A stretch of 64,000 nucleotides of DNA from Methylobacterium sp. WSM2598 (GTDB lineage Bacteria; Pseudomonadota; Alphaproteobacteria; Rhizobiales; Beijerinckiaceae), in the NCBI RefSeq assembly GCF_000379105.1, contig NZ_KB900609.1, forward strand, positions 1,761,985-1,825,984. The letters run 5' to 3'. Below the pieces are notes generated by a model that worked only from the letters and a program-made list of their open reading frames with translations, made no database searches and was not told where the DNA came from. How positions within the stretch are numbered: position 1 is the first letter of the stretch; each line of letters starts with the position of its first letter. Below, in pieces: positions 1 to 64,000 of the stretch. The translations under genes were made by a program, and so were the position numbers.

Positions 1-252
1 CTTGGAGTGCAGCACGACCGCGTCCGCCGTCGTGTAGAAGCAGTTGACCGGGCAGACGGCCGCGCAGGGCGCGTCCGTGCAGTGCATGCAGGCCATCGAC
101 ACCGAGCGCTCGCCCGGCTTGCCGTCGTTGAGCGTGATCACCCGGCGCCGGTTGATGCCCCAGGGCACCTCGTGCTCGTTCTTGCAGGCGGTGACGCAGG
201 CGTTGCACTCGATGCAGCGGTCGGCGTCGCAGAGGAACTTCATTCGCGCCAT
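1..252 (-). CDS. fdhB: Formate dehydrogenase beta (iron-sulfur) subunit, partial
   Basis: This is the N-terminal 84 residues of the electron-transfer subunit of a respiratory-type formate dehydrogenase; the rest lies beyond the window start. It relays electrons from the molybdenum subunit through [4Fe-4S] clusters to the membrane partner or other acceptors. Two ferredoxin-type cysteine groups are visible: C13, C16, C19, C23 (CIECNACVTAC) and C55, C58, C63, C67 (CMHCTDAPCAAVC), typical of FdoH/FdnH-like proteins. The start is ATG at 252; an in-frame ATG at 243 is the alternative. It follows the alpha subunit by 18 nt on the same strand, so both are surely co-transcribed. A gamma subunit, if present, would be outside the window. 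Confidence 0.93.
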   Translation of the reverse strand, partial: MARMKFLCDADRCIECNACVTACKNEHEVPWGINRRRVITLNDGKPGERSVSMACMHCTDAPCAAVCPVNCFYTTADAVVLHSK

Positions 253-270
253 GGTCTTGGCCTCACATCC

Positions 271-3234
271 TTACGCGGCCTGGATCTGGCAGAGGGTGAC
301 CTTGGTCTCCTGCATCCCCGTGACGGGGTCGAAGCCGTAGGTCGTGACCGTGTTGACGCTCTCGCCCAGCACCACGGGGTCGGTGCCCTTCGGGTAGAAG
401 GCGCGCATGTCCTTGCCCTGGTACCAGCCCGAGAAGTGGAACGGCATCCAGGCCACGCCCTTCGCCACCCGGTCGGTCACCAGCGCCTTCACCTTGGTCT
501 TGGCGCCGTTCTCCGGGCCGTAGACCCAGACGAACTGCCCGTCCCTGATGCCGCGCTCGGCCGCGTCCTGCGTGTTCACCTCCACGAACATGTCCTGCTG
601 CAACTCGGCGAGCCAGGGGTTCGAGCGCGTCTCCTCGCCGCCGCCCTCGTACTCGACGAGGCGGCCCGACGACAGGATGATCGGGAAGTCCCTGGCGATG
701 GCCCGGTCCACCGCCGCCTTCTGGACCGAGAAGCCGAGGTTCGGCATGCGGAACTGGCGCTCGTCGGGCCGGGTCGGGTACTTGGCGACGAGGTCGGGCC
801 GGGGCGAGTAGATCGGCTCCCGGTGCACCGGCACCGGGTCGGGCAGGTTCCAGGCATTCGCCCTCGCCTTGCCATTGCCGAAGGGCGTGACGCCGTGCTC
901 CAGGCAGACCCGCTGGATGCCGCCCGACAGGTCGGTGGCCCAGCTCACCGCGTCGATGTTATTGCCGCCGATCCGGGTGATGACGGCCATCTCCTCGGGC
1001 GTCAGGTCCCTGTCCCAGCCGAGCTTCTTGAAGACACCCATGGTGAATTCGGGGTAGCCGTCTGTCAGGTCGGAGCCGACGGAGAAGGAATCCTCGGCCA
1101 GCAGGGTCTGGCCGTTGCGCTCGGTGCCGAACCGCGCCCGGAAGGTGCCGCCGCCGTCCTTCACGTGCAGGGCCGTGTTGTAGAGGATGTGCGTGCCGGG
1201 ATGGCGGATCTCCGGCTTGCCCCAGCACGGCCAGGGCAGGCCGTAATAGTCGCCGCCGACCTCCGGATCGTCCTTGGGCGCGCGCAGCGTCACGAGATCG
1301 AACTTGTGCTGGTTGCGCATGTGCGCCTTCAGGCGCTCCGGGCTCTGCCCGCAATAGCCCGTCGACCAGCCGCCGCGGTTGATCTCCCGCAGCAGGTCCT
1401 CCGCCTCCGGCACGCCGTCCGTTACCTTGATGTTCTTGAACATCCGGTCGGCGAAGCCGAGCTTGGCGGCGAGCCGGTAGATCACCTCGTAGTCGTTCTT
1501 CGATTCGAAGGCGGGCTTCACGATCTGCTCGCCCCATTGCAGCGAGCGGTTCGAGGCCGTGCGCGACCCGTCCATCTCCAGCGAGGTGCAGATCGGCAAG
1601 AGGTAGGTGTTGTCCCGCCGCGCGTCGAGCGCCGCGAAGGTGGTCGGGTGCGGGTCGGCCACGACCAGGAGGTCGAGGGCGCTCATGCCCTTCACGGCCT
1701 CGGGCAGGCGCGTCACGGTGTTGCCGCCGTGGCCGAACACCATCATGGCCCGCAGGGGCGCCCGCTGGTCGACCTGGTCGGCCGGCAAGGTGACGGCGTC
1801 GAACCAGCGCGTCGAGGTGATCCCGGGCGCCTCCATGTTCTCCTTGCGCGAGCGCGCCTTGCGCCCGGCCAGCGTCGGCACCTCGTCGAAGCGCGATTGC
1901 AGCCACTCGTACTCGACGTCCCAGACCCGGGCCCAGTGCCGCCAGCCGCCCTCGACGAGCCCGTAATAGAGCGGCAGCGTCGTCACATCGAGGCCGAGAT
2001 CGGTCGCGCCCTGGACGTTGGTGTGCCCGCGGAAGATGTTGGCGCCCGTGCCGGGCTTGCCGACGTTGCCGGTCGCGAGGCACAGGATGCAGAAGGCCCG
2101 CACGTTGGCGGTGCCGACCGTGTGCTGGGTCGCGCCCATGCACCAGATCAGGGTCGCGGGCTTCTCCTTGGCGAAGAGTTCGGCCACGCGCCGCAGCTGC
2201 TCGCCCGGCACGCCGGAGACCCGCTCGACCTCCTCGGGGGTCCACTTGGCGACCTCCTTGCGGACATCCTCCATGGCGTAGACGCGGCTGCGGATGAACT
2301 CCTTGTCCTCCCAGCCGTTCTGGAAGATGTGCCAGAGCATGCCCCAGATCACCGGGATGTCGGTGCCCGAGCGCAGGCGGACGTACTCGGTGGCGTGGGC
2401 GGCCGTGCGGGTGAAGCGCGGGTCGATGACGATCAGGTTCGCCCGGTTGATCTCCTTGCCCGAGAGCACGTGCTGCATCGAGATCGGATGCGCCTCGGCC
2501 GGGTTGCCGCCCATGATGATCATGGTCTTGGCGTTGCGGATATCGTTGTAGGAATTGGTCTGGGCGCCGTAGCCCCAGGTGTTGGCGACGCCCGCCACGG
2601 TGGTCGAGTGGCAAATCCGGGCCTGATGGTCGACGTTGTTGGTGCCCCAGAACGCCCCGAACTTGCGGAACAGGTAGGACGCCTCATTCGTGAACTTGGC
2701 CGAGCCGAGCCAGTAGACCGAATCCGCGCCGCTCTTCTCGCGGATGGCGAGGAGCTTGGCGCCGATCTCGTCGATCGCCTGCTCCCAGGAGATCCGCTTC
2801 CACTCGCCGTTCTCAAGCTTGATCGGGTATTTCAGGCGGCGCTCGCCGTGCACCAGTTCGCGGATCGCCGCGCCCTTGGCGCAGTGGGTGCCGCGGTTGA
2901 TCGGGCTCGCCCAGGAGGGTTCCTGGCCGACCCAGACCCCGTTCACCACCTCGGCCGTTACCGTGCAGCCGACCGAGCAATGCGTGCAGATGTTCTTGCG
3001 GATCGTCACCTCGGGCCCGCTCACCGCCGAGCCGGCGGCCCGGGCGGGACGCACGGCGCCGAGCCGGAGGCTCCCGGCGGCCGCGAGTCCGCCCGCGGCG
3101 AGCCCGGAGCGGCGCAGGAAGCTGCGGCGATCCAGGGTCTCCGGCAGAGCACCTGCGGCCAGGGAATGATGGGCGCCGGCGGCCGGGGAGGGGGCCGCGC
3201 GGCCCGCGGCGCCGTCTCTGCGCTTCTTCAGCAT
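271..3234 (-). CDS. fdhA: Formate dehydrogenase alpha (molybdopterin) subunit, Cys type
   Basis: The 987-residue catalytic subunit oxidises formate to CO2 at a Mo/W-bis-MGD centre. Near the N terminus a twin-arginine signal (DRRSFLRRSGLAAGG, residues 35-49) predicts Tat export after folding. C83, C86, C90 and C118 hold the proximal [4Fe-4S] cluster. The metal ligand is Cys208 in QARICHSTTV, where the E. coli enzymes carry selenocysteine. The molybdopterin oxidoreductase domain follows and the C-terminal dinucleotide-binding domain ends the protein. Length is close to FdnG/FdoG (about 1015). GAGGG before the ATG is a good ribosome site. It lies 7 nt after a small Tat protein and 18 nt before the beta subunit, downstream of its TorD-type chaperone. 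It resembles the FDH3 type of Methylobacterium. Confidence 0.96.
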   Translation of the reverse strand: MLKKRRDGAAGRAAPSPAAGAHHSLAAGALPETLDRRSFLRRSGLAAGGLAAAGSLRLGAVRPARAAGSAVSGPEVTIRKNICTHCSVGCTVTAEVVNGVWVGQEPSWASPINRGTHCAKGAAIRELVHGERRLKYPIKLENGEWKRISWEQAIDEIGAKLLAIREKSGADSVYWLGSAKFTNEASYLFRKFGAFWGTNNVDHQARICHSTTVAGVANTWGYGAQTNSYNDIRNAKTMIIMGGNPAEAHPISMQHVLSGKEINRANLIVIDPRFTRTAAHATEYVRLRSGTDIPVIWGMLWHIFQNGWEDKEFIRSRVYAMEDVRKEVAKWTPEEVERVSGVPGEQLRRVAELFAKEKPATLIWCMGATQHTVGTANVRAFCILCLATGNVGKPGTGANIFRGHTNVQGATDLGLDVTTLPLYYGLVEGGWRHWARVWDVEYEWLQSRFDEVPTLAGRKARSRKENMEAPGITSTRWFDAVTLPADQVDQRAPLRAMMVFGHGGNTVTRLPEAVKGMSALDLLVVADPHPTTFAALDARRDNTYLLPICTSLEMDGSRTASNRSLQWGEQIVKPAFESKNDYEVIYRLAAKLGFADRMFKNIKVTDGVPEAEDLLREINRGGWSTGYCGQSPERLKAHMRNQHKFDLVTLRAPKDDPEVGGDYYGLPWPCWGKPEIRHPGTHILYNTALHVKDGGGTFRARFGTERNGQTLLAEDSFSVGSDLTDGYPEFTMGVFKKLGWDRDLTPEEMAVITRIGGNNIDAVSWATDLSGGIQRVCLEHGVTPFGNGKARANAWNLPDPVPVHREPIYSPRPDLVAKYPTRPDERQFRMPNLGFSVQKAAVDRAIARDFPIILSSGRLVEYEGGGEETRSNPWLAELQQDMFVEVNTQDAAERGIRDGQFVWVYGPENGAKTKVKALVTDRVAKGVAWMPFHFSGWYQGKDMRAFYPKGTDPVVLGESVNTVTTYGFDPVTGMQETKVTLCQIQAA

Positions 3235-3241
3235 CGCGCCC

Positions 3242-3460
3242 TCACTTCTTCAGGGTCTCGTAGCCGTTGGTCCGGTAGAAGGCCTTCACGTGGTCCGTCT
3301 CCCGGTAGCGTGCGCGGGTCTCCTCCGAGCCCGGATCGTAGGCCTTGGCCTCCCCGGTCGAGAGCGGCGAGACCAGGGCCGCGGCCGCGGCCGCGGTGCC
3401 ACCGCCGAGCGCGCGAAAGAATTGCCTGCGGCCAAGCTGGTCATTCCTGTCCGATTTCAT
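3242..3460 (-). CDS. Small Tat-signal protein of formate dehydrogenase loci
   Basis: This 72-residue protein is almost entirely a twin-arginine signal (LGRRQFFRALGGGTAAAAAAL) followed by about 35 polar residues ending in NGYETLKK. Such proteins are a recognised family found next to formate dehydrogenases (formate dehydrogenase region TAT target), but their role is not established. It sits between the chaperone gene and the alpha subunit in the same operon. The ATG at 3460 is preceded by GAGGAGCGGG, a strong ribosome site. One inference is that it helps export or membrane placement of the enzyme, for example by bringing a Tat signal to the complex. Confidence 0.85.
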   Translation of the reverse strand: MKSDRNDQLGRRQFFRALGGGTAAAAAALVSPLSTGEAKAYDPGSEETRARYRETDHVKAFYRTNGYETLKK

Positions 3461-3489
3461 GTCCCGCTCCTCGGTTGCGGTGACCGGCC

Positions 3490-4137
3490 TCACGCGTCGA
3501 TGGCGAAGGCAGCGGTCTCGATCTCGATGAAACTCCGCCCGAGCGCTCCGACCGCCCGGTAGAGGGGCGTCGCCGCCTCGGTCTCGATGTCCTCGAAGAG
3601 GCGGCGCGCCCAGGGTTTCAGGTGGCGCTCGAAGAAGAGCTGCTCGCTTGGCGATTCCGCCCCGAAGCGCCGCTCCGCCAGCGCGGCCATCACCTCGAGG
3701 AGAATCGCGATGTGGTCCTCGGGTTCGCTCACCCGCGGGTCGCGCTCGATGCCGAGCCGCGCCAGATCCTCGCGCAGCCGGGCCAGCGGGCGCTCGTTGA
3801 GGAAGCCGGTGAGGTAATAGGAGGCGTAGGGCAGGATCTTGCCGCGCCCGACGCCGATGAAGAGCTCGAAATAGTCGCGTTCCACGGCGCGAAGGTCGGC
3901 CTCGGCGGCCGCATCCGCCAGGGCGGCGTGCGCCTGCCCGAGCGGCGTATCGTTGCCGCTCACCCCGCGCAGCGCCTCGATGAGGCCCGCATCCGGCGCT
4001 TGGCCCAGGATCGCCGCGAGCCCGCCGTAGAGGCGCGCGCGCAACACGTCGATCTCGTCGACATTCGGGTCCTGATCCGCCACCAGCGCGTCCACACCGA
4101 GGGCTCGGTCCACTTCGACGTGCCCGACCCCTCGCAT
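3490..4137 (-). CDS. TorD/DmsD-family redox-enzyme chaperone
   Basis: A 215-residue all-alpha cytoplasmic chaperone of the TorD family, expected to bind the Tat signal and apo form of the formate dehydrogenase alpha subunit until the molybdenum cofactor is inserted. The family signature is seen as YASYYLTGF mid-protein and EPEDHIA (the E-x-x-DH motif) further on. The ATG at 4137 has GAGGG five bases upstream; a GTG at 4143 is possible. The gene is 29 nt before the small Tat protein and upstream of fdhA, which fits a dedicated maturation factor. An 84-90 nt gap separates it from the preceding DUF3306 gene, so a second promoter may lie there. Confidence 0.9.
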   Translation of the reverse strand: MRGVGHVEVDRALGVDALVADQDPNVDEIDVLRARLYGGLAAILGQAPDAGLIEALRGVSGNDTPLGQAHAALADAAAEADLRAVERDYFELFIGVGRGKILPYASYYLTGFLNERPLARLREDLARLGIERDPRVSEPEDHIAILLEVMAALAERRFGAESPSEQLFFERHLKPWARRLFEDIETEAATPLYRAVGALGRSFIEIETAAFAIDA

Positions 4138-4214
4138 CTCCACCCTCGCCTCGCGGTCGATCCGCCGCGTTTTGCAATTTGCACCATATACCGTGGCGGC
4201 CGCGCCGCAATCCT

Positions 4215-4229
4215 ACTTTTTAATGCCTC
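4215..4229. promoter_or_regulatory. Motif shared by the two formate dehydrogenase leader regions (copy 1)
   Basis: The 15-mer ACTTTTTAATGCCTC matches 13 of 15 bases with 7850-7864 (ACTTTTCAACGCCTC). It lies in the gap before the TorD-fdhA part of the operon and overlaps the stop codon of the DUF3306 gene. A second small inverted repeat (TGCAA-A-TTGCA) lies nearby at about 4171-4181. A regulator site or internal promoter is an inference only. Confidence 0.3.
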
Positions 4230-4929
4230 AAAGCGGCATCGCGCCGCCGTGGCGGCGGGCGCGGCGCCGCTTCGCGGCGTTTTCCGGGGCTTCCGGGCGG
4301 ATCTGCGCCGGCTCGGCCGCGTGGCGGGGCGGGGCGTCCGGGCCGGTCTCGGCCGCATCCGGGGCCTCCTCCCGCCCGGCCTCCTCCCGCCTGGCCTCCT
4401 CCCGCGCGGCCTCCTCCCGCGCGAGCTCGAGAGCGGGCGGGGCTTGGGGGCCGGGGAGCGCCGGGGTGACGACGCTCTCGCGCCCGGATGGCCCATCCGC
4501 GGGGTCGTGCCCGGGCGCGGCTCGGGCGGGCTCCCCCGCGATCACGCGCTCGACCATCGCGGCGACGTCGTCGGTCGGCAGGAGCGGCCCGGCGCCCGGG
4601 ACGTCGCCCGGGACGTTCCAGTCCCAGGCGTATTCGCGGGCCTCGCTCACGAAGTCGCGGATGGCGGGGTCGAGGGACCACATCCGCCGCAGCGCCGCGT
4701 TGCGCAGCGCCCTCGGCACGCCCGCCCGCAGGAACTGCGCGAGGTCGGTCTGCGGGGTCAGCGCGTCGAGGGAGGGCAGCCTCGCCAGCTCCTCGGGCGG
4801 CAGCTCCGGCTCGGCCGCGTCCGGCCCTGGCGGGGGCGCGGTCTCGCCCGCGCGGTCCGGGGTCTCCCGCACCGGGCGCGCGCCGTCGCGCTTGAGGCGC
4901 GACCACCGCGACAGGAAATCCCCGCTCAC
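4228..4929 (-). CDS. DUF3306 protein of the formate dehydrogenase operon
   Basis: A 233-residue protein whose N terminus, GDFLSRWSRLKRDG, is the hallmark of DUF3306 proteins that accompany formate dehydrogenases. The middle part (LPSLDALTPQTDLAQFLR) is conserved in the family; the C-terminal third is a low-complexity stretch rich in Ala, Glu, Arg and Pro, including a repeated REEA pattern. The start is a GTG at 4929 that overlaps the stop of the DUF3305 gene as GTGA. The biochemical role is unknown; the constant pairing with DUF3305 suggests a maturation or assembly function for the dehydrogenase. Confidence 0.85.
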   Translation of the reverse strand: MSGDFLSRWSRLKRDGARPVRETPDRAGETAPPPGPDAAEPELPPEELARLPSLDALTPQTDLAQFLRAGVPRALRNAALRRMWSLDPAIRDFVSEAREYAWDWNVPGDVPGAGPLLPTDDVAAMVERVIAGEPARAAPGHDPADGPSGRESVVTPALPGPQAPPALELAREEAAREEARREEAGREEAPDAAETGPDAPPRHAAEPAQIRPEAPENAAKRRRARRHGGAMPL

Positions 4930-5453
4930 CGCTCGTCGTCCCGGCGCCGCCCCTGGCGGGCGAGCGCCTCCGGGTCGGCGCGGTCGCGCTTGCGCTTCTC
5001 GAACGGGCGCTCGACGTGGTGGGCCGCGTAGTAGGCCGCGAGCCAGGCCTGCATCTCGGGCGGCATCGGCACCGCCTCGACGATCTCGCCGATCCCCTCC
5101 GCCAGCGCCTCGCCCTCGTAGGGATCCGCCGTCACCGTGGCGATCTCGTAGGTCTCCGGGCCGACCGGGCGCAGCGCGATCCACAGCGAGGGCTGCGCGG
5201 AGGCGAGGTTGTCGCCGTAATGGGCGGTCTCGGCCGGGTGCAGCGCGACCGTGACGCTGCCGGCGTAGAAGGTCTCCTCCGCCTCGCTCGCGCCGAGGCG
5301 GGTCCAGGGCGGCGTCTCCGGCCGGCCCGGGAGGGCGGCGACGGGGAGCCAGGCATGGCTCGCCCAGGGCCCCTTGAGGCGGCGCTTGGCGACGATCACC
5401 CCGACCTCGTAGCGGGGCGCGACGCCCGCGCGGCGCGGATCCGCCTCGCTCAC
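4926..5453 (-). CDS. DUF3305 protein of the formate dehydrogenase operon
   Basis: A 175-residue soluble protein. Recognisable DUF3305 features are the early VGVIVAKRRLKGPWASHAW segment, a central PSLWIALRP strand and a late MPPEMQAWLAAYYAAHH helix, followed by a basic tail. It begins with GTG at 5453, overlapping the upstream DUF6352 stop as GTGA, and ends with the same overlap into DUF3306, so translation of all these genes is probably coupled. No catalytic motif can be seen. Function is unknown beyond the association with formate dehydrogenase. Confidence 0.85.
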   Translation of the reverse strand: MSEADPRRAGVAPRYEVGVIVAKRRLKGPWASHAWLPVAALPGRPETPPWTRLGASEAEETFYAGSVTVALHPAETAHYGDNLASAQPSLWIALRPVGPETYEIATVTADPYEGEALAEGIGEIVEAVPMPPEMQAWLAAYYAAHHVERPFEKRKRDRADPEALARQGRRRDDER

Positions 5454-6469
5454 AGGGGTTCTCCGACGAGCGGGAGGCCGGCGATCAGGTTCTGGGGCTT
5501 CACGGTGACGCGGCGATCCGGATTCATGGCGAGCAGGAGGTAGACCGGCTGGTCTCCCAGCCGTGGGTCGAGGCCGGCCGTCTCCGCGAAGGCGAGCGTG
5601 AACAGGGCGAGCACCCGGGCGCGGGTCTCCTCGGGCAGGGCCTCGCCGCGCCAGAGCGCGTTGCCGATCCGGGTCGCCTCCGCGTCGAGGCCGACGAACC
5701 AGCGCCAGTCCCGGTCCTCGATCCGGGCGACCGGCGCCACGCTCACCCGGCGGTGCAGGAGGTGGCGGATCCAGGCCTCGATCACCCGGGCGAGCCCCTC
5801 GCGGCTGCGCGGATCGGAGCCGAGATTGAGCGCCATCGTGAAGGCGTCCGAGCGGCTCCAGTAGGTCCAGGCCGTCTCGGGCGTCAGCACGTCGAGGTCG
5901 CCGATCGGCTCGCGGCCCAGCATGGCGACGAGGGGCGAGGGCCGGGCGCGGCCCTCCTCCAGGTCGACCAGCTCGGCATCCGCCAGGAGCAGCGCGCCTT
6001 CCGTCGCCGAGACCGCCTGCACCGAGACCGCCTGCGGACGGAAGAACAGCTCGCCCGCCCGCAGCACGTAGGGGTCCTGGCAGCCGTCGAGGGCGTTGCG
6101 CAGGATGAGGTGGACGAGCTGGTTGAGGAAGAGCGGCGGCGTCCCCCCGCCGCCCCGGCGCACGAGGTCGAGATACGCGTCCTCGACCGAACGGGCCGCC
6201 AGCAGCCGGTCGCGGAAGGCGAGCACGACCTGCCAATTCTCGCGCGCGTCGGCATCCGCGACGGCGGCGACCTCCTCCGGCGCCACGGCGCGGCGCGGCG
6301 CGGCCCGCAGGCGCGCGTGCAGCGCCCGCTCGGCTGCGCAGGCCTCCGGCGGGGGCACGAGTTCCGGCCGCGCCAGGTAGGCGAGGAGCAGCTCGTCCGT
6401 CACCGCGAGCCCGCCGCCCTCCTGGCGCCGGGCGAGGTGGTGGCCGCTCGAGACCCAGAATTCCGTCAC
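5450..6469 (-). CDS. DUF6352 protein of the formate dehydrogenase operon
   Basis: A 339-residue soluble protein starting VTEFWVSSGHHL with a GTG codon at 6469. The opening and the segment AYLARPELVPP match proteins annotated DUF6352 next to formate dehydrogenases. It is rich in helices and has no signal peptide or membrane segment. The N-terminal third carries a single notable Cys (PPEACAAE). It is joined to both neighbours by GTGA overlaps. The role is not known; its constant company of DUF3305/DUF3306 and a TorD chaperone suggests assembly, cofactor delivery or regulation of the enzyme. Confidence 0.8.
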   Translation of the reverse strand: MTEFWVSSGHHLARRQEGGGLAVTDELLLAYLARPELVPPPEACAAERALHARLRAAPRRAVAPEEVAAVADADARENWQVVLAFRDRLLAARSVEDAYLDLVRRGGGGTPPLFLNQLVHLILRNALDGCQDPYVLRAGELFFRPQAVSVQAVSATEGALLLADAELVDLEEGRARPSPLVAMLGREPIGDLDVLTPETAWTYWSRSDAFTMALNLGSDPRSREGLARVIEAWIRHLLHRRVSVAPVARIEDRDWRWFVGLDAEATRIGNALWRGEALPEETRARVLALFTLAFAETAGLDPRLGDQPVYLLLAMNPDRRVTVKPQNLIAGLPLVGEPL

Positions 6470-7029
6470 GGCGCCCGGCTCCCCATCAGGCCGACGAGGT
6501 CGACCGCCTCCTCGGGCTCGTCGTCGGTCTCGGCGAAGTCGAAGGCGCGCGCGTAGGCGTGGCGGCGGTCGGCGCCCGGCACGGCCCCCTCGCGGGGGCG
6601 CAGCACCCGGTACTGCTCGCGGATCTCCCCGGCCTCGACGGCGCGGTGGAGCGCCAGAACGGAATTCACCGGAGGCTGGCAGAGGGCGGCGGCGGCGGCG
6701 ATCTCCTCGGCCGCGGCCTCCCGCGCGGCGGCGAGGCTCGGGGCGCCGAGCCGCGCGTGGATCTGGGCCGCGAGCGCCTCGGTGGCGGCCTCCCGCTCGG
6801 CCTCGCTCGCCTCGCTGACCACCACGAGGGTCGAGAAGCCGAACGAGGCGATGCCGAGGAAGCCGGAGCGGAAGGCGATCCGCGCCTTGGGCGCCAGGGC
6901 GGCCGGATCGGCGTCGAGGAACAGGAAGGAGCCGGTCACCGCCCATTCGCCGGGTTCGGCGGCCCGCGCGAAGACGAGCGTGTCGGAGGCGTCGAGGCGC
7001 AGCGTGCGGGGCAGCTTCAGGCGGGTCAC
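6466..7029 (-). CDS. DUF6505 protein of the formate dehydrogenase operon
   Basis: A 187-residue soluble protein beginning VTRLKLPRTLRLDASD (GTG start at 7029). It has an SFLFLDAD strand, a long central helix and an acidic C terminus. It resembles the family annotated DUF6505 in formate dehydrogenase loci. Both ends overlap neighbouring genes by GTGA. No known catalytic residues were recognised. As with its neighbours, function is inferred only from location. Confidence 0.75.
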   Translation of the reverse strand: MTRLKLPRTLRLDASDTLVFARAAEPGEWAVTGSFLFLDADPAALAPKARIAFRSGFLGIASFGFSTLVVVSEASEAEREAATEALAAQIHARLGAPSLAAAREAAAEEIAAAAALCQPPVNSVLALHRAVEAGEIREQYRVLRPREGAVPGADRRHAYARAFDFAETDDEPEEAVDLVGLMGSRAP

Positions 7030-7781
7030 AGGCGCGGTGCTCCGGTCGCCGGATCGAGCCAGGCGGGCGCGCGCAGCGCCTCCCCGAGCGGCCGCGGGCG
7101 CGTCCCCTCCGGGCCGACCGCCAGGGCGTCGCCGTGCCCGTCGATGGTGAGGCGCTCGCCCGGCGGCTCGGCCAGGACGGCGCGGTAGCGCGCGAGGGCG
7201 AAGGCGAAGCCGTCCTCCTCCAGGTCGGAGAGGCCCTTCATCAGGTACTGGGCGAAGCTCTCGACGATCGGCCCGGCGGTCTCGGGCGCGAACCCCTCCT
7301 CCTCCAGCGAGGTCGAGTCCGGCGTGAGGCCGGGATCGCCGGCGTGACGCTTCGAGGCGATCAGCATGCAGGAGAAGACGAGCCAGTCCGGTACCTCGTC
7401 CTCGCCGCAGGCCTCCGGCCAGGCGAGGCGCCCGCCGCCGAGGCGCGCCCCGTCGAAGCGCAGGGTCAGCGGCCACTCGACCGCGACCGGCTTGTCGGGA
7501 GGGGCGTGGCTGCCGAGCGCGTCGGCGAGCGCGCCCATCCCGATCAGCGCCGCGCGGCGGGCGAGGCGGAGGGGCTCCTCGGGGGCGAGCACGACCGCCG
7601 CCTCGATCACGCGCTCCCCGGCCGAGAGGATGAGGGTGCCGGCCGCGTCCGCGTCCGCGGCCCGGCGGCAGGCCTCGGCCTGCGCCGATCCGGGCGGATC
7701 GAGCGTGACCAGGGTGAAGGGCGGCGGCAGCATCAGGCCGGTCGCGAGGGGCTGCGGCGTGGCGGAGTGGGCGGCGGACAT
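7026..7781 (-). CDS. Biotin/lipoate ligase-like protein lacking catalytic motifs
   Basis: This 251-residue protein resembles the biotin/lipoate-protein ligase fold: the segment VEWPLTLRFDGARLGGGRLAW aligns with the KWPND...GKKLGGIL part of BirA, and a C-terminal helical YLMKGLSDLEEDGF region follows. The two ligase signatures seem degenerate: no GRGR-type adenylate loop is present where ILSAGERVIEAAVV stands, and KWPND reads EWPLT. It is therefore probably not an active ligase. The ATG at 7781 opens the whole minus-strand operon and the stop overlaps the DUF6505 gene. It faces a divergent iron-sulfur gene across about 145 bp. Confidence 0.75.
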   Translation of the reverse strand: MSAAHSATPQPLATGLMLPPPFTLVTLDPPGSAQAEACRRAADADAAGTLILSAGERVIEAAVVLAPEEPLRLARRAALIGMGALADALGSHAPPDKPVAVEWPLTLRFDGARLGGGRLAWPEACGEDEVPDWLVFSCMLIASKRHAGDPGLTPDSTSLEEEGFAPETAGPIVESFAQYLMKGLSDLEEDGFAFALARYRAVLAEPPGERLTIDGHGDALAVGPEGTRPRPLGEALRAPAWLDPATGAPRL

Positions 7782-7849
7782 GGCGGAGAACCCCCGCGGC
7801 GGAGAACCCCCGCGCGCCGGAACAACCCTGCGCGCACGTGTCGGGTCGC

Positions 7850-7873
7850 ACTTTTCAACGCCTCCTATATAGG
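7850..7873. promoter_or_regulatory. Divergent control region of the formate dehydrogenase locus
   Basis: Between the divergent ligase-like and iron-sulfur genes lie ACTTTTCAACGCCTC (7850-7864, shared with 4215-4229) and, directly after it, the 10-bp palindrome CCTATATAGG (7864-7873). This is the only AT-rich spot in the gap and probably holds promoter or operator elements for one or both directions. Confidence 0.35.
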
Positions 7874-7926
7874 GGCGGGACGGCCTGCAAGAGGCCCGAA
7901 TTCCAGTCGAGGCCGAGGACAACACC

Positions 7927-9939
7927 GTGCCGGATCGCGTCGTGATTGCCTGTTCCTGCGAGGGGACCATCCCGCTCGACGCGGAGGCGATCGGCCGCGG
8001 CTGCGGCGGCCGGGTCGAGACCGGCGAGGCGCTCTGCACCCGCGAGCTCGACCGCGCGCGGCGGCTCCTCGCCTCCGGCGATCCGGTGACCCTGGCCTGC
8101 ACCCTGCAGGCCCCGCTCTTCGACGAACTGGTCGAGGAGGTCGGGGCGCAGGACCGCGTCGCCTACGCCAATATCCGCGAGGCGGCGGGCTGGTCCGCCG
8201 AGGGCGCCGCGGCCGGCCCCAAGATGGCGGCGCTCCTCGCCGCCGCCGCGGAGCCGATGCCGCCCGCGCCCGTGGTGAGCTTCGAGAGCCGGGGCGTGGC
8301 GCTCGTCTACGGGCGGGACGAGACCGCGATCGAGGTCGGGCGCCGCCTCGCCGATCACCTCGACGTCACGGTGCTGCTGACCCGGCCCGGCGACGTGGTG
8401 CCCCCGCGCGGGGCGGAGTTCCCGGTCCTCAAGGGCACGATCCGCCGGGCCGGCGGGCATCTCGGCGCCTTCACGCTCGGCATCGACGCCTACGCCCTGC
8501 CGCGCCCCTCCTCGCGGGAGCGCCTCCTGTTCGGGGAAGGCCACGACGGCGCGACCTCGACCTGCGACATCGTGATCGACGTCTCGGGGGAGGCGCCGCT
8601 CTTCCCGGCCCACGCCCTGCGCAGCGGCTACCTGCGGGCGGATCCCCGCGACCCGGCGGCCGTGGCCGCGGTCTTGTTCGAGGCCTCGCACCTCGTCGGC
8701 ACCTTCGACAAGACCCGCTTCATCGCCTTCAAGGACGGGCTCTGCGCGCATGCGCGCTCGCGCATCACCGGCTGCAGCCGCTGCCTCGACGTCTGCCCGA
8801 CCGGGGCGATCGCGCCGGCCGGCGACCACGTGGCGGTCGATCCCTTCGTGTGCGCGGGCTGCGGATCCTGCGCCTCGGTCTGCCCGACCGGCGCGGCCGC
8901 CGCCACGCTCCCGCCCGCCGACGCGCTGCTGCGGCGCCTTCGCCGCCTCCTGCGCGCCTACGCGGCGGCGGGCGGGGAGGGCGCCGTGGTGCTCCTCCAC
9001 GACGGCGATCACGGCGAGGCGCTGATCGACGCGCTCGCCCGCTTCGGCGCCGGCCTGCCGGCCCACGTCCTGCCGGTCAGGGTCAACGAGGTGACTCAGG
9101 CCGGGCTCGACCTGCTCACCGGCGCCTTCGCCTTCGGGGCGACCGGGGTGCGGCTCCTGGCGCGGGCGCGGCCGAAGCACGACCTGACCCCGCTCCGGGG
9201 CGTCCTGGCGCGGGCCGACGCGATCCTGCAGGCGCTGGGCTACGGCCCCGCGGACGGCGCCCCGGTCGTGTCGCTGATCGAGACCGACGACCCGGACGCG
9301 CTCGGGGCGGCGCTGGCGGCGGGCCCCCGCGGCACCGCGACGGCCGCGCCGGCGGGCTTCGTGCCGGAGGGGGAGGCGCGCGAGGTGCTGCGGCTCACCC
9401 TTCGCGAATTGCACCACGCGGCGCCGCGCCCGGTCGACCGGATCCCCCTCGATCCCGGGGCGCCCTTCGGCGGGCTCGACTTCCGCACCGAGGCCTGCAC
9501 GCTCTGCCACGCCTGCGTGGGCGCCTGCCCGACCGGCGCGCTCAGCGACGATCCGGACCGTCCGCTCCTGAGCTTCTCGGAGAGCCTCTGCGTGCAGTGC
9601 GGCCTCTGCGCCGCGACCTGCCCGGAAGACGTCATCACCCTGGAGCCGCGGCTCGACTTCGCGGCCTGGGCGGCGCCGCGCCGCGTCCTCAAGGAGGAGG
9701 AGCCGTTCGCCTGCGTGGCCTGCGCCAAGCCGTTCGGCACCCGCAGCACGGTCGAGCGGATCATCGGGCGGCTGCAGGACAAGCACTGGATGTTCGCCGG
9801 GACGGCCGGCCAGGACCGCCTGCGCGCGCTGATGATGTGCGAGACCTGCCGGGTCTCCCACGTGCTCGCCGAGGGCTTCGACCCCCACGCCGCCCCGCCG
9901 CCGCGGATGACCGAGGATTACCTGCGCGAGCGGGGCTGA
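7927..9939 (+). CDS. Multi-cluster 4Fe-4S protein of the formate dehydrogenase locus
   Basis: This 670-residue cytoplasmic iron-sulfur protein has four ferredoxin-type motifs in two pairs: CSRCLDVCP and CAGCGSCASVCP near residues 280-325, and CTLCHACVGACP and CVQCGLCAATCP near 525-570. An N-terminal Cys-rich domain (IACSCEGTIPLD, later CTREL and LACTLQ) recalls HdrA-like sequences. The C terminus has two more CxxC pairs (CVAC, CETC) that could bind zinc or a cluster. The start is GTG at 7927. It is transcribed away from the dehydrogenase operon and ends before a perfect palindrome. It probably moves electrons to or from the formate dehydrogenase system; the partner is unknown. Confidence 0.85.
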   Translation: MPDRVVIACSCEGTIPLDAEAIGRGCGGRVETGEALCTRELDRARRLLASGDPVTLACTLQAPLFDELVEEVGAQDRVAYANIREAAGWSAEGAAAGPKMAALLAAAAEPMPPAPVVSFESRGVALVYGRDETAIEVGRRLADHLDVTVLLTRPGDVVPPRGAEFPVLKGTIRRAGGHLGAFTLGIDAYALPRPSSRERLLFGEGHDGATSTCDIVIDVSGEAPLFPAHALRSGYLRADPRDPAAVAAVLFEASHLVGTFDKTRFIAFKDGLCAHARSRITGCSRCLDVCPTGAIAPAGDHVAVDPFVCAGCGSCASVCPTGAAAATLPPADALLRRLRRLLRAYAAAGGEGAVVLLHDGDHGEALIDALARFGAGLPAHVLPVRVNEVTQAGLDLLTGAFAFGATGVRLLARARPKHDLTPLRGVLARADAILQALGYGPADGAPVVSLIETDDPDALGAALAAGPRGTATAAPAGFVPEGEAREVLRLTLRELHHAAPRPVDRIPLDPGAPFGGLDFRTEACTLCHACVGACPTGALSDDPDRPLLSFSESLCVQCGLCAATCPEDVITLEPRLDFAAWAAPRRVLKEEEPFACVACAKPFGTRSTVERIIGRLQDKHWMFAGTAGQDRLRALMMCETCRVSHVLAEGFDPHAAPPPRMTEDYLRERG

Positions 9940-9954
9940 GGCCCGGAGGCGGAG

Positions 9955-9996
9955 GATGATCCGGGATCCGCTTGATCAAGCGGATCCCGGATCATC
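9955..9996. repeat. Element A, copy 1: perfect 42-bp palindrome
   Basis: Both 21-base arms match perfectly with no loop (arm GATGATCCGGGATCCGCTTGA... cut at the centre). It contains five GATC sites. It lies 15 bp after the stop of the iron-sulfur gene and before the convergent end of glgA, so it can form a hairpin in either transcript. Related copies are at 26896, 38804, 46002 and 60679. Element B is not clearly present here; only a degraded trace may follow. Confidence 0.9.
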
Positions 9997-10070
9997 GCGC
10001 GCGCGTGAGGGCCGGACATCGGGAGGCGTTCGATCTCTCGGGGCGAGGACGGGCCCGGAGGATCCGGCCC

Positions 10071-11600
10071 TCACGCCGCCCGCGGGCGCAGCATCTCGAC
10101 GCCGTTGCCCATGGTGCGGGCGTAGAGGCCGCTGTAGCTCAGCGCCGCCTTGTCCCAGCCGAAGGTGCGGGCCATCGCGGTGCGCCGCATCGTGTTGAGG
10201 TGGCGCTTCGACGCGAAGGTGTCGAGGGCGCGGCGGATCGCGCCGGTGAGGCCCTTCAGCGTCGCCTCGCCGAACAGGAAGCCCGTGACCCCGTCCTCCA
10301 CCGTGTCGGCGAGGCCGCCGACCCGGCGCGCGATCGGCAGCGAGCCGAAGCGCTGCGCGTACATCTGGGCCAGCCCGCAGGGCTCGAAGCGCGACGGCAT
10401 CAGCAGGAAGTCGCTGCCCGCGAACATCCGGTGCGCGTCGGTCTCGTCGAAGCCGATCCGCACGCCCACCGCCCCCGGGTGACGGCGCGCGAGGTCCATG
10501 AAGGCGCTCTCGAAGCGCGGCTCGCCCTGGCCGGTGACGACGAGCTGGCCGCCCTCCGCCACGATCGCTTCCGCCGCCGCGAGCGTGAGGTCGACACCCT
10601 TCTGGTGGACGAGCCGCGACACGATCGCGAAGAGCGGGCCGCGCGAGACGCCGAGCCCGAAGCGCTCGCGCACCGCGTCGGCGTTCGCGCGCTTGCCCTT
10701 CCAGTCATCCGCCTCGAAGGCGGTGGCGAGATGGGGGTCCGTCCGCGGATCCCAGATCTCGTCGATCCCGTTGAGGATTCCGGTGAGGCGGCCCTGGCCG
10801 GCCCGGGTGCGCAGCAGCCCGTCGAGGCCGCAGCCGAATTCCGGCGAGGTGATCTCCTGCGCGTAGGTCTCGCTCACCGTCGTCACGTGCGAGGCGTAGA
10901 ACAGCCCCGCTTTCAGGAAGGAGAGCTTGCCGTAGAACTCGACGCCGTCGATCTGGAAGGCGCCCTCCGGCACGCCGAGCCGGGCGAGATTCTCCCGCGG
11001 GAACAGACCCTGATAGGCGAGGTTGTGCACGGTGAGGATGCTCGGCACCCGCAGGCCCTGCCAGGCCAGGTAGGCGGGGGCGAGCGCCGTCTGCCAGTCG
11101 TTGAGGTGGAGGAGGTCGGCCTGCCAGTCCGGATCGGCACCCTTCGCGAGTTCCACGGCGGCGAGGCTGAGGCGCGCGAAGCGCAGGTCGTTGTCGGCGA
11201 AGTCGCCGCCCTGGTCGCCGTAGGGCGAGCCCGCCCGGTCGTAGAGCTCGGCGTTGAGCAGCACGTAGACCGGCATGCCGTCCCCGGTCTCGACGAGGCC
11301 GAGCGCCGAGGGCGCGAGCCCGTCCCGGCCCGGCAGCTGGGCGACGACCGGGATGTCGGCGTAGCGGTCGACGACCTGGCGGTAGCCCGGGATCAGGATG
11401 CGCACGTCGTAGTGCTGGCGCAGCGCCCGCGGCAGCGCCGCCGCCACCTCGCCGAGGCCACCGGTCTTCAGGAAATCCGCCATCTCGGGCGTGGCGAAGA
11501 GGATGCGCTGGCGCAGCGAGCCGGGGCTGCGGAGGAAGGGGGATGGTGACGACGGGACCGGCGCAGGGGAAACGGAGCGCGCGCACGCCGAGCCGATCAT
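10071..11600 (-). CDS. glgA: Glycogen synthase, GT5 family
   Basis: A 509-residue glucosyltransferase that transfers glucose from ADP-glucose to growing alpha-1,4-glucan. The sugar-nucleotide binding signature KTGGLGE is at residues 45-51, TVHNLAYQG and the later SRFEPCGLAQMYAQRFGSLPI segment are typical of GT5 synthases. The conserved core begins at about residue 30, so the ATG at 11600 gives a somewhat long N terminus of about 30 weakly conserved residues; no closer ATG exists. Downstream of the GH13 glucosidase on the same strand with a 227-bp gap. glgC and glgB are not in the window. Confidence 0.93.
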   Translation of the reverse strand: MIGSACARSVSPAPVPSSPSPFLRSPGSLRQRILFATPEMADFLKTGGLGEVAAALPRALRQHYDVRILIPGYRQVVDRYADIPVVAQLPGRDGLAPSALGLVETGDGMPVYVLLNAELYDRAGSPYGDQGGDFADNDLRFARLSLAAVELAKGADPDWQADLLHLNDWQTALAPAYLAWQGLRVPSILTVHNLAYQGLFPRENLARLGVPEGAFQIDGVEFYGKLSFLKAGLFYASHVTTVSETYAQEITSPEFGCGLDGLLRTRAGQGRLTGILNGIDEIWDPRTDPHLATAFEADDWKGKRANADAVRERFGLGVSRGPLFAIVSRLVHQKGVDLTLAAAEAIVAEGGQLVVTGQGEPRFESAFMDLARRHPGAVGVRIGFDETDAHRMFAGSDFLLMPSRFEPCGLAQMYAQRFGSLPIARRVGGLADTVEDGVTGFLFGEATLKGLTGAIRRALDTFASKRHLNTMRRTAMARTFGWDKAALSYSGLYARTMGNGVEMLRPRAA

Positions 11601-11812
11601 CGAGAATGCCCCCACGCCGCGGGCCGCAAGGATGCTGGCGGACGTCGCCACGGCGCCTGTGTTTGGCCGGCAACGCGCGCTTGCGCGTCCGGTTCCGCCG
11701 CGTTGCACAATATCGCATCGCAGCAGGGATTCAAGCGTAAATCGCGCGATATCGTGCGAAACCGAGAGTTTCTGACCCGCGTGGCAGAGCTTCGACGGAA
11801 TTTCCGCGAAGT

Positions 11813-11826
11813 TTCACTTAAGTGAA
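11813..11826. promoter_or_regulatory. 14-bp palindrome upstream of glgA
   Basis: TTCACTTAAGTGAA is a perfect palindrome just beyond the stop of the glucosidase gene and about 210 bp ahead of the glgA start. Its AT-rich centre and position suit an operator for glgA, though it could also end the upstream transcript. Which one cannot be told from sequence. Confidence 0.35.
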
Positions 11827-11827
11827 G

Positions 11828-13435
<1,608 letters not shown>

Positions 13436-13954
13436 CGCTCGCCTCCGTGCGCGTCGCGGGTTCAGGGGCGGGGCCGCGTCCGGGCGCGGCGCGCGGGCGG
13501 GCTTGCGCGCGGCGCCCGGTCAAGCAAATCGAAACCATGCAAACCGAAAGGGCGGCGGCGGTTCCCGCGCCGCGGCAGGCTAGCCGCCCCCCGTGACGGT
13601 TCGCCGACGCTCCCCGCGACCCCGGGGCGTGAGGAACCGCACCGCGGCCACGGCGTTCGTGGGCGATGATCCGCCCTGACTCTGCGGGAAACCCGTCCGA
13701 ACGGCACGGCTTCCGGGGCGTCGCGACCGTTCATGACGCCTTCAGCCCGCCTCGGCCACAGTCGCGTCGGGTTTCGGTGCCACGTGTCGCGACGGCCACA
13801 CGCCGGGAGACTTGTCGTCAAGCGCTCCGGCCGTCTCGACATGATGAAAAAGACGTCACACGATGAAGCAGTTCGGCCGATGATCTGCTGCCCGCAACGC
13901 GACCAAGAGCGCGGGGCAGAGAAGAGGATCGTCGGCGCTGAAGGGGGTTCCGAG
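13436..13954. other. Divergent intergenic region, glucosidase / glgP
   Basis: About 519 bp with no convincing gene. It must hold the promoters for the glucosidase-glgA direction and for glgP. The stretch near 13810-13870 is richer in A and T and most likely carries the glgP promoter, but no clear -35/-10 pair was found. The last part contains AAGGGGG, the glgP ribosome site. Confidence 0.5.
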
Positions 13955-16477
<2,523 letters not shown>

Positions 16478-16499
16478 GCATCATGCGCCGAAGCGGCCA

Positions 16500-16519
16500 T
16501 CGGTTCGGCGGCGAACCGA
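16500..16519. terminator. Small hairpin between convergent glgP and OmpA-like genes
   Basis: TCGGTTCG and CGAACCGA form a perfect 8-bp stem with a GCGG loop 23 bp after the glgP stop. A second 7-bp stem (GAGTTGC/GCAACTC) follows near 16564-16582. Neither has a T-run, so factor-independent termination is doubtful. Confidence 0.3.
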
Positions 16520-16651
16520 AGCACCGCGTCAGCGAAAACGATGCACGAAGGACAGTGAAGCAGAGTTGCCCGGCGCAACTCCGCCGGGGATCCGGCCGGA
16601 GAACCCGACGGGGCGTGCCCCGGCCTCACCCGGCGATGTCCTGCCCGCCGC

Positions 16652-17665
16652 TCAGCGCTCGGTGAGCTTCAGCTCGATGCGCCGGTTGCGGGCGTAGGCC
16701 TCCTCGGTCGCGCCGGTGTCGAGGGGCTGGAACTCGCCGAAGGCGCCCGCGAGCAGGCGCTGGGGCGGGATCCCCCGTCCCACCATGTACTGCACCACCG
16801 CGATCGACCGGGCCGCCGACAGCGCCCAGTTCGACGGGAAGGTCGCCGAGCTGATCGGCCGCGCATCGGTGTGGCCGTCCACCCGCAGCACCCACGGGAT
16901 GTCGGGCGGGATCTGCCGGCCGAGTTCGATGATCGCCGCGGCGATGCGGTCGAGCTCCGCCCCGGCCTCGGGCCGCAGCGTGGCCTGACCGGCCGCGAAC
17001 AGCACCTCCGATTGCAGCACGAAGCGGTCGCCCACGATGCGGATGTCGGAGCGGTTGCCGAGGATCTGCCGCAGGCGCCCGAAAAAGTCCGAGCGGTAGC
17101 GGGCCAGTTCCTGCACCCGCTGGGCCAGGGCCACGTTCAGGCGGCTGCCGAGATCGGCGATCCGGGCCTGGCTCTCCCGGTCCCGGGTCTCCGAGGCGGC
17201 GAGCGCGTCCTCCAGCGCCGCGAGCTGCTGGCGCATCGCCGCGATCTGCTGGTTCAGGAGCTCGACCTGCGACAGGGCCCGGTTGGTCGCGCCCTTCTCC
17301 GCCTCGAGCTGGCGCCCGAGATCGCTCGCCTTGCCCTGCGCGCCCTGGTCGGCCGACAGCGCGTCCTGCAGGCGCCGCCGCTCCGTCTCCGATTCCTGCA
17401 GGTTGGCCCGGAGCGAGGCGGCCGTCTCCTCCAGGGTGCGCCGCCCGGAGCGTTCGAGGGCGAGGAGGTCGGTCAGTTCGGCGATCTGCCGGTTGAGCCG
17501 GCCCAGCACCGTGTCGCGCCCGGAGATTTCCTGCGACAGGAAGAACTGCCCGGTGACGAAGATCGTCAGCAGGAACACCACCGAGAGCAGCAAGGTCGTC
17601 AGCGCGTCGACGTAGCCCGGCCAGACGTTGAGGGCGCGCTCGCGGCGCAGGAGGCGGCCGGCCAT
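16652..17665 (-). CDS. OmpA/MotB-like peptidoglycan-binding stator protein
   Basis: A 337-residue inner-membrane protein. One N-terminal membrane segment (about residues 17-45) carries an Asp in GYVDALTTLLLSVVF, in the position of the ion-binding Asp of MotB. A long coiled coil (about 50-185) follows, then an OmpA-type peptidoglycan-binding domain with VDGHTDARPI and RNRRIELKL. It starts 19 nt after the MotA/TolQ-like gene and is surely its partner. The layout is a MotAB-like ion-driven unit, but there is no flagellar gene beside it and the coiled coil is longer than in MotB. A role in cell envelope maintenance is inferred. Nothing in the neighbourhood resembles a defence system. Confidence 0.85.
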   Translation of the reverse strand: MAGRLLRRERALNVWPGYVDALTTLLLSVVFLLTIFVTGQFFLSQEISGRDTVLGRLNRQIAELTDLLALERSGRRTLEETAASLRANLQESETERRRLQDALSADQGAQGKASDLGRQLEAEKGATNRALSQVELLNQQIAAMRQQLAALEDALAASETRDRESQARIADLGSRLNVALAQRVQELARYRSDFFGRLRQILGNRSDIRIVGDRFVLQSEVLFAAGQATLRPEAGAELDRIAAAIIELGRQIPPDIPWVLRVDGHTDARPISSATFPSNWALSAARSIAVVQYMVGRGIPPQRLLAGAFGEFQPLDTGATEEAYARNRRIELKLTER

Positions 17666-17684
17666 CAGATCCCGTCCCGGCGCG

Positions 17685-18671
17685 TCATCCCACGCGCTCC
17701 CGGCCCAGGCGGTCGAGCACCTGCTTGAGTTCGCGCTCGCGGCTCGCCTGGGCCTCGACCCAGTCGCGGATCATCTGCTGCTCGGCGCGCATGTGCTGGA
17801 CGAGGCCCTGGATGCCCTCGGCGAGGTTCGCCATCGCCTGGGTGCTGGCGCGGCTGTTGCCCGTGCTGTCGCCGACCAGGGCGGAGAGGCGGGTCACCGC
17901 CTCGGCGAGGTCGCGCAGGGACGCCTCGGAGCTGCGGTTCGGCGCCTGCGGCGCGCCGGCCGCCTCCGGGCCGGCGCGGGCGACCAGCCAATCCTCCAGC
18001 TCGTTGTAGAAGCGCGTATGCGCCTGGCCCGCCTGGAGGTCGAGGAACCCGATGGTGAGCGAGCCGGCGAGGCCGAACAGGGAGGCCGAGAAGGCGAGCC
18101 CGATGCCGGAGAGCGGCACCGCGAGCCCGCTCTTCAGCTCGTCGAACATCACGGCGGCGTCGCCCCCGCCGGCGCGCATCGAGCGGATCACGTTGCCGAC
18201 CGCCGAGAGCGTGTCGATGAGGCCCCAGAAGGTGCCGAGCAGGCCGAGCAGGATCAGGATGCCGGCGATGTAGCGCAGAGCCTCGCGGCCCTCGTCGAGG
18301 CGCGAGGCCACGGTGTCGAGGAGCGGGCGGAACCCCGCGGCGGGCACGGACTCGCCCGCGGCGGCGTCGCGGATCACGGGGGCGAGCGGGGCGATCACCC
18401 GCGGCTCGCCCGGATTCGTCTCCCGCATCGCCGTGCGATTGACGAAGCGGATCTCGCGGAACAGGCGCCGCACCTGCCCGAAGGCGAGCAGGATCGCGAT
18501 GAACAGGACGCCCAGGATCAGGCCGTTGAGCCCGGGATTGGCCAGGAAGGCCGGCACGATCTGGCGGTAGAGCACGAAGGCGAGGAAACCGACCAGGATC
18601 AGGAACACCGCCATGCGGACGAGGAAGATCCGGGGCGATGTCAGGGGAGGGGACGCAGCACTCGCCGCCAT
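17685..18671 (-). CDS. MotA/TolQ/ExbB-family proton channel protein
   Basis: A 328-residue membrane protein with an N-terminal pair of hydrophobic segments (about residues 17-65) and a second pair (about 135-210) that includes the family signature AGILILLGLLGTFWGLIDT and SGIGLAFSASLFGLAGSL. The C-terminal 100 residues are charged and cytoplasmic. With the downstream OmpA/MotB-like protein it should form an ion-conducting stator. This pair is widely found in alphaproteobacteria and often labelled flagellar motor protein, but the true flagellar-type motA-motB pair is elsewhere in this window (34101-35735). Confidence 0.85.
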   Translation of the reverse strand: MAASAASPPLTSPRIFLVRMAVFLILVGFLAFVLYRQIVPAFLANPGLNGLILGVLFIAILLAFGQVRRLFREIRFVNRTAMRETNPGEPRVIAPLAPVIRDAAAGESVPAAGFRPLLDTVASRLDEGREALRYIAGILILLGLLGTFWGLIDTLSAVGNVIRSMRAGGGDAAVMFDELKSGLAVPLSGIGLAFSASLFGLAGSLTIGFLDLQAGQAHTRFYNELEDWLVARAGPEAAGAPQAPNRSSEASLRDLAEAVTRLSALVGDSTGNSRASTQAMANLAEGIQGLVQHMRAEQQMIRDWVEAQASRERELKQVLDRLGRERVG

Positions 18672-19144
18672 CGCGTGGTTCGTCTCAGCTCGCGTGGGCC
18701 GCGGCGGGACTCGCCGCGCGGATCGGTCTCCGGCCCCGACCGATCCCGGGGGAAACCGGCGGCACTGTGCCGATTGGCCGGCCCGGGATCAAGCCGGCGC
18801 GGCTTCGGCCGGACCACGTAGGAGATCGGCCGGTGCGGGATCTCGGAGGCTGACAGGGGATCGTCCGGCTCCGACGGTCCGGGGAAAGAGGATGGATGGC
18901 GATCGCGCCGGTGCGGCCGATGGCGTTCGATCGGCGTGCCGACCCGATTGCCGAGGCGCCACCGCACGCGACCGCCGGACCCCGCGCCCCTCCCTCATGC
19001 CGAGGACCAGTGCGGATGCCATGAAGCTGCGGGCTCATGGCCCGCTCTGCGGAGGCGATCCCGGCCGGACAGCTCCGCGGCCTCGTCCAGGTCCTCGAAT
19101 CCCGGCGGCATCGTCGTCCCGGAGACCGGGAGATCCTCGACCTC
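18672..19144. other. Intergenic region without a convincing gene
   Basis: About 470 bp between the divergently placed start of the MotA/TolQ-like gene and the 3' end of the phosphoesterase gene (both on the minus strand). Open frames here lack ribosome sites and protein-like composition. It should contain the promoter of the stator-like pair. No repeat or RNA structure was recognised. Confidence 0.5.
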
Positions 19145-19966
19145 TCAGTCCCAGTCCCGGGGCCAGGCCTCCTCCAGGTGCGGCCCGAGCCGCACGGCGT
19201 GGACGCGGCGGGCGAGCCCGGTCTCGTCGTCGGTCTCGACGGCGAGTCCGCAGAGCGTGCCCTCGCCGGTCGCCGCCTCCAGCCGCGATCCCGGCGTCTT
19301 CTGCAGGAAGCGCCGCAGGGGCTCGTCCTTCTGCATGCCGAGCACCGAATCGAAATCGCCGCACATGCCCGCGTCGGATTGGTAGGCGGTGCCGCCCGGC
19401 AGGATGCGGTGGTCGGCGGTGGGGACGTGGGTGTGGGTGCCGACCACCAGCGAGGCGCGCCCGTCGAGGAAGTGGCCGAAGGCCTCCTTCTCGCTGGTGG
19501 CCTCCGCGTGGACGTCCACGATCACCGCGTCGGCGGCGCTGCCGAGGGGGCAGGCCGAGACCTCCCGGTCCGCCGCCGCGAAGGGATCGTCGAGGGGATC
19601 GAGGAAGATCCGGCCCATCACGTTGACGACGAGGACGCGCCCCCCCGCCCGGGTCTCGATCACGGTGGCGCCGCGCCCGGGCGTGCCCGGCGGGTAATTG
19701 GCCGGGCGCACCAGCCGCGGCTGGCGCGCGATGAAGACCAGGGCCTCGCGCTGGTCGAAGGAATGGTTGCCGAGGGTGACGGCGTCGGCGCCCGCGTCGA
19801 TGAGTTCGTCGCAGATCGCCTCGGTGATGCCGAAGCCCCCGGCCGCGTTCTCGCCGTTGATGACGACGCAGTCGAGCTTCCAGCGCTCCCGCAGGCCCGG
19901 CAGCCGCTCCGCCACCACCTGGCGGCCGGGCCGCCCCACCACGTCGCCGAGGAAGAGGAGGCGCAT
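19145..19966 (-). CDS. YmdB-type metallophosphoesterase (TIGR00282 family)
   Basis: A 273-residue cytoplasmic phosphodiesterase. The metal-binding motifs of the family are all present: FLGDVVG at residues 5-11, INGENAAGG near 36-44, LGNHSFDQ near 65-72 and VGTHTHVPTAD in the second half. Family members hydrolyse 2',3'-cyclic nucleotides in vitro; the Bacillus protein YmdB influences development. It begins 3 nt after the 5-formyl-THF cyclo-ligase gene, a pairing common in alphaproteobacteria, and is probably co-transcribed with it and with the 6S RNA upstream. Confidence 0.9.
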   Translation of the reverse strand: MRLLFLGDVVGRPGRQVVAERLPGLRERWKLDCVVINGENAAGGFGITEAICDELIDAGADAVTLGNHSFDQREALVFIARQPRLVRPANYPPGTPGRGATVIETRAGGRVLVVNVMGRIFLDPLDDPFAAADREVSACPLGSAADAVIVDVHAEATSEKEAFGHFLDGRASLVVGTHTHVPTADHRILPGGTAYQSDAGMCGDFDSVLGMQKDEPLRRFLQKTPGSRLEAATGEGTLCGLAVETDDETGLARRVHAVRLGPHLEEAWPRDWD

Positions 19967-19969
19967 GGC

Positions 19970-20578
19970 TCAGACTCCGGCGGGCAGGCTGGGGCTCGTG
20001 GCGGGCCCGATCACGCCCGCCTCGGTAACGATGTGGTCGAGGCTGTGATCGTGCGGGCCCTCCGGCACCTGCGCGATCTCCTGCACCGCGAAGGCGACGC
20101 CGACGGTGAGGATCGGCCCGTCCCGGGACAGGTCCGCGAGCGCCCGGTCGTAGTAGCCTTTCCCGTAGCCGATGCGGTGCAGGCGGCGGTCGAAGGCGGC
20201 GAGCGGCACCAGCAGGGCCCGGGGCCGCACCTCGGCCGCCTCCGGCCCCGGCTCGCTCAGCCCGAAGCCGCCGGCGCTGAGCGCGTCGTCCTCGGCCACC
20301 TGGCGGAAGACCAGGCCGGCCGGCGTGACCTGCGGCAGGGCGACGGCCTGGCCGCGGTCGCGCAGGGCGGCGATCAGCGGGCGCACGTCGACCTCGCTGC
20401 GGATCGGCCAATAGGCGCTGACGAGGCCGGCGCCGGCCAGGGCGGGCAAAGCGAGCACCGCCTCGGCGATGCGCCGGGACGCCTCGGCCCGATAGGCCGC
20501 GTCGAGCCCGTCCCGCCGCGCCAGGGCCTCCCGGCGGAGGCTGGCCTTGTCGGTCGGGACCAGGATGTCGTCTGTCAT
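19970..20578 (-). CDS. fau: 5-formyltetrahydrofolate cyclo-ligase
   Basis: A 202-residue enzyme that converts 5-formyl-THF to 5,10-methenyl-THF with ATP, returning stored folate to the one-carbon pool. The signature GYGKGYYDRALA is present in the second half, as are the early KASLRREALARRDGL and the SEVDVRPLIAALRDRG segments. The ATG at 20578 matches the family start and length. The gene sits just downstream of a 6S RNA on the same strand, an arrangement conserved in proteobacteria. In a methylotroph-like organism folate C1 carriers also serve formate assimilation, which links loosely to the formate dehydrogenase locus. Confidence 0.93.
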   Translation of the reverse strand: MTDDILVPTDKASLRREALARRDGLDAAYRAEASRRIAEAVLALPALAGAGLVSAYWPIRSEVDVRPLIAALRDRGQAVALPQVTPAGLVFRQVAEDDALSAGGFGLSEPGPEAAEVRPRALLVPLAAFDRRLHRIGYGKGYYDRALADLSRDGPILTVGVAFAVQEIAQVPEGPHDHSLDHIVTEAGVIGPATSPSLPAGV

Positions 20579-20589
20579 GGAGGAGCGCG

Positions 20590-20744
20590 GAGCCACGAAA
20601 GCCGTTGGAGGATCGATCCCGGGAAACCTACAGCGTAGGTGGGCGCCGTGTGCCCCGGTCCACGGACCAGGGCGGGGACAGCTCCCGAGGGAGTCGATAA
20701 GGCCCCGGGGATATGTGTCTCCTGACGCACCCCGCAGCCCCGCC
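20590..20744 (-). ncRNA. ssrS: 6S RNA (RNA polymerase sigma-70 regulator)
   Basis: Read on the minus strand this gap gives a string of short stems in the order expected for 6S RNA: CTCCC/GGGAG, TGGTCC/GGACC, then CCTAC-GCT-GTAGG followed by TTTCCCGGGATCGATCC, which can pair with ATATCCCCGGGG near the 5' part. The 3' segment is what I recall as the conserved end of alphaproteobacterial 6S RNAs. The position directly before the 5-formyl-THF cyclo-ligase gene is the classic ssrS location. CTACAT at 20751-20756 (minus strand) could be the -10 box, giving a transcript of about 155 nt. Ends are approximate. Confidence 0.8.
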
Positions 20745-20806
20745 CCCCTCATGTAGCGCCGGCGGGCGGCCGGCGCCAGGGGCGAGATGGCGGGCGGGCG
20801 TCCCGC

Positions 20807-21547
20807 TCATGCCAGCCCGGCGAGCGTGCGCCTTGCACGCGCGGTGATCGCCTCGAAGCGGCCTTCGCGGATCTCCGCCTCGGGGGCGAGCCAGGAGCCG
20901 CCGACCGCGACCACGTTCGGCAGCGCCAGCCAGGATTTCGCGTCCGCCTCGGCGATGCCGCCGGTGGGGCAGAAGCGCGCCTGCGGGAAGGGACCGGCGA
21001 GGGCCTTCAGGGCCGCCTGCCCGCCCGCCGGCACGGCGGGGAAGAACTTGGCGATTCGGAACCCCGCCGCCAGCACCTGCATCAGCTCGGAGGGGGTGGC
21101 GACGCCCGGCATGAAGGCGAGGTCGCTCTCCGCGGCGGCCCGCAGCAGGTCCGGCGTGGCGCCCGGGCTGAGGGCGAAGCGGGCGCCGAGCGCCCGGGCC
21201 GCCTCCAGGTCGTCGGGCGTCAGCACCGTGCCGATCCCGACCACGGCGTCCGGCACCTCCGCCATGATCGCCCGCGCGGCGTCGCGGGCGACCGGGGTGC
21301 GCAGGGTGATCTCCAGGGTCCGGATGCCCCCCGCCACCAGGGCCCGGGCGAGGGGGACGGCGTGGGCGAGCTCCGGCACCGTGATCACCGGGATCACGGG
21401 CGACTCGGCCAGCAGGGCTTCGAGGCGGGCTTGGCGGGTCGGCTCTTGGCGGGCCTGATCTTGGCGGGTCGGCTCTTGGCGGGTCGGCTCTTGGCGTGAC
21501 TGATCTTGGCGGGCCTGATCTTCGCGGGATGCGGCGGGACTCGTCAT
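20807..21547 (-). CDS. eda: KDPG/KHG aldolase with repeat-extended N terminus
   Basis: A 246-residue aldolase that splits 2-keto-3-deoxy-6-phosphogluconate to pyruvate and glyceraldehyde-3-phosphate. The (beta/alpha)8 core starts near residue 40; LEITLRTP, the Schiff-base Lys in FRIAKFFPA and PTGGI are the active-site segments. The first 40 residues are extra: a run of five-residue units of the form (D/E)(P/Q)(T/A/S)RQ encoded by a 15-bp tandem repeat. The ATG at 21547 overlaps the stop of kdgK as ATGA. The tail could be a natural extension or recent repeat growth; the catalytic part looks intact. Confidence 0.93.
   Translation of the reverse strand: MTSPAASREDQARQDQSRQEPTRQEPTRQDQARQEPTRQARLEALLAESPVIPVITVPELAHAVPLARALVAGGIRTLEITLRTPVARDAARAIMAEVPDAVVGIGTVLTPDDLEAARALGARFALSPGATPDLLRAAAESDLAFMPGVATPSELMQVLAAGFRIAKFFPAVPAGGQAALKALAGPFPQARFCPTGGIAEADAKSWLALPNVVAVGGSWLAPEAEIREGRFEAITARARRTLAGLA
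21431..21535 (-). repeat. 15-bp tandem repeat inside eda
   Basis: Seven adjacent 15-bp units, all beginning TTGGCG or TTCGCG on the plus strand (TTGGCGGGTCGGCTC or TTGGCGGGCCTGATC), run from 21431 to 21535. The unit length is a multiple of three, so copy-number change keeps the frame and adds or removes five hydrophilic residues from the aldolase N terminus. Confidence 0.9.
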
Positions 21548-22482
21548 GCGGGGGTCTCTCCGGGGGATCGGAAGGGCAGGGCGGGCATCGCGGCGGGCGG
21601 GATGACGGCGCCGCGATGCCCGATCACCGCGCCCGCGAGGCGGTGGCCGCAGGCCGCGGCGTCGGAGGGCGGCAGGCCGGCGAGCCGGGCGGCGATGTAG
21701 CCGGCCGCGAAGCTGTCGCCCGCGGCCGTGGTGTCGACGACGGTCTCGACGGGGCTCGCCGGCACGGTCTCCTCGCGATCCCCGTGCAGGAGCCGCGCCG
21801 CCGGAACGCGGGCGCTCGATTCCTTGAGCACGATCTCGGCCCGGCCGCGGTGGCGCAGCACCTCCGCCTCGCCGGTCTCGCCGTAGAGCCAGTCGAGATC
21901 CTCGACCGAGGCGAAGATCAGGTCGGCGCGGGCCAGCGCGGCCCGGAAGACGGCGCGCGCCTCCTCCCGGTCGGGCCAGCCGCGGGGGCGGTAATTGGTG
22001 TCGAAGGCGACCCGGCCGCCCCGGCCCTGCAGCGCCGCCAGGGTCTCGTCCAGGGCCGCGCGCCCGGCGGGCCCGTAGAGCGACAGGCTGATCCCGGACA
22101 GGTAGACGAGGTCGTAGCCGGCGAGCGCCTCCCGGGTCGCCCCGGCGAGCGGCTCGGTGAACAGGTCGCGGGCCGCGGCGCTGTCGCGCCAGTAGTGGAA
22201 GCTGCGCTCGCCCGCCGCGTCGGTCCGGATGATGTAGAGGCCCGGCATCCGCCCGGGCAGGCGGCGCACGCGGCCGAGGCCGATCCCCTCGCGCGCCCAG
22301 GCTTGCGTCATCTCGTCGCTCCAGGGATCGTCGCCGAGCGCCGTGACATAGTCCACCGTCACGCCGAGCCGGGCGAGGTACAGGGCGGTGTTGAGCGTGT
22401 CGCCCCCGAAGCCGCGGCTGAGCGCACCGTCGGGGCGCTCCGCCAGCTCCACCATGCACTCGCCCAGGCAGGCAACCCTCAT
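21544..22482 (-). CDS. kdgK: 2-keto-3-deoxygluconate kinase, PfkB family
   Basis: A 312-residue sugar kinase making KDPG from 2-keto-3-deoxygluconate and ATP. The N-terminal GECMVELAERPDGA and RGFGGDTLNTALYLARLG form the substrate side, and VDTTAAGDSFAAGYIAA near the C terminus carries the PfkB catalytic Asp and anion hole. It is the first gene of a two-gene unit; its TGA overlaps the eda ATG, so kinase and aldolase are made together and form the lower Entner-Doudoroff route for uronic-acid or gluconate-derived sugars. Confidence 0.92.
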   Translation of the reverse strand: MRVACLGECMVELAERPDGALSRGFGGDTLNTALYLARLGVTVDYVTALGDDPWSDEMTQAWAREGIGLGRVRRLPGRMPGLYIIRTDAAGERSFHYWRDSAAARDLFTEPLAGATREALAGYDLVYLSGISLSLYGPAGRAALDETLAALQGRGGRVAFDTNYRPRGWPDREEARAVFRAALARADLIFASVEDLDWLYGETGEAEVLRHRGRAEIVLKESSARVPAARLLHGDREETVPASPVETVVDTTAAGDSFAAGYIAARLAGLPPSDAAACGHRLAGAVIGHRGAVIPPAAMPALPFRSPGETPA

Positions 22483-22648
22483 CCGACGTCCTCCGGTCCC
22501 GCCCGGCGAGGCCTAAGCCGCCTCGCGGGCTTGTCAACGCTGCGCGGCGTTGCCCGCGTGGGCTCCCACCCGGGCGGGATGCTTGCGCATTCCCTGCGAA
22601 CAAGGCCATAGATGCAGGCCACCTGACCTTACGGGAGCTTCAGACGGC

Positions 22649-22879
22649 ATGCCAACCTTCCGTCTTCGCGTCGCCGCACGCGGCAGGCACGGCACGGTCG
22701 GGCGCGCCTTGCGCGACGTGTCCATCGAGGCGGCGAGCGTCCGCGAGGCCTCGGCCTGCGCGCTCGGCCGGGCCGACGAGTTCTTCTGCGACGAGGCCAA
22801 CCTCGCCTGGCTCACGGACGATGCCGGAAACCTCGTCTGGACCCTCCCGATCGAGGAGGCGGAGCGGGCCGAGGCGTGA
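22649..22879 (+). CDS. Hypothetical protein, 76 aa
   Basis: A small soluble protein beginning MPTFRLRVAARGRHGTVG. The composition (balanced charged and hydrophobic residues, WLTDDAGNLVWTL near the end) looks like a real folded protein. The ATG at 22649 has GGGAG 12 bases upstream. It is divergent from kdgK and followed at 109 bp by a small secreted protein. No family was recognised. Confidence 0.6.
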   Translation: MPTFRLRVAARGRHGTVGRALRDVSIEAASVREASACALGRADEFFCDEANLAWLTDDAGNLVWTLPIEEAERAEA

Positions 22880-22987
22880 CCGTGCGAGCGCCCCGGCGCC
22901 AATCCTGCGCCGCAGCGCCTTTCTGGCGCCGCAATGGGACGGCGAGTGCGGGGAGCGAGCGCTGCCAGGCGCGCCGGACCCTTCCCG

Positions 22988-23329
22988 ATGAGACGATCCC
23001 TCCTCGCCCTCGGTCTCCTGCTGCTGACGGGTCCGGCCCTCGCCGACTGGCGCTACTGCCTCGCCCGGGGGCCGCAGCAGGTCGTGTACGTGTCGCTGCC
23101 GTTCACGACCGTCGACGCGATCGACCGGGTGGGCGCGGCCTTCGCGCACGCCCTCGACGAGGAGCGGCGCGCCCACGAGCCGGTGCAATGCCCGCGGGCC
23201 GACGGGGCCCTGGCCCTGCGGGCCATGCGGCAGGCCGCGCTCCGCTTCAATCGCGAGGAGGGGCAGGCCGTCGTCGAACTCGACTGGACGCCCGAGCGCG
23301 GATCCCGCTCCGCCCAGGCCTCCCGGTGA
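22988..23329 (+). CDS. Hypothetical secreted protein, 113 aa
   Basis: It begins MRRSLLALGLLLLTGPALADW, a clear Sec signal peptide with an ALA-D cleavage site, followed by about 94 residues of a mature periplasmic protein with two Cys (WRYCLARG, VQCPRAD) that could form a disulfide. The ATG at 22988 is preceded only by a weak ribosome site. It lies upstream of glmM on the same strand with a 129-bp gap. No family was recognised. Confidence 0.65.
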   Translation: MRRSLLALGLLLLTGPALADWRYCLARGPQQVVYVSLPFTTVDAIDRVGAAFAHALDEERRAHEPVQCPRADGALALRAMRQAALRFNREEGQAVVELDWTPERGSRSAQASR

Positions 23330-23458
23330 AGGCGGCCGCCGCGCCGCGGTGAATTCCCGTGCCGATTGTGGACGCGGCCATGGCTCGGCTAAGACTCTCG
23401 TCCGGCACCGGCCTTGCGGGGCGCGAACCGGGCCCAGCACGGCACAGGAGGGACGACG

Positions 23459-24799
23459 TTGCGCAAATACTTCGGAACCGACGGCATCCGGGGCCGCGCG
23501 AACGGCGTCATCACCCCGGAACTGGCGCTCAAGGTCGGGCAGGCCGCCGGGTTGCTCTTCCAGCGCGGCGACCATCGCCACCGCGTGGTGATCGGCAAGG
23601 ACACCCGCCTCTCCGGCTACATGATCGAGACCGCGCTCGTCGCGGGCTTCACCTCGGTCGGCATGGACGTGCTGCTGCTCGGGCCGATGCCGACCCCCGC
23701 CGTGGCGATGCTCACCCGCTCGATGCGCGCCGATATCGGGGTGATGATCTCGGCCTCCCACAATCCCTACGAGGATAACGGCATCAAGCTGTTCGGGCCG
23801 GACGGGTTCAAGCTCAGCGACGAGGTCGAGCACGAGATCGAGCGCCTGCTCGACGCCGACCTGCAGAAGCGCCTGTCGGGCTCCGCCGATCTCGGGCGCG
23901 CCAAGCGGATCGAGAGCGTGCACGCGCGCTACATCGAGTTCGCCAAGCGCACCCTGCCGCGCAGCATCACCCTGGAGGGGCTGCGGGTCGTCGTCGACTG
24001 CGCCAACGGCGCCGCCTACCGGGTCGCCCCCGAGACCCTGTGGGAGCTGGGCGCGGAGGTGATCGCCATCGGCACCGAGCCGGACGGGTTCAACATCAAC
24101 CGCGACGTCGGCTCGACGGCCCCCGACGCCCTGGTGCGCAAGGTGCGCGAGCTGCGCGCCGACATCGGCATCGCCCTCGACGGGGACGCCGACCGGGTGC
24201 TCGTCGTGGACGAGAAGGGCCAGCGGGTCGACGGCGACCAGCTGATGGCCGTGGTCGCCCGCTCCTGGAAGGAGGACCAGCGCCTCACCCAGCCCGGCAT
24301 CGTCGCCACGATCATGTCCAATCTCGGCCTCGAGCGCTATCTCGGCGAGCTCGGCCTCGGCCTGGTGCGCACCGCCGTCGGCGACCGCTACGTGCTCGAA
24401 TACATGCGCGAGCACGGTTACAATCTCGGCGGCGAGCAGTCCGGCCACATCATCATGTCCGATTACGCCACGACCGGGGACGGGCTCGTGGCGGCCCTGC
24501 AGCTCCTCACCGTGGTGCAGCGCCAGCAGCGGCCGGTGAGCGAGGTCTGCCACTGCTTCGACCCGCTGCCGCAGGTGCTCAAGAACGTGCGCTACCGGGC
24601 GGGCGAGCCGCTGCGCCAGGATTCCGTCGTCACCGCCATCGAGGGCGCGCGCCAGCGCCTGGGCAATGCCGGGCGGCTGGTGATCCGCCCCTCCGGGACC
24701 GAGCCGGTGATCCGCGTGATGGCCGAGGGCGACAACCGCGACCTCGTGGTCGAAGTCGTCGACGAGGTGGTGGAAGCCCTGCGGCAGGCGGCGGCCTGA
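23459..24799 (+). CDS. glmM: Phosphoglucosamine mutase
   Basis: A 446-residue enzyme that turns glucosamine-6-phosphate into glucosamine-1-phosphate for peptidoglycan and lipopolysaccharide. Motifs run in order: [11 protein letters not shown] at the start, [12 protein letters not shown] with the phosphoserine, DGDADRVL for Mg2+, GGEQSGHII for sugar binding and [12 protein letters not shown] for phosphate. The start is an unusual TTG at 23459, chosen because AGGAGG stands seven bases before it and the next codons match the universal N terminus; the length fits the family exactly. Confidence 0.97.
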
Positions 24800-24858
24800 G
24801 CGCCGCCCGGCGGCGCGGACACGCGCCGCGTGGAGTGCACCCCTGCAGTAAGCCTAAG

Positions 24859-24872
24859 GTTTAACGTTAAAC
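24859..24872. promoter_or_regulatory. 14-bp palindrome upstream of an outer-membrane protein gene
   Basis: GTTTAACGTTAAAC is a perfect palindrome in the only AT-rich part of the glmM-omp gap, about 90 bp before the ATG. It has two TTAA words but with two-base spacing, not the seven of a CtrA box. It could be an operator of the outer-membrane protein gene. Confidence 0.35.
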
Positions 24873-24960
24873 GTAAGTTTACTTCTTGCGTCGAAAGTCA
24901 TGACGCTATCCCGGAGGGGCCGCCTGAGGTGCAGCACGGCCCTGAGATCAAGGATTCGTC

Positions 24961-25854
24961 ATGGGCCGCTCCAAGCCACGCGCGCTGGCGCGCATCGTCA
25001 CGCTCGCGGCGGGCATCGGCGTGCCGGGCTTCGTCCACGCCGCCGACCTGCTCCCGCCCCCGCCGCCCCCTCCGCCGCCCGTCGAGGTCGGCGGGGGCTG
25101 GTACCTGCGCGGCGATGTCGGCGTCGGCATCACCGACCTGCGGCAGACCATCGCCGAGGACGTCACCGTTCCGGCCAAGCCCTACAAGTACAAGACGATT
25201 CAGGATCACCTCTCCGACCAGTTCTTCATCGGAGCCGGCGTCGGCTACCAGTTCAATCCCTGGCTCCGCGCCGACATCAGCGGCGAGTACCGCTCGCAGG
25301 CGGATTGGCGGTTCGTGTCCAAGGACGTGTCGCCGGGCGTGGGCCCGGGCCAGAACCTGTACAACCGCGACACCGGCAAGCTCTCGACGGTGGTGTCCCT
25401 CGCCAACGTCTACGCCGATCTCGGCACGTGGTACGGCGTGACGCCCTTCATCGGCGCGGGCGTCGGCGTCGCGCACCACATGTTCGGCAGCGTCACGGAC
25501 GAGGGGCTGGGCGACGCGGCGGGCGGGTTCGGCTACGGCCCGTCGAACGCCAAGACCAACCTCGCCTGGGCCGTCCACGCCGGTCTCGGCTACGCGGTCT
25601 CGCCGAACCTGAAGCTCGAACTGGCCTACCGCTACCTGAACATGGGCGAGGCGCGCTCCGGCCGGCTCGACTGCTTCCCCGGCTGCGTGAATCCGCCGCT
25701 CAGCACGGTCTACACGCTCAAGGACATCGAGTCCCACGACATCAAGATCGGCATGCGCTGGATGCTCGGCGGGCCGGTCGTGGCGCCGGTACCGGTCCCG
25801 GTCGCCAGCTTCGAGCCGGCGCCGCCTCCCGGGCCGATCGTCCGCAAGTACTGA
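24961..25854 (+). CDS. Outer-membrane beta-barrel protein (Omp25/porin-like)
   Basis: A 297-residue protein of the Rhizobiales outer-membrane opacity/Omp31 type. A signal peptide ends at VHAAD, then comes a striking polyproline run (DLLPPPPPPPPPVEVGGGWYL), then alternating-strand barrel sequence with YRYLNMG and a C-terminal part ending in a Pro/Val-rich tail. Strong ribosome site AAGGA before the ATG. It shares the DLLPP...WYLRGD layout with the gene at 26056, so the two are probably paralogues by local duplication. Its function may be structural or porin-like. Confidence 0.85.
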   Translation: MGRSKPRALARIVTLAAGIGVPGFVHAADLLPPPPPPPPPVEVGGGWYLRGDVGVGITDLRQTIAEDVTVPAKPYKYKTIQDHLSDQFFIGAGVGYQFNPWLRADISGEYRSQADWRFVSKDVSPGVGPGQNLYNRDTGKLSTVVSLANVYADLGTWYGVTPFIGAGVGVAHHMFGSVTDEGLGDAAGGFGYGPSNAKTNLAWAVHAGLGYAVSPNLKLELAYRYLNMGEARSGRLDCFPGCVNPPLSTVYTLKDIESHDIKIGMRWMLGGPVVAPVPVPVASFEPAPPPGPIVRKY

Positions 25855-25882
25855 GCGAGGATCCGGGCCGGATCATCGCGGT

Positions 25883-25914
25883 CGCGCGGCGCCGTCCTCC
25901 GACGGCGCCGCGCG
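25883..25914. terminator. Strong hairpin after the first barrel gene
   Basis: Arms of 14 bases (CGCGCGGCGCCGTC and its exact complement) flank a CTCC loop, about 30 bp after the stop codon. There is no T-run, so it may act through Rho or as a 3' stabiliser rather than as a classic intrinsic terminator. Confidence 0.5.
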
Positions 25915-25957
25915 TGCTCGTGCGGAAACCGCCGTCACGGCCGGCCCGGACGAGGTC

Positions 25958-25973
25958 GGATTAGGGTTAATCC
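25958..25973. promoter_or_regulatory. Inverted repeat ahead of the second barrel gene
   Basis: GGATTA-GGGT-TAATCC is a 6-4-6 inverted repeat about 80 bp before the ATG of the gene at 26056. It overlaps TTAA-TCCCTCT-CTAA, one base off the CtrA box TTAA-N7-TTAA. The promoter of the gene is probably here. Confidence 0.3.
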
Positions 25974-26055
25974 CTCTCTAACCTTTGTAGTTTACGACAT
26001 TCCGCTGTGGTCCTGACCGCCCTGCCGCGGGCCGCCAGAGGAAGAGGGTGATCGC

Positions 26056-26898
26056 ATGCGTGGATGGCCTGATTGCCGGCCGGTGATGGCGCTGGGCTTC
26101 GTGCTGCTGGGCGCGGCCGCCGCCCAGGCCGCCGACCTGCTCCCGCCCGCCCTGCCGCCCGCGCCTCCCCCGCCGGCGCCGGTCGAGATCGGCGGCAGCT
26201 GGTACCTGCGCGGCGACTTCACGGCGAGCGACTTCAACCGGCCGGGCGACGACACCCTGCCGGGCACGCCGGGCGCCAAGCTGGAGAACCTGCGCCTGGG
26301 CAGCAGCCAGGGCGGCGGCGGCGGCATCGGCTACCGGGTCAACAGCTTCCTGCGGGCGGACTTCACCCTGGACGCGCGCGGGGGCACCCGCTTCCACGAC
26401 ACCAGCTCCCGCACCCGCTACGTCGAGGGCTTCAACGAGGAGGGCGGCAAGCTCGACGTGCTGACCGGCCTGTTCAACGTCTACGCCGACCTCGGCACGT
26501 GGTGGGGCTTCACCCCCTATGTCGGCGCCGGGGTGGGCTTCGCCGAGAAGCGCTTCCACGACGGCTGGACCCAGACCACCTGCCTCACGGTCACCTGCGG
26601 CGACACGCAGCCCACCTACGTGATCGGGCCGCAGACGCGGGACGCCCGCGCGAGCCGGACGATCACGACCTTCGCCTGGGCGGCGATGGCCGGCCTGTCC
26701 TACGATTTCGGCAACGGCCTGAGCCTCGACGCCAGCTACCGCTACCTCGACATCGGCAAGGCGCGGACCGGCTTCGACGCCTATGGCGGCAACACGCGCC
26801 TGAAGGACATCACGGCGAACGAGGTCCGGGTCGGCCTGCGCTGGGCCTTCGGCGCGAAGCCCTTCGGGGATCTCATGGGCCCGCCCGGCGCCTACTGA
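26056..26898 (+). CDS. Outer-membrane beta-barrel protein (porin-like)
   Basis: A 280-residue outer-membrane barrel with a signal peptide ending AAAAQAAD, a polyproline linker (LLPPALPPAPPPPAPVEIGG) and barrel strands such as VYADLGTWWGFTPYVGAGVGF and SYRYLDIG. It closely resembles the protein at 24961 in the linker and in the strand DLGTW.G.TP. Two cysteines (TCLTVTCGD) in an outer loop could pair. Its own stop codon TGA is the first three bases of element A copy 2. Confidence 0.85.
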   Translation: MRGWPDCRPVMALGFVLLGAAAAQAADLLPPALPPAPPPPAPVEIGGSWYLRGDFTASDFNRPGDDTLPGTPGAKLENLRLGSSQGGGGGIGYRVNSFLRADFTLDARGGTRFHDTSSRTRYVEGFNEEGGKLDVLTGLFNVYADLGTWWGFTPYVGAGVGFAEKRFHDGWTQTTCLTVTCGDTQPTYVIGPQTRDARASRTITTFAWAAMAGLSYDFGNGLSLDASYRYLDIGKARTGFDAYGGNTRLKDITANEVRVGLRWAFGAKPFGDLMGPPGAY

Positions 26899-26934
26899 GA
26901 CGGGATCAGCTTGATCGAAGCGGATCCCGTCTCA
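26896..26934. repeat. Element A, copy 2
   Basis: A 39-bp imperfect palindrome whose outer 12 bases (TGAGACGGGATC and complement) match perfectly and whose inner part follows the family pattern GCTT-loop-AAGC. It starts on the TGA stop codon of the barrel gene, so a hairpin would form directly at the end of the reading frame. Confidence 0.85.
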
Positions 26935-26938
26935 GCAA

Positions 26939-26996
26939 GCCCGCGCGGGGCCCGAGCGAAGCCGACATCCGCCATCCCGAAGCGACCGAGCGGATC
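26939..26996 (+). repeat. Element B, copy 2
   Basis: About 58 bp of the second repeat type, following element A by four bases. Signature GAGCGAAGCCGACATCCGCC. It can fold as a stem with ATCCG..ATCCC pairing to the GGGAT..CGGAT counterpart in better-kept copies. Confidence 0.75.
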
Positions 26997-27030
26997 GGGC
27001 ATGGCTCGGGAGATCGATCCGTTCACCGCA

Positions 27031-27066
27031 GAGGCCCGGAGCCCCCGCTCCGGGCCTCTCGCTTTC
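27031..27066 (+). terminator. Probable terminator after the second barrel gene
   Basis: An 11-bp perfect stem (GAGGCCCGGAG/CTCCGGGCCTC) with a six-base loop, followed by TCGCTTTC. The T-run is weak but the stem is strong. It lies before the third barrel gene and separates the two transcripts. Confidence 0.5.
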
Positions 27067-27179
27067 GAGATTGCGGCCGCGAGGAGGTAGTGGCGCAAGA
27101 CTATCTTAAGGTTACCAGCGGATTATGCGGCATCGAGATCCACTACCGAAGCCGACGCACCCGTCGGGGGACCGCCCTC

Positions 27180-28082
27180 ATGCGTATCGTGACCTCAACT
27201 TTGCTCGCGGGATTGTGCGTCTGCGGCCTCACACCGGCGCGCGCGGCCGATCTCGATTTCGCCACGCTGCGCGGCACGAGCTACGACGCGCCCGCGCCGG
27301 CGGGGAACTGGGACGGGTTCTACTTCGGCGGCCATGGCGGCTGGACCAGCACCAGCTTCGGCTTCGGCAGCGTGTTCCAGGCCCCGGTCGCCAATTACCT
27401 GCGTCAGACGAAGTTCGAGTCCGATCTCAACGCCTCGACGCTCCTGCATCCGGGATCGATGCGGCGCGACAGCACGACCTTCGGCGCCTACGTGGGCATC
27501 AACTTCCAGCTCGACGAGTTCGTGGCGGGCGCCGAGCTCGACTACACCCACCTGAGCGCGCGCGGCTGGACCTCGGACGAGATCGGGCGCGCGATCGTCG
27601 GCAGCGACGGCTGGTGGCGCGCCGTCTACCTGACCGGCAATGCGAGCACCCGCATCGACGATTACGCCACGCTGCGCGCCCGCTTCGGCTACGATGCGGG
27701 CAATTTCATGCCCTTCGTCACCGGCGGTTTCGCGATCGGGCGGGCCCAGATCAGCGAGACGATCGGCGTTCAGCCGATCGAGTACGATCAGGCGACCTAC
27801 AAGAGCAATCAGAGTGCGGCGAGGCCTGCTTACGTCAACTATTCCGGCTACAGCAATTTCGATCAGACGAATCCCGGCGCGAGCACTCCGAGCGCGCCCC
27901 ACCTGCTGGTCCGCTCGCGGGAGAAGATCGTGGGCGGCATCGCGGCCGGCGCCGGCATGGAATTCGCCATGACGGCGAACATCCTGCTCCGCGCGGAGTA
28001 CCAGTTCGTCCAGTTCAACGACTTCGACGGGCACAAGGCGAACATCAACACCGTGCGCGGCGGCGCGGCGCTGAAATTCTGA
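27180..28082 (+). CDS. Outer-membrane beta-barrel protein (porin family)
   Basis: A 300-residue outer-membrane protein with signal peptide MRIVTSTLLAGLCVCGLTPA followed by ARA-AD. NWDGFYFGGHGGW after residue 40 is a common opening of OmpA-like barrel domains of Rhizobiales; FVAGAELDYTH and LRAEYQFVQFN are later barrel strands, and the protein ends in Phe (GGAALKF), the usual last residue for Bam-assembled barrels. It lacks the polyproline linker of the two preceding barrel genes and is therefore from another branch of the family. Confidence 0.85.
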   Translation: MRIVTSTLLAGLCVCGLTPARAADLDFATLRGTSYDAPAPAGNWDGFYFGGHGGWTSTSFGFGSVFQAPVANYLRQTKFESDLNASTLLHPGSMRRDSTTFGAYVGINFQLDEFVAGAELDYTHLSARGWTSDEIGRAIVGSDGWWRAVYLTGNASTRIDDYATLRARFGYDAGNFMPFVTGGFAIGRAQISETIGVQPIEYDQATYKSNQSAARPAYVNYSGYSNFDQTNPGASTPSAPHLLVRSREKIVGGIAAGAGMEFAMTANILLRAEYQFVQFNDFDGHKANINTVRGGAALKF

Positions 28083-28158
28083 GTCCCGCCTTGCGGGCGG
28101 GCCCGAACCGTCCCAGTCTCGCGCCCCGCCCGAGGGGGCGAGGCACGGGGTTCGGGCC

Positions 28159-28926
28159 ATGCGGCGTCTCTCCGGCAAGGTCGCGCTCGTCACCGGCGGC
28201 GCCCGCGGGATCGGGCTCGCGACCGCGCGGCGCTTCGCCGAGGAGGGCGCCGCCGCGGTGATCCTCGCCGACATCGACGCCGAGGCCGGCGCCCGGGCCG
28301 CCGCGACGAACCCGGTCTTCCGCTTCGCGCCCCTCGACGTGACGCAGGACGCGGCGTGGCAGGACGCCACCGACGAGGCGGTCGCGCGCGAGGGCGAGCT
28401 CGACGTCGTCGTCAACTGCGCCGGCATCGCGGTCGTGGCGACGATCGAATCCGTGACGCTGGAGCAGTGGCGCCGGGTGCAGGCCGTCAACGTCGACGGC
28501 ACGTTCCTGGGCTGCCGCCACGCGGTCCGGGTGATGAAGCCGCCCGCGGGCCGCGGCGGGGCGATCATCAACCTGTCCTCGGTCTCCGGCATCATCGGCG
28601 GCCACAACCTCGCCGCCTACAACGCCTCCAAGGGGGCGGTGCGCCTGCTGACCAAGTCGGTGGCCCTGCACTGCGCCCGGCAGGGCTACGGGATCCGCTG
28701 CAACTCGATCCATCCGGGCTTCACCGAGACCGACATGCTGCACGACCTCGCGGCGGGCGGGCGGGACCCGGAGGCCCTGCGAGAGCGCCTGCGCGCCTCG
28801 GTTCCCCTCGGCCGCAACGCCCGGGCCGACGAGATCGCCGCGCTCGCCGCCTACCTGGCGGCGGACGAATCCGGCTTCGTCACCGGCGCCGAGCTCGTCA
28901 TCGACGGGGGCGTCACCGCGCAGTGA
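28159..28926 (+). CDS. Short-chain dehydrogenase/reductase
   Basis: A 255-residue classical SDR. The NAD(P) motif is TGGARGIGLA at residues 12-21, an acidic residue pair (ADIDAEAG) after the second strand favours NAD(H), NCAGIA is the structural motif, and the catalytic Ser and Tyr-x-x-x-Lys are NLSSVSG and YNASKGA. The C-terminal GAELVIDGG is typical. The substrate is unknown; 3-beta/20-beta-hydroxysteroid and cyclohexanol type SDRs look similar. It starts 77 bp after the barrel gene and stands alone. Confidence 0.9.
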   Translation: MRRLSGKVALVTGGARGIGLATARRFAEEGAAAVILADIDAEAGARAAATNPVFRFAPLDVTQDAAWQDATDEAVAREGELDVVVNCAGIAVVATIESVTLEQWRRVQAVNVDGTFLGCRHAVRVMKPPAGRGGAIINLSSVSGIIGGHNLAAYNASKGAVRLLTKSVALHCARQGYGIRCNSIHPGFTETDMLHDLAAGGRDPEALRERLRASVPLGRNARADEIAALAAYLAADESGFVTGAELVIDGGVTAQ

Positions 28927-29028
28927 GCCGGAAACCATAACGGGCGATCGCGGGCGCCGCTTAACGCTCCGCTGGCCCGGGCCGGCGATGCTCCGGGCGG
29001 TCCCGGAGACTCCGCCCGCGGGACCCCG

Positions 29029-29070
29029 CCCGTGAGACCTGGCCCGTGAGACCTGGCCCGTGAGACCTCG
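29029..29070 (+). repeat. 14-bp tandem repeat, three units
   Basis: Three adjacent copies of CCCGTGAGACCTGG (last unit CG instead of GG) lie between the SDR gene and the small secreted protein gene, ending four bases before the latter's ATG. They occupy what should be its ribosome-binding region. Confidence 0.85.
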
Positions 29071-29073
29071 CCA

Positions 29074-29397
29074 ATGCGTCGCCCGCTCCTGATCGCCGGC
29101 CTCCTCGCCGCGCTCGCCGCTCCCGCTTCGGCGGACGGGATGCCGGAGGTGCCGTTCCCCCGCCATCCGGCCGGCGCCCGGCCGCACCCGGCCCGAGTGC
29201 CCGCCTCCGCCGCGGCCTATCCCCGCCCCGTGCGCGACGGCTTCGGCCCGCCCCCCGCCCGGTCCTGGCGCGGCCCGATCCGGGTGCAGCCGGTCGGCTA
29301 CGGCGAGACGGACGGCGCGGTCTACCACGCCTGGATGCCCCGCAACGACCGCCTGCCGATCTACAACGAGCCGCCGCCCGTCTTCCCCGAGGAGTGA
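29074..29397 (+). CDS. Small secreted proline-rich protein, 107 aa
   Basis: The N terminus MRRPLLIAGLLAALAAPASA is a good signal peptide; the mature part is rich in Pro, Arg and His and ends NEPPPVFPEE. No family was recognised. The start lacks a normal ribosome site because a 14-bp tandem repeat abuts it (GTGAGA is the nearest purine run). It converges with the HNH gene. Moderately convincing as a gene. Confidence 0.55.
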   Translation: MRRPLLIAGLLAALAAPASADGMPEVPFPRHPAGARPHPARVPASAAAYPRPVRDGFGPPPARSWRGPIRVQPVGYGETDGAVYHAWMPRNDRLPIYNEPPPVFPEE

Positions 29398-29541
29398 GGC
29401 GGCACGCCGCGACGGCCCCGTCCCACCGGCCCAGGATGCTGACGCATCGGGCCGTCGACCCTCTCGAATGGCCGGCGCCGACCGCTGGCTCGACGACAAT
29501 TCGAGACCCGACCCAGCGGTCACGAGACATGACCGTCGGGA

Positions 29542-30093
29542 TCAGGTCTCCAGCTCGCTGTCCCAGTAGAGGTAGTCGAGCCACGTGTGGTGGTACTGCC
29601 GGTGGTCGAATTCGGGCTGGCGGCGGTGCAGTTCGTAGCGGCTCGGCCGGCGCGGCGGGTTGAGGAGGGGCATCTCCGCCTCCTCCGGCGTGCGGTTCGC
29701 CTTGCGCAGGTTGCAGGGGCTGCAGGCCGCCACGACGTTCTCCCAGCTCGACTGCCCGCCGCGCGAGCGCGGCACCACGTGGTCGAAGGTCAGCCCGCCG
29801 GCCGGGAGCCGGATCCCGCAATACTGGCAGCTGAACGTGTCGCGCAGGTAGATGTTGTAGCGCGTGAAGGCGGGCGAGCGGGCCATCGCCACGTAGTTCT
29901 TCAGCGCCACCACGCTCGGCACCTTGAGCGAGCGACTCGGAGAGCGGGCCTCGACGTCGTAGCTCGCCACCAGGGTGACGCGATCGAGGAACAGGGCGGT
30001 GAACGCGTCCTTCCACGACCACAGCGAGAGCGGGTTGTAGGAGAGCGGCCGGTAATCCGCGTTCAGCACGAGGGTTTGAAGATCCAGCATCAT
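29542..30093 (-). CDS. HNH endonuclease family protein
   Basis: A 183-residue protein with the compact HNH nuclease core: CQYCG and CSPCN as zinc knuckles, DHVVPRSRGGQSSWENVVAAC as the catalytic His-Asn part, preceded by about 95 residues with LVLNADYRPL, the usual N terminus of this widespread alphaproteobacterial family. Two adjacent ATGs (30093, 30090) follow GGGAAGG; the second gives better spacing. No phage or restriction gene is nearby, so it is a chromosomal housekeeping-type HNH protein of unknown target. Confidence 0.88.
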   Translation of the reverse strand: MMLDLQTLVLNADYRPLSYNPLSLWSWKDAFTALFLDRVTLVASYDVEARSPSRSLKVPSVVALKNYVAMARSPAFTRYNIYLRDTFSCQYCGIRLPAGGLTFDHVVPRSRGGQSSWENVVAACSPCNLRKANRTPEEAEMPLLNPPRRPSRYELHRRQPEFDHRQYHHTWLDYLYWDSELET

Positions 30094-30629
30094 CCTTCCC
30101 TGGCAACTGGCCGGAAGCGGCGAGGGGGCCCGGCGGGGAGCCGGGTCTCGCGACGCTCGCGGAGGGAGGAGATGGGACGCATCGCCTACCTCACGCTCTG
30201 TCCGGGGGGAGTGAGGGGACACGGCGGAAGGCCGGCACGGCCGCCCGGCGGGCGGTTGCCGCGGATCGTCGGAGCCCGGGATCGTGCCGGGCCTCTGTGC
30301 TGCTGGACCGAGATGAGCGACGCCATCGGCTCACAGCAGACCGGAAGGGCCGAGTCCATTGCGCACTCATTCTAGAAGCACCATGACAGGGTTGTGAAGG
30401 TTCGGGGCCTCGCCCGCGGTGTCGCGCCCCCAACTTGTATCGGTGCCCGCGCGGTCGGGGGCCGGCGATTTTTCGCCCCATTGCGAGGCGATGTCCGGGC
30501 GCCCCTCCCGCCTCCGCTGCGTTAGGGTCCTGTGGCCCGGGGCCGTCGCGGCTCCGGGCCGCCGCGGCGGGGGGCGGGGGCGCGGGGCGGGTCCGCCCCG
30601 TGCTCGCCCGTCAGCCGAGAAGGATCGCC
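30094..30629. other. Divergent intergenic region, HNH / mechanosensitive channel
   Basis: About 536 bp with no convincing gene. It contains a good minus-strand promoter (30369-30398) far from the HNH start and the ribosome site of the channel gene (AAGGA at about 30621). The stretch 30100-30360 would be a leader or a separate small transcript; no riboswitch fold was recognised. Confidence 0.5.
30369..30398 (-). promoter_or_regulatory. Sigma-70-like promoter facing the HNH gene
   Basis: On the minus strand TTCACA, an 18-base spacer and TAGAAT match the TTGACA/TATAAT consensus at five of six bases each. Transcription would begin near 30362, about 270 nt before the HNH start, implying a long leader or an extra small RNA. 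Confidence 0.45.
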
Positions 30630-33269
30630 ATGACACCGTTGCGCCGTTGGATCGCCGCCCTGCTGGCCCTCGCCGTGCTGGCACCGGGCCTCGCGGCCGC
30701 CCAGCCGGGACCCGCGGCGAAGCCGGACGCCAAGGCGCCGGCCGCCGCGCAGGCTCCCGCGGCGCCGGCCGGCGCGGCGGCCGCGCCGGATGCCGCCCCC
30801 AAACCCGCCGACGCGCCGAAGCCGCCGCCGACGCCGATCTCCGAGCAGATCAAGCAGATCCGCGCCCAGCTCGATTCGGAGAAGGCGGATCTCGACCAGC
30901 GCGAGCAGGCCCTCACCCACCACGACCTCAACAAGGACGACCTCGCGCTCCTGCGCGAGGGCATCGACCCGGTCGCCGAGCGGCTGCGCCACGTCATCGA
31001 GACCCTGACCCCGCGCCTCGACGCCGCCAAGGAGCGGCTGAACCAGCTCGGCCCCAAGCCGAAGGAGGGCGCCGAGGCCGCCGACGTGGCCCAGGAGCGC
31101 GCCCAGCGCGAGGCCGGCGTGGCCGAGGTCGACGAGACGATGCGGCTCGCCCGCTCGCTCCTCGTGCAGAGCGACCAGATCATCGACCAGATCAGCAACC
31201 GCCGCCGCGCCGCCTTCACGCGCGCCCTGTTCGAGCGCACGGACGGGCTCCTGAGTCCGCACCTGTGGACCCGGGCCGCCTCCACCCTGCCGCGCGACCT
31301 CAAGACCGCGCAGGCGGCGCTCGACGACACCATCGCGCAGCTGCGCCGCAACGCCACGCCTTTGCGCCTCGTCGTGGTGGCGCTCGCCATCGGGATCTCG
31401 GTGGCGCTGTATGTCGGGCGGCGCCACATCGCCCCGCGCCTGGGGCGGCGCGACGCGCGCGCCGACGCGGCCAAGGCGCCCTCCCGCCGCGCCAAGGTCC
31501 TGGCCGCCTGGCGCGTCGTGCTGGCCGGGGCGGTCCCGGCCGTCGTCGGCAGCTTCGTGGTGGGCATCGCGATCGAGGCGACGGAACTCGTGCCGGAGCG
31601 CCTGACCGACGTGGTGCACGGCATCCTGGCCGCGCTCGCCTTCGTGGCCCTGGTCGAGGCGGTGACGGACGCGCTGCTCTCGCCGGACAAGCCCGACTGG
31701 CGCCTCGTCGCCATGGAGGACGCGACCGCCGAACGCCTGGTCCGCCTCGTCGTCGGCATCGCCTTCGTGATCACGATCGGGCGCACCATCGAGGAGTTCA
31801 ACGAGACGATCGCGGTCGGCCTGCCGATCAGCATCGTCACCCGGGGCGTCTTCGCAGCCGTCGTCGCGGTGGTGCTGGCCGAGGGCCTGCGCCGCTTCGC
31901 GGCCCGGGCGGAGACCGAGGAGGCCTGCCTCGGCCCCTACATCGCGGCCGAATCGAGCTCCGGGATCGGCGGCCCCCTGCGCATCCTCGGCTGGATCATC
32001 GCCGCGTCGGTGGGGGCCTGCGCGCTGACCGGCTACATCGCGCTCTCGTCCTTCCTGATCGACCAGCTGATGTGGACCGCGATCGCGGTCGCCCTGCTCT
32101 ACCTTGCCATCACCAGCGCGGACGCCTTCATCGGCAGCACGCTGCAGAACGACTCCCACATCGCCACCGTGCTCCAGGCCAATACCGGCCTGCGCAAGAA
32201 GTCCCTCAACCAGATCGCGGTGCTGATGGGCGGCCTCGTCCGGGTCGCGCTGATCACGGCGGCGGCCGTGCTGCTGCTGGCGACCTGGGGCGTGGATTCG
32301 ACCGACATCTACGCCTCGTTCCGGGCCGCCTTCTTCGGCTTCAAGGTCGGCGACGTGACGATCTCGCTCTCGACGATCGTGTTCGCGCTCGGCCTGTTCA
32401 TGCTCGGGCTGGCCATCTCCCGGGTGGTCAAGAGCTGGCTGGAGAACACCTACCTGCCCGCCACCGACCTGGACCCGGGCCTGCGCAACTCGATCGCCAC
32501 GGTCACCGGCTACGTCGGCTTCCTGGTCTCCCTCGCCATCGCCTTCTCGTATCTCGGGCTCAGCCTGGAGAAGATCACGATCGTGGCCGGCGCCCTGTCG
32601 GTCGGTATCGGTTTCGGCCTGCAATCGATCGTCAACAACTTCGTCTCGGGCCTGCTCCTGCTCTGGGAGCGGCCGATCCGGGTCGGGGACCTGGTGGTGA
32701 TCGGCGACAACGAGGGCTACGTCCGGCGCATCAGCGTGCGCTCGACGGAGATCCAGACCTTCGACCGCTCCTCCGTGATCGTGCCGAACTCGAACCTGAT
32801 CTCCGGCGTGGTGAAGAACCGGGTGCGGGGCGACCGGACCGGCCGGGTGACCGTCACGGTGAGCGTGCTGCGCAACCAGGACCCGGTGCGGGCGGCCGAG
32901 CTGATCGCGGGCTGCGCCAAGGCCCATGCGGACGTGCTGAAGGAGCCGCCGCCCCGCGTGGTCTTCCGCAAGATCGGCGATCCCTACCTCGAATTCGAGC
33001 TGATCGCGATGATCAACGACGTCGGCCTGCAGCTGAAGGTGCAGAGCGACCTCAATTTCGCGGTGTTCAAGACCTTGTCGGACGAGGGATTGATCCCCAA
33101 TCTCGGGCCCGGAGCGAGCATCGTCACCGTGCAGGGGCTGGAGCCGGTCCGGGACGCCCTCGGGCAGATCGCGCAGGGCCTGGTGCCGGCGATCATCCCG
33201 GCGGACGAACCGGCGCCGCGCGCCCCGGCCGCGGGCGAGCGCCGCCGGAGCCCCGAGACCGTGCCGTGA
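30630..33269 (+). CDS. Large MscS-family mechanosensitive channel (DUF3772 type)
   Basis: An 879-residue inner-membrane channel that should open under hypo-osmotic stress. It has a signal peptide (ending APGLAAAQ), an Ala/Pro-rich linker, a periplasmic helical domain of DUF3772 type (about 70-240), about ten membrane helices (from about 250 to 720) and a C-terminal MscS core with GIGFGLQSIVNNFVSGLLLL and the beta-domain GYVRRISVRSTEIQTFDRSS and VPNSNLIS. AAGGA precedes the ATG. The stop overlaps the next gene as GTGA, so the small CAP lipoprotein is translationally coupled to it. Confidence 0.92.
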   Translation: MTPLRRWIAALLALAVLAPGLAAAQPGPAAKPDAKAPAAAQAPAAPAGAAAAPDAAPKPADAPKPPPTPISEQIKQIRAQLDSEKADLDQREQALTHHDLNKDDLALLREGIDPVAERLRHVIETLTPRLDAAKERLNQLGPKPKEGAEAADVAQERAQREAGVAEVDETMRLARSLLVQSDQIIDQISNRRRAAFTRALFERTDGLLSPHLWTRAASTLPRDLKTAQAALDDTIAQLRRNATPLRLVVVALAIGISVALYVGRRHIAPRLGRRDARADAAKAPSRRAKVLAAWRVVLAGAVPAVVGSFVVGIAIEATELVPERLTDVVHGILAALAFVALVEAVTDALLSPDKPDWRLVAMEDATAERLVRLVVGIAFVITIGRTIEEFNETIAVGLPISIVTRGVFAAVVAVVLAEGLRRFAARAETEEACLGPYIAAESSSGIGGPLRILGWIIAASVGACALTGYIALSSFLIDQLMWTAIAVALLYLAITSADAFIGSTLQNDSHIATVLQANTGLRKKSLNQIAVLMGGLVRVALITAAAVLLLATWGVDSTDIYASFRAAFFGFKVGDVTISLSTIVFALGLFMLGLAISRVVKSWLENTYLPATDLDPGLRNSIATVTGYVGFLVSLAIAFSYLGLSLEKITIVAGALSVGIGFGLQSIVNNFVSGLLLLWERPIRVGDLVVIGDNEGYVRRISVRSTEIQTFDRSSVIVPNSNLISGVVKNRVRGDRTGRVTVTVSVLRNQDPVRAAELIAGCAKAHADVLKEPPPRVVFRKIGDPYLEFELIAMINDVGLQLKVQSDLNFAVFKTLSDEGLIPNLGPGASIVTVQGLEPVRDALGQIAQGLVPAIIPADEPAPRAPAAGERRRSPETVP

Positions 33270-33775
33270 GACCTGCCCTGCCGCCCCTCCGTTTCGCCGC
33301 CCTGGCCGGGCTCGCGCTGGCGCTCGCCTCCTGCGCGGGGAACGAGGTCGCCCGCCAGACGCCGCCCGGACCGAGCCTGTACTGGCCGATGACGAGCGCG
33401 AGCGCGCAGCTCGACCTCGACACGGCCCGCGACATGATCGGGGCCTACCGGCGCAACAAGGGTCTGCCGGCCCTGGCGCTGGATCCGGGGCTGCAGCGCC
33501 TCGCCGAGACCGAGAGCGCCGCGATGGCGGCGGCGGACCGCCCGAGCCAGACCGACATCGTCCGCACGGTGGCGGCCCGGATGGGCTTCGCGGCCCCGCA
33601 GGCGAATCTCTCGGCGGGCTACCACACGCTGGCCGAGGCCTTCTCCGGCTGGCGCGACAGCCCGGCGCACAACGCGGTGCTGCTCTCGCCCGAGGCGACC
33701 CGCATGGGCATCGCCACCGCCTACGCGCCCGGCTCGAAGTACAAGGTCTACTGGACGCTGCTCGTGGCGAAGTAG
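33266..33775 (+). CDS. CAP-domain lipoprotein
   Basis: A 169-residue protein with a lipoprotein signal (LALALASCAGN, lipobox at Cys near residue 23) and a CAP/SCP-like domain: YRRNKGLPALALDPGLQRLAETESAAMA and FSGWRDSPAHNAVLLSPEATRMGIA. CAP proteins bind or cut cell-wall or lipid components in various ways; no function can be set here. The GTG start at 33266 overlaps the channel stop, so both are made together in the envelope. Confidence 0.85.
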   Translation: MRPALPPLRFAALAGLALALASCAGNEVARQTPPGPSLYWPMTSASAQLDLDTARDMIGAYRRNKGLPALALDPGLQRLAETESAAMAAADRPSQTDIVRTVAARMGFAAPQANLSAGYHTLAEAFSGWRDSPAHNAVLLSPEATRMGIATAYAPGSKYKVYWTLLVAK

Positions 33776-34100
33776 AAGGGGGCCGAGCGGAGCGTGTCGC
33801 GCCGGTCACCGGTGCTCGGGGCGCAGAGGACCTCGGCACGCCAAGGGCGGCATCCTCGAAGTTCACCTGATCGGATCGGACAGACCTGCGTCGTGCTTCG
33901 AGGCTGGCTTCACGGCCGATCCTCGATCGTCGGCGCCTCAGCGCGACGAAGGGAATGGGTGCCTTGACCGTCCGGCCTTCGTCCGTTCTTCGAGGTTGAT
34001 CCAGAATTGCCGGGTCCGCGACCTCGTCGGACGTCTTGAGGCACCCGATCCTGTTGGGAAGCCCGGGAACGCCGCCCTCTCGGCGCACGCGCCCGGCGGC
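33776..34100. other. Convergent intergenic region, CAP lipoprotein / motB
   Basis: About 325 bp between two 3' ends. I see no gene, no strong terminator and no element A or B copy. Slightly lower GC around 33990-34030. Confidence 0.5.
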
Positions 34101-34934
34101 TCACGGAAAGCCCTGGCCCGGCGGCAGGGGCGGGGTGTCGCGCAGGAGCGTGATCGTCACCCGGCGGTTGGCCGCGATGTAGGGGTTGTCCGGGAAGAGC
34201 GGCTCGGTGTCGGCCTTGCCCGACACCACCGTGAAGCGCTCGTCCGGCACGCCGTTGCTCGCCAGGATCTCGCGCACGCTGATCGCCCGGCCCGCCGAGA
34301 GCTCCCAGGGCGGGGCCGGGGCGCGCAGCCCCGGGCGGGTCGCCGCGGTGTAGCCCGAGATCGCGATCTTGTTCGACATCCGCCGGATCGCCGGGGCGAG
34401 CCGCTCCAGCACCTGGCGGGTGCGGTCGTTCGGCCGGGTCGAGCCGTCCGGGAACATCGAGCGGCCGTCCTGGTCCACCAGCGAGACGTCGAGGCCCCGC
34501 GCCGTCTCGTGGATCAGCACGTTCTTCGAGAGTTCGGCGATGTCGGGCAGGTCCTGCAGGGCCTGGCGCAGGCTCGCCATCGCGAGCCCGAACCCGTCCC
34601 GGAAGCCGTTCTGAGGCACGCCGTTGTCGAAGACCTCGTCGGGCAGCGGCGGCGTCGTGCGGTCGGAGGCCTTGTCGGGCGTCACCGGGCGCAGGTCGCG
34701 CAGGCGCGTGGCGCTCGGCAGCCCGTCCTTCTCGATGATGCCGTTGAAGCGGCTCTCCTTGTTGACGCCGAACGCGTCCCGGAACGAGCCCGCGACCGCC
34801 TGGAGCTTGCGCTGGTCCTGCGTCGAGTAGGCGCAGACCATCACGAAGAAGCTCATCAGGAGCGCCATCAGGTCGGCGAAGGTCACGAACCAGCCGTGGC
34901 CCCCGTGGGCGCCGCCCCGCTTGCGTCTGGCCAC
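34101..34934 (-). CDS. motB: Flagellar motor stator protein MotB
   Basis: A 277-residue stator subunit. The single membrane segment FADLMALLMSFFVMVCAYS (about residues 19-37) contains the ion-binding Asp of MotB in the TFADLM context. The OmpA-type peptidoglycan-binding domain in the C-terminal half has ISGYTAATR, SAGRAISVREIL and AANRRVTITL. It starts with GTG at 34934 after GGAGG, 27 nt downstream of motA. With MotA it drives the flagellar motor from the inner membrane. The rest of the flagellar genes are not in this window. Confidence 0.88.
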   Translation of the reverse strand: MARRKRGGAHGGHGWFVTFADLMALLMSFFVMVCAYSTQDQRKLQAVAGSFRDAFGVNKESRFNGIIEKDGLPSATRLRDLRPVTPDKASDRTTPPLPDEVFDNGVPQNGFRDGFGLAMASLRQALQDLPDIAELSKNVLIHETARGLDVSLVDQDGRSMFPDGSTRPNDRTRQVLERLAPAIRRMSNKIAISGYTAATRPGLRAPAPPWELSAGRAISVREILASNGVPDERFTVVSGKADTEPLFPDNPYIAANRRVTITLLRDTPPLPPGQGFP

Positions 34935-34961
34935 CGATCCACCCTCCGGCTCGGGAGAGGC

Positions 34962-35735
34962 TCACGCCGCTTCGGCGGCGAGCTCCTCGCGGTGGTTGTG
35001 GGGCAGGTAGGCGATCAGCATCTCGCGCACCAGGGAGGCGCTCTTGGCGTCGCGGATCAGCAGGACCCCGTCGATGATCAGCGAGCGCGACACGTCCTCC
35101 TCTTCCAGCTTGACGTGCAGCTTGTCGGCGATCGGCAGCGTGATCATGTTGGCGATGAGCGCGCCGTAGAGCGTGGCGAGCAGCGCCGTCGCCATGGCCG
35201 GGCCGAGCTTGGAGGGGTCCGACATGTTGGCGAACATCGACACCATGCCCAGGATGGTGCCGATCATGCCCCAGGCCGGGGCGCAATCGCCGAAGGCGCG
35301 GTAGACCTTGGAGCCTTCCTCCAGGTGCATGAGGAAGTTGTCGCGGTCGCGCTCCATCGTGTCGCGGATGAAGTCGCGGTCGTAGCCGTCCGCGATGTAG
35401 CGCACGCCCTGGGCCAGGAACGGGTCGGAGATCTCCATGTTCTCCAGCGCCATCGGGCCCGACTTGCGCACCACCTCGGCGATCCGGGTGATCTCCTCGA
35501 TCAGGTCGCGCGGCCGGACGGCCCGCATGCTGAAGGCGTAGCGCAGGCCCATCGGCACGCCGTGCACGATGACCGAGAAGGGGAAGCGCAGCATCGTGGC
35601 GGCGGTGGCGCCGCCGAAGATCACGATCAGGGCGTGCTTGTCGACGTAGGACGCGAAGTGGCCGCCGTCGACGAGGATCAGCACGATGACCACGGCGAAG
35701 CCGCCGATCAGGCCGAGGCCGGTTGCGAGATCCAT
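34962..35735 (-). CDS. motA: Flagellar motor stator protein MotA
   Basis: A 257-residue inner-membrane channel subunit with four membrane segments (about 5-22, 28-48, 150-172, 180-205). The MotA signatures ALIVIFGGATAATMLRFPF, CAPAWGMIGTILGMVSMFANM and LATLYGALIANMITLPIADKL are present. It resembles PomA-type MotA. It is the first gene of a motA-motB unit and divergent from ndvA across about 210 bp, where TTAAGGTTAAGG near 35780 is the AT-rich promoter zone. Confidence 0.88.
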   Translation of the reverse strand: MDLATGLGLIGGFAVVIVLILVDGGHFASYVDKHALIVIFGGATAATMLRFPFSVIVHGVPMGLRYAFSMRAVRPRDLIEEITRIAEVVRKSGPMALENMEISDPFLAQGVRYIADGYDRDFIRDTMERDRDNFLMHLEEGSKVYRAFGDCAPAWGMIGTILGMVSMFANMSDPSKLGPAMATALLATLYGALIANMITLPIADKLHVKLEEEDVSRSLIIDGVLLIRDAKSASLVREMLIAYLPHNHREELAAEAA

Positions 35736-35947
35736 GGCGCCGACGGGTCCCCGAGGCCCCGCGGGACGCCGGGGCTGCCTTTAAGGTTAAGGCGGGCCGG
35801 CTCAACGAAGCGTAAAGGCGCGGCGCGGCGGCCCGACCGTCATGCGGCGTTCAGGCGGGATGCGCGATACCAGGATCGGCCGACGGAGCGGCGGCGCGCC
35901 GGGTTCCCGAGAGGATCCGCGCCAGGGGGTTTCGGAGTCTCGACCAC

Positions 35948-37735
35948 ATGCGTCTGATGCGTCTCTACGCGCGGGTGATGCGCCTGCTCGGACCCGACCT
36001 GCGCCTCGGCGTCCTGCTCACCGTGGCCAACGTCGCGCTCGCCGCGGCGGCCTTCGCCGAGCCGGTGCTGTTCGGCCGCATCATCGACCGGGTCACCCGG
36101 TTGCCGGCGGGGGCCGAGGGCGCGCCGGGCTTCGGCGAGCTGACGCTGCTCGTCGGCGCCTGGGTGGGCTTCGGCTTCTTCACCATCGCGGCCGGGGTGC
36201 TGATCGCGCTCCACGCCGACCGCCTCGCGCATCGCCGCCGCCTCGGCGCGATGGCCGGCTACTTCGAGCACGTCCTCGACCTGCCGCTCGCCTTCCACTC
36301 CGCGAACCATTCGGGCCGGGTGCTCAAGGCCATGCTCGAGGGGACGAACGGCATGGCCTGGCTCTGGCTCGGCTTCTTCCGCGACCATTGCGCCGCGCTC
36401 CTCTCGCTGACCGTGCTGCTGCCGATGACGCTGTTCCTGAACTGGCAGCTCGGCGCGATCCTGCTCGTCCTCGTCGCGGCCTTCACGGCCCTCACCGCCT
36501 TCGTGCTGCGCCGGACCGAGACCCTGCAGGGGAGGGTGGAGCAGTACCATTCCGGCCTCGCCGAGCACGCCTCCGACGCCCTCGGCAACGTCGCGGTGAT
36601 CCAGTCCTTCACCCGCGCCAAGGCCGAGAAGGACGCGATGCGCGGGATCATCCGCAACCTCCTCGACGCGCAGACCCCGGTCCTGTCCTGGTGGGCGCTC
36701 GCCTCGGTGGCGACCCGCGCCTCGGCCACCCTGACCATGACGGCGATCTTCGTCACCGGCCTCGCCCTGCACTTCCGCGGCCAGGCCAGCGTCGGGGACG
36801 TCGTCTCCTTCATGAGCCTCGCCACGCTCCTGGTCGGGCGCCTCGACCAGGTCGTCTCCTTCGTCAACGGGCTGTTCATGCAGGCGCCCAAGATGCAGGA
36901 ATTCTTCGACATCCTCGACACGGTGCCGGCCGTCCACGACCGCCCGGGCGCCCGCGCCGCCGGGCGCATCGCCGGCGCGGTCGCGTTCGAGGACGTCACC
37001 TTCTCGTATGACGGCCGCCGCCGCGCCCTCGACGGGATCAGCTTCGCGGTCGCGCCCGGCGAGACCGTCGCCCTCGTGGGCACGACCGGCTCCGGCAAGT
37101 CGACGACCCTGAGCCTGCTCCACCGCGCCTTCGATCCCGCGACGGGCACGATCCGCATCGACGGCGAGGACATCCGCGACCTCTCGGTGGCCTCCCTGCG
37201 CCACAATATCGGCGTCGTGTTCCAGGAGCCGATGCTGTTCGCCCGCTCGATCCGCGAGAACCTGCAGGTCGGCCGCCCGGACGCCACCGACGCCGAGATG
37301 CTGGAGGCGCTGGAGCGGGCGCAGGCGAGCGATTTCCTGGCCCGCCAGCCGGACGGCCTCGACACGGTGATCGGCGAGCGCGGCCGCTCGCTCTCCGGCG
37401 GCGAGCGCCAGCGGCTGTCGATCGCCCGCGCCCTGCTCAAGGACCCGCCGGTCCTGATCCTGGACGAGGCGACGAGCGCCCTCGACGCCGCCACCGAGCG
37501 CAAGCTGCAGGGCGCGCTGGACGCCGTCATGCGGGGCCGCACCACCTTCGTGATCGCCCACCGCCTCGCCACGATCCGCAACGCCGACCGCATCCTGGTC
37601 TTCGAGGCCGGGCGCATCGTCGAGGCGGGCAGCTTCGACGAGCTGGTGGCCCGGGGCGGGCGCTTCGCGGAGCTCGCCCGCGCCCAGTTCATGGCGGCCG
37701 AGGCGCCCTCCGACGCCCTCGCCCTGGCGGCCTGA
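35948..37735 (+). CDS. ndvA: Cyclic beta-glucan ABC exporter (ATP-binding and permease)
   Basis: A 595-residue half-transporter. The N-terminal 330 residues form six membrane helices; the opening [33 protein letters not shown] matches NdvA/ChvA of rhizobia and Agrobacterium. The nucleotide domain has [10 protein letters not shown] (Walker A), [16 protein letters not shown] (signature) and [10 protein letters not shown] (Walker B). It should export cyclic beta-1,2-glucan to the periplasm, important for osmotic adaptation and, in symbionts, plant interaction. The synthase NdvB is not in the window. Confidence 0.93.
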
Positions 37736-38255
37736 GCGACCGGCGCGCGCTCGTCCGCGCGGAGCGGTGCCGGAGGTCCGGCGCCGGACCGGTGCCGGAC
37801 ACCGCGTGCCTCGCGGCGCGGCTTCGACCGCCCTGCCGCCCTCGACGGGGGCGCGAGAGACTGGCTTGACCTCGTGCGTAGGTTGAGCGCGGCGCCTCCT
37901 CCGGGGAGGCGTGCGCGCCGTCGGCGTCGCGTCGGAGCGGTCTCGTCCAGGATCGTCGCGACCCCTCGCGCGACATTGCCCGGCAACCAGGTCCGCACGC
38001 GAGATCACGGCCGTCCCGGTCCTTCGCGTCCCGGCAGGTTAATCTGAAATCCTCATTCGTTTAAGACGAATTTAAGCGCACGCCTCTCCCGAAATCGACG
38101 GGGGGACTTCACGTCCTGCCGGAAGTACACTCTCCATGGTTCCGCCGAAATGCTGGACGAACGTGTCGCCCGCGGCCCCGATCGTCGGCCGCGCCTCCGG
38201 GTTGGAGGCGCGGTCGGGGTGGGCGCCCGCTGGGTCACGGATGAAGAGTTCCCCA
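37736..38255. other. Intergenic region downstream of ndvA
   Basis: About 520 bp without a convincing gene. The first 280 bp are GC-rich with no recognised feature. The region around 38035-38080 is AT-rich and contains a perfect CtrA-type box; the small genes that follow probably use it. Confidence 0.5.
38061..38075. promoter_or_regulatory. CtrA-type box TTAA-N7-TTAA
   Basis: TTAAGACGAATTTAA matches the CtrA consensus exactly. CtrA is the cell-cycle and flagellar response regulator of alphaproteobacteria. It is about 180 bp before the small gene at 38256 and about 330 bp after ndvA. Confidence 0.5.
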
Positions 38256-38396
38256 ATGTCGGATGCGTCGCTTTTCCTGAAACTCGCCGCCTCGATGACG
38301 CTCGTCGCCGCCGCCGGCCAGGGCATCCGCATCGCCCTCGACGCCTGGATCCGCCTCGCGCCCGCGGGAGCCGCGGAGGAGGTCGCCGAGCAGTAG
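38256..38396 (+). CDS. Small hydrophobic hypothetical protein, 46 aa
   Basis: MSDASLFLKLAASMTLVAAA begins a 46-residue protein with one possible membrane-spanning segment and an acidic C terminus. The ATG at 38256 has GAAGAG about 10 bases upstream; a longer version starting at 38241 is possible. Composition is protein-like, but the short length keeps this tentative. It lies 180 bp downstream of a CtrA-type box. Confidence 0.4.
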   Translation: MSDASLFLKLAASMTLVAAAGQGIRIALDAWIRLAPAGAAEEVAEQ

Positions 38397-38474
38397 CGCG
38401 GGGCGCGAGATCTTCGATTACACTCCCTTCCGGTTGTGCTGCCTCGCCCCGCGCGGCCGAGACCGGAGGGCTCC

Positions 38475-38771
38475 ATGATCCGCCGCTTCACCGCCGTCGC
38501 GTCCGCCCGGAACGAGCGCGCGGCCGACGAGCTCCTCCCCGCGCTGGCGCGCCTCGCGGCGCATCGCGGCTGCGACCGGTCGCTTCTGGTCAGCGCCGTG
38601 CTCGGGCGGCTGCTCGCCCCCGCGGGCCCGTTCGGGGCGCCGCCGGGCCTCACGGTGTTGCGCGACCGCCTCGCGGCCCTGCGCGCGGACGCCAAGTTGG
38701 TCGAGTACCTTCGGACGAACATCGCGTTCGAGACCGACGCCGCCCATCGCCGGTCCGTCGATGGCGATTGA
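38475..38771 (+). CDS. Hypothetical protein, 98 aa
   Basis: A soluble helical protein starting MIRRFTAVASARNERAADEL. GGAGGG six bases before the ATG is a strong ribosome site, and residue composition is normal. No family was recognised. It ends 33 bp before element A copy 3. Confidence 0.6.
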   Translation: MIRRFTAVASARNERAADELLPALARLAAHRGCDRSLLVSAVLGRLLAPAGPFGAPPGLTVLRDRLAALRADAKLVEYLRTNIAFETDAAHRRSVDGD

Positions 38772-38803
38772 GGGCGGCCGGCCGCCGGGGCGATGCGACC
38801 GCT

Positions 38804-38840
38804 GATCCGGGATGCGGTTGATCGCAGCGGATCCCGGATC
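38804..38840. repeat. Element A, copy 3
   Basis: A 37-bp imperfect palindrome: arms GATCCGGGAT.CGGTT and AGCGGATCCCGGATC. It is followed by two tandem copies of element B, between the convergent ends of the 98-aa protein gene and the DUF6894 gene. Confidence 0.85.
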
Positions 38841-38844
38841 CCGC

Positions 38845-38961
38845 GCCCGCGCGGCGCCTGAGCGAAGCCCACATCCGACATCCCGAAGGGATCGAGCGGA
38901 TCACGAGCCCGCGCGGCGCCTGAGCGAAGCCCACATCCGACATCCCGAAGGGATCGATCGG
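38845..38961 (+). repeat. Element B, two tandem copies (copy 3a and 3b)
   Basis: Two direct copies spaced exactly 62 bp (starts 38845 and 38907) share GCCCGCGCGGCGCCTGAGCG and the following CCCACATCCGACATCCCGAA without a mismatch. Each unit contains ATCCG-AC-ATCCC-GAA-GGGAT-CGAG-CGGAT, which folds into a two-step stem-loop. The identity of the two units suggests recent duplication. Confidence 0.9.
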
Positions 38962-38986
38962 ATGTGGCATGACCACCGGGCGGGGC

Positions 38987-39244
38987 CTAATGCAGCGTCC
39001 CGTCCGGTCCGGAACCGGGATCGAGCGCCTCGGCGAAGGGGAACTCGAACAGGACGAGCCCGGTCTCGTCGGTGACTTCGAGGCTCGCCGAGAGCAGGCG
39101 GGAGGAGGCGGCGCTCTCGCGCAGCACCTCCCGGATCAGCGCGCGGGCGACCTCCCAGGCCTCGTCCGCGTCGCGCAGGACCCGGCCGTCCCGGTCGGGG
39201 AGAAGGTCCTCGCCGACGCGGGTCGCGAAGAAGTAGCGGGGCAT
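38987..39244 (-). CDS. DUF6894 protein
   Basis: An 85-residue protein with the typical opening MPRYFFATRVGEDLLPDRDG and the helix DADEAWEVARALIREVL, then a short beta part ending LFEFPFAEAL. This family is abundant in Methylobacterium and Bradyrhizobium, often in many copies; function is unknown. It starts 12 nt downstream of the end of the secreted protein gene on the same strand, so the two may be co-transcribed. Confidence 0.8.
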   Translation of the reverse strand: MPRYFFATRVGEDLLPDRDGRVLRDADEAWEVARALIREVLRESAASSRLLSASLEVTDETGLVLFEFPFAEALDPGSGPDGTLH

Positions 39245-39256
39245 CGGGTGGCCTCG

Positions 39257-39958
39257 TCAGGGTTTGAGGCAGGCGGGATCCGCGGGACGCGGCGCCCGCG
39301 GGAAGTCGAGGACGGCCCGCGCGTAGGTCTCCACCACCTCCGAGAAGGGCTGGCGGGCGGCCGTGAACAGCACGGCCCGGTGGCTGAACAGGGCCTCCGG
39401 GATCGGGAGCGGCCCGCAGGCGCCGCCCGCCGGCGCGGCCTGATCCCAGCCCTCGGGAAGGGGCTGCCACAGGAGGCGGCTCTCCACCGTCTGGCGGGTC
39501 GGCTTCAGCTCCTGCACGGCGCGGCCGAACGGCGTGTCGGTGGTCTCAAGCACCCGGTTCATCTCCGGCGTGAGGCGCGCCGGAACGTACCAATTGTCCG
39601 CTTCCGACAGGACGTGCTCGCCGCAGGCGAGGCGCACCCGGCGGTAGTGCACCGGCTCGTCGGGGCCGACCTGCAGGCGCTGGCGGGTCTCGGGGCTGGC
39701 GGGGCGGTCGATCTCGCGCACGAGGCGGGCGACGAGGCGGGGCTCCGGGGCGAGGCGATGGGCCCCGCACCACGCTTCGAGGGTCGCGGTGGCGCTGCGC
39801 GCCGCGAGGAGCTGGGCGTTCAGCGTCTGAACCACCGCCGTCGCCTCGACGCGGCTCAGGTAGGTGTCGGGCCAGGGGCTGGGCGCGGCCGGGGAGGCGG
39901 CCTGCGCGGGCAGGGCGGCGAGGGCGATGACGGGGAGCAGCGGGCGGATCGGAACCAT
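39257..39958 (-). CDS. Secreted protein with possible chorismate-lyase-like fold
   Basis: A 233-residue exported protein with signal peptide MVPIRPLLPVIALAALPAQA. The mature part contains NWYVPARLTPEMNRVLETTD followed by TPFGRAVQ, which resembles the R/W-x-x-P...LE.TDTPFG pattern of chorismate lyase-like proteins, and four Cys (AWCGAH, RLACGEH, GGACGP, PACLKP). The resemblance is by eye and may be only structural. No enzyme role should be assumed. It lies directly before the DUF6894 gene. Confidence 0.6.
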   Translation of the reverse strand: MVPIRPLLPVIALAALPAQAASPAAPSPWPDTYLSRVEATAVVQTLNAQLLAARSATATLEAWCGAHRLAPEPRLVARLVREIDRPASPETRQRLQVGPDEPVHYRRVRLACGEHVLSEADNWYVPARLTPEMNRVLETTDTPFGRAVQELKPTRQTVESRLLWQPLPEGWDQAAPAGGACGPLPIPEALFSHRAVLFTAARQPFSEVVETYARAVLDFPRAPRPADPACLKP

Positions 39959-40097
39959 CGGGGCGTCCTCGGGAACGGTGGCGGGTCGTCCCGCACCGCC
40001 TGCCTCACCGCCCGCGCCGAGGGAAGTGGCAATGAGGCCCCTGGCGCTCGCCGCCCGGTCGCGTATGAGGGAGCCGCGCTGACGCAGGGAGACGACG

Positions 40098-40649
40098 ATG
40101 TCGGGCGGTCACGGGTCGGTCGAGGGGTCGAACAAGAAGGTGGCGCTGCTGATCTCGGTTCTGGCGCTGTTCCTGGCGCTGGGCGAGACCTTCGCCAAGA
40201 GCGCGCAGACGGACGCGCTCGGGGCGAACGTCCAGGCGAGCAATCTGTGGTCGTTCTTCCAGGCCAAGACGATTCGCGCCACGATGGTGCGGACGGCCTC
40301 GGAGCAGGCGGCGCTCGAGGCCGGCGCGGCGCCGGACGCGGTCAGGAAGCAGGTCGAGGATTGGCAGAAGACGATCGCGCGCTGGGAATCCGAGCCCTCC
40401 ACCGGGGAGGGGCGCAAGGAACTCGCCGCGCGCGCCAAGGAGGCCGAGGAGAGGCGCGACCTCGCGCTCGCGCGCTACCACCATTACGAGGTCGCCTCGG
40501 CGGCCTTCCAGATCGGCATCGTGCTCGCCTCCGCCCAGGTCATCACCGGGATCGTGGCGCTCGCGGTGGCGGGCGGCCTGCTCGGCGTGGCCGGGATCGG
40601 CATGCTCGGGGTCGGCCTGCTCGCGCCCCACGCCATCCACCTGTTCTAG
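40098..40649 (+). CDS. DUF4337 membrane protein
   Basis: A 183-residue inner-membrane protein. A first hydrophobic segment (VALLISVLALFLALGETF, about 14-31) is followed by a polar helical region with NLWSFFQAKTIRATMVRTAS, a DUF4337 hallmark, and two hydrophobic segments at the end (about 130-180). CAGGGAGA precedes the ATG. Function unknown. Its TAG stop is the first part of a repetitive hairpin element. Confidence 0.85.
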   Translation: MSGGHGSVEGSNKKVALLISVLALFLALGETFAKSAQTDALGANVQASNLWSFFQAKTIRATMVRTASEQAALEAGAAPDAVRKQVEDWQKTIARWESEPSTGEGRKELAARAKEAEERRDLALARYHHYEVASAAFQIGIVLASAQVITGIVALAVAGGLLGVAGIGMLGVGLLAPHAIHLF

Positions 40650-40752
40650 AGCGGCAACCCGATCACGTTGCAATCGGGTGCCGCTCTCGATCTTTGATCT
40701 TGCCGCATTGTCCGCGACGAACCGGCATCCACTTCGTCGGAAAATGCTCTAG
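40646..40752. repeat. Intergenic repeat element starting at a stop codon
   Basis: A 107-bp element flanked by TCTAG and CTCTAG. Its first part forms a 15-bp stem with one bulged A (AGAGCGGCAACCCGAT with ATCGGGTGCCGCTCT); the second part contains GACGAACCGGCATCCACTTC and GTCGGAAAATGCTCTAG. I recognise this as a repeat common in Rhizobiales genomes. Only one copy is in the window. It fills the gap between convergent DUF4337 and flavoprotein genes and takes in the TAG stop. Confidence 0.75.
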
Positions 40753-40761
40753 CGCAGCGCC

Positions 40762-42018
40762 TCACCCGAAGACCTCGCCCGTGATGGTCCGGTACCACGC
40801 CGCCGCCTCGGCGGCCTCCTCGGCCCGGACCGCCGCGGGCGCGTCGAGCGGGCTGGTCCCGCCCGCGCCCTCGACATCGGCCAGCACGCCGTTCGCCGGG
40901 TGGTACACCCCCGCGACGGAGATGCCGTAGCCGGGGGCGACGAGGCTGTAGCAGGTGTTGATCAGCTTCGGGGCGGCGGGCGCGCGCCCGGCGAGGAGGT
41001 CGGCGACGGCCTGCGCGCAGACCTTCGCCTGGGCATTGGCCGAGAAGGCGGATTTCGGCATCGCCCCGGCGATCGCGGCGTCGCCGATGACATGGATGCC
41101 GGGCACGAGGCGGGACTCGAAGGTGACCGGGTCGATCGGGCACCAGCCCGACCGGTCGGCCACACCCGCCGCCGCGGCGATCGGCGCCGCCCGCTGCGGG
41201 GGGATGATGCAGGCGACGTCCGCCCGGTAGTCCTGGAAGTCGGTCCTGACGGTCATCCCGGCCGGATCCACCGCCGTGACCTGCCCGCCCTCCGCGAGCG
41301 GCACGTATTCCAGGTGGTCGGGATAGAGCGCCGTCCAGGCCGCCTGGAACAGCTTCTGCTTCGAGAACGTGTCCTTGGCGTCGAGCACGATCAGCTTGGA
41401 GCGGGGCTTGCGGGCCTTGAGCAGCCAGGCGATCAGGCTGGCGCGCTCGTAGGGGCCGGGCGGGCAGCGATACGGGTTGCCCGGCACCGCCATCACCACC
41501 GTGCCGCCATCCGGCATCGCGGCGAGCTGCCGGGCGAGGAGGTCGGTCTGCGCCCCGGCCTTCCAGGCATGGGGCATCGCCTCGGCGGCGGCCTCGTTGT
41601 AGCCGGGGATCGCGTCGAAGCGCAGGGCGATCCCGGGCGAGAGGATCAGCCGGTCGTAGGCGAGGCTGCCGCCCCCCGCCAGGGCGACGCTCCGCCTCGC
41701 CCCGTCGATGCCGGTCGCACGGTCCTGCACCACCGCGATGCCGGCGGCCCTGAGGCCCTCGTAGCCGAAACGCTGCGCCGCCATCGGCTGCAGGCCGACG
41801 ATGACCTCGTTGCTGAAGGGGCAGGCCGTGTAGCCGGGCTCGGCCTCGACCAGGGTGACCGCGGCGCCCGCGTCGCGCAGGGCCCGGGCCGCCGAGGCGC
41901 CGCCGAAGCCGCCCCCGACGATGACGACGCGGCCCCCCGCGCCCTCGGCCAGGGCCGGCCGGCCGAGCGCGAGGCCGGCGAGCCCGCCGAGCACGATCCG
42001 TCGCGTGGTCCGCGTCAC
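40762..42018 (-). CDS. Flavocytochrome c sulfide dehydrogenase-like flavoprotein
   Basis: A 418-residue FAD protein with a twin-arginine signal (TRRIVLGGLAGLALG). VIVGGGFGGASAARAL is the dinucleotide fold. The conserved cysteine sites of FccB/SoxF are present: YTACPFSNEVIVG near the start, and GNPYRCPPGPYERASL mid-protein. The C-terminal end has INTCYSLV and the FCSD-type flavin-binding domain. It should oxidise sulfide (or a related sulfur compound) in the periplasm and pass electrons to the cytochrome c encoded just before it. The start is GTG at 42018, overlapping the cytochrome stop. Confidence 0.88.
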   Translation of the reverse strand: MTRTTRRIVLGGLAGLALGRPALAEGAGGRVVIVGGGFGGASAARALRDAGAAVTLVEAEPGYTACPFSNEVIVGLQPMAAQRFGYEGLRAAGIAVVQDRATGIDGARRSVALAGGGSLAYDRLILSPGIALRFDAIPGYNEAAAEAMPHAWKAGAQTDLLARQLAAMPDGGTVVMAVPGNPYRCPPGPYERASLIAWLLKARKPRSKLIVLDAKDTFSKQKLFQAAWTALYPDHLEYVPLAEGGQVTAVDPAGMTVRTDFQDYRADVACIIPPQRAAPIAAAAGVADRSGWCPIDPVTFESRLVPGIHVIGDAAIAGAMPKSAFSANAQAKVCAQAVADLLAGRAPAAPKLINTCYSLVAPGYGISVAGVYHPANGVLADVEGAGGTSPLDAPAAVRAEEAAEAAAWYRTITGEVFG

Positions 42019-42314
42019 GGCGCCCCCTGCTGCGAGAGATAGACGGCGATGGCCCGGCTCTCCTCGGGCGTGAAGCCCTTGGCGATCCGGGTCATCACGC
42101 TGGCCGGGCGCGCGCCCGCCCGGTAGGCCGCGAGGGCCTCCTCGATCTCCGCCGCCGGACGGCCGGCGATCGGCCCGAAGGCGCCCTCGCCGTGGGCCGC
42201 GTGGCAGCCCGAGCAGGAGGAGGCGCCCGGCGGCGCCCGCAGCGGCGCCGCCCGGGCCGCGGGCAGGACGGCGAGCGCCGCCCCGCCGAGGAGGAGCGCG
42301 CCGAGACCCTTCAC
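42015..42314 (-). CDS. Small periplasmic c-type cytochrome (FccA-like)
   Basis: A 99-residue protein with a signal peptide (GALLLGGAALAVLPAARAA) and a single heme motif CSGCH near residue 34. A Met in SVMTRIAKGF is a plausible axial ligand. Size and position before the flavoprotein gene match the FccA-type cytochrome of flavocytochrome c sulfide dehydrogenase. It overlaps the Mo-hydroxylase gene upstream and the flavoprotein gene downstream by GTGA, so it could accept electrons from either enzyme. Confidence 0.85.
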   Translation of the reverse strand: MKGLGALLLGGAALAVLPAARAAPLRAPPGASSCSGCHAAHGEGAFGPIAGRPAAEIEEALAAYRAGARPASVMTRIAKGFTPEESRAIAVYLSQQGAP

Positions 42315-44512
42315 GCGCGCCGCAGGTCCGTGTTGCGCAGCGGGAGCTGGCGCACCCGCTTGCCCGTGGCCGCGAAGACGGCGTTGAGGACCGCCGGCGC
42401 CGCGACCGCGATGGTCGGCTCGCCGACGCCGCCGATGAAGCCGCCCGAGGGCATCAGGATCGCCTCGACCGCCGGCATCTCGTCCATCCGCATCACCGGG
42501 TAGGTGTCGAAGTTGGTCTGCTCGATGCGCCCGTCCTTGACCGTGCACTCGCCGTGGAGGGCCGCCGAGAGCCCGTACACGAAGGAGCCCTCGACCTGGG
42601 CGGCGATCTGCTGCGGGTTGACCGCCACGCCCGGATCCGTCGCCGCGACGATCCGGTGGATCCGGACGCCGCCGTCGTCGCGCAGCGACACCTCGGCGGC
42701 GCCCGCCACGTAGCTGCCGAAGCCCATGATCTGGGCGAGGCCGCGATGCACGCCCGCGGGCGGCGGGCGATCCCAGCCGATCCGCTCCGCGACCGCGTTC
42801 AGCACCGCGAGGTGCTTGGGATGGTTCGCCATCAGCTTGCGGCGGAAGGCGAGGGGATCCTGCCCGGCCGCGTGCGCCACCTCGTCCATGAAGCACTCGA
42901 GGTAGATGGCGTTCGGGTTGGTGTTCACGCCCCGCCAGAAGCCCGGCAGGATGTGCGGGTTGCGCATCGCGTGGTCGATCAGGAGGTTGGGGATCGTGTA
43001 GCCGATCGCTGCCTCGGCCCCGCCGGGATTGAGGCCCTGGAAGGTCACCGGATCCTTGCCGTCCGGCCCGAGCCGGCCCGGCACGATCGCCGCCAGGATC
43101 GACTGGCCGGAGATGCGCATGTGCAGGCCCGTGAGCTGTCCGTCCCGGTCGAGGGCGGCGCGCATCCGGCACTGCGTGACCGGGTGGTAGCGGCCGTGCG
43201 TCATGTCCTCCTCGCGGGTCCAGATCAGCTTGATCGGCGTCCCGGGCATCTCCCGGGCGATCAGCACCGCCTGCCGCACCCAGTCCTGCGTCGCGCCGCG
43301 CCGCCCGAAGCCGCCGCCGAGGTGGATCTTGTAGACCTCGCATTGCCGCGGGGAGAGGCCGGCCGCCTCGGCCGCCGCGGCCAGCGCCGCCTCGCCGTTC
43401 TGGGTCGGCGTCCAGACCTCGCACCGCTCCGGCGTCCAGCGGGCGGTGGCGTTCATCGGCTCCATGGTGGCGTGGTTCTGGAACGGGACCGCGTAGGTCG
43501 CCTCGACCACCCTGGCGGCGTCCCGCAGGGCCGCCTTGGCGTCGCCGGTCTTGTTGCCGACGAAGGCCTCCTCGGCGTCGAGGCCCTCCCGCAGCATGGC
43601 GGCGATGGTCGCGCTCGACGCGGCGGCGTTCGGGCCCTCGTCCCAGACGATCGGCAGCGCCTCGACGGCGGTCCTGGCCCGCCAGAAGGTGTCGGCCACC
43701 ACCGCGACGGCGGTCTCCCCGACCGGCACCACCTTCCTGACGCCGGGCATCCGCTCCACCGCGGCGGCGTCGAAGCTCCTGACCCGGCCGCCCACCACCG
43801 GGCAGTCGCGGATCGCGGCGTTGAGCATGCCGTCGAGCCGCAGGTCCATGCCGTAGACCTGGCTGCCGTCGAGCTTGGCGGCGGTGTCGAGCCGCTTCAG
43901 CGGCTTGCCGGCGATGGTCCAGTCCTTCGGATCCTTGAGGGGAACGTCCTTGGGCGGCGGCATGGCGGCGGCGCGGGAGGCGACCGCTCCGAAGGTCGTG
44001 GTGCGGCCCGAGCCCGGATGCGCGATCACGCCCTTCTCGACCCGGCACTCCCCGGCCGGCACGCCCCATCCGGCCGCCGCCGCGGAGACCAGCATCAGGC
44101 GGGCGGCGGCGCCGCCCTGGCGGACCGCGACGTAGGATTCGCGGATGCCGCGGCTGCCGCCGGTCGAGAAATCGCCCCAGACGCGGCGGCGGGCGAGGTT
44201 CTGGCCCGGCGTCGGGTACTCGGTCGTGACCCGGTCCCAGTCGCAGCCGAGCTCCTCGGCCACGAGCTGGGCGAGGCCCGTCAGGGTGCCCTGGCCCATC
44301 TCGGAGCGGGCGATGCGGATCACCACGGTCTCGTCGGGCCTCACCACCACCCAGGCATTGATCTCGGGCGCGGAGGCCGCGGCGGCGCCCGGCGCGGCCT
44401 CCTCGGCGCCCGCGCCGGGAACGTGGAAGCCGAGGCTGAAGCCGCCGGCGACGGCGGCGGCGGCGGCCAGGACGCCGCGGCGGGACGGGGCTCGGTTCAG
44501 GTCCTGCGTCAT
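42311..44512 (-). CDS. Molybdenum hydroxylase large subunit (isoquinoline 1-oxidoreductase/aldehyde dehydrogenase type)
   Basis: A 733-residue molybdopterin subunit of the xanthine oxidase family, single-chain IorB type. It begins with a twin-arginine-like signal (SRRGVLAAAAAVAGGFSLGF), so it works in the periplasm. EMGQGTLTGLAQLVAEELG, LGGGFGRRG, FWRGVNTNPNAIYLECFMDE and GGVGEPTIAVAAPAVLNAV are family signatures, the last with the catalytic Glu. It oxidises aldehydes or N-heterocycles, with electrons leaving through the 2Fe-2S subunit. It lies 11 nt after that subunit and overlaps a cytochrome c gene, a likely electron acceptor. Confidence 0.88.
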   Translation of the reverse strand: MTQDLNRAPSRRGVLAAAAAVAGGFSLGFHVPGAGAEEAAPGAAAASAPEINAWVVVRPDETVVIRIARSEMGQGTLTGLAQLVAEELGCDWDRVTTEYPTPGQNLARRRVWGDFSTGGSRGIRESYVAVRQGGAAARLMLVSAAAAGWGVPAGECRVEKGVIAHPGSGRTTTFGAVASRAAAMPPPKDVPLKDPKDWTIAGKPLKRLDTAAKLDGSQVYGMDLRLDGMLNAAIRDCPVVGGRVRSFDAAAVERMPGVRKVVPVGETAVAVVADTFWRARTAVEALPIVWDEGPNAAASSATIAAMLREGLDAEEAFVGNKTGDAKAALRDAARVVEATYAVPFQNHATMEPMNATARWTPERCEVWTPTQNGEAALAAAAEAAGLSPRQCEVYKIHLGGGFGRRGATQDWVRQAVLIAREMPGTPIKLIWTREEDMTHGRYHPVTQCRMRAALDRDGQLTGLHMRISGQSILAAIVPGRLGPDGKDPVTFQGLNPGGAEAAIGYTIPNLLIDHAMRNPHILPGFWRGVNTNPNAIYLECFMDEVAHAAGQDPLAFRRKLMANHPKHLAVLNAVAERIGWDRPPPAGVHRGLAQIMGFGSYVAGAAEVSLRDDGGVRIHRIVAATDPGVAVNPQQIAAQVEGSFVYGLSAALHGECTVKDGRIEQTNFDTYPVMRMDEMPAVEAILMPSGGFIGGVGEPTIAVAAPAVLNAVFAATGKRVRQLPLRNTDLRRA

Positions 44513-44523
44513 CCCGGCCTCCC

Positions 44524-44991
44524 TCAGCCGCGCCCGCTCTCGCCGCCCTCGGCGGCGAGGCGGATCCCGGCGAGCACGCGGTTGTAGGTGCCGCAGCGGC
44601 AGATATTGGTGATCTCCCGGCGGATCTCCTCGTCGGAGGGCCGCGGGTTCTGCGCCAGCAGCGCCGCCGAGGCCATGATCATGCCGGATTGGCAGAAGCC
44701 GCATTGCGGCACGTCGAGGGCGGCCCAGGCCTTCTGGACCGGGTGCGAGCGGTCGGGGCTCAGCCCCTCGATGGTGACGATCCTCTGGGATTCGCCCAGC
44801 GACGAGACCGGGACCGAGCAGGAGCGCACGGCCTGCCCGTCGATGTGAACCGTGCAGGCCCCGCATTGCGCGATGCCGCAGCCGTACTTGGTTCCGGTCA
44901 GCCCGACCTGCTCGCGGAGCACCCAGAGCAGGGGCGTGTCGGGCTCCGCGTCGACCTCGCGCACGGACCCGTTCACGGTGAGACGCATCAT
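44524..44991 (-). CDS. Molybdenum hydroxylase 2Fe-2S subunit
   Basis: A 155-residue iron-sulfur subunit of the xanthine oxidase family. The plant-type ferredoxin part has YGCGIAQCGACTVH and the helical second domain has CGFCQSGMI and NICRCGTYNR, giving eight Cys for two [2Fe-2S] clusters. It passes electrons from the Mo centre of the large subunit. No signal peptide is visible, so it is likely exported with its partner. Two adjacent ATG codons (44991, 44988) follow an AGGA site; the first gene of the operon. Confidence 0.9.
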   Translation of the reverse strand: MMRLTVNGSVREVDAEPDTPLLWVLREQVGLTGTKYGCGIAQCGACTVHIDGQAVRSCSVPVSSLGESQRIVTIEGLSPDRSHPVQKAWAALDVPQCGFCQSGMIMASAALLAQNPRPSDEEIRREITNICRCGTYNRVLAGIRLAAEGGESGRG

Positions 44992-45168
44992 GGCGATCCT
45001 GCCCCTCCCTCGGGCGCGGCCGTGCCGCGCTGCGGTGCCGCTGCCCAGGGCCGGTCCACCGTCCAAGCGCACGGGAACTAGGCGGCGCGGCAGCGCCGTC
45101 AATCGGCGCAGGCGCGACCGGACGCCATCTCCGGTTGCTGGTCCCGCGCAGGTCGCAGGTGTTAGTCT

Positions 45169-45573
45169 GTGCGGGAGACCGAGCGAGCCGCCAAGACCAT
45201 CGAGCCGCCAAGACCATCGAGCTGCCAAGACCATCGAGCTGCCAAGACCATCCACGTTCCCCCGGGCCGCGAAGATCCGGCGCTGCGCCGCTTCAGCGCC
45301 GAGGATCTGCGCCGGCCCGAGATTCTGCTGGTGATCGAGGTGGCCGCTTCGAGCCTCGCCTACGATCTCGGCCGCAAGGCCCGGCTCTACGCCCGCTCCG
45401 GCATTGCCGAGTCCTGGGTGATCGCGGCCCAGGAGCGGCAGGCGCGGGTGCATCGCGGGCCGCGCGGCGAGGCGGGCTACGCCGAGATCCGCGACCACGG
45501 ACCCGATTCCGTCCTGGTGCCGCGGGCCGACCTCCTCGCCGGCGTCACGGTCCCGCTCGCGGACCTGGTCTGA
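45169..45573 (+). pseudogene. Uma2-family (DUF820) endonuclease-like protein, N-terminally truncated
   Basis: Only the C-terminal part of an Uma2/DUF820 protein can be read: ILLVIEVAASSLAYDLGRKA followed by RLYARSGIAESWVI and a closing VPLADLV. Full-length members have about 185 residues with a conserved N-terminal half; here that half is missing and replaced by a 17-bp tandem repeat that happens to be in frame. It is probably a decayed copy of a gene family that is numerous in this group. It lies beyond the Mo-hydroxylase operon start, on the opposite strand. Confidence 0.7.
45190..45256 (+). repeat. 17-bp tandem repeat, nearly four units
   Basis: Units of GCCAAGACCATCGAGCC or GCCAAGACCATCGAGCT start at 45190, 45207, 45224 and 45241 (the last is incomplete). 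Seventeen bases is not a multiple of three. It stands at the breakpoint where the N-terminal half of the Uma2 gene is missing. Confidence 0.9.
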
Positions 45574-45585
45574 CGGCCTCGCGCC

Positions 45586-45813
45586 TCAGCGGATCGCGGT
45601 CGCGCCGCTCGCGGCGGTGACCTGCATCGGGCTCCCGGCCTGCGGCGCGCCGCCGAGCGTGACCCGTCCCACGACGAGCAGCAGCGCGAGGCTCCAGAAC
45701 ACCGCGATCGCCACTCGGCGCGCGCGCCGGTCGCCGGCCTCCGTCGGGCTCGCCGGCACGGCGGTCAACCGCTCGCCGTAGGGATCGTAGCCGGTGTCGG
45801 GGCGCTCGCTCAT
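45586..45813 (-). CDS. Hypothetical membrane protein, 75 aa
   Basis: It starts MSERPDTGYDPYGERLTAV, followed by one membrane helix (about residues 36-53, VAIAVFWSLALLLVVGRV) and a short periplasmic tail. The ATG at 45813 is used rather than the upstream one at 45849 because the sequence from there is compact and family-like. No family recognised. It ends 12 bp from the Uma2 remnant on the other strand. Confidence 0.55.
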   Translation of the reverse strand: MSERPDTGYDPYGERLTAVPASPTEAGDRRARRVAIAVFWSLALLLVVGRVTLGGAPQAGSPMQVTAASGATAIR

Positions 45814-45960
45814 GGGGCGGAATCTCGCGTCGCGAGCCCGCGCAATCAATGGACGCGCTTTTCGAACTTCGCTCGGTTCGGAGAAGTCCCTGCTCCGGGG
45901 CTGCCGCCGCGTGGAAGACTCTTCCCCGGCCGCGCGGGCCGCTCATTCCACCTCCGAAAA

Positions 45961-46004
45961 ATCCCTTCGGGTTGGCGGATGTGGGCTTCGCTCAGGCGCC
46001 GCGC
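45961..46004 (-). repeat. Element B, copy 4
   Basis: On the minus strand it reads GCGCGGCGCCTGAGCGAAGC then CCACATCCGCCAACCCGAAG, close to copy 3. It follows element A copy 4 in the direction of M23 peptidase transcription. Confidence 0.8.
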
Positions 46005-46056
46005 GGATGTGATCCGGGATCCGGTTGATCCAAGCGGATCCCGGATCACATCCGCG
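46002..46056. repeat. Element A, copy 4
   Basis: The longest copy: 25-base arms (CGCGGATGTGATCCGGGATC with one inner mismatch) around GATCC. It includes the TGA stop of the M23 peptidase gene (46046-46048) and extends ten bases into its coding end, so the final codons are part of the palindrome. Confidence 0.88.
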
Positions 46057-47911
46057 CCGCGGCGGCGGTGCCGTGGCGGTGGCGCAGCCCGTCGACCTGC
46101 TCCTCGACCGCCCGGAACGCGGCGAGGGCCGGCCCGGTGAGCGCGTGCGCGCTCGGCAGCCGGATCTTCATCGGGTCGACGAAGCGCCCGTTGATCGCGA
46201 CCTCGTAGTGGACGTGCGGCCCCGTCGAGAGGCCGGTGGTGCCGACCGACCCGATCACCTGGCCGAGATGCACCCGCGCCCCCGGCACGATGCCGCGCGC
46301 GATCCGGGCCATGTGGTTGTAGGCGGTGGCGTAGTTGTTGGCGTGCTGGATCTCGACGCGGTTGCCGTAGCCCGAGCGGGCGCCCGCCGCGATCACCACG
46401 CCGTCGCCCGTCGCCATGATCGGCGTGCCCCGGGTCGCCGCCCAATCGACGCCGTTGTGCATCCGGTAATAGCCGAGGATCGGGTGCAGGCGCGCCCCGT
46501 ACGGGGAGCTGATCCGCCCCTCGGCCACCGGCCGCCGGATCAGGAACTTGCGCGTCGAGCGGCCCTCCGCGTCGAGGTACTCGACCTCGCCCGTTCCCGG
46601 CCCCCGGAACCGGTAGAGGCTCTGCGTCTCCCCGCGGCTGCGCAGGGCCGCGAAGAGCAGTTCCGGCTTGGAATCCTCGTCGGCGGTGAAGAGGAGTTCG
46701 ACGTGGTCGCCGGGCCCGGTGCGGCTCTGCAGGTCGCTGCCGGAGGCCAGGACGCGCACGAGGTCCTCGATGACGCCGGGCGGGACCCCGTTCTTCAGCG
46801 CCGCGCCGTAGAGGCTCTCGTAGAGGCTAACGCCGCCCTCCTCCTCGGCCGCCGGCGCCCCCGGCCGCGGCGGTGCCACCGACACGAAGCCGCCGCGGTC
46901 GTTGGCGGCGGCGATCTCCTCGATCCCGTCCTCGCCGTAGAGCGTCACCCGGGCGATCCCCGGCGTCGGGCCCTCGCGCGCGATCAGCAGGCGCAGGTGC
47001 TGGCCCTCGGGCAGCTCGTCCCGCGCGCGCGGGCTGAGCGCCGCCAGGATCGCGGCGACCCGGTCGGGCCCGGCGCCGGTCTCGCGCAGGATCGCCGCCA
47101 GGGCCTGATCCTTGCCGATCACCGCCTCGCGGGTCTCGAACAGGGGGCCGGCCGCGGCCGCCGCGGTCTCGGCGATCTCGGTCAGGTTCTCCGGCAGGAT
47201 CTTCACGTCGATCGCCCCCGCGGGGGCCTCGTCCTCCTCGCGGCCCGCCCCGAGGCGCAGGGCCCGCGAGAGCATCCGCTCCGGCGGGAAGGCAGGGGGC
47301 AGCGGCCCCGGTCCCCCGGCGAGGCGCTGCGTCTCGGCCACGAGCGCGTCGACCTCCTCGTCCGAGAGGGCGGGGGCCTCGGTCTCCGGCGCCTCCGCCA
47401 GGGGCGAGCGCACCAGGGTCACGGCGGTCTCGGCCGGATCGCTGCCGGTCTCCTCGGTGACGGCCTCGCTCCCGGCGCCGCGCATCGGGTCGAAGGGCGG
47501 GATCGGCGCCTCGGGGGCGCGCAGCGACAGGTCCGTGGCCACCTGCACCACTTGGTGGACGCGGATCACCTCGCGCTCGCCGACGGTCTCGCTCAGCGGC
47601 GCGCGGAACTCGCGCTTGGCCGCCACCACGACCTCGTCGCGCACCAGCCGGTCGCCCTTGCGCGCGGCGAATTCCGCGGGCGCGGTCCCGGCCTCGCCGG
47701 GCACGCCCGCCTCGGCACGCGGGTGCAGGGCGAGGTCGGGCGGGACCGCGACGATGCCGTCCGAGGCGGCGAGGTCGAGGGCGAGGCCGAGCAGGGCGGC
47801 GCCGGCGATGCCGGTGAGCAGGCAGGCGGCGAGCCAGCGCAGGCTGACCTTCTGGCCGCCCGGACGCGAGAAGGCGGTGTCGTCGAGGATGTCGGAGGCA
47901 CCGGCCTGCAC
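46046..47911 (-). CDS. M23-family peptidoglycan metallopeptidase
   Basis: A 621-residue envelope protein with one N-terminal membrane anchor (RWLAACLLTGIAGAALLGLA, about 25-44), a long periplasmic region of low conservation, and a C-terminal M23 endopeptidase domain. The zinc ligands are HNGVDWAA (H-x-x-x-D) and PHVHYEV (H-x-H). It probably cuts cross-links in peptidoglycan during growth or division. The GTG at 47911 gives the full anchor; its ribosome site is weak. The stop codon lies inside element A copy 4. Confidence 0.9.
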   Translation of the reverse strand: MQAGASDILDDTAFSRPGGQKVSLRWLAACLLTGIAGAALLGLALDLAASDGIVAVPPDLALHPRAEAGVPGEAGTAPAEFAARKGDRLVRDEVVVAAKREFRAPLSETVGEREVIRVHQVVQVATDLSLRAPEAPIPPFDPMRGAGSEAVTEETGSDPAETAVTLVRSPLAEAPETEAPALSDEEVDALVAETQRLAGGPGPLPPAFPPERMLSRALRLGAGREEDEAPAGAIDVKILPENLTEIAETAAAAAGPLFETREAVIGKDQALAAILRETGAGPDRVAAILAALSPRARDELPEGQHLRLLIAREGPTPGIARVTLYGEDGIEEIAAANDRGGFVSVAPPRPGAPAAEEEGGVSLYESLYGAALKNGVPPGVIEDLVRVLASGSDLQSRTGPGDHVELLFTADEDSKPELLFAALRSRGETQSLYRFRGPGTGEVEYLDAEGRSTRKFLIRRPVAEGRISSPYGARLHPILGYYRMHNGVDWAATRGTPIMATGDGVVIAAGARSGYGNRVEIQHANNYATAYNHMARIARGIVPGARVHLGQVIGSVGTTGLSTGPHVHYEVAINGRFVDPMKIRLPSAHALTGPALAAFRAVEEQVDGLRHRHGTAAAARM

Positions 47912-47985
47912 GCGCGAACCCGGGTGTGAGAGGCGGGAGGAGCTCCCGTCTCAGGCCGGACAACCGTGACCGTTTTGCGGCCGGC

Positions 47986-50148
<2,163 letters not shown>

Positions 50149-50369
50149 CGGCCTGGGGCCCTCGTTCGGTGGTGCTGCCCTCAACTATAGGCGCCGCCGC
50201 GAGGAGGGCCAATGGGATGAAGGTGGGAGGAGGGCGCCGCGCCGCCGCGTCGGATCGCCGGCCGGGCGGATCCCGCCGCATAAGGGGGAGGGCGCGCGGC
50301 CGGTCTCGATCGCCACGCCCGGCTCCCGGTTCCCGCCGATGATCGTCGCCCGCGCGCTCGCCGCGAGCC

Positions 50370-53054
<2,685 letters not shown>

Positions 53055-53296
53055 TCATGTCACCGATGACCCTGCACGACGGCCGCCTCTGCTGCGCGAT
53101 ATGATGGCCGCCGAACGGATACCACGGCGGCGACTCGCCCGCGATAGCTGACGACGGCTTAATGCGTTCGGCGGTTGCATCCTTTCCGTAGCCGACGCGG
53201 AGGGCGGGAAACCCGCGCATTGAAGATGCCCCGCGGCTGGTCCAGTTAGGGGCAAAGCCCAGTTGCGGGGCGGATCGGCTGCCGGGGAGTGCCAAC

Positions 53297-54424
53297 GTGC
53301 CGGATCGTTTCGTGCGGATCGCCCTCGGCGCCGCGCTGGGGCTGCTCGCCCTGTTCGTGGCGCAGCCCTACCTGACCGCCCTGCTGTTCTCGGTGGAGCA
53401 GCCGCGGGCCGTCACCCCGCGCGGCGACCTCGCCCCCGCCGAGGCCGCCACCGTGGCGCTGTTCGAGCGCGCCGCCCCCTCGGTTGTCTACGTCTTCGCG
53501 CGCCGCGCCCCCAGCGTGCAGGACCTGATGCGCCAGGGCACGGACGGCACCGAGCAGGGCGGGCAGGGGAGCGAGCAGACCGGGACCGGCTTCGTCTGGG
53601 ACGCGGGCGGCCACGTGGTCACCAACAACCACGTCATCCAGGGCGGCTCGGAGATCTCGGTGCGGCTGTCGAGCGGCGAGATCGTGCCGGCGACCCTGGT
53701 CGGCGCGGCGCCCAACTACGACCTCGCGGTGCTGCGCCTCGGGCGGGTGAGCGCCATGCCGCCGCCCATCGCCATCGGCAGCTCCGCCGACCTCAAGGTC
53801 GGGCAGTTCGTCTACGCGATCGGCAACCCGTTCGGGCTCGACCACACCCTGACCTCGGGGGTGATCAGCGCCCTGCAGCGGCGCCTGCCGACCCAGGAGG
53901 GGCGGGAGCTCTCGGGCGTGATCCAGACCGACGCGGCGATCAACCCGGGCAATTCCGGTGGGCCGCTCCTCGACTCGGCCGGGCGGGTGATCGGGGTCAA
54001 CACGGCCATCTTCTCGCCCTCGGGCGCGAGCGCCGGCATCGGCTTCGCGGTGCCGATCGACGTCGTCAACCGCGTCGTGCCGGACCTGATCCGCACGGGC
54101 CGCGCGCCGAGCCCGGGGATCGGCATCGTGGCGGCGCAGGAGGAGGCGGCCGCCCGGCTCGGCATCGACGGGGTCGCGGTGGTGCGCGTGCTGCGCGGAT
54201 CGCCGGCCGCCGCCGCCGGCCTGCGCGGCGTCGACCCGGCCACGGGCGAACTGGGCGACATCATCGTCGGGGTCAACAACCGCCCGGTCCACCGCCTGGC
54301 CGACCTCACGGCGGCGATCCAGGAGGCGGGCGTCGGCCGGACCCTGGAACTGACCATCCTGCGCGACGGGCGGCCGCGCACGCTCCAGATCACCACGGCC
54401 GATATGGGGCAGCGCGTCCCTTGA
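53297..54424 (+). CDS. HtrA-type periplasmic serine protease (DegS-like)
   Basis: A 375-residue membrane-anchored protease with one N-terminal helix (about 6-32) and a trypsin-like domain whose triad is His112 (NNHVIQ), Asp142 (NYDLAVLR) and Ser220 (NPGNSGGPL). One PDZ domain follows (about 270-360). Single-PDZ anchored proteins of this shape include DegS, which starts envelope stress signalling, but simple quality-control proteases look the same. The start is GTG at 53297 after a GGGGAG site. Confidence 0.9.
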   Translation: MPDRFVRIALGAALGLLALFVAQPYLTALLFSVEQPRAVTPRGDLAPAEAATVALFERAAPSVVYVFARRAPSVQDLMRQGTDGTEQGGQGSEQTGTGFVWDAGGHVVTNNHVIQGGSEISVRLSSGEIVPATLVGAAPNYDLAVLRLGRVSAMPPPIAIGSSADLKVGQFVYAIGNPFGLDHTLTSGVISALQRRLPTQEGRELSGVIQTDAAINPGNSGGPLLDSAGRVIGVNTAIFSPSGASAGIGFAVPIDVVNRVVPDLIRTGRAPSPGIGIVAAQEEAAARLGIDGVAVVRVLRGSPAAAAGLRGVDPATGELGDIIVGVNNRPVHRLADLTAAIQEAGVGRTLELTILRDGRPRTLQITTADMGQRVP

Positions 54425-54498
54425 CGCCGCGCCCGCGCGCCGCGCATCCCCGCGAGGCGTCGCCGCGCGCCCTCCTCACGCCCGCAGAGGCTCGGCCC

Positions 54499-54762
54499 AT
54501 GCGCCCACCCCGTGCCGCCCTCCTCGTCCTGCTCGGGCTCGTCGCCGCGGCGGGGGCCGCGCGGGGCGGGGAGGCGCGCCCGCGTCTCTGCCCGCAGGAC
54601 GCCCCGCCCGGCGTGCGGCTCCCCGACCGGCCGGGCTGCCGCGAGGCGCCGCGCCCGGAGCCCCTGCGGGCCGGGCCGGCGCCGGGCTTCGTCGATCTGG
54701 GGAACGGCACCCAGCTGCGGGTGGGCGGCCGGGCGGTCTTCGAGGCCGGCACGCGGCGCTGA
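54499..54762 (+). CDS. Small secreted hypothetical protein, 87 aa
   Basis: MRPPRAALLVLLGLVAAAGA is a signal peptide; the mature 60 residues contain two Cys (LCPQDAPP, GCREAP) and end with FVDLGNGTQLRVGGR. It begins 74 bp after the HtrA stop on the same strand. The ribosome site is CAGAGG, acceptable. No family was recognised. Confidence 0.6.
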   Translation: MRPPRAALLVLLGLVAAAGAARGGEARPRLCPQDAPPGVRLPDRPGCREAPRPEPLRAGPAPGFVDLGNGTQLRVGGRAVFEAGTRR

Positions 54763-54853
54763 TCCGGTGCGTTTCCGGCAAGGGCAGCGCGCCCCGCGCG
54801 GAACCACCCTGGCGCGCCCCGCATTCGACAAGGGGCACGGGCGGGAGAGCGCG

Positions 54854-55210
54854 ATGATCCTAGCAGCCTGCGAAGGCCGTCACTGGCAATACGAGATCGC
54901 CGAGCACGCGGATGGCTACGCGGTGCGAATGCGGGACCTCTGTACCGGGGACGTGGACGACGACTTCGTCACCATCTTCCGCACCATGCCGGTCGCCCTC
55001 GCCTTCGCGCAGCTCTCGGCCGCCTTCGATCGCTTCGCGAGCGCCGAGGACGCGGAGGACGACGAGACCGGCAGCGCGGAGGATCTCGAATCGCGCGAGC
55101 GGGCCTTCATCGACCTCAGCAGCCGCCTCTGCGACGGCGGCGTCACCCGCTCCAACCTCGAAGCCTGGGAAGAGCAGCGCACCGGGGAGCCCCGGCGCGC
55201 CTTGCACTGA
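54854..55210 (+). CDS. Hypothetical acidic protein, 118 aa
   Basis: A soluble protein beginning MILAACEGRHWQYEIAEHAD, with a strongly acidic middle section (ASAEDAEDDETGSAEDLE) and a helical end. GGGAGAG nine bases before the ATG is a good ribosome site. No family recognised. It converges with a small Ala-rich protein gene across a strong hairpin. Confidence 0.65.
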   Translation: MILAACEGRHWQYEIAEHADGYAVRMRDLCTGDVDDDFVTIFRTMPVALAFAQLSAAFDRFASAEDAEDDETGSAEDLESRERAFIDLSSRLCDGGVTRSNLEAWEEQRTGEPRRALH

Positions 55211-55228
55211 CGCCTCGCGCCGGGGCCT

Positions 55229-55257
55229 GAGCAGAACGGCCCGGCGCGGTTCTGCTC
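55229..55257. terminator. Bidirectional hairpin between convergent genes
   Basis: GAGCAGAAC and GTTCTGCTC form a perfect 9-bp stem with an 11-base GC-rich loop, midway between the 3' ends at 55210 and 55318. No T-run on either side. Probably a shared 3' end signal. Confidence 0.5.
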
Positions 55258-55317
55258 GGATTCCGGTCCCCCCATCATTCCCGCCGCCGAAGCGGCGGCC
55301 GCTCCGGCGGGTGATCC

Positions 55318-55539
55318 TCAGCGCTTGCGCGCCTTGCGGGGCGGGGCGGCCCGGGCTGCCTCGGCGGCCTCGGCCTCCTTGGTGAGGCGCATCGCCCGCA
55401 GGCGGGCCATGTTCTCGTCGCGCTGGCGGTTCGCCTTCTCCAGATCCGCCCAGGCGACCGCGGCCGCCTCCGCCTGCATCTGCGCGCGGGCGGCGCGAGT
55501 CTCGGCGCGGTCGCGGGTCGCGCTGTTCTCTCCCGACAT
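55318..55539 (-). CDS. Small helical charged protein, 73 aa
   Basis: MSGENSATRDRAETRAARAQ opens a protein made almost entirely of Ala, Glu, Arg and Lys helix, ending in a basic tail (PPRKARKR). It is likely one long helix or coiled coil. The ATG at 55539 is chosen because it starts the regular heptad-like part; an earlier ATG at 55587 would add a basic stretch. Unknown function. Confidence 0.5.
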   Translation of the reverse strand: MSGENSATRDRAETRAARAQMQAEAAAVAWADLEKANRQRDENMARLRAMRLTKEAEAAEAARAAPPRKARKR

Positions 55540-55653
55540 CCATCGGCCTTTCTGCCCGGCGGCCCGGCGCGGGACGGATCGCGCCATCGCGTCGCCCCGG
55601 GGCCGCTCCCTTCCTCATATAGGGCGCGCGCCGCCCCTGCCCACCCGGGCGGC

Positions 55654-56973
55654 TCAGTGGCCGAGCGCCGCCAGCGCCGCCGCGGCCGCCCGCTCGCCGT
55701 CCAAGGTCGCGCCCCCCACCGTCATCGCGCCGCCGCCCGAAGCGGCCTCCCCGGCGAAGAACAGGCGCTCGCCGACCGGCCGTCGCAGGGCCGCCCGGGC
55801 ACCGGCCCGGCCCGGCCGGGCGAGCGAGTAGCTGCCGCGCGCGAAGGGGTCGGTCCACCACGCGGCGAGGCGCCCGGCGGTCACGCTCGCCCGCGCGGTC
55901 GCGCCGAACACGCTGGCGAACGCGTCCGTGGCCGCCGCCACCGCGGCCGCCTCGCCGGCCTCGCAGAGCAGGCGGGCGGCGTCGCCCCCCAGGTGCAGCA
56001 CCGCCAGCGGGCGGCCGAAGGGGCGCATCTCCAGATAGGCCGTGAGGTCGGGCGCGTCGCCCCGCGCCGAGCGCAGGATCACCGCGTCGCGCGGGTCCCC
56101 GGCCCGCGCCGGATCGAGGGCGAGGGCGACCTTGGTGTAGGCGCCCATGCGCAGGCCGTCGATCGCCGCGGCGAGATCGGCGGGAAGCTCGGGGGTGAAG
56201 CGAAGCGCCCCGGCCGCCAGCACGCCGACCGGCACGGTGACGATCGCCACGGCCGCGCGCAGGCGGCCCGCCGGCGTGTCGAGGGCGACGCCCGGGCCGC
56301 TCCAATCCACCCGCCGCACGGGGCAGCCGGTGCGGACCGGCAGGCCCGCGTGGTGGCGGGCGACGAGGGCCCCGTAGCCGTCGACCCAGAGATCCTCGCC
56401 GGCCCAGAGCTGGTCGTAATCGTGCAGGGAGACCCGGTCGGGCTCCTCCCCGAGCGAGAGCCGCGTCAGCCCGGCCGCCGCCTGCCCGAGGGCCGGGTCG
56501 ACGGCCCGGGCCGCCTCGCCGATCGAGCGGTCCTCGCCGGGATGGTCCCGGTCGAGCAGGGCGGTGAGCTGCACGAAACCCGCGCGCCGGCGGCGGCGGG
56601 TCTCGTCGGTCGCCGGCGCGCCGTCGATGATCAGGCTCGGCCAGGGACCCGCCTCGTCCGTGGTGAGCCGCACGCCGTCCGCGAGCGCGACCGCCTTCCA
56701 GGGATTGCGCTCGGCCCAGTGGATGTACTGCCCGCCGGCGTCGAAGGCCCGGTCCGGGCCCAGGCTGCCATCCGTGAAGGCGCGCCCGCCGATCCTGGCC
56801 CGCGCCTCCAGCACCGCGACGCTGTGCCCCGCCCGCGTGACCGCGGCGGCGGCCGCGAGCCCGGCCGCCCCGGCCCCGATCACCGCGACCTCGGCATCCT
56901 CGGCGGCGCGGGCGCGGCGCGGCAGGGCCAGGGCGGCCGCGCCGGCGAGGAGGGAGCGGCGGGAGAGCGGCAT
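55654..56973 (-). CDS. Flavin amine-oxidase family protein
   Basis: A 439-residue FAD enzyme with a twin-arginine signal (MPLSRRSLLAGAAALALPRR, cleaved near ARAAED) and the dinucleotide motif VAVIGAGAAGLAAAAAVTRAG, then EARARIGGRAFT (the GG doublet) and C-terminal LFFAGEAASGGGAMTVGGA. It belongs to the monoamine oxidase and phytoene desaturase-like group; substrate unknown. A start at 57036, overlapping the methyltransferase stop as ATGA, is possible but would put 21 residues before the Tat motif. Downstream of the methyltransferase in the same transcript. Confidence 0.82.
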   Translation of the reverse strand: MPLSRRSLLAGAAALALPRRARAAEDAEVAVIGAGAAGLAAAAAVTRAGHSVAVLEARARIGGRAFTDGSLGPDRAFDAGGQYIHWAERNPWKAVALADGVRLTTDEAGPWPSLIIDGAPATDETRRRRRAGFVQLTALLDRDHPGEDRSIGEAARAVDPALGQAAAGLTRLSLGEEPDRVSLHDYDQLWAGEDLWVDGYGALVARHHAGLPVRTGCPVRRVDWSGPGVALDTPAGRLRAAVAIVTVPVGVLAAGALRFTPELPADLAAAIDGLRMGAYTKVALALDPARAGDPRDAVILRSARGDAPDLTAYLEMRPFGRPLAVLHLGGDAARLLCEAGEAAAVAAATDAFASVFGATARASVTAGRLAAWWTDPFARGSYSLARPGRAGARAALRRPVGERLFFAGEAASGGGAMTVGGATLDGERAAAAALAALGH

Positions 56974-57032
56974 CGCCTCGGCCTCGGTGGGATTCGCGTC
57001 GAGGACGGGAGATCGGCGCCGGCCGGCGCCTT

Positions 57033-57779
57033 TCAAGCGGGCGCCCGCGCCGCAGGGCGGCGGGCCGCGAAGGCGAGGCGGCGCCGGTTATGTCCGAGAT
57101 TGGCGCGGGGCTCGGCGTCGAACCCCGCCTCCCGCAGCCGCGCCAGCATCTCGTCACGGTCGTAGCGGGTGAGGCCGAGGCGGCGGCGCAGGGACGGGTA
57201 ATCCGACAGGGCGGTGCGCAGGAGCCCGGCGAGGGCCGCCGCGAGGAATCCCTCGCGATAGCCGAAGCCGAGGAGCGCGAGGGCATCCGCCAGCGGGCCG
57301 AGGTCGGGCGGGATGACGTCGGCCACGATCAGCAGGCCGCCGGGCCTCAGCTTGGCGTGCCAGAGCCGCAGCAGCCCCGCGAACTCCTCCGCGGTCAGGT
57401 ACTGCGCCACCGAATGGGCGACGATCAGGTCGAGGCCGCGATCGGGCAGGGCGGGGAGGTCCTCCGGCGCCAGGACCACGATGCGGGGCTCCGCCCCGAA
57501 GCGGCGGGAGAGCCCGGAGCGCACCCGGGGGGCCGCGTCGCAGAGGTAGAGCCGGGCGCAGGCGCGGGCGACCCGATCGGCCGAGAGGGCCTCGCCGCTG
57601 CCGTAATCGAGCAGGGTCGCCCGCGGACCGGGCACGAGCCCGACGAGATCCTCGGCGAGACCCGCGTAGTGCCGCGACCGGTGCCGATCGTTGACGTAGA
57701 TCGGAGTGTCGCGGTTCCAGAAGTCGCGCCAGGAGGCCGGCATCGGCGGCACCCGCCGGATCGGCGCTCCCGGCGCCAT
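57033..57779 (-). CDS. Class I SAM-dependent methyltransferase
   Basis: A 248-residue Rossmann methyltransferase. LLDYGSGEAL is motif I, LDLIVAHSVAQYLTAEEF lies in motif IV, and LRPGGLLIVADVIPP is the post-motif helix and strand. The start at 57779 is uncertain; an ATG at 57743 (MPASWRDFWN) gives a more usual length. The substrate is not evident from sequence. It is followed at once by the amine-oxidase gene, and a small membrane protein gene precedes it at 4 bp. Confidence 0.8.
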   Translation of the reverse strand: MAPGAPIRRVPPMPASWRDFWNRDTPIYVNDRHRSRHYAGLAEDLVGLVPGPRATLLDYGSGEALSADRVARACARLYLCDAAPRVRSGLSRRFGAEPRIVVLAPEDLPALPDRGLDLIVAHSVAQYLTAEEFAGLLRLWHAKLRPGGLLIVADVIPPDLGPLADALALLGFGYREGFLAAALAGLLRTALSDYPSLRRRLGLTRYDRDEMLARLREAGFDAEPRANLGHNRRRLAFAARRPAARAPA

Positions 57780-57783
57780 CCGC

Positions 57784-58161
57784 TCAGAACCCGAGGGAGA
57801 GGGCCGCCACGGCCCGGTCGATCGCGACGTAGAACACCCCGAAGGCGACCGCGGCGGCGAGGGCGAATTCCGCCGCCGCGTTCGCGAGCAGCTGCGTGCG
57901 CCGCAGGGTCTCGCGGCCGAACTGCGCCGCCGCCCAGGCGAGGGTCAGCACCACCGGCATCGCGAACAGGAAGGACAGCGTGCTCTCGACCCGGCCGCTG
58001 CCCGGATCGAGCAGGGGACGGATGTTGCGCACCCAGGGCGCGTAGCAGGCCGCCGCCAGGGCGGTGCCCCAGGCGAAGACCAGGGCGATGCCGAGATGGA
58101 CCGTGAAGGTCCGGTGCAGGCGCGTGAAGGCGTCGGTCGCGGCGTGGTGGCGGATGATCAC
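57784..58161 (-). CDS. Hypothetical membrane protein, 125 aa
   Basis: A small integral membrane protein with three hydrophobic segments (about 20-42, 60-80, 90-118) and the charged loop RNIRPLLDPGSGRVES. The GTG at 58161 has GGGG seven bases upstream; a TTG at 58167 is an alternative. It ends 4 bp before the methyltransferase ATG, so they probably form one transcript. No family recognised. Confidence 0.6.
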   Translation of the reverse strand: MIIRHHAATDAFTRLHRTFTVHLGIALVFAWGTALAAACYAPWVRNIRPLLDPGSGRVESTLSFLFAMPVVLTLAWAAAQFGRETLRRTQLLANAAAEFALAAAVAFGVFYVAIDRAVAALSLGF

Positions 58162-58237
58162 TGGCAAGCCCCGAGAGCGATGTGGCCCGCGACGATCGAG
58201 CCCGTCTTTGCGGGCGCTGACCCGATCGGCGGGCGGG

Positions 58238-58274
58238 AACCCGGCCGGAGGTGCCCGGGGAGTTCGGGTTTTTT
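58238..58274 (+). terminator. Plus-strand terminator-like hairpin without a plus-strand gene
   Basis: AACCCG at 58238 pairs with CGGGTT at 58265, with an inner GC stem, and is followed by six T (58269-58274). It is oriented to end a plus-strand transcript, but the neighbouring genes are both on the minus strand. A small plus-strand RNA in 58168-58270 is one explanation. Confidence 0.4.
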
Positions 58275-58350
58275 GTGACGCTCGGCGCGAGTCGGCGCCG
58301 CAGCGCCGCGCCCGGGCGGCGCCGATCCCCCCGGGCGGGCCCCGGTCCCG

Positions 58351-59784
58351 TCAGGCGGCGATGCGCCCCTCCAGCGGAAACACCTTGGCGGGGTTCATCA
58401 ACCAGGCCGGGTCGAACACGGCCCGCACCCGCATCTGCTGGGCGAGGTCCTCGGGCGCGTACTGCACGTTCATCAGGTCGCGCTTCTCGATGCCGACGCC
58501 GTGCTCGCCCGTGAGGCAGCCGCCCACCTCGACGCAGAGCTTGAGCATGTCCTCGCCGGCCTTCTCGGCCTTCTCCATCTCGCCGGGCGTGTTGATGTCG
58601 AACAGGATCAGCGGGTGCAGGTTGCCGTCGCCCGCGTGGAAGACGTTGGCGCAGCGCAGCCCGTAATGCCGCGTGATCTCGCCGATCCGCTCCAGCACCG
58701 GCGCGAGCTGCCCGGTCGGGATGGTGCCGTCCATGCAGATGTAGTCCGAGATCCGGCCGGTCGCCCCGAAGGCGGATTTGCGTCCCTTCCAGATCGCCGC
58801 GCTCTCGGCCTCGGATTGCGAGACTTTCAGGCTCGTCGGGTTGAAGGGTCTGGCGATCTCGACGATGCGCGCCAGCATCGCGTCGCATTCCTCGGGCGAG
58901 CCCTCGACCTCGATGATCAGCATCGCCTCGGCGTCCAGGGGGTAGCCGGCCTTGGCGAAGGCCTCGCAGATGGTGATCGCCTCCCGGTCCATGTACTCGA
59001 TCGCCACCGGGATGATGCCGGCGCCGATGATCGCGGCCGTGCAGGCGCCCGCCGCCTCGACCGAGCCGAAGCCCATCAGGGCCGGCCGCGCGCCCTCGGC
59101 GGCGCGCAGGATCCGCACCGTCGCCTCGGTGACCACGCCGAGCTGCCCCTCCGAGCCGCAGATCAGGCCCAAGAGGTCGTAGCCCGCGCCGTCGAGGTGC
59201 TCGCCGCCGATCTCCACCACGGTGCCGTCCACCAGGACCAGCGTCACGCCGAGCAGGTTGTTGGTGGTGACGCCGTATTTCAGGCAGTGGGCCCCGCCCG
59301 AATTCATCGCGATGTTGCCCGCGATGGTGCAGGCGAGCTGGCTCGACGGGTCGGGGGCGTAGAAGAAGCCCTCGTGCGCGACCGCGCCGCTGATCGCCAG
59401 GTTGGTGATGCCGGCCTGCACCCGGGCGGTCCGGTTGCGGTAGTCGAGGGAGAGCACCTGGTTCATCTTGGCGACGCCGAGGATCACCGCGTCCTCCTGG
59501 GCGATGGCGCCGCCCGCCAGCGAGGTGCCGGCGCCGCGGGGCACCACGCGCACGCCCTCGGCGTGGCAGTAGCGCATCACCGCGGCGACCTCCGCCGTGC
59601 TGGAGGGCAGGATCACCGCGAGCGGCATGCGCCGATAGGCGGTGAGCCCGTCGGTCTCGAAGGCGCGCCGCTCGTCCTCGCTCGTCACCAGGGCCTCGGG
59701 CGCCACCAGCGGGCGCAGGCCCTCGATGATCGCGTCGCGGCGGGCGAGGATGGCGGGATCGGGGGCCGGGAAGGCGATCGTCAT
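58351..59784 (-). CDS. glcD: FAD-linked glycolate oxidase/D-lactate dehydrogenase subunit
   Basis: A 477-residue flavoprotein of the GlcD type. The FAD-binding half has VVPRGAGTSLAGGA and the GGAHCLKYGVTTNN loop, the C-terminal half HAGDGNLHPLILFD (metal and FAD contacts) and TGEHGVGIEKR. It oxidises glycolate or D-lactate in photorespiration-like or C2 metabolism. Its usual partners GlcE and GlcF are absent from the window, and the next gene upstream is a divergent cytochrome c; it may instead be a single-subunit D-lactate or 2-hydroxyacid dehydrogenase. The ATG at 59784 fits the family start. Confidence 0.85.
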   Translation of the reverse strand: MTIAFPAPDPAILARRDAIIEGLRPLVAPEALVTSEDERRAFETDGLTAYRRMPLAVILPSSTAEVAAVMRYCHAEGVRVVPRGAGTSLAGGAIAQEDAVILGVAKMNQVLSLDYRNRTARVQAGITNLAISGAVAHEGFFYAPDPSSQLACTIAGNIAMNSGGAHCLKYGVTTNNLLGVTLVLVDGTVVEIGGEHLDGAGYDLLGLICGSEGQLGVVTEATVRILRAAEGARPALMGFGSVEAAGACTAAIIGAGIIPVAIEYMDREAITICEAFAKAGYPLDAEAMLIIEVEGSPEECDAMLARIVEIARPFNPTSLKVSQSEAESAAIWKGRKSAFGATGRISDYICMDGTIPTGQLAPVLERIGEITRHYGLRCANVFHAGDGNLHPLILFDINTPGEMEKAEKAGEDMLKLCVEVGGCLTGEHGVGIEKRDLMNVQYAPEDLAQQMRVRAVFDPAWLMNPAKVFPLEGRIAA

Positions 59785-59873
59785 GGCGTCTCCTCGGGGT
59801 CGGCGGGACGGAGGCCCGCATCGTTCCCGCAACCGTATAGACCGCTCCCGCGCCGCACGCACCGGCACGCGCC

Positions 59874-59885
59874 ACAACGCGTTGT
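59874..59885. promoter_or_regulatory. 12-bp palindrome between glcD and the cytochrome c gene
   Basis: ACAACGCGTTGT is a perfect palindrome in the 274-bp divergent control region, 90 bp before glcD. Symmetry fits a dimeric regulator, but no regulator gene is close by. Confidence 0.3.
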
Positions 59886-60058
59886 CGCGCCATGAACTTT
59901 CGTCCCATTGATTTGCCCGCCGGCGCAGCTTCTTTTCGCCGCACGCACCCGGATCGACCCGGTCGCGTTTTTAACTTTACCAGCTCGAAACCTAGGCCAT
60001 ATCCACGCTCGCCCACGGGCAATCTGGCCGTCGATCGAGGCCTATCGGAGGGACCCTC

Positions 60059-60415
60059 ATGCGTCAGTTCATCCTCGGTGCCGCCCTCGCGCTGCTCGCC
60101 CCCCTGACGGCGCAGGCGCAGGACGCCGCCGCCGGCGAGAAGCTGTTCTCGCAGTGCAAGGCCTGCCACGCCTTCGGCAAGAACGGCGTCGGCCCCGACC
60201 TGAAGGGCGTCGTCGGGCGCAAGGCCGGCACCCACGAGGGCTACAGCTACTCCGCCGCGCTCAAGGATTCGGGCCTGACCTGGGACGAGGCCACCATGCA
60301 CAAGTGGCTCGCCAACCCGAAGGGCCTGGTCTCCGGCACCAAGATGATCTACGCCGGACTCAAGGAAGACAAGAAGATCGACGACCTCGTCGCCTACTTG
60401 AAGACCCAGCAGTAA
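60059..60415 (+). CDS. Soluble class I cytochrome c
   Basis: A 118-residue periplasmic electron carrier. Signal peptide MRQFILGAALALLAPLTAQA, heme site CKACH at residues 33-37 and axial Met in GTKMIYAG near residue 97. Size and GPDLKGVVGRKAG match mitochondrial-type c2/c550 cytochromes. The leader has CGGAGGG six bases before the ATG. Candidate partners are periplasmic alcohol dehydrogenases or the terminal oxidase. It ends in a strong intrinsic terminator. Confidence 0.93.
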   Translation: MRQFILGAALALLAPLTAQAQDAAAGEKLFSQCKACHAFGKNGVGPDLKGVVGRKAGTHEGYSYSAALKDSGLTWDEATMHKWLANPKGLVSGTKMIYAGLKEDKKIDDLVAYLKTQQ

Positions 60416-60438
60416 GATCGCGGCCCGCAAGGGTTCGG

Positions 60439-60466
60439 CCCCGTCGCGCGCGCGGCGGGGTTTTTT
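60439..60466 (+). terminator. Intrinsic terminator of the cytochrome c gene
   Basis: CCCCGTCGC and GCGGCGGGG form a 9-bp stem (one G-U pair) with a GCGC loop, followed directly by six T. This is the best factor-independent terminator in the window, 24 bp after the stop. Confidence 0.92.
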
Positions 60467-60617
60467 GTTTGGCTTGTTCGTCTCGGGCGAGTGGTCAATT
60501 TGGCTTGCGTTCCCTTGGGCTTGTGGCCCCTTGGGCTTGTGGCCCAGGGCCCGATCCGGGGCGGGCGGGGCGCTGCGGCGCCTCATCCGACATCCGGTCG
60601 ATGGCGTTGCCATCTCC

Positions 60618-60673
60618 CATTTCGGCCATGCGGATGTCGGCTTCGCTCAGGCGCCGCGCACAGGCGCCGCGCA
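60618..60673 (-). repeat. Element B, copy 5, with a small internal duplication
   Basis: On the minus strand it reads GAGCGAAGCCGACATCCGCA, as in copy 2. The 13-mer CAGGCGCCGCGCA is present twice in tandem (60648-60660 and 60661-60673), showing slippage within the element. It follows element A copy 5 in the direction of the flavoprotein gene. Confidence 0.75.
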
Positions 60674-60678
60674 GGATC

Positions 60679-60719
60679 CTGATCCGGGAGCCGCTTCGAC
60701 CAAGCGGATCCCGGATCAG
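60679..60719. repeat. Element A, copy 5
   Basis: A 41-bp near-palindrome: CTGATCCGGGAGCCGCTT pairs with AAGCGGATCCCGGATCAG, one mismatch, five-base loop. The outermost bases include the TGA stop (60716-60718) of the PPOX flavoprotein gene. Confidence 0.88.
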
Positions 60720-61324
60720 TAGAGCCGGGTGCGGTAGCTCTCCTCGATGGCCCGCTCCGCTTCGGCCGCGTCCTCGCCGGCGATCTGGTCCGCGAGGATG
60801 CACCCGAGCGTCGGGAAGCGCGCGCGCTCGACCCGCGCCTCCGGCGCCCAGAGTTGCGCGCGCATCGCGGCCTTCCCGCAATGGAAGAATACCTCCTCGA
60901 CCGCGACGATCAGGCCCGCCACCGGCGCGCGCCCGGCCACCGCCAGCGGCGCGAGCAGGGCGGGGTCGGTGGTGAGGCGGGCGCGGCCGTTCACGCGCAG
61001 CATCTCGTCGATGCCCGGCACCAGGAAGAGCAACCCGACCTGCGGGTTCTCGGCGACGTTCAGCATCGTGTCGACCCGCCGGTTGCCGGGCCGGTCCGGG
61101 ATCACCAGCGTGGCGTCGTCCGGCGCGGCGACGAAGCCGGGCGCGTCGCCGCGCGGGGTGGCGTCGCCCCGCCCCGCCGCGTCCGCGGAGGCGATCACCA
61201 GGAAGGGCGAGAGCGCGATGAAGGCGCGCGCGTGGGCGTCGAGGCGCGCGAGCTGCTTGTTCACGGCCCGCGGGCTCGGTTCCCCGTAATGGCGGCGGAT
61301 CGCCTCGCGGCTGGTCTCGGTCAT
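60716..61324 (-). CDS. PPOX-type flavoprotein (pyridoxamine 5'-phosphate oxidase fold)
   Basis: A 202-residue FMN-binding split-barrel protein. The FMN site region is FVAAPDDATLVIPDRPGNRR and NPQVGLLFLVPG; an N-terminal helical segment (REAIRRHYGEP) and ending EESYRTRLY match the family sometimes called MSMEG_1061-type. It is not expected to be the vitamin B6 enzyme; substrates of such proteins are mostly unknown. The stop lies in element A copy 5. Confidence 0.85.
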   Translation of the reverse strand: MTETSREAIRRHYGEPSPRAVNKQLARLDAHARAFIALSPFLVIASADAAGRGDATPRGDAPGFVAAPDDATLVIPDRPGNRRVDTMLNVAENPQVGLLFLVPGIDEMLRVNGRARLTTDPALLAPLAVAGRAPVAGLIVAVEEVFFHCGKAAMRAQLWAPEARVERARFPTLGCILADQIAGEDAAEAERAIEESYRTRLY

Positions 61325-61448
61325 GGCTGCGGCCGTCCCTCTCCCGGAGCGGCGAAGCCTATGGGGATTCCCCGGGCGTGTCGCCGTCGCCGCGGGCAGG
61401 GCCCGCGCCGGGGGCGCCCCGCCGCCCGGGGGCTCGCGCGCCCCCGGA

Positions 61449-64000
<2,552 letters not shown>

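Follow-up and report, generated by a model that had tools for sequence, protein, structure and literature searches.

Biotin protein ligases of the BirA type use a beta-sheet face for their carrier protein, and catalytic roles belong to individual BirA residues, K183 included; the LplA and LipB acyltransferases have a conserved catalytic Lys or Cys. The P. horikoshii BirA mutants named in PDB titles (R48, R51, D104 and K111) were taken by us to mark corresponding residues. The described protein nearest to the one reported here is 3BFM of Silicibacter sp. TM1040 (TM1040_0394), deposited as a "biotin protein ligase-like protein of unknown function", for which no functional paper was found in the open literature. 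Two cytoplasmic helpers of formate dehydrogenase are treated in the available text of PMC10609526, where FdhE is limited to periplasmic formate dehydrogenases and FdhD binds GDP and the cofactor. In the available part of PMC4464133, genes for DUF3305, DUF3306, fer4 and fdh-tat adjoin TorD/DmsD and fdhGHI genes. PMC13396061 describes a strain of the methylotroph Methylorubrum extorquens PA1 that is deleted for fdh1 to fdh4.

The DNA analysed here (the window) was a 64,000-nucleotide stretch of Methylobacterium sp. WSM2598; its nearest named relatives likewise pointed to a Methylobacterium-like Alphaproteobacterium. An open reading frame on its minus strand (7026–7781), starting with ATG and containing the stretches TLILSAGERVIEAAVVLAPEEP and VAVEWPLTLRFDGARLGG pointed out in the initial annotation, encoded a 251-aa protein, here called BPLx, at the head of a run of formate dehydrogenase genes:

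7026..7781, minus strand: BPLx, catalytically degenerate biotin-protein-ligase-fold protein, 251 aa (Pfam, AF2, Foldseek, VIA-align, alignment)
6466..7029, minus strand: DUF6505 protein, overlapping the end of BPLx, a frequent partner (Pfam; AF2 model without a PDB match)
5450..6403, minus strand: DUF6352 protein, alternative start GTG 6469 possible (Pfam)
4926..5453, minus strand: DUF3305 protein, aligning to a MobA-DUF3305 fusion model in its DUF3305 portion (Pfam, NCBIfam)
4228..4929, minus strand: DUF3306 protein (Pfam)
3490..4143, minus strand: TorD/NarJ-type molybdoenzyme chaperone, start uncertain (Pfam, NCBIfam)
3242..3460, minus strand: formate dehydrogenase region Tat-target small protein (TIGR02811)
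271..3234, minus strand: FdhA, catalytic molybdopterin subunit (N-terminal twin-arginine stretch DRRSFLRRSG, read by eye)
1..252, minus strand: 5′ part of FdhB, the remainder past the window edge and followed by FdhC outside the window
7927..9939, plus strand: divergent 670-aa 4Fe-4S protein, present in 78/80 named loci

The order on the minus strand was thus BPLx, DUF6505, DUF6352, DUF3305, DUF3306, TorD-type chaperone, TIGR02811, FdhA, FdhB and FdhC. The initial annotation had placed BPLx first in a nine-gene transcript; its leading position and the nine genes within the window were confirmed, and the count rose to ten with FdhC past the edge. From gene spacing and overlaps we infer a single transcript. 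No sigma-70-type promoter or intrinsic terminator was found in a scan of 7000–8200. A perfect 16-bp tandem repeat, GGCGGAGAACCCCCGC twice, was seen by eye at 7782–7813, directly upstream of the BPLx start codon. The run is of the same operon type as the TorD/DmsD-fdhGHI operons, in the available part of whose account (PMC4464133) BPLx, DUF6505 and DUF6352 are not mentioned.

BPLx matched the Pfam family PF16917 (BPL_LplA_LipB_2) with 180 bits against a cut-off of 27, and no other family, FdhE and FdhD among them, appeared at E values up to 1. FdhE and FdhD would thus resemble BPLx by analogy, in the niche of cytoplasmic help to formate dehydrogenase proposed below, but differ in showing no sequence relation to it. 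The single PDB sequence match of BPLx from the window was 3bfm_A (E 3e-19); a profile built from this protein and 25 relatives gave E 3e-79 with 3bfm and, at best, E 7e-10 with true BirA chains. An AF2 model, computed from 65 sequences (the window protein and 64 of its best 80 relatives), had a pLDDT of 93.6 and a pTM of 0.90. Foldseek placed 3bfm at the top (E 4e-19) with biotin protein ligases next, and VIA-align gave Z 28 for 3bfm over 221 residues, about 22 for M. tuberculosis BirA and 19–20 for E. coli BirA. The fold was shared with BirA over its whole length, C-terminal domain included, with the alignment reaching model residue 235–240. The ligase-like fold claimed in the initial annotation was therefore upheld by the Pfam family, the 3bfm_A match, AF2, Foldseek and VIA-align, and the predicted structure that it had called for resembled 3bfm and then BirA-type ligases, not a fold foreign to ligases.

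By the profile match and the VIA-align score, 3BFM belonged to the same subfamily as BPLx, but it was just 28–30% identical to BPLx of the window. In the alignment it had no GRGRRGR and read LDWNG at the place of BirA VKWPN. Both this fold (3bfm) and the family (PF16917) were already known beforehand, and public records name such proteins "biotin/lipoate--protein ligase family protein" or "DUF4444 domain-containing protein". A 1729-aa open frame at locus L049 was considered as a BPLx fusion and rejected; it looked like a high-GC run-on, because Pfam found PF16917 alone.

Residues of the ligase site were compared in an alignment of 107 BPLx proteins (the window protein, 25 diverse loci, L058 and 80 named loci; L049 was left out and used in the tree), 14 same-class BirAs and E. 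coli BirA. A second, more diverse set held 39 BPLx and 35 BirA proteins. Two sites in the window were marked by the losses:

7617..7634, minus strand: junction of the deleted GRGRRGR biotin/adenylate loop, about residues 50–55 (alignments)
7467..7481, minus strand: VEWPL, residues 101–105, at the place of BirA VKWPN (alignment; K172 to E102, N175 to L105)

E. coli BirA Q112 to R121, which spans the GRGRRGR loop, fell opposite gaps in 107/107 BPLx, window included, while R118 of the loop was kept in 14/14 same-class BirAs. BirA D176 corresponded to T106, the codon after VEWPL, so that the window reads EWPLT. A third element was also lost, E. coli K183 being R113 in the window and K in 0/107 BPLx. 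Retention among the 107 was 0 for K172, K183 and N208, 1 for G206, 2 for D176 and 3 for N175, against 14/14 for each of these six in the same-class BirAs. The diverse set gave the same picture: K172 and K183 in 0/39 BPLx versus 35/35 BirA, S89 in 4/39 versus 34/35 and T90 in 0/39 versus 34/35, with D176, N208 and G206 each kept in 1/39 BPLx and N175 in 4/39. Scaffold residues were common to BirA and BPLx (W173 37/39, P174 34/39, G257 39/39), the difference being that all tested catalytic elements were lost or nearly so in BPLx. The initial annotation had reported the loss of both GRGRRGR and KWPND; both losses held, with the correction that GRGRRGR is deleted and not substituted. As shown by the homologue alignment that it had proposed, the losses were fixed at other formate dehydrogenase loci, where the loop was gapped in 107/107 and either lysine kept in 0/107, and no intact adenylate site was seen elsewhere in BPLx. 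The pattern of motif loss is fixed across the BPLx family and is not due to chance.

No column of K or C reached 70% identity in the 39 BPLx, so a substitute nucleophile was not visible; a conserved catalytic Lys or Cys of the LplA/LipB type was likewise not found in these 39 at the same level. Conserved polar columns were R178 (36/39), E162 (33/39), D87, T157 and H179 (31/39 each) and D32 and R118 (29/39 each). These seven residues may form a new site, to judge from their conservation; the window protein departs from the columns with Q178, Y179 and S32. A salt bridge between D32 and R118 that would plug the former biotin pocket was considered and rejected: the two residues occurred together in 24/39 and each alone in 29/39, and there was thus no real covariation. 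A conserved C-terminal tail, W.DP.T..PR, was present in only 22/80 and was dropped.

In an unrooted tree of 74 proteins, one branch (support 100/99) separated the 39 BPLx from the 35 BirA. Since they part at a single branch, one loss event fits, unless the root lies inside BPLx. Relatives (64 proteins) were 42–58% identical to BPLx of the window, and dN/dS, obtained with our own counting script, was 0.12–0.36 in 12/12 chosen related pairs from named loci; being well below 1 in all 12, it indicated that the gene is maintained. The genome of the window held a second, motif-intact BirA at a separate place. On these sequence comparisons, BPLx is a predicted pseudoenzyme paralogue: a clade without the catalytic residues, under purifying selection, with a catalytic BirA in the same genome.

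The formate dehydrogenase linkage recurred in relatives. Eighty named loci were taken as the best 80 of 239 relatives in one genome scan, and 80/80 of these best loci held at least one further gene of the FDH3 cluster: Fer4 in 78, DUF3305 in 78, DUF6352 in 78, DUF6505 in 77, DUF3306 in 75, TorD in 69 and FdhA in 66, several loci being cut by contig ends and two showing Fer4 and DUF6505 alone. DUF6505 started at most 50 bp from BPLx in 70 of the 76 named loci measured, and overlapped it in 65 of them. Among 27 diverse BPLx loci, each had at least one further cluster gene; FdhA lay in the fetched stretch of 19 and not in that of L034, L038, L039, L043, L047, L048, L057 and L061. Genomes G135 and G236 (L038 and L039) carried BPLx-DUF6505-DUF6352 as a block of its own, with DUF3305 on a different contig. 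Three genomes from a second class of the phylum (G347, G409 and G443) likewise had BPLx next to formate dehydrogenase genes.

Co-occurrence was counted in 289 genomes of the class and 398 of the phylum, two sets that share seven BPLx genomes. Of the 398, 28 had BPLx and 27 DUF6505 (both 25, BPLx alone 3, DUF6505 alone 2, neither 368; p 4e-34). The class set held 28 genomes with BPLx, 28 with DUF6505 and 23 with both; DUF3305 occurred in 42 genomes, namely 27/28 with BPLx and 15/261 others (p 4e-26, the species not being independent). Relatedness among the species makes the p values (1e-24 to 4e-34) look stronger than they are. As 15 of the 42 DUF3305 genomes lacked BPLx, such genomes can dispense with it. 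DUF6505 without BPLx was seen in 5 of the 28 DUF6505 genomes of the class set; at the four such loci fetched, L177–L180 of G028, G159, G226 and G281, it was not close to formate dehydrogenase genes.

The 28 BPLx genomes of the class set were counted after the proteins had been read; matches of 95–123 bits in G087, G226 and G159 and the second match in G228, all carrying GRGR and KWPN, were counted as BirA. In the phylum set BPLx was called at a score of at least 181 bits, the best BirA there scoring 166; 17 of its 28 BPLx proteins were read, including three below 200 bits, and the other 11 were called by score, each with at least 225. An intact BirA of G228, a genome outside that set, scored 189 bits with a profile that we built from the same alignment, and score alone thus does not cleanly part BPLx from BirA. 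The intact BirAs of G028, G159 and G226 scored unusually high against PF16917 (95–105 bits).

FdhE was found in 13 of the 289 class genomes (12 above cut-off), with no match in the 28 BPLx genomes or the 42 DUF3305 genomes. This absence was not significant for BPLx (Fisher p 0.62) or for all DUF3305 genomes (0.23), so that a replacement of FdhE by BPLx, as tested by co-occurrence, went in the right direction without statistical support. Of the 48 BPLx genomes known in addition to that of the window, 34 were searched for FdhD, and 33 of these gave a match. In the assembly of the window, which is 93% complete, a Pfam search gave no match to either FdhD or FdhE.

The preserved fold, the erased site, the lack of a new conserved nucleophile, the recurrent operon partners and the selection together argue for a pseudo-ligase. 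On balance we consider it somewhat probable that BPLx is an ex-BirA-like, non-catalytic maturation factor of the Tat-exported, membrane-anchored formate dehydrogenase (NCBI "FDH3"). The step from pseudo-ligase to scaffold or chaperone is one that we infer. In this view BPLx, a BirA relative, would have lost its adenylation site but been retained, and would work as a cytoplasmic scaffold that binds proteins, partnered by DUF6505 and in most lineages also by DUF6352. Its task would be holding or proofreading either FdhA or an accessory protein during insertion of Fe-S and the molybdenum/tungsten cofactor, before Tat export, in organisms without FdhE; the partner surface may be, as a guess, the beta-sheet face. 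A wider proposal is tentative and, in our view, doubtful: BPLx and DUF6505 (with DUF6352) might be the core of a checkpoint, hitherto undescribed, in the maturation of periplasmic formate dehydrogenase in Alphaproteobacteria, built round a dead biotin ligase, taking the place of FdhE and recognising FdhA or an accessory protein by the former carrier-protein face. The initial annotation had suggested a dead ligase fold reused for binding a cofactor, peptide or partner of the dehydrogenase, and as a whole this was partly supported.

The main rival, so ranked because one better-conserved stretch adjoins the former adenylate loop, is that the old ligand pocket binds, without activating it, a nucleotide-like ligand such as a guanine-dinucleotide pterin cofactor, BPLx being a cofactor carrier. 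That stretch, PG..PD.T.L.EEG (window residues 150–163; G151 35/39, T157 31/39, L159 36/39, E162 33/39, G163 37/39), aligns to what we take to be the place of the adenylate-binding loop of BirA. The neighbouring DUF3305 protein matches a MobA-DUF3305 fusion model, and FdhD, according to the available text of PMC10609526, offers the precedent of a formate dehydrogenase helper that binds GDP and cofactor. We nevertheless regard such a carrier as unlikely, as the BirA pocket positions are variable or changed in type (G206 1/39, N208 1/39) and the glycine-rich loop, which in BirA folds over the bound ligand, is deleted from 107/107. Stable membership of BPLx in the mature formate dehydrogenase complex, instead of a part in its assembly, would fit the shared operon and frequent linkage; it is improbable, however, since no Tat/Sec signal was seen by eye at the N-terminus of BPLx, whereas FdhA has a twin-arginine stretch, and the blocks of G135 and G236 stand apart from the DUF3305 contig, with no FdhA in the fetched stretch.

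A surviving enzymatic role of BPLx, through an active site for acyl or sulfur transfer that has escaped recognition, is suggested by the ligase name of PF16917, by a public record that attaches "protein modification process", and by the few conserved polar columns (e.g. E162, R178 and H179). With no conserved Lys or Cys, both ligase lysines lost in 107/107 and the window protein itself lacking R178 and H179, we think this very improbable. Least credible of all is an ordinary degenerate duplicate hitch-hiking in the operon, as might be read from the missing BPLx of 15/42 DUF3305 genomes, since dN/dS well under 1 in 12/12 pairs and the 42–58% identity over 64 relatives speak against it.

If BPLx is a maturation factor of the kind preferred here, the finding bears on FDH3 maturation, which is relevant to methylotrophy and to CO2/formate conversion. 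BPLx is fixed in an operon with several other domain-of-unknown-function proteins, the orphan structure 3BFM gains a biological setting, and "ligase", as databases call it, is probably a misnomer for this branch. In the open literature, no paper was found that ties a biotin-ligase-like protein to formate dehydrogenase; nor did the open literature yield one on a pseudoenzyme with the fold of biotin ligases, and a search of open PMC literature by BPLx locus, Pfam and DUF names found none.

Among the operon partners, the window DUF3305 protein (4926–5453) aligned to positions 220–369 of the 382-position NCBIfam MobA-DUF3305 fusion model, with 80 bits, far below the model cut-off; the match is a hint that the protein may be connected with the guanylyl step of the molybdenum cofactor. 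DUF6505 was considered as a biotinyl-domain-like partner and rejected: its AF2 model (pLDDT 84) had no Foldseek PDB match below E 1, which for a predicted model does not imply a new fold.

A Sinorhizobium meliloti plasmid record (L206) had the same gene order, with fdh3B annotated as the FDH3 beta subunit, and in a Sulfitobacter plasmid record (L207) apbC, a gene for an ApbC-type iron-sulfur carrier, lay directly before BPLx. ABC transporter genes were close to the FDH3 cluster in both records, as were molybdopterin genes in L206, and DUF6494 lay beside or near the 4Fe-4S gene in both. In five loci, all of Methylobacterium or the genus of the window, a gene of the phosphate-selective-porin family (PF07396) stood between BPLx and DUF6505 as an insertion of the same orientation:

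L040:9629–10909 and L085:5742–7022: PF07396 gene (Pfam-checked)
L078, L084 and L120: PF07396-like gene (similar translation)

Formate or Mo/W oxyanions could enter across the outer membrane by way of this porin.
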